Part shown: positions 1 to 14,646 of the stretch, piece after piece
How the letters are laid out: every line of letters starts with the position of its first letter
How positions within the stretch are numbered: the stretch's first letter is position 1
NCBI GenBank assembly: GCA_021806345.1
Contig: JAJZXP010000232.1
Location: forward strand, 1-14,646
DNA: 14,646 bases
Source: Thermoplasmata archaeon
GTDB taxonomy: Archaea; Thermoplasmatota; Thermoplasmata; Thermoplasmatales; Thermoplasmataceae
Reading direction: 5' to 3'
Made by a program: the position numbers and the translations under genes
Notes under the pieces: generated by a model
What the model saw: only the letters and a program-made list of their open reading frames with translations
Told to the model about the DNA's origin: nothing
The model's database searches: none

Positions 1-738
1 CTCCCTTACAACAGAATCTCCGATCTTCTTTCCCTTGAGATAGCTTTCAGCCTTTCTTGCCCTGATTGGTTTTGGGCTTACTGACGTCATTCCTATCCCT
101 GCCTTTTCAATGATGCCGGAATTGTCGAATCTGATCTGCACAGCTATTCCGGCTACGGAGAAATCTCCTGCCGTCTTCTTGTTTTTTATGTAGCATCCGG
201 CCTCATGAGCACCCCTTCCGGGTATTGTTATCTCCCTGAGTATTTCTCCATATTCCAGCGCCGTTGTGAATGTGTCTATGAAAAAACCGTCCGCGTCTGC
301 AACCCTGTCTCCCCTGGCGTTGGCGATGGTGAACTTTGCTCCAAGTGCAAGCATGACTGCTGGCATGTCATTCGATGGGTCGCCATGAGATATGTTCCCA
401 CCTATGGTTCCCCGGTTCCTGACCAGCGGATCAGCTATGTTGGAGGCGGCGTCGAATATGATCGGATACTTCCCCCTGATTGACGCACTGTTTTGGATGT
501 CGTCAATTGTGGTGAGTGCACCTATATGGAGTTCATTGCGAGACTCCCGGATATAGTTCATCTCCTCAATCCTGGAAATATCTACGACATAGGGAATCGA
601 GGCTAGCCTTAATTTGAGGAGAGGTATGAGGCTCTGGCCACCCGCTAGGATCTTTGCTTCTCCATCGTGTTTCGCAAGTATGTCAAATGCCTCCTCTATC
701 CTCCTCGGCGCAAAATATTCAAATGAGGATGGGTTCAT
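1..738 (-). CDS. coxM: Molybdenum hydroxylase FAD-binding subunit (CoxM/CutM type), C-terminus off the window
   Basis: This is the medium subunit of a xanthine dehydrogenase/CO dehydrogenase/aldehyde oxidoreductase complex. In that family it binds FAD and passes electrons from the Fe-S subunit to the acceptor in the cytoplasm. 246 codons are visible from ATG at 738, with no stop before the edge; the family is usually about 280-300 residues. Both FAD-binding signatures are present: AGGQSLIPLLK near residues 32-42 and RNRGTIGGNISHGDPSND near 106-123. The N-terminus (MNPSSFEYFAPRRIEEA) is also typical. The start is supported by a TATA box 26 bases upstream, giving an almost leaderless mRNA. The partner large and small subunits are not in the window and may lie beyond the left edge. 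The substrate (CO, glyceraldehyde, purine) cannot be told from this subunit. Its base composition is richer in GC than the island genes. Confidence 0.93.
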   Translation of the reverse strand, partial: MNPSSFEYFAPRRIEEAFDILAKHDGEAKILAGGQSLIPLLKLRLASIPYVVDISRIEEMNYIRESRNELHIGALTTIDDIQNSASIRGKYPIIFDAASNIADPLVRNRGTIGGNISHGDPSNDMPAVMLALGAKFTIANARGDRVADADGFFIDTFTTALEYGEILREITIPGRGAHEAGCYIKNKKTAGDFSVAGIAVQIRFDNSGIIEKAGIGMTSVSPKPIRARKAESYLKGKKIGDSVVRE

Positions 739-755
739 AATTGCCTAACAAAAGA

Positions 756-770
756 CGATATTTAACATTT
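756..770 (-). promoter_or_regulatory. TATA-box promoter of coxM
   Basis: On the minus strand this reads AAATGTTAAATATCG, an archaeal BRE/TATA-like element centred about 26 bases upstream of the ATG at 738. This spacing puts transcription start at or next to the start codon. Confidence 0.5.
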
Positions 771-849
771 ACGAGCGTGAAATAATGGATTTTTGGTTAT
801 GCGGGAAGACTGTGTCCTCGATCTTGCCTGAACCTTTTTGGGCAACCTA

Positions 850-1000
850 TCATCTCCCCCTGTTCTTCATCAGGGATGTCACTGCGCCGATGAATGCAAG
901 TGCTGAGGATATCGGCATAACGATCCTGAATCCATTGATAAAACTGTCATAAAAGAGAGGCGTGGTTGTTACTTTGGTTCCGGAGGCAGGTTTTTAGGAT
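850..1000 (-). pseudogene. C-terminal remnant of an MFS-type transporter
   Basis: A minus-strand frame ending in TGA at 850-852 reads KPASGTKVTTTPLFYDSFI followed by NGFRIVMPISSALAFIGAV and TSLMKNRGR. This is the usual last transmembrane helix and basic tail of a drug-export major facilitator protein, where a 'F.dGfr.a' segment precedes the final helix. The frame is closed by a stop just upstream (about 990-1000), and no other transporter segment is present in the window, so only about the last 45 residues remain. The remnant overlaps the end of the SHOCT-like gene in another frame, which suggests that a rearrangement joined the two. Assignment to MFS is by pattern only. Confidence 0.55.
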
Positions 1001-1243
1001 GGCGATCTGAGTATACTTGCTTTGAGAATCATTTAAGCATTGTTTTCTCAGCTTTTTGTACTGCTTTTTGTCTATTTCTCCTTTGACGAGTTTGTCATTT
1101 AGTTCTTTCAATGCCTCATTGTGAACACCACTTTCCAGAGCTATTTCGGAAGCTGGTTTCAACACCTCCCGGGGGATGACGAGAATCAATCCTACAAGTG
1201 CAAGAACACCGCCAACCGCTTCGAGGGTTTCGGCTTCAGCCAT
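947..1243 (-). CDS. Small membrane protein with SHOCT-like C-terminal motif
   Basis: A 98-residue protein. Residues about 8-27 form one hydrophobic helix (GGVLALVGLILVIP). Residues about 44-69 read ALKELNDKLVKGEIDKKQYK and onwards, which matches the SHOCT (short C-terminal domain) pattern of a short helix, a 'G.I...ey' turn and a second helix. SHOCT segments are thought to mediate oligomerisation or membrane association, and many such proteins have no known job. The tail after about residue 70 overlaps the transporter remnant in a different frame, so the true C-terminus may have been replaced at the junction. The start is ATG at 1243. An AT-rich TATA-like stretch lies 13-20 bases upstream, slightly close for a promoter, so the start is not certain. 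Confidence 0.55.
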   Translation of the reverse strand: MAEAETLEAVGGVLALVGLILVIPREVLKPASEIALESGVHNEALKELNDKLVKGEIDKKQYKKLRKQCLNDSQSKYTQIAILKTCLRNQSNNHASLL

Positions 1244-1325
1244 CGCTGACCGGTAATTTAATGCTACTGTCCCCAGAACTCGCTTTCTGATTTCAGACCT
1301 ATCAAGTACACCACTGAGTAATAAG

Positions 1326-1581
1326 ATGGCATTTGAGTATATCTACAAGTACAATATAAAAGATGAGGCATCCAAAAACCCTGAGCTAAATCGTTTTTCA
1401 TGACATCAAGATCAAATATTGTGAACCACTATGCACTTCTATTAGTGACTACAGTGCAGATAGCGAGAGCGTGGGCATATTTTACGGCCATTTGCCACAA
1501 CTTAACAAGGACAATATACCTGCAGTACAGAGTAAACTATTGAAACTTCATGAAAAAATGGATAAGAGAGCAGTGAAATAG
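1326..1581 (+). pseudogene. Unrecognised frameshifted coding remnant
   Basis: Two adjoining plus-strand frames look like parts of one gene. ATG at 1326 opens MAFEYIYKYNIKDEASKNP and runs to TGA at 1401. A second frame (+1) continues from about 1393 as HDIKIKYCEPLCTSISDYS, then GIFYGHLPQLNKDNIPAVQ, and ends KLLKLHEKMDKRAVK at TAG 1579-1581. No stop interrupts the second part for 60 codons. I do not recognise the family; a transposase fragment is possible because of the scrap-like context. The 3' end overlaps the possible extension of the minus-strand gene 1709-2776, and only one of the two can be real there. Low confidence. Confidence 0.25.
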
Positions 1582-1708
1582 GAAATATATCGCTCATTCT
1601 TCATCATTAACGGAGACTTTTCAAGGAAGTTTTGAAGGAATTCAGGATTGATGATAGAAGCAAGGAGTTTTAAGGAATTCCTCAATTTTATAAACTCATA
1701 TATCACTT

Positions 1709-2776
1709 TTAACCCTTTTCTACTACTCCGAATACATAGGCTTTGAAGAAGTTGCTCCAAAATTGGATATTAGTAAGTGCCTTTCTTAAGTCGGCGGAAA
1801 CGGAAGTAAAAAATGCATCCGATTTGATCAGTTCAGCAACATTGATTCCTTTTGCCTTTTCTTTCGGACCCCTAAAATTTGCTGGATACTTCAAATTTGT
1901 ATAGTTTTCTCCCAGGAATTGGCAGAGAGGAAAATATGTTGAAATAGTCAGAAAACCCAAAATAAGTCCATTAAAACTCCTAAATAATTTTGAATCCATT
2001 CTCAATTCGACTAGTTCATTATGTATCTCTGAAAAGTTGGTATCCAGCTCTTTTATATGTTCTGCGTAACTTTTCATTGGAGTGAAAAGGGAAAGCATGC
2101 CTAGAGCGGTATGAAACAACCTTAAATGTATAACAAAATATACCAAAAAACTAAAATCATCTTTCGGCATTTTTTCTTTTAGTTTTGCAACTTTTAACCT
2201 CACATCATTGAAACTTTCGCTTTTGTTAGATGTTAAAGTTAGGAGTTCGATATAAAAATCCCTTAAAGCCCTAGAGTAACTGAAGTAAACTTTCGCATCA
2301 CTTTCTGCTACAACATTTATTCTTATTAAAGCGTCAATAGTTATTCTATCCTGTTCAATGGATCGTTCTACGTATTCAACAGATGGGATAGATTTGCGCA
2401 GCTCTTTCATAAGGACCACACAGGGAACATGTTGCAAATTAATGGGATCCTTTAATTTGGATGCAGAAGACAGGAAAGTTGTCACGCTCTGAATAAATTC
2501 ACTTTTGAAACTTTCTTTAACTTCTGTTGCCTTGAGAACACTGGAATATGGGCGAGATAAATTAGAATCAGAAAAAATGAGTAAAAATTGAAAAAACTGT
2601 GAACTAATTTTGACTCCTTTTTCCAGTGCAATTTGAATAAACTCTACACATTTTTTCTTGGAAAAAAGTGGATTATCGTGACTGAGATCATAAGCAGTTA
2701 AATCTTCCAATGCAGAATTCAACCAATCATCCAAGCTAGTAAGCAATTCTTCAAATACCTCGACACTGAAACTCAT
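1709..2776 (-). CDS. Unrecognised, largely helical 355-residue protein
   Basis: I do not recognise this protein. It is predicted to be mostly alpha-helical, rich in Leu, Phe, Ser and Lys, with no signal peptide and no clear motif. A hydrophobic segment at about residues 263-285 (FNGLILGFLTISTYFPLCQF) could be a membrane or buried helix. The ATG at 2776 has a TATA box about 30 bases upstream. The stop follows ...VVEKG. The next frame continues without a stop for another 54 codons (GLKVIYEFIKLRNSLKLLAS...) to 1548, in the same helical style, and the switch falls at a G run (AAGGGTTA). A one-base loss there could therefore have shortened a protein of about 410 residues. The AT-rich composition matches the island genes, so it is probably accessory. 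Confidence 0.7.
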   Translation of the reverse strand: MSFSVEVFEELLTSLDDWLNSALEDLTAYDLSHDNPLFSKKKCVEFIQIALEKGVKISSQFFQFLLIFSDSNLSRPYSSVLKATEVKESFKSEFIQSVTTFLSSASKLKDPINLQHVPCVVLMKELRKSIPSVEYVERSIEQDRITIDALIRINVVAESDAKVYFSYSRALRDFYIELLTLTSNKSESFNDVRLKVAKLKEKMPKDDFSFLVYFVIHLRLFHTALGMLSLFTPMKSYAEHIKELDTNFSEIHNELVELRMDSKLFRSFNGLILGFLTISTYFPLCQFLGENYTNLKYPANFRGPKEKAKGINVAELIKSDAFFTSVSADLRKALTNIQFWSNFFKAYVFGVVEKG

Positions 2777-2800
2777 TATTAGTACTCCGGTTGGCTTAAT

Positions 2801-2813
2801 TGTAATAATATTA
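2801..2813 (-). promoter_or_regulatory. TATA-like promoter of the 355-residue gene
   Basis: AT-only block (minus strand AATATTATTAC) centred about 30 bases upstream of the ATG at 2776, at the archaeal TATA distance for a very short leader. Confidence 0.4.
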
Positions 2814-2960
2814 TGGTAGGTAATAATAACTTGTGATTAGGATTAATATAAGTGCAAAGATCAGATTGCAGACATGTACAGAGAGAAACATCCTTAAATT
2901 TACACAACTTTAGGGATGCTATGCATTAGCTTTAGTGGTTGTCATATGGTCTAAGTGATA

Positions 2961-2970
2961 TTTTTAATTA
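2961..2970 (+). promoter_or_regulatory. TATA box of the plus-strand AbrB-type gene
   Basis: TTTTTAATTA, centred 24-25 bases before the ATG at 2990, predicts transcription starting at the start codon (leaderless), as is common in Thermoplasmata. Confidence 0.45.
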
Positions 2971-2989
2971 AAAGCTATAATTACCCTTA

Positions 2990-3150
2990 ATGCCACAATT
3001 GCTTGAAGTATCACATGTATCCAAAAGAGGCGCATCCTTGAGGATAACAATACCTAAGAAAGCTGCCGAAGCACTGGACCTCAGGGAAGGGGAAATCGTG
3101 GGATTTTATGAGGACAGTGGAAATATTTTATCTTGAAAAAGATGAAATAG
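2990..3150 (+). pseudogene. AbrB/SpoVT-type DNA-binding protein, frameshifted near its end
   Basis: From ATG 2990 the frame reads MPQLLEVSHVSKRGASLRIT then IPKKAAEALDLREGEIVGFY, a complete swapped-hairpin AbrB/SpoVT core (the 'RITIPKK...L.l.eGe.v.f' pattern). It stops at TGA 3134 after EDSGNILS (48 residues). One base shifted from about 3120, the sequence gives KYFILKKMK and TAG at 3148-3150, the ending expected for this family. A one-base deletion after 'GACAGTGG' is therefore the simplest reading. The shortened product may still fold, since the core is intact. The neighbour 3154-3315 is a convergent paralogue. AbrB proteins of this size act as dimeric regulators or as antitoxins; no toxin is adjacent. 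Confidence 0.7.
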
Positions 3151-3153
3151 CCT

Positions 3154-3315
3154 TCATTCCAGCTTCGAGATCTTGACGCCGTTATCATCCGTGAATTTCA
3201 GGATGTCCCAGTCCTCCAGTCCAAGCCTTTTCGCAATCTTCCTAGGTATCGTTATCCTGTATGATGTGCCTCTTGCAGACACATGCGTTACATCTATTAT
3301 CTTCTCTCCTGCCAT
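3154..3315 (-). CDS. AbrB/SpoVT-type DNA-binding protein (53 aa)
   Basis: MAGEKIIDVTHVSARGTSYR followed by ITIPRKIAKRLGLEDWDILK is a full AbrB/SpoVT swapped-hairpin beta-barrel domain, ending FTDDNGVKISKLE. It probably works as a dimeric DNA-binding regulator in the cytoplasm. It shares the 'HVS.RG.S.RITIP.K.A..L.L' spine with the plus-strand gene at 2990, so the two are paralogues facing each other, with stops four bases apart once the frameshift in the other copy is corrected. The ATG at 3315 is chosen because the domain begins there and a TATA box sits about 24 bases upstream. An alternative ATG lies about 10 bases upstream in another frame. No toxin partner is adjacent, so a plain regulator is more likely than an antitoxin. 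Confidence 0.8.
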   Translation of the reverse strand: MAGEKIIDVTHVSARGTSYRITIPRKIAKRLGLEDWDILKFTDDNGVKISKLE

Positions 3316-3333
3316 TCCCGGTCATGGAAAAGT

Positions 3334-3342
3334 CATATATAA
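3334..3342 (-). promoter_or_regulatory. TATA box of the minus-strand AbrB-type gene
   Basis: Minus strand TTATATATG, centred about 23 bases upstream of the ATG at 3315, predicting a leaderless transcript. Confidence 0.5.
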
Positions 3343-3373
3343 CAAGCCCCCGCAATAGGAAGGTCTGATGAAA

Positions 3374-3388
3374 AGGCTCTTTTTCTCA
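3374..3388. repeat. 15-bp direct repeat, left copy
   Basis: AGGCTCTTTTTCTCA occurs here and again at 13975-13989 in the same orientation, about 10.6 kb apart and enclosing the island. The right copy lies just before the tyrosine-recombinase remnant. It could be an attachment-site scar, but it is short and pyrimidine-rich, so chance is not excluded. Confidence 0.3.
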
Positions 3389-3439
3389 CTTTTATTTTCT
3401 CCAGAAGACTATACGTAATGTGCCATCTTTATCGGAGTT

Positions 3440-3646
3440 ATGAACAGCAGAGGTGAATCACTCTACCTGCCCGATGACCTTGCGGTCCAGAGGGCAAGGA
3501 AGATGGGATACAATAAGGGATGGAATGACCGCAAGTTCCAGGACTTCAGCATCATTGAGGAGGCGCTAAGGCAGAGCACGAACTTCACAGAGTTCTCGCA
3601 GATACTCAGGGAGAAGATCACGGAACTGGAAAGGAACGTAGGATAG
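3440..3646 (+). CDS. Small unknown protein, first gene of a two-gene operon
   Basis: A 68-residue soluble protein starting MNSRGESLYLPDDLAVQRAR. I do not recognise it. It has a charged, mostly helical composition, with a second half IIEEALRQSTNFTEFSQILR that looks like two amphipathic helices. The stop TAG overlaps the GTG start of the next gene by one base (TAGTG), so the two are translationally coupled. Both proteins end with a similar helical layout ('..A....T...ef...L.e....'), suggesting a distant duplication. Base composition is richer in GC than the island, like the coxM gene, so this is more likely core genome. Start ATG at 3440. Confidence 0.65.
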   Translation: MNSRGESLYLPDDLAVQRARKMGYNKGWNDRKFQDFSIIEEALRQSTNFTEFSQILREKITELERNVG

Positions 3647-3855
3647 TGGCTAAGAGGAATCCCTTCACCAATGAATATTACACCGGCCGGAAGGATCAGT
3701 ATGATCTGAATTATGCACTATTCAGGAAGGCTGTGGAGGAGACAGAGACAAGGGATGAGCTCATAAAGTTCCTCGAGGAAAGATTTGGTTACGTAATATC
3801 GAAAATTGCGGACCAGAACGCAAAGGAGCTTATGGAAGACCTGGAACTAATCTGA
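3646..3855 (+). CDS. Small unknown protein, second gene of the operon
   Basis: A 69-residue protein beginning with GTG at 3646, overlapping the previous stop by one base. It starts MAKRNPFTNEYYTGRKDQYD; its middle (ALFRKAVEETETRDELIKFL) is helical and resembles the second half of the upstream protein. It has no transmembrane segment or catalytic motif, and I do not recognise the family. Its last nine bases overlap the end of the winged-helix remnant on the opposite strand (stop at 3847), so the two were convergent neighbours. The function may involve binding its operon partner; that is inference from coupling alone. Confidence 0.65.
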   Translation: MAKRNPFTNEYYTGRKDQYDLNYALFRKAVEETETRDELIKFLEERFGYVISKIADQNAKELMEDLELI

Positions 3856-4000
3856 TGAGATCAGATCTGCCATTTCCTTTATCTTTTCCGAGAATTTCTT
3901 GCCCTTTTCTGTCAGGGATATCAGGCTCCTTGCAGGATAGGATGTGTTGTCAATCCTTGTGTTCACCAGCTTCAGCTCCTTTGCCTTTTCGATATCAGTA
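3847..4000 (-). pseudogene. C-terminal remnant of a winged-helix transcriptional regulator
   Basis: The minus-strand frame ending at TAG 3847-3849 reads DIEKAKELKLVNTRIDNTSY then PARSLISLTEKGKKFSEKIK and EMADLISSD. The 'L.n.ri....YPa..i.LTekGk..a.k' pattern is the wing and last helix of an archaeal winged helix-turn-helix regulator of the MarR/transcriptional-repressor kind. The recognition helix and N-terminus are missing: upstream of about 4000 the frame turns into unrelated sequence where the plus-strand remnant 4017-4281 starts. It is therefore a truncated tail at a rearrangement junction and unlikely to bind DNA on its own. Confidence 0.6.
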
Positions 4001-4016
4001 CAGGTGCAGCTTCAAA

Positions 4017-4281
4017 ATGGCTGATTTTGTGGACATGAAAGAGATTGCTAGACGAATATCAGAGTACGCACCTCTTGAATCTGTCAATGACCGACCCTGA
4101 GATGGTCGACATTTTTCGGAAATCGGACATGGTTACTGAGCCTCACAGGCCAAAGATGGTCTATGATCTGGAGAAGGGGAACAGGCGGTGTTGTGGGGTA
4201 ACGGTTGGGTCCTCGTCATTGAAGCGCCTCAATCAAAGCGCCGGGAAATACCTGAGAGCTCTGTTACACCTATCCCAATGA
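4017..4281 (+). pseudogene. Unrecognised gene remnant spread over shifting frames
   Basis: Three consecutive plus-strand stretches read like one protein broken by small indels. Frame 1: MADFVDMKEIARRISEYAPL ESVNDRP (stop at 4098). Frame 2: DPEMVDIFRKSDMVTEPHRP KMVYDLEKGNR. Back in frame 1 from about 4188: VLWGNGWVLVIEAPQSKRRE IPESSVT. The joins fall near 4095 and 4185. I do not recognise the family. The right end meets the 3' end of the minus-strand surface-protein gene at about 4262-4285, and the left end abuts the winged-helix remnant, so both borders look like breakpoints. It cannot be expressed as a single intact protein as read. Confidence 0.4.
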
Positions 4282-5464
4282 GCGCACCGGCTGTAAGTGA
4301 CATAAAGTTTCTATATTCCGGGTTGTAATTAAACTCAGCTGCATTATACAAGAAATTGCCATTGTTATATACCATAGCATCGTTTGCTTTAACAAAGTAG
4401 CTTAGAGTTAGGTTTGCAGATTCATTTAGGAAATGGCCAGATTCCGATAATGTCAAAATGTCCGGCGTTGATAAATTTAGAGTTCCTTGTAAAAGCTTAG
4501 TTTCACCTTGGCTATTCGTGACGTATTCCCTTAAAGATGTGATTGTTAGAGATGAAAAAGGAACCACAGATGATTGAATTTGAACCTGTTCTACATAATC
4601 GTAAGGAACCTTTATGCTGACCCCGTAACTAATGAAACTTAATGACAGACTTGTGAAATCATCAATGCTTATGTAGTGGTCGTACGAAACATTGCCCTCG
4701 AGATACTGATTATTTGATATGAAGATCCCACTAAATTGAAAACTGGAAATATTTAAGTTTAAGAGTGCCTGTTGTCCGGTAGGCGTGAATAGATTGAGTG
4801 TAAAATACTGATTTGAGATTGAATTCCTTGATGATGACTGATTGTTTATGTCAAGATAGTATGGGCTAACTATGTTTGAGATTATCTGAGAGGCACTTTT
4901 CATTTGAGCATTGTAACTGCTATCGCTTACTATCTCACCAGTCAGTGAATTGTTGGACAGGCCATTTGATATGCTTAGTGATCCAGAGTAATATTGGGCT
5001 TTTAATGAGTTGATATATGGTGAGTGGGTAGTTGTTGCGCTGAAGATGTTAATTTCTCTACCATAGGAGTAAAAATCTGCCTTTAGTAAATTTGCATTTG
5101 TCTGATTGGAATAAGTCTCTACTGAAATAGGAATGCCGTCACTTGTTGCAGTGAGTTTGGTCAGTATCATTGGAAAAGAATAACTTCCAGTGGAATTAAC
5201 AACGAGTTCATTAAAATCAGATAGCGTGTTGGGAATTAGCGATCCGAGTTGCACTGAAAAAACGTCACCACTGAATTTGACGATTTCATTACTGTTTTGG
5301 ATGAAAGATAATGCAACGTTCTGTCTAATGGGATTGGAAGAACTCAAACTCAATTGTTCTATCAAGAAAGTTGCCACCAACAAGATTATTACTGCAACTA
5401 GAATTTTTTTTACTTTGTCTTTATTTCTTGAACTCTTATTCTCCGCCGCTTTTTCTTTAACCAT
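4229..5464 (-). CDS. Membrane-anchored surface protein, C-terminus probably replaced
   Basis: 411 residues. A lysine-rich cytoplasmic tip (1-20) is followed by one transmembrane segment at about 20-39 (ILVAVIILLVATFLIEQ), a type II/signal-anchor layout. The rest is a long extracellular, beta-rich, Ser/Asn/Thr-rich region with at least eight N-glycosylation sequons (NST, NQT, NQS, NIS, NVS, NLS, NES, NLT), typical of secreted proteins of wall-less archaea. Near the end, LTAGALIGIGV looks like the start of a second membrane helix. The remaining TELSGISRRFD is antisense to the remnant at 4017-4281, so I infer that the original C-terminus was lost at a junction. The family is unrecognised. It is on the same strand as dpdA but has its own TATA box. 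Confidence 0.75.
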   Translation of the reverse strand: MVKEKAAENKSSRNKDKVKKILVAVIILLVATFLIEQLSLSSSNPIRQNVALSFIQNSNEIVKFSGDVFSVQLGSLIPNTLSDFNELVVNSTGSYSFPMILTKLTATSDGIPISVETYSNQTNANLLKADFYSYGREINIFSATTTHSPYINSLKAQYYSGSLSISNGLSNNSLTGEIVSDSSYNAQMKSASQIISNIVSPYYLDINNQSSSRNSISNQYFTLNLFTPTGQQALLNLNISSFQFSGIFISNNQYLEGNVSYDHYISIDDFTSLSLSFISYGVSIKVPYDYVEQVQIQSSVVPFSSLTITSLREYVTNSQGETKLLQGTLNLSTPDILTLSESGHFLNESANLTLSYFVKANDAMVYNNGNFLYNAAEFNYNPEYRNFMSLTAGALIGIGVTELSGISRRFD

Positions 5465-5490
5465 AAACTATGATGTCATGTGAACTAACA

Positions 5491-5498
5491 TTATATAT
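5491..5498 (-). promoter_or_regulatory. TATA box of the surface-protein gene
   Basis: Minus strand ATATATAA, about 29 bases upstream of the ATG at 5464. It predicts a leader of only a few bases and shows that this gene is not solely read from the dpdA promoter. Confidence 0.5.
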
Positions 5499-5545
5499 TC
5501 CACCATTTACCGATGCTTAGAAATTGAATGGTTCTGGGAGGAAGT

Positions 5546-5952
5546 TCAAGGAAAGTTAATGGATGTCACATTGTAATCGAGGTATTTTTGCGGATCCAGC
5601 CAATAATTAACCTTTCCATCTTTTCCGACATTACTAGATATTTCTTTCCTAACATATTCCGTCGGTAGTTTATAAAGCAAGATCCTTTCGCCATATACTC
5701 CCGTGCAAATTACCAAGTAATCAAAGTTCTCGGTTATACCAAAGTCAGTAGAAAACGGGGTTGGCTCCTGATCTGAAAGCGATTTATCATTACTCTTATG
5801 TCCTTTCCCTCTTTATGAAGTCTTATGTGACCTGATTTAGATATATCTGTATCAATATCTACATCAAGTTACCTCTTTGATTTTACATAAGCCACGTAGT
5901 AAAGCCCTATTTTATGGGTTAAAAAGTTGTTTTTTCCACGTTTCCCACTCAT
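5546..5952 (-). pseudogene. Decayed PD-(D/E)XK-nuclease-like gene directly downstream of dpdA
   Basis: ATG at 5952 lies six bases after the dpdA stop. It reads MSGKRGKNNFLTHKIGLYYV AYVKSKR, then an in-frame TAA (5869-5871), then in the same frame LDVDIDTDISKSGHIRLHKE GKDIRVMI. One base shifted, it continues SLSDQEPTPFSTDFGITENF, DYLVICTGVYGERILLYKLP and on to TGA at 5546-5548. Restoring one base after ATAAA gives a protein of about 135 residues. The 'G.I.v...gk.irV..Ks' strand pair plus 'fDylv.c' is the layout of a PD-(D/E)XK restriction-like fold. His and Met stand where catalytic Asp and Glu would be, so decay reaches the active site. The nuclease call is by fold pattern, not by identity. 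Spacing implies it was co-transcribed with dpdA. Confidence 0.55.
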
Positions 5953-5958
5953 TATGAA

Positions 5959-7152
5959 TTATAATTTTTTGTTTTTTATTTTAGCGTTGTCGCCTAACCA
6001 GCTCTTCAACTGAGAGAGTTGTTCACCTATTTTTCCATTCGCTCTTTCCGCACTTAGCTCTTTGGGAACAACAAACTGATAGGGCTCTCCACCCAATACA
6101 AATATTTCCTTATACGACTCCGCATATTTCTGAAAATCCGATCTAAAAACAACTCTATAAATTTCTGCTGAACTCATATCAAGTTTCAGGTCGTAAGGGC
6201 TTATTTTATCCTTGTAATCAATAAGACCATACTTTGCTGATAGTATTTTTATATCAAGATGATTGTTACGTGATTTCAAGTAACCTCGCACCATTTTGAA
6301 AGATGGGCCATCATAAACATTTATTGCTTTGCCTGGCTCTTGTTTTTTGACCTTTCCACACGCCATAATTAGGAGCCTCTTCTCTTTGTTGTTCGCACTG
6401 AACTTTGGTTCATCGTAGATTGTTCCGGTGTTCGATTGAAGTGGATTAAACACTTTCTCTATTACATATCTTCTTGTTTGCTCAAACCTGTCATTTTTCA
6501 TATCCGCCTGTTTTTTATTGTATTTGAAGATCCAACCTTTGTAGTCGGAAGCCCATACATCTACCTGATTGAAAAACTGAAGTCTTCTTCTATTAAACAC
6601 ACCCAATGGAAAAATCTTGTCACTAGGAAAGTTGGTTCTGACCGCTCTGAGAACATTTCTTAACATTATGTCGTGCTTTACCTTTACCAATCGAACGTGA
6701 TTAGGTATTTTATCAAGAAGTCCGCCAATGGCGACGATATCTAGACCGAGTTCTCTTTGTTCGCGGTAACTTTGCAAGTACTCCGCCACAGATTTTCCTT
6801 GAGCAACGCCAATCAATTTGAAACTTTTAGTTCCATTTTGATACTCTTTGATTGCTAGTTCCGCACTTTCCAGTGTTTTCTTTCTATCTCTAAAATAATC
6901 TTTTATTATTCCATAATTAACACCCATTGCTTCATAAGATCTGAAAATTTGAGAATATGAATAGTCTGTCTTTTTTTGGAATATTCCAGAATCTCCTACT
7001 TTAACTGTCGCCAAATTAAAATCAGAAAATTGTTTTTTGAAATTGCCACTAGTGAAAGCATGGGCAAGGATTCCAAATTCCCCCTTGTGTTCAGTGAGTC
7101 CTGAAAGGATCCTGAGTGATGCTGGTCTATCCACAACAAAAATAGGTATCAT
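5959..7152 (-). CDS. dpdA: DpdA-like TGT paralogue fused to a DUF6884/YaaA-like domain
   Basis: 397 residues. Residues 1-235 follow the tRNA-guanine transglycosylase barrel: DSGIFQ at 54-59 (TGT DSGGFQ), IGVAQGK at 114-120, VAIGGL at 140-145, FPLGV at 181-185 and VDVWASDYKGW at 198-207, holding the candidate nucleophile Asp198 or Asp203. The TGT zinc site (CxCxxC...H) is absent, as is the PUA domain of archaeal tRNA TGT. DpdA proteins are TGT paralogues that put 7-deazaguanine into DNA. Residues about 258-365 (LLIMACGKVKK, ILSAKYGLID, ISPYDLKL) match DUF6884, a YaaA-like domain. A TATA box precedes the ATG at 7152, and a nuclease-like remnant follows within six bases. The alternative is a divergent tRNA enzyme; the missing zinc and PUA parts argue against it. 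Confidence 0.72.
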   Translation of the reverse strand: MIPIFVVDRPASLRILSGLTEHKGEFGILAHAFTSGNFKKQFSDFNLATVKVGDSGIFQKKTDYSYSQIFRSYEAMGVNYGIIKDYFRDRKKTLESAELAIKEYQNGTKSFKLIGVAQGKSVAEYLQSYREQRELGLDIVAIGGLLDKIPNHVRLVKVKHDIMLRNVLRAVRTNFPSDKIFPLGVFNRRRLQFFNQVDVWASDYKGWIFKYNKKQADMKNDRFEQTRRYVIEKVFNPLQSNTGTIYDEPKFSANNKEKRLLIMACGKVKKQEPGKAINVYDGPSFKMVRGYLKSRNNHLDIKILSAKYGLIDYKDKISPYDLKLDMSSAEIYRVVFRSDFQKYAESYKEIFVLGGEPYQFVVPKELSAERANGKIGEQLSQLKSWLGDNAKIKNKKL

Positions 7153-7179
7153 GGGTTATATTCCATAGGTCCACTAATC

Positions 7180-7188
7180 ATTTAAATG
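7180..7188 (-). promoter_or_regulatory. TATA box of dpdA
   Basis: Minus strand ACATTTAAATG covers this site, centred about 32 bases upstream of the ATG at 7152. It implies a leader of about seven bases and separate transcription from the helicase operon. Confidence 0.45.
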
Positions 7189-7592
7189 TTTTCAGGAATC
7201 GTAACTGGTCATTGGAATGTGCAAGACCTCTCATCGTTAACTCATCGTAACATTTGAGCATGCTGAGTTTTTCGTGGTTTGAAGTAATGTTATATCAAAG
7301 TATTCCGGCCTATGTGTTTAAACGTCATGTTAAGCTGGTAGAACACGATGCTGGAATCGGAAATTGAATCGTTTCCATGCATATTAGACCGAGCAATTAC
7401 TGAAAATAGGCATTGGCAAATTCCAGCTGTTTTCAATTTCAATAAGTCTAAAATCCACTGAGTGCTAATTCCAGACTGCAAAAAACTTAACCAGTTTTTA
7501 CATTTTTTATACGAACAGCATCGTCATTTTCTGTTCTATCAACCTAGAAGCGATATTACCAAGAAATCTCAGGGCATAGAAAGCGATAAAGT
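7189..7592. other. About 400 bases with no recognised gene
   Basis: Only short chance-like frames occur here. A 63-codon minus frame (7290-7481) has no promoter, no recognisable motif and an atypical composition. A 30-codon minus frame directly after the 399-residue gene (LNFIAFYALRFLGNIASRLI..., stop at 7507-7509) looks faintly like a transposase tail but is too short to call. The stretch separates the dpdA unit from the helicase operon. I see no tRNA, CRISPR or strong hairpin. Confidence 0.4.
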
Positions 7593-8792
7593 TCAATTTA
7601 TTAAATAATTGCTGAAATTTCTATTAATCAGAGTCCCATTGTAGAAGCCTGTACTTTCCACACTATTCATGAACTGGATGAACAGGGATATGGGGTCATC
7701 AGAGGATATTATTGATTCAATTAAACCCTTATATTGAGGGAGGGCAATATACGCTTTCAAGAGCCTGAACACAAATTTTGGAGATAAAAAAATGTAATCT
7801 ATTGATTCATCCTTTTCATTAACTTTCCTCCATTTCTTTTCAGAGGTTATTTCAGGAATAGATTCTGGAAGACCATACATGATTTTTTTCCTCAACTCAT
7901 ACAGAGTATCCCTGCGAACAGTCACGATACTCGTGATCTGGTTATACTTAACATGGGGATTAGCGAAAGGAGCAATAGAATCCCTTGTGTAATCATAAAA
8001 TGCCAAACCAACCAGGATGTTTTTTTCTGCTCTGTTCAGTCCATCGTGCTCTATGTTATAGATAGTATAAACCTGACCTATATATAGGCCATCTCCTGAT
8101 TGTGACAGCGGGTGATACATCCCGTACTCCATCGACAGTTCAATAGGAAATAATTTTGCTCCAAATGAATCGAACGACGAAAAAAACGCGTCAACCTCTA
8201 CCGTTTCAATTCTCCTTGCACCAAAAGATAATACAGATTTACGACTCGCTCCCCTAAAACTATCTATCGTAAACTTCAATATTAGTATATTAAATGTACA
8301 GTCAGCTTCGTCCTTGCTAAACTCTGTTCTGCTTCTTATATGGATGTGTCTCTTTTGAGAAATTGGGATATACCTTATTCTGCCACCATCATTTTTTGAA
8401 ATGACTGTAGGGGGTTCCAAAGAAAGTGAAAGGTTGAGCGTGTCAATGTAAAGTTCAAAAAGGTATTCTGGCAACTCGAATTTGCTGATTTTCCCATAGG
8501 AAACATAATTGTTCTCTATTTTAGTTCCGTGAGGGTTTATCAAGACCATTTCATTCCGTTTTCCTATTGTCTCTCGAATTTTCTCAGATATATTTGCAGT
8601 TGTTACGGTCAGGGAAACAAGTTCGCCAGTTTCCGGAAAAATGGCTGGATAAAAAGTGCTGGATACAAAAATTGTACGCAATCCACTCTTTGAAGAATCT
8701 GTGATTGTAATTGCCCTTGCTCTGCGATTATAAAAAGGTGAATAAAATGGGTGCAAAATAATGCTATCCATTATTTCATTGTCATTTGTCAT
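7593..8792 (-). CDS. Unrecognised 399-residue protein of the helicase-PLD operon
   Basis: I do not recognise this protein. It starts MTNDNEIMDSIILHPFYSPF, has no signal peptide or membrane helix, and is rich in alternating hydrophobic strands (LRTIFVSSTFYPAIF, LVSLTVTTANIS, CTFNILILKFTIDSF), so the first two thirds are probably a beta-rich fold. The last third (KFVFRLLKAYIALPQYKGLI) is helical. Its ATG overlaps the stop of the PLD gene (ATGA at 8789-8792), so it is translated with that gene and very likely works with it and the helicase. By position it could be a counterpart of one of the poorly characterised Dpd proteins, but I have no sequence basis for naming one. A role as specificity or accessory factor is inference only. 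Confidence 0.8.
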   Translation of the reverse strand: MTNDNEIMDSIILHPFYSPFYNRRARAITITDSSKSGLRTIFVSSTFYPAIFPETGELVSLTVTTANISEKIRETIGKRNEMVLINPHGTKIENNYVSYGKISKFELPEYLFELYIDTLNLSLSLEPPTVISKNDGGRIRYIPISQKRHIHIRSRTEFSKDEADCTFNILILKFTIDSFRGASRKSVLSFGARRIETVEVDAFFSSFDSFGAKLFPIELSMEYGMYHPLSQSGDGLYIGQVYTIYNIEHDGLNRAEKNILVGLAFYDYTRDSIAPFANPHVKYNQITSIVTVRRDTLYELRKKIMYGLPESIPEITSEKKWRKVNEKDESIDYIFLSPKFVFRLLKAYIALPQYKGLIESIISSDDPISLFIQFMNSVESTGFYNGTLINRNFSNYLIN

Positions 8793-9241
8793 GCCAAAAG
8801 CCTCGATAAAACTTCCTTTTGCGCCTTTTCAACAACACTGATTGTTACAATTTCACGATTCTTGTATATGCCGCTATAGGTAACGTTTGCACTGCCAAGG
8901 TAGAGTAGGTAATAGCCCAGCACCGCCTTCATGTGGAGACCTTTAATTACATTGACCTTGAACCCCTCTTTTTCGAACTGCTCTAAGGAAGCTTGCGTAT
9001 ATCCATCATTATTCGACATATCGCTGGTAAAAACCTCTGTGTCTACGCCTCTTATGCGCTCCTCTAAACATAGTTGTAATAATGGGGTCTTTTTCACGGG
9101 CTGTTCCCAAGGCCTAATCAGTGAAACAGATGCATTAAGCCAAGGTGAAATTATGTAGACTTTTTCTTTACCAGGGGTAAGCAAGTATATTGTTGGTATG
9201 AGATAAGATAAATGTTCACCTCTAAAGGAGAAAAACGCCAT
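8789..9241 (-). CDS. Phospholipase-D-fold (HKD) protein, DpdK/DrmC-like by context
   Basis: A 150-residue single-domain PLD-superfamily protein. The N-terminal strand KVYIISPWLN and the C-terminal motif GLHMKAVLGYYLLYLGSANV TYSG hold the HxK...GSaN core (His103, Lys105, Ser117, Asn119) followed by a conserved NRE. The Asp usual four or five residues after the Lys is not seen (Gly/Tyr instead). Such proteins act as dimeric nucleases; small PLD proteins accompany helicases in DISARM (DrmC) and the Dpd system (DpdK). I choose ATG 9241 over an upstream in-frame TTG at 9253 because a GGTGA ribosome site lies six bases before it. The start overlaps the helicase end by 20 bases and the stop overlaps the next ATG, indicating tight coupling. 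Confidence 0.8.
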   Translation of the reverse strand: MAFFSFRGEHLSYLIPTIYLLTPGKEKVYIISPWLNASVSLIRPWEQPVKKTPLLQLCLEERIRGVDTEVFTSDMSNNDGYTQASLEQFEKEGFKVNVIKGLHMKAVLGYYLLYLGSANVTYSGIYKNREIVTISVVEKAQKEVLSRLLA

Positions 9242-12200
9242 AATTTTCACCAAGTAAATTTGGACTCTTTACAATTATGCCCCCCTCTTTCACGAGTTTT
9301 GCGACGTCATTTGAATTATTAGTTTGAATTATAAGTGTCTCAAAGTACCAGTGGGCTATTTCTCGACTTATGTGATCCAACTGTTCATCGTCTCCCATCT
9401 CACAGGACTGTAGGGCCAAACAGTAGTGGCAACCATCCACACATGTTGGATAACTCTCTACAACTTCACCCTCTGACAAGGATAGGGTATCCGCAATTTC
9501 CTTTGTGAAACCACTCCTATCGGATAGAGACCTCGTGGTTGAATATAGTCTCATTAATTCATTATATACGTTCGTCCGTTGAGAAGAAGACTGAATCTTA
9601 TTGTGCTCCTCACATTCGATTATTGAAGCTATGTCTTGAAGAACCCGGTTAGTAGACAAAGTGATATAGTCGATGAACGTTATCAGATAACCTGACCCAC
9701 CTTCTTGTAATTCACCTATAATTATTTTATAGTTAACCTCATCTATTTCATAGACGAATTCATCCGGGGAAAGTCCTGTAACGGTAGATATCGTTTTGAG
9801 CCAGAGGTGTGCTATGCTATGTAACACATCATGTTCCGAGAATTGTCCTCTTTGAGGATATATCTGTTTGAATTTATTGTACAAATCATCTACTCTTTTC
9901 TTTCCTATTTGAATGCTCAATGCATGACTGCTTATCCAGTATCCATAGGGCCTACTGGCTTCAAGATAGAACGTGCTCGAGCCCCTGCCTGGCATATATG
10001 AGGCAAAATCTTCGTCATAGTAACAGTTTCGAATGCTAAGGGCTACTCCTTTAAGAACTATGGTTACCTCTGCAGTCTTAGACATATCTATTCCTTTGAA
10101 AGGACTTGTCAAATTTCCGAGAAACTCCACAGAGACTTCTTCTTCAGGAGAAGCATAAGCTCTGACTATAGACAATCTGGCATGGCAATCTGGACAGTTC
10201 CTAGTGTTAGAATCAAAGAATTTGAAACAATTTCTGCAAAATTCTACAACATCGTTAGTACTGTCTAGTGCCCTTATCCTTTCGATTCTTACTGATTTTG
10301 GAAAAACTACAGTAGAATCATTGTAGATAAAACTCACACCGTCTATGAAGCTTGCAGTTTCAAAGGTAATCCTTGATCCATCCATTCTTATTTCTGGTAG
10401 GGTAACTAGCTTCTGACCCTGAGTACCATATTCGTTAAGTCTTAACGGAAAGAATTTGTAAATGAGATCACGAATGTCGATACTCTCACTATTCTGTCCT
10501 GGCCTATGGATATATCTCTCACACTCCGCTCCCGACGATGAAAACAGATTGTTTGGAGGAAGCACAGGTAAGTCAAGATTATTACTAGTACTCAAATTGT
10601 AAGACGGGATGAAAAAGTATTGTGCCCTAAGGACGTATTTTACTATTTCCGAATTCAATGTCTTTGTAACTGCCTCATTCAATTCGTAGAGGGTTCTCAA
10701 TTTCAAGAACAATATTCTCACCTCGTTCTGAGCATTAGCGAGTGAATTGGTGTTAGCAAGTCTATTAATTTTGGAATAAGAATCTCCGGCCATTATCGAG
10801 AGATCAGTATTTCGGTAATTGATTGCCAAAGTATTCAAAAATGTTAGCAAGTCGTTCTGGTTATTTTGTTGCTGTGCTGTGTTGCTACCATTTCCATTGA
10901 GATCGAAAATAACTGAATCAAATCTGACAGTTAAATCACGCATTATCGCATTCTTTATCGCATCCGAGAGCGACAATGAATCAACCGCTTTAGTCAGTAG
11001 TGCTTTCTCTCTGCTTACGTATTGCAAAGGAGTCAACCCATCCAAAAGAAGTCCGTTTAAGAGATTCAAGTTATTATCAATAGCCGATTTTGCACTTGTT
11101 ACATTCGAATTCTTGAATGAAGTAAAATCGGAAAAACTGCTCATGTTTCCAAGGTTGGAAAAATTCAAGGCAACTTCTTGTTCCATGAAATTTAGGAATT
11201 CCGGGCAAATTGACCTGATTATAGTCTCCCAAGCGGATCTAAACTTGTAAATGTATTCATTATTACCCACACTGATTCCACTGATAAGACTGGTGTAATT
11301 AGAAGCAATATCCTCATAGATCACTTCTAATTCAGAATGTACTTTATTGATCAATACATTATTCTCTTCAAGAGGTAAACGATATTGGCGCGTCAGAAGT
11401 TGGGATCCTAGGGAGAAATAGAGATAATCATTTGAGCGATCTCCGAGGATAAAGTAGAATTCAGGGCGTGTCCCTGGGGCTCTTCCCGCTCTTCCCTTTC
11501 TTTGGATGTAATTGAATATCGTATAGGTTGCTCCGTATTGCACAAGGTGGACAATGTCAGGAAGGTCAATTCCCAACTCAAGTTCTGCAGTCGAGAGAAT
11601 GATACTTGAAGTGGTTATTTGGTCAGTTTGCAAATTTTGAGAGGATACTGGAGTAATACTCAGCCGGCCTGGAGAGTTAATGTTTTTGTTATTCCTTAAT
11701 ATGGCCCAGCATTCACCGTTGGCAAAAACTCCACATGAATTGTGGCAATTGGGTCTTAATCCAGTGCATTGGTCATTTATGAAGCCGTTTTGTCCATTGA
11801 GCAAACCGTCTAATCTGAAATTGTGCAAATGTTTAGTGTTGTATGCATCTTCAGTCTGTCTGGAAAGTAGACCCACTGCGTCTATGGAGTCTATAAAGGC
11901 AAGAGTCTTTTCTGTGTTTCTTGCGTAAGATGACTGTAAAATTAGCATAAATTGGATGAAACTTTGACTTCTAAGACTATAGGAGGAAGCGTTTTCTCTA
12001 TTTTTGTCTGAAGCTTTTAAAAAATAATATGTCTCGCCGCCTGAAATTGGGGTTTTATCCATTTGCTCTGGTTCAAAAACCTCAACATCATTTCCGAATA
12101 TCTTCTGGCCAAATTTACTTGGAGAGTCAATAGTGGCACTTAAACCCGCAAATAATAATCTCTCATTGGGCTTTAACTTCCTAATTTCTTTTATTAAAGA

Positions 12201-13220
12201 ACTTGCATGACTGCCATAAATTGAATTATAGGTGTGAACCTCGTCAACTATCACAGCTTTGAGCCTTTTCTTGAAGTCCGCTCTTATGTCTGGATCAGAT
12301 AGCAAGGATTCCAATGAGTTAAAAGTTGTAAAAAGAAGATTTGGCTGTATAGTACTATGGGTGTCCCTGGCAATTGAGACTTCCATCTCGTTTCCACAAG
12401 AATTACATTTCCAAGAATTGGCTTTCAGAAAGCTGGCACTTGTCCCTCTTGGTCCAGAGCGGTAGTTTGTACTTCTTATGTGTAGATTAGTTTCAAATTT
12501 CCCACCACATGAGCATTCCATCAATAGCAACTTAGCCTTATCCATATTTGAATTTACATAAGTGACCTGCATAATCTCGTTTTCAAAGGAATAATTCCAA
12601 TACGCTTTGTAGTCTATATTCGATGAAGTCGGTTGGTTATTTATCATAGCATTCTTCTGTTCGCTTTGATAAATTGTCCACTCCAATTTTGGTTTTATCT
12701 CGGTCATTTGGATTCCAAGTTTCAGTTTCTTTGCTCCCAAATTGTAAGCTCCAAGTCTTTTTATTTGATCGAACACAAGTGCTCTTCTCGGTACGATAAC
12801 AAGAACAAGATCCCCAGTTTCAACAGCATGTTTCATTAATGGTGGCACAACCGCCTCAGTCTTACCAAACCCAGTAGGTGCAGCTACGATCATGTCTTTG
12901 GTTGTATTCCCAGCAAGAGTTTTGTTTACAAACTCCCAACTTTTTATTTGAAACGACATAAAGCTTGGAAATTTTAGTAAACTCGCAACATCGAGCAGGT
13001 ACCCTTGGAGTGAGTTTTTTGATATTGTGGCGTTTTTTTCAAGTTTTGTGCCAAATTCAATCTTCAGGGATGAATTTAGAAGAGGAGCTTTTTGATCCTG
13101 GTGTAACTTCAATCTCTGCTTCATTTGAATGATGCCCCGGGCTAATAATTCATTATCCATTGATACGTTAGGCAAGCTTCTCAATAATTGCAAATCATTC
13201 ACATTGTCTATTCTGGTCAC
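9222..13220 (-). CDS. Large SF2 helicase with DUF1998/MZB-like C-terminus, DpdJ-like
   Basis: 1332 residues. DEAD-type motor: Walker A APTGFGKTE 114-122, VPRRALVFDQ 143-152, DEVH 326-329, GLSATI 359-364, STAELELGIDLP 543-554, motif VI QRKGRAGR 573-580. Cysteine pairs at 236/238 and 272/275 form a probable zinc ribbon inserted in the first RecA lobe; a second cluster lies at 485-504. After a helical middle come CRNC...CPDC (995-1012), HDVLHSIAHLWL (1130-1141), GELQEGGSGYL (1169-1179) and C1260-C1264-C1267-C1273, the DUF1998/MZB zinc site of MrfA-like helicases. In DISARM these parts are separate (DrmA, DrmB); in the Dpd system DpdJ carries helicase and DUF1998 together, the closest match here. 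It probably translocates on DNA for the PLD nuclease. The start GTG overlaps the upstream TGA (GTGA). Confidence 0.88.
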   Translation of the reverse strand: MTRIDNVNDLQLLRSLPNVSMDNELLARGIIQMKQRLKLHQDQKAPLLNSSLKIEFGTKLEKNATISKNSLQGYLLDVASLLKFPSFMSFQIKSWEFVNKTLAGNTTKDMIVAAPTGFGKTEAVVPPLMKHAVETGDLVLVIVPRRALVFDQIKRLGAYNLGAKKLKLGIQMTEIKPKLEWTIYQSEQKNAMINNQPTSSNIDYKAYWNYSFENEIMQVTYVNSNMDKAKLLLMECSCGGKFETNLHIRSTNYRSGPRGTSASFLKANSWKCNSCGNEMEVSIARDTHSTIQPNLLFTTFNSLESLLSDPDIRADFKKRLKAVIVDEVHTYNSIYGSHASSLIKEIRKLKPNERLLFAGLSATIDSPSKFGQKIFGNDVEVFEPEQMDKTPISGGETYYFLKASDKNRENASSYSLRSQSFIQFMLILQSSYARNTEKTLAFIDSIDAVGLLSRQTEDAYNTKHLHNFRLDGLLNGQNGFINDQCTGLRPNCHNSCGVFANGECWAILRNNKNINSPGRLSITPVSSQNLQTDQITTSSIILSTAELELGIDLPDIVHLVQYGATYTIFNYIQRKGRAGRAPGTRPEFYFILGDRSNDYLYFSLGSQLLTRQYRLPLEENNVLINKVHSELEVIYEDIASNYTSLISGISVGNNEYIYKFRSAWETIIRSICPEFLNFMEQEVALNFSNLGNMSSFSDFTSFKNSNVTSAKSAIDNNLNLLNGLLLDGLTPLQYVSREKALLTKAVDSLSLSDAIKNAIMRDLTVRFDSVIFDLNGNGSNTAQQQNNQNDLLTFLNTLAINYRNTDLSIMAGDSYSKINRLANTNSLANAQNEVRILFLKLRTLYELNEAVTKTLNSEIVKYVLRAQYFFIPSYNLSTSNNLDLPVLPPNNLFSSSGAECERYIHRPGQNSESIDIRDLIYKFFPLRLNEYGTQGQKLVTLPEIRMDGSRITFETASFIDGVSFIYNDSTVVFPKSVRIERIRALDSTNDVVEFCRNCFKFFDSNTRNCPDCHARLSIVRAYASPEEEVSVEFLGNLTSPFKGIDMSKTAEVTIVLKGVALSIRNCYYDEDFASYMPGRGSSTFYLEASRPYGYWISSHALSIQIGKKRVDDLYNKFKQIYPQRGQFSEHDVLHSIAHLWLKTISTVTGLSPDEFVYEIDEVNYKIIIGELQEGGSGYLITFIDYITLSTNRVLQDIASIIECEEHNKIQSSSQRTNVYNELMRLYSTTRSLSDRSGFTKEIADTLSLSEGEVVESYPTCVDGCHYCLALQSCEMGDDEQLDHISREIAHWYFETLIIQTNNSNDVAKLVKEGGIIVKSPNLLGENYGVFLL

Positions 13221-13423
13221 TTAATCACACTCCTAATCTCCTGCTGTTTCAGCTTCCAATGAGAGTCCCTTATCTTAGCGAACTGACTGTGGCTGATATT
13301 GCCATTCATGAAGAACGATTTCATCACGAATACTCCCCCTATAATGGGATTCCCAGTACCCTTCACTTGGAACCAGATGGTATTTTTCGTCACCTTCTCA
13401 AATTCCATTTTACTGTTATTCAT
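13217..13423 (-). CDS. Small beta-rich family protein, copy 2, coupled to the helicase
   Basis: 68 residues from ATG 13423 (an in-frame GTG at 13432 and an ATG at 13408 are alternatives). It begins MNNSKMEFEKVTKNTIWFQV then KGTGNPIIGGVFVMKSFF, matching copy 1 at 13641-13810 ('EFE..TKNT..FQ.k..G.P.IG....qKs.f'). This is a small archaeal/bacterial family without a known function that I recognise by pattern, not by name. The C-terminal half (SHSQFAKIRDSHWKLKQQEI) does not match copy 1, where the family has 'KVKVTVEWE', so the tail may be shifted or replaced. Its TGA overlaps the helicase GTG, so it is at least a leader cistron for the helicase. A frameshift tail is the main alternative. Confidence 0.6.
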   Translation of the reverse strand: MNNSKMEFEKVTKNTIWFQVKGTGNPIIGGVFVMKSFFMNGNISHSQFAKIRDSHWKLKQQEIRSVIK

Positions 13424-13428
13424 GTTTT

Positions 13429-13560
13429 TCACCCTTTCAAAATCTCCTTGTAGTCTTTGTTTTCAACACCATGCTTATCCGTGCTTGTCATATTCGGATA
13501 TATATGATGTCTAGCTTCCTCTTCCTTCTCAAATTCCTTCCCTCATGACCCGCATTTCAT
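13429..13560 (-). pseudogene. Small C2H2-like zinc-finger protein with TGA in place of a Cys codon
   Basis: From ATG 13560 the frame reads MKCGS, then TGA (13543-13545), then GKEFEKEEEARHHIYPNMTS and TDKHGVENKDYKEILKG, ending at TGA 13429-13431. With Cys for the first TGA, the N-terminus becomes CxxC-GKEFEKEEEARHH, a one-finger C2H2-type module of the kind common in small archaeal proteins. A single base change (TGC or TGT to TGA) explains the stop. It sits between the two copies of the small beta-rich family, six bases upstream of the ATG of copy 2. Selenocysteine is unlikely: I see no supporting element and this archaeal group is not known to use it. Confidence 0.55.
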
Positions 13561-13640
13561 TCCATCACTCACTTCCCATTCACCTTTCTATCTCTCACGT
13601 TGTTAGCGCAAACGCACCACAAAGGTAATCCTGTTATTAT

Positions 13641-13810
13641 CTACTCCCACTCCACGGTTACCTTCACCTTCTTTGGCTCCTTCGAACTGAATACGGATTT
13701 CTGAACATACACAGCGTGCCGATAGCAGGAGTACCCGATGATTTCTCCTGGAATCTGTATGTGTTCTTGGTCTCACGCTCGAACTCGAATTCTATCTCTG
13801 TTCTGTCCAT
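13641..13810 (-). pseudogene. Small beta-rich family protein, copy 1, frameshifted
   Basis: ATG 13810 reads MDRTEIEFEFERETKNTYRF then QEKSSGTPAIGTL, after which the frame goes wrong (CMFRNP...). Moving two bases forward restores YVQKSVFSSKEPKKVKVTVE WE and TAG at 13641-13643. The lesion is a TG repeat (CTGTGTATG), where loss of one TG would repair it, so slippage is the simplest cause. The repaired protein would be about 55 residues. An upstream in-frame ATG at 13834 is possible, but GGGTGA lies just ahead of 13810. It is the first cistron of the helicase operon and paralogous to 13217-13423. Confidence 0.6.
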
Positions 13811-13847
13811 CTTCTCACCCAGTAAATATTGCATTATCTCTCAATTG

Positions 13848-13858
13848 CTAATTTATCA
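13848..13858 (-). promoter_or_regulatory. Possible TATA box of the helicase operon
   Basis: Minus strand TGATAAATTAG lies about 43 bases upstream of the ATG at 13810, leaving room for a short leader with the GGGTGA ribosome site. It is the only TATA-like block close to the first cistron on this strand. Confidence 0.35.
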
Positions 13859-13974
13859 GCATCAGGCAACATGGGAACAAATGATTTACTCGAAAACAAT
13901 TTATAAACCTTGTTACGATGCATGCTACGAGTTCACATTGCACTGGCTTCTGGAGATGGTACGGCCTCATAAAT

Positions 13975-13989
13975 AGGCTCTTTTTCTCA
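13975..13989. repeat. 15-bp direct repeat, right copy
   Basis: AGGCTCTTTTTCTCA, identical to 3374-3388. It lies 17 bases before the tyrosine-recombinase remnant and, with the left copy, brackets the island. Confidence 0.3.
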
Positions 13990-14006
13990 TTTCATCGGAA
14001 AGGACA

Positions 14007-14201
14007 TGGGTAGAAATCGAGGTTAGGAGGAGGCATCTGTGGGACAACGACCTCAAGCCTGAGTTGATACAGCAGCTCCTTGGCCTTACAAGCGTCGGTA
14101 AGACCATGATCTACATTCAGCCAGATGCTGAAGACACATTTTCTGAGGTAAACGGGAACATGAAAAAACTGGATTTTATGATTCCCAGGGAAAGGGACTA
14201 A
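14007..14201 (+). pseudogene. C-terminal remnant of an archaeal tyrosine recombinase (integrase)
   Basis: 64 codons read WVEIEVRRRHLWDNDLKPEL then IQQLLGLTSVGKTMIYIQPD and AEDTFSEVNGNMKKLDF, ending TAA at 14199-14201. 'RH...L.pe.IQ.LLGh.Sv..T.iY...d' is the conserved C-terminal block of tyrosine recombinases. The Tyr at remnant position 36 matches the catalytic residue, while the usual His of LLGH is Leu. The N-terminal domain and the first catalytic Arg are missing: the frame is closed by TAG at 13974-13976. It is therefore inactive. Its place between the island and tRNA-Glu fits a former element that integrated here, but the tRNA is only 35 bases away and intact. The element may also be a relic of unrelated insertion. 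Confidence 0.65.
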
Positions 14202-14236
14202 AAGAAACGGTCGGGCGCAACCTAGACTACATGATA

Positions 14237-14311
14237 TGCTCCGGCCGGGATTTGGACCCGAGTCGAGGGATTGAGAGTCCCTAATGCTTGACCTGGCTAC
14301 ACTACCGGAGC
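14237..14311 (-). tRNA. tRNA-Glu (CUC)
   Basis: The minus strand folds as a cloverleaf. Acceptor GCTCCGG pairs with CCGGAGC, with discriminator A. The D arm begins GTGTAGCCAGG. Anticodon stem AGGGA/TCCCT holds loop CTCTCAA, giving anticodon CTC. The T arm is TCGGG-TCCAAAT-CCCGG. GCTCCGGTAGTGTAG is the usual start of archaeal tRNA-Glu. CCA is not encoded (TAT follows) and there is no intron. It decodes GAG. Confidence 0.93.
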
Positions 14312-14331
14312 TTCGTTGCAGATTCCTAGGT

Positions 14332-14342
14332 TAAATTTATTA
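14332..14342 (-). promoter_or_regulatory. TATA box of tRNA-Glu
   Basis: Minus strand AGTAATAAATTTAACC spans this site, centred about 26 bases upstream of the tRNA 5' end at 14311, the standard archaeal distance. Confidence 0.55.
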
Positions 14343-14466
14343 CTTTTCCTGAAGAAATTATCCGACTTAAAGAAAACTCCAACTCATTACAAAATTCAAG
14401 TTACACAACCATATCCTGAATAAAGATCAAGAAACACTTGGTGCACACGTCTCAGCAGCCTGAGAA

Positions 14467-14631
14467 CTAAATAGGCCAGAAAAGTTTTGACAGTTCAACA
14501 ACAACAGCAATGGCTATGCCGATATAGATCACCAACTTCGGATCCAGAGCCGGTCCTGTGATTTCTTCTTCATCGAAATATCTTATAAGTCCTGCTCCAG
14601 ACTGAAAACCCTCACCCTTCTTCTCGGCCAT
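14467..14631 (-). CDS. Protein translocase subunit Sec61-beta
   Basis: 54 residues, MAEKKGEGFQSGAGLIRYFD then EEEITGPALDPKLVIYIGIA and a hydrophobic C-terminal helix IAVVVELSKLFWPI. This is the small tail-anchored beta (SecG-equivalent) subunit of the archaeal SecYE-beta translocon in the cytoplasmic membrane. The signature 'sgaGLirYfdeE.tGpaldPk.v...g' is complete and the length is normal for archaea (about 50-60). The start is ATG at 14631 and the stop TAG at 14467-14469. It reads away from the right edge, so its promoter is only partly in the window. It marks the archaeal origin of the sequence and looks like core genome. Confidence 0.93.
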   Translation of the reverse strand: MAEKKGEGFQSGAGLIRYFDEEEITGPALDPKLVIYIGIAIAVVVELSKLFWPI

Positions 14632-14646
14632 TGGTTTCCAATTGAT

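Follow-up and report, generated by a model that had tools for sequence, protein, structure and literature searches.

A probable compact Dpd-like modification-restriction system of Thermoplasmatota

In Dpd systems the writer genes are described as accompanying restriction genes, and DpdB is said to be required, some clusters excepted (PMC12839542). In the experiments described for phage 9g, DpdA together with Gat-QueC modified the DNA of E. coli, with no DpdB added (PMC6884629). For BRIGADE, the account in PMC12458937 gives halophilic archaea only, a linked preQ0 cluster and, in most cases, a pair of YprA helicases. Open-licence literature, a scope outside which most subscription journals and preprints lie, contained no paper combining tRNA-guanine transglycosylase (TGT), HerA and NurA; for DpdA with HerA only PMC12839542 was on the subject, judged by title.

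The window analysed here is a stretch of 14,646 nucleotides from a Thermoplasmata archaeon. Its genes for a helicase, a PLD-family nuclease, ORF399 and a fused writer (Table 1) are, taken as a whole, best explained as a Dpd-like system for DNA modification and restriction, compact in form and belonging to Thermoplasmatota; we consider this probable. Support was computed from what the domains are, from fold and gene order, from the residues of the active site and from the preQ0 pathway in relatives.

Table 1. Features of the locus, with positions in the window
Feature	Positions	Strand	Size and basis
Writer (mini-DpdA + DUF6884)	5959..7152	-	397 aa; profiles, AF2 model, fold search, tree, active-site columns
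Mini-DpdA domain of writer (residues 1-246)	6415..7152	-	hhalign; D54, D85, Q118, G143, G144, D203
DUF6884 domain of writer, DpdC-like (residues about 258-386)	5995..6381	-	Pfam, hhalign; C265, K269
ORF399	7593..8792	-	no family match; accompanies the helicase-PLD set
PLD-family nuclease, DpdK-like	8789..9253	-	154 aa; Pfam, NCBIfam, motif
YprA/DpdJ-like DEAD-box helicase	9222..13220	-	1332 aa; profiles, sequence search of solved structures, motifs
ORF71, membership uncertain	13217..13432	-	4 nt overlap with helicase start

Components of the locus

The first-pass annotation had placed a TGT-like gene, a helicase gene and a PLD gene on one strand; all three were real and lay on the minus strand, while ORF399, between the PLD gene and the writer, had been missed. 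Family-library scans covered ten of the 26 window ORFs of at least 60 aa, and among these ten no match to folE, queC, queD, queE or DpdB was obtained, in agreement with the earlier statement on these genes; dpdC, listed there as lacking too, was represented by the DUF6884 domain. As Dpd yardstick served dpdA-K as annotated on plasmid pPOL9A from Enterobacter cloacae (L071). In BLAST of its DpdB-K against the window, DpdJ and weakly DpdK were matched, the remainder being at chance level, and DpdB gave no match even at E 10. ORF71 had no family match in the library scans, and no counterpart turned up at E 0.001 in the loci of the relatives. No weight was given to scans for sigma-70 promoters and terminators, which say little about archaeal DNA.

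The helicase was matched by NCBIfam DpdJ (E 4.3e-34; 117.4 bits, below the cut-off of 800), with E 6.6e-39 in a second profile search, and its best solved relative by sequence was YprA (E 1.3e-11), the SF2 core being matched. Helicase motifs were found in the window protein by a motif check, and a cluster of C-terminal cysteines (1260, 1264, 1267 and 1273) was conserved in three relatives. In hhalign the closest protein was the helicase of haloarchaeal locus L072 (E 1.1e-28), followed by DpdJ (1.1e-22). The DpdJ-like helicase of the earlier label is borne out by these matches; DUF1998/MZB, also named in that label, had no Pfam match at E 0.1. The PLD protein carried a single HxK...GSxN motif, matched Pfam PLDc_2 (E 3.6e-7) and was reached by NCBIfam DpdK (E 1.2e-11; 44.4 bits, below the cut-off of 100), which bears out the small PLD protein noticed before. 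As judged by their profiles, the helicase is YprA/DpdJ-like and the PLD protein DpdK-like.

ORF399 had zero matches in four family libraries, and its profile, run against PDB sequences, retrieved none up to E 10. Its AF2 model reached pLDDT 40 from a six-row alignment, therefore no fold was assigned. It was conserved in two other loci of Thermoplasmatota (L001 and L002), and distant relatives adjoined DISARM and other helicase operons, one of them facing DrmA-DrmB-DrmC (L125). A 484-aa gene of L005 (probability 0.04) and the NurA gene of L003 (probability 0.12) were rejected as relatives, as was a match in G164 (E 6e-4), which looks like chance and lies on a 5.25-kb contig without defence genes. 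Another match to ORF399, in G504, was short. In viral contigs no relative of the writer, the helicase or ORF399 was found with patterns which reach part of the possible relatives.

A short writer with a fused DUF6884 domain

NCBIfam DpdA matched the writer with E 5.8e-8 and 32 bits, below the curated equivalog cut-off of 200 bits; in all seven relatives scanned DpdA was likewise the best family (34-47 bits, none above the cut-off), and Pfam TGT left the window writer unmatched at E 0.1. The mini-DpdA domain aligned by hhalign with DpdA at E 8e-16, archaeal TGT at 2e-7 and bacterial-type TGT at 1.2e-4; like all hhalign E-values given here, each refers to a single pair. In a tree built with 13 of the 31 aligned writers, the TGT-like domain grouped with five DpdA, apart from 12 TGTs that were of tRNA type or second copies (support 100/98), as the earlier reading had supposed, and AU tests rejected a clade with archaeal TGT (p 0.0067) or with bacterial-type TGT (p 0.0077); since the writer stem is long, long-branch effects are possible in this tree. 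The AF2 model (pLDDT 89) ranked DpdA 7ui4 first in a PDB fold search, and VIA did not separate the families, DpdA tying with TGTs for the writer fold. D54, D85 and D203 were present in 19 of 19 loci and Q118 in 18, and the zinc-bearing end of DpdA was missing from the writer. By profile and tree, the N-domain is assigned to the DpdA type and not to the tRNA-TGT type. A tblastn search of phage records with the writer as query was empty.

The C-terminal third of the writer was identified as DUF6884 (Pfam E 1.2e-14), which is distantly related to DpdC (PADLOC E 7e-7; hhalign E 4.4e-11). The earlier statement that dpdC is lacking was thus wrong at domain level: full-length DpdC was not seen, and only this DpdC-like domain was present, fused to the writer. 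The fusion occurred in 16 of 19 loci, with a separate DUF6884 gene at the same locus in the other three, and C265 and K269 were kept in 15/19. That the domain is simply that of ArcS was rejected, since hhalign gave it probability 25 (E 7.6e-4) with ArcS and 97 with DpdC. Separate DUF6884 proteins reached probability 70 with ArcS, and the DUF5591 profile weakly touched two separate DUF6884 genes (G001, E 2.7e-4; G339, E 0.0096); because of this likeness dG+ stays among the possible products. A DpdA-DpdC fusion was also present in L072 alongside queC, queD, queE and folE genes, and one in reverse order stood beside dpd-type genes on a cyanobacterial plasmid (L073). Plasmid records matched the writer over its DUF6884 part only (10 records), and a structure search of viral models matched separate proteins of the DUF6884 family as well as viral proteins of TGT/DpdA type.

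That host-supplied preQ0 could explain a smaller cluster had been proposed, and this fits the genomes of relatives: of the archaeal genomes with a writer, 12 were searched; all 12 had an ArcS-type DUF5591 and a strong TGT, both lying elsewhere, and 11 had a strong QueC.

Gene order and possible exchange of modules

The order helicase-PLD-ORF399-writer was kept with all four genes in L001 and L002, and so the link of helicase, PLD and ORF399 with the writer is not by chance. In these two relatives the helicase operon recurs with the TGT-like gene, the units being neighbours and their order unchanged, which agrees with the functional link inferred earlier. The gap from ORF399 to the writer was 440 bp in the window, 167 in L001 and 44 in L002, and the four-gene order was common to these three loci only. 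Two genome searches gave matches in 12 of 389 genomes (3 over the whole writer) and in 20 of 392 (7 over the whole writer); matches confined to the C-domain were left out of the writer loci, and some of these lay at the C-terminus of a DpdA of full size (L122).

A defence-type module (helicase, HerA or SIR2-ATPase) adjoined the writer on the same strand in all 19 loci examined: HerA in 12 (NurA visible in 9), YprA helicase-PLD-ORF399 in three, SIR2/ORC ATPase in two and other helicase-PLD in two. Heimdall locus L012 held DrmA-DrmB-PLD together with mini-DpdA. Writers of helicase type did not form one clade, which points to an exchange of modules; the AU p of 0.002 is optimistic, the test having been named after the first tree (16 loci) was seen. 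Module labels changed six times on the writer tree, and 48 of 200 shuffles were equally low, so clustering is no more than chance; this fits swapping and proves nothing alone, the main weight of the exchange reading lying on the L002/L003 pair. We hold it evenly balanced whether the mini-DpdA/DUF6884 protein is a portable, mainly archaeal 7-deazaguanine DNA writer that has come to serve restriction engines without kinship to each other (HerA-NurA, YprA helicase-PLD-ORF399, DISARM-type DrmA-DrmB-PLD, Druantia-E-like helicase-PLD fusion and SIR2-ORC ATPase), with the engines repeatedly exchanged by recombination; in that case the class would be defined by its mark and not by its engine.

Proposed mechanism and comparison with known systems

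In the proposed mechanism the mini-DpdA domain would swap guanine in host DNA for preQ0 drawn from the host archaeosine pathway, and the fused DUF6884 domain would turn the nitrile into an amide, probably via the conserved cysteine. The likeliest final product would be dADG; dPreQ0 or dG+ may be formed instead. The YprA/DpdJ-like helicase would scan DNA and steer the PLD nuclease to unmarked DNA, with ORF399 as a putative coupling or mark-sensing subunit. DNA as substrate, the product, its sequence target, restriction, the role of ORF399 and insertion without DpdB are what we infer here.

Tree and AU tests oppose the reading of the writer as a paralogue modifying tRNA or other RNA merely beside defence genes; the carrier genomes already have their own TGT and ArcS, and the constant same-strand module would also be at odds with it, making it highly improbable. 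The mark might instead label the foe, the writer modifying invading DNA as an attack or helicase and PLD destroying viral 7-deazaguanine DNA. Mark-dependent attack is conceivable, as some viruses are described to carry 7-deazaguanines in DNA (PMC6884629), but a writer within the cassette would mark the host and turn it into the target, and the restriction genes described beside Dpd writers (PMC12839542) also speak against this very unlikely alternative.

It is unlikely, too, that the window holds part of a known Dpd or BRIGADE system with the remainder elsewhere. The closeness of the helicase to those of L072 and DpdJ would suit such a system, as would an above-cut-off DpdA on another contig of the L001 genome and the mention by Bell et al. 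of deeper-branching Dpd-like systems retaining DUF1998 (PMC12458937). Against it, the only reference Dpd genes met at E <= 0.02 in the L001 and L002 stretches were DpdJ and DpdK, and BRIGADE as described has the halophilic hosts, preQ0 cluster and helicase pair given above.

If the compact Dpd-like reading is true, 7-deazaguanine self-marking of chromosomal DNA would reach non-halophilic archaea already making preQ0 for tRNA, with writing and finishing packed into one fused gene, a minimal two-domain writer for biochemistry. One modification writer would be exchanged among mechanistically different restriction engines, and it would become possible to test if nucleases of widely differing kinds spare DNA that bears one and the same mark.

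DISARM shares the YprA-type helicase and PLD, but in the window the helicase is unsplit, with no separate DrmB, and the writer is a transglycosylase and not a methyltransferase, for which the ten ORFs scanned gave no match. BREX-Related Capture as described (PMC12839542) pairs a TGT-type writer with HerA, as did 12/19 of the relatives' loci; it has PglZ, DUF6079 and DUF4007 and no DpdC, whereas those loci have NurA-HerA-writer. With BRIGADE the set shares an archaeal host, a related helicase and, in L072, which was likened to BRIGADE by gene content, a DpdA joined to a DpdC-like domain, with the order of the two parts unchanged. It differs in having one helicase, no preQ0 genes or second YprA helicase being found in the ten ORFs scanned, in lying outside the halophile clade, its relatives being Thermoplasmatota, and in having PLD instead of the PD-(D/E)XK of L072. 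From Dpd it is distinguished by a writer in one short fused protein, by the extra gene ORF399, by being without DpdB, D, E, F, G or H, and by scores all under the curated cut-offs, which is why it is called Dpd-like and not Dpd. The first-pass reading of a Dpd-like island therefore survives, corrected for the DpdC-like domain, for ORF399 as a member and for the missed cut-offs. By its sequence the set is predicted to work like Dpd while, with cut-offs unreached and DpdB not seen, it is not classed as such; shared with Dpd are a DpdA-type transglycosylase, a DpdC-type domain, a DpdJ-type helicase and a DpdK-type PLD protein.

Gene order of the cassette and its surroundings

Judging from sequence, the window genes most likely constitute a functional, compact Dpd-like modification-restriction cassette. 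ORF71 and the helicase, PLD and ORF399 genes overlapped by 4, 32 and 4 nt in turn, and the writer (a mini-DpdA domain fused to a DpdC-like DUF6884 domain) started 440 bp past ORF399.

Cassette genes and neighbouring features in the window
Feature	Position	Strand	Transcription order
ORF71	13217-13432	-	first
Helicase, 1332 aa	9222-13220	-	second
PLD protein, 154 aa	8789-9253	-	third
ORF399	7593-8792	-	fourth
TGT-like protein (writer), 397 aa	5959-7152	-	last
Shorter ORF upstream of ORF71	about 13660-13810	-	
Two small ORFs	3440-3855	+	
ORF69 (one of the two)	3646-3855	+	
37-nt direct repeat, two copies	3355-3391, 13956-13992		
tRNA-Glu	14237-14311		

The order helicase, PLD, ORF399, writer was also found in L001, a Thermoplasmatales archaeon locus (74, 75, 63 and 70% identity to the window, its writer being the closest among the named genomes), and in L002 (40, 45, 25 and 51%), ORF399 being separated from the writer by 167 and 44 bp, respectively. 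The linkage of helicase operon and writer, which was proposed in the first-pass annotation, was upheld by this order kept elsewhere. At E 1e-5 the window helicase was matched in 24/389 Thermoplasmatota genomes; the sole full-length match was the L001 locus itself, and matches in the remaining 23 were short and fell on helicase motifs.

The entire cassette was bracketed, near tRNA-Glu, by an imperfect direct repeat (78%) whose copies are identical over a 15-base core; they may be element ends or, alternatively, terminator-like sequence. In L002 a phage-integrase gene lay upstream of the cassette genes on the opposite strand (Pfam E 3e-19), and a fragment like an integrase N-terminus lay at the L001 edge (E 0.0017, below cut-off). 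By eye, ORF71 and the shorter upstream ORF were similar at their starts and look like a single small gene duplicated. In L001, L002 and L003 the writer was followed by a convergent relative of ORF69; this family had 6 copies in 3/6 genomes searched, 4 of them at writer loci. Another small protein family recurred near several cassettes (L001:3711-4007, L001:19601-19912, L002:2770-3042, L003:3974-4360 and L032:15948-16241). Its L002 and L032 members weakly matched winged-helix entries in Pfam, and it is possibly a shared regulator.

Helicase, nuclease, writer and preQ0 supply

The best defence profile for the helicase was DpdJ (E 6.6e-39), followed among non-Dpd profiles by BrxH (7.4e-27), and the nearest solved structure by sequence was YprA (E 1.3e-11). 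In pairwise hhalign the helicase of the haloarchaeal DpdA-DpdC locus L072 (1.1e-28) came before DpdJ of the reference Dpd locus L071 (1.1e-22). The helicase motifs were intact, and four cysteine clusters (236-275, 485-504, 995-1012, 1260-1273) were kept in the three relatives aligned. These clusters fit the pattern reported by Bell et al. (PMC12458937), where RecA1 of Dpd helicases bears a zinc motif and the DUF1998 cysteines were lost in canonical Dpd and kept in some deeper Dpd-like systems. The PLD protein has a single HxK...GSxN motif, so it would be expected to act as a dimer.

Writer residues D54, D85, Q118, G143, G144 and D203 occupied alignment columns common to DpdA and TGT, which we take to correspond to Zymomonas TGT D102, D156, Q203, G229/G230 and D280. 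D54, D85 and D203 were kept in 19/19 writer loci and Q118 in 18/19 (H in L014). C265 and K269 of DUF6884 were kept in 15/19; DUF6884 was a separate gene within the locus in 3/19 (L010, L011, L014), and the fused C-terminal part of Heimdall L012 (1/19) lacked equivalents of both residues, did not match Pfam DUF6884 and has a homology to it that leans on few shared residues. The cysteine would form a thioimidate, as in other preQ0 enzymes.

The preQ0 pathway was searched in 15 genomes, of which 12 carry a complete writer locus (L001-L009, L012, L013, G007) and three do not (G339, G316, G169), the three bacterial genomes (L010, L011, L014) being left out. TGT (E 2.1e-54 or better) and DUF5591 (E 3.8e-35 or better) were present in 15/15 and QueC in 14/15 (E 2.4e-54 or better), with a QueC match of just E 3.5e-4 in G144, the L009 genome. 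Carrier genomes thus normally have preQ0 to hand, with the writer as an additional paralogue, in agreement with the host supply suggested earlier.

Defence genes adjoining the writer

The 19 writer loci comprised 14 from the first search, G007 (L033), G516, G526 and G554 (L117-L119), and the window. HerA was the same-strand neighbour in 12/19. A NurA-like gene, named from weak Pfam matches (6/6 members, best E 2.5e-4), adjoined HerA in 9 (L003, L004, L006, L007, L008, L013, L117-L119); its position was lost at the contig start in L009, and the gene beside HerA in cyanobacterial L011 and L014 did not match the NurA profile. The helicase-PLD-ORF399 engine was present in 3/19, and a SIR2/ORC-CDC6-like protein with a 334-aa-type gene in 2/19 (L033 by Pfam, L010 by homology). 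Archaeoglobus L005 carried a two-piece helicase with MZB plus PLD (Druantia E scored best, at E 6e-82), and Heimdall L012 carried DrmA (E 1.3e-77), DrmB (E 1.6e-24) and PLD genes, followed by mini-DpdA (L012:294-9942).

Engine types required 6 changes on the writer tree, and a single clade of helicase-type writers was rejected (AU p 0.0023, a test chosen after an earlier writer tree was seen). The writers of L002 (helicase type) and L003 (HerA-NurA) were sisters at 100/99 and 71% identical. L003 and Methanoperedens L004 shared 73% identity in NurA, 62% in HerA and just 36% in the writer. Such relationships point to exchange between loci, either of the engine or of the writer.

A word search for ORF399 returned four proteins, including the window's own. 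Its profile matched 4/389 genomes, namely G001, G169 (E 9e-14), G316 (E 3e-6) and G164 (E 6e-4, probably chance), and a second search matched 2/374, G717 (E 1e-29) and G504 (short). The G717 relative (436 aa; L125:3-6884) faces a DISARM DrmA-DrmB-DrmC operon, and that of G169 comes after a helicase that matched both DpdJ and DrmA, and after a methyltransferase-like gene. The weak G316 relative, aligned over 81 columns only, adjoins PD-(D/E)XK-like and ATPase genes and faces a DndC-like gene (L047:6477-12385). With relatives near DISARM and helicase genes, ORF399 seems to accompany helicase modules rather than the writer, and it could serve in coupling or mark-sensing.

A second archaeal layout, in which DUF6884 is encoded apart from a full-size DpdA and the set also includes a helicase resembling UvrD/GajB and a nuclease gene of Cas4-like type, was observed in L032 (G001:C47, 8517-13897; DpdA 413 bits, above cut-off) and L036 (G339:C28, 10787-15821), and recurred in part at L121. 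L032 and L001 lie within one genome.

Comparison with known systems

In searches of open-licence papers no description was found of the mini-DpdA/DUF6884 writer, of its use of host-supplied preQ0 in non-halophilic archaea, of its pairing with HerA-NurA or of its swapping between engines. TGT-type writers and restriction engines are already joined in Dpd, BRIGADE and BRC, according to PMC12839542 and PMC12458937. Natural DpdA-DpdC fusions occur in both orders, on a haloarchaeal plasmid (L072:19344-22247) and a cyanobacterial plasmid (L073:1074-3149). The modularity of the cassette is unusual and testable. Tests for defining features of Dpd and of BRIGADE came out negative for the window cassette, and it was therefore filed as neither.
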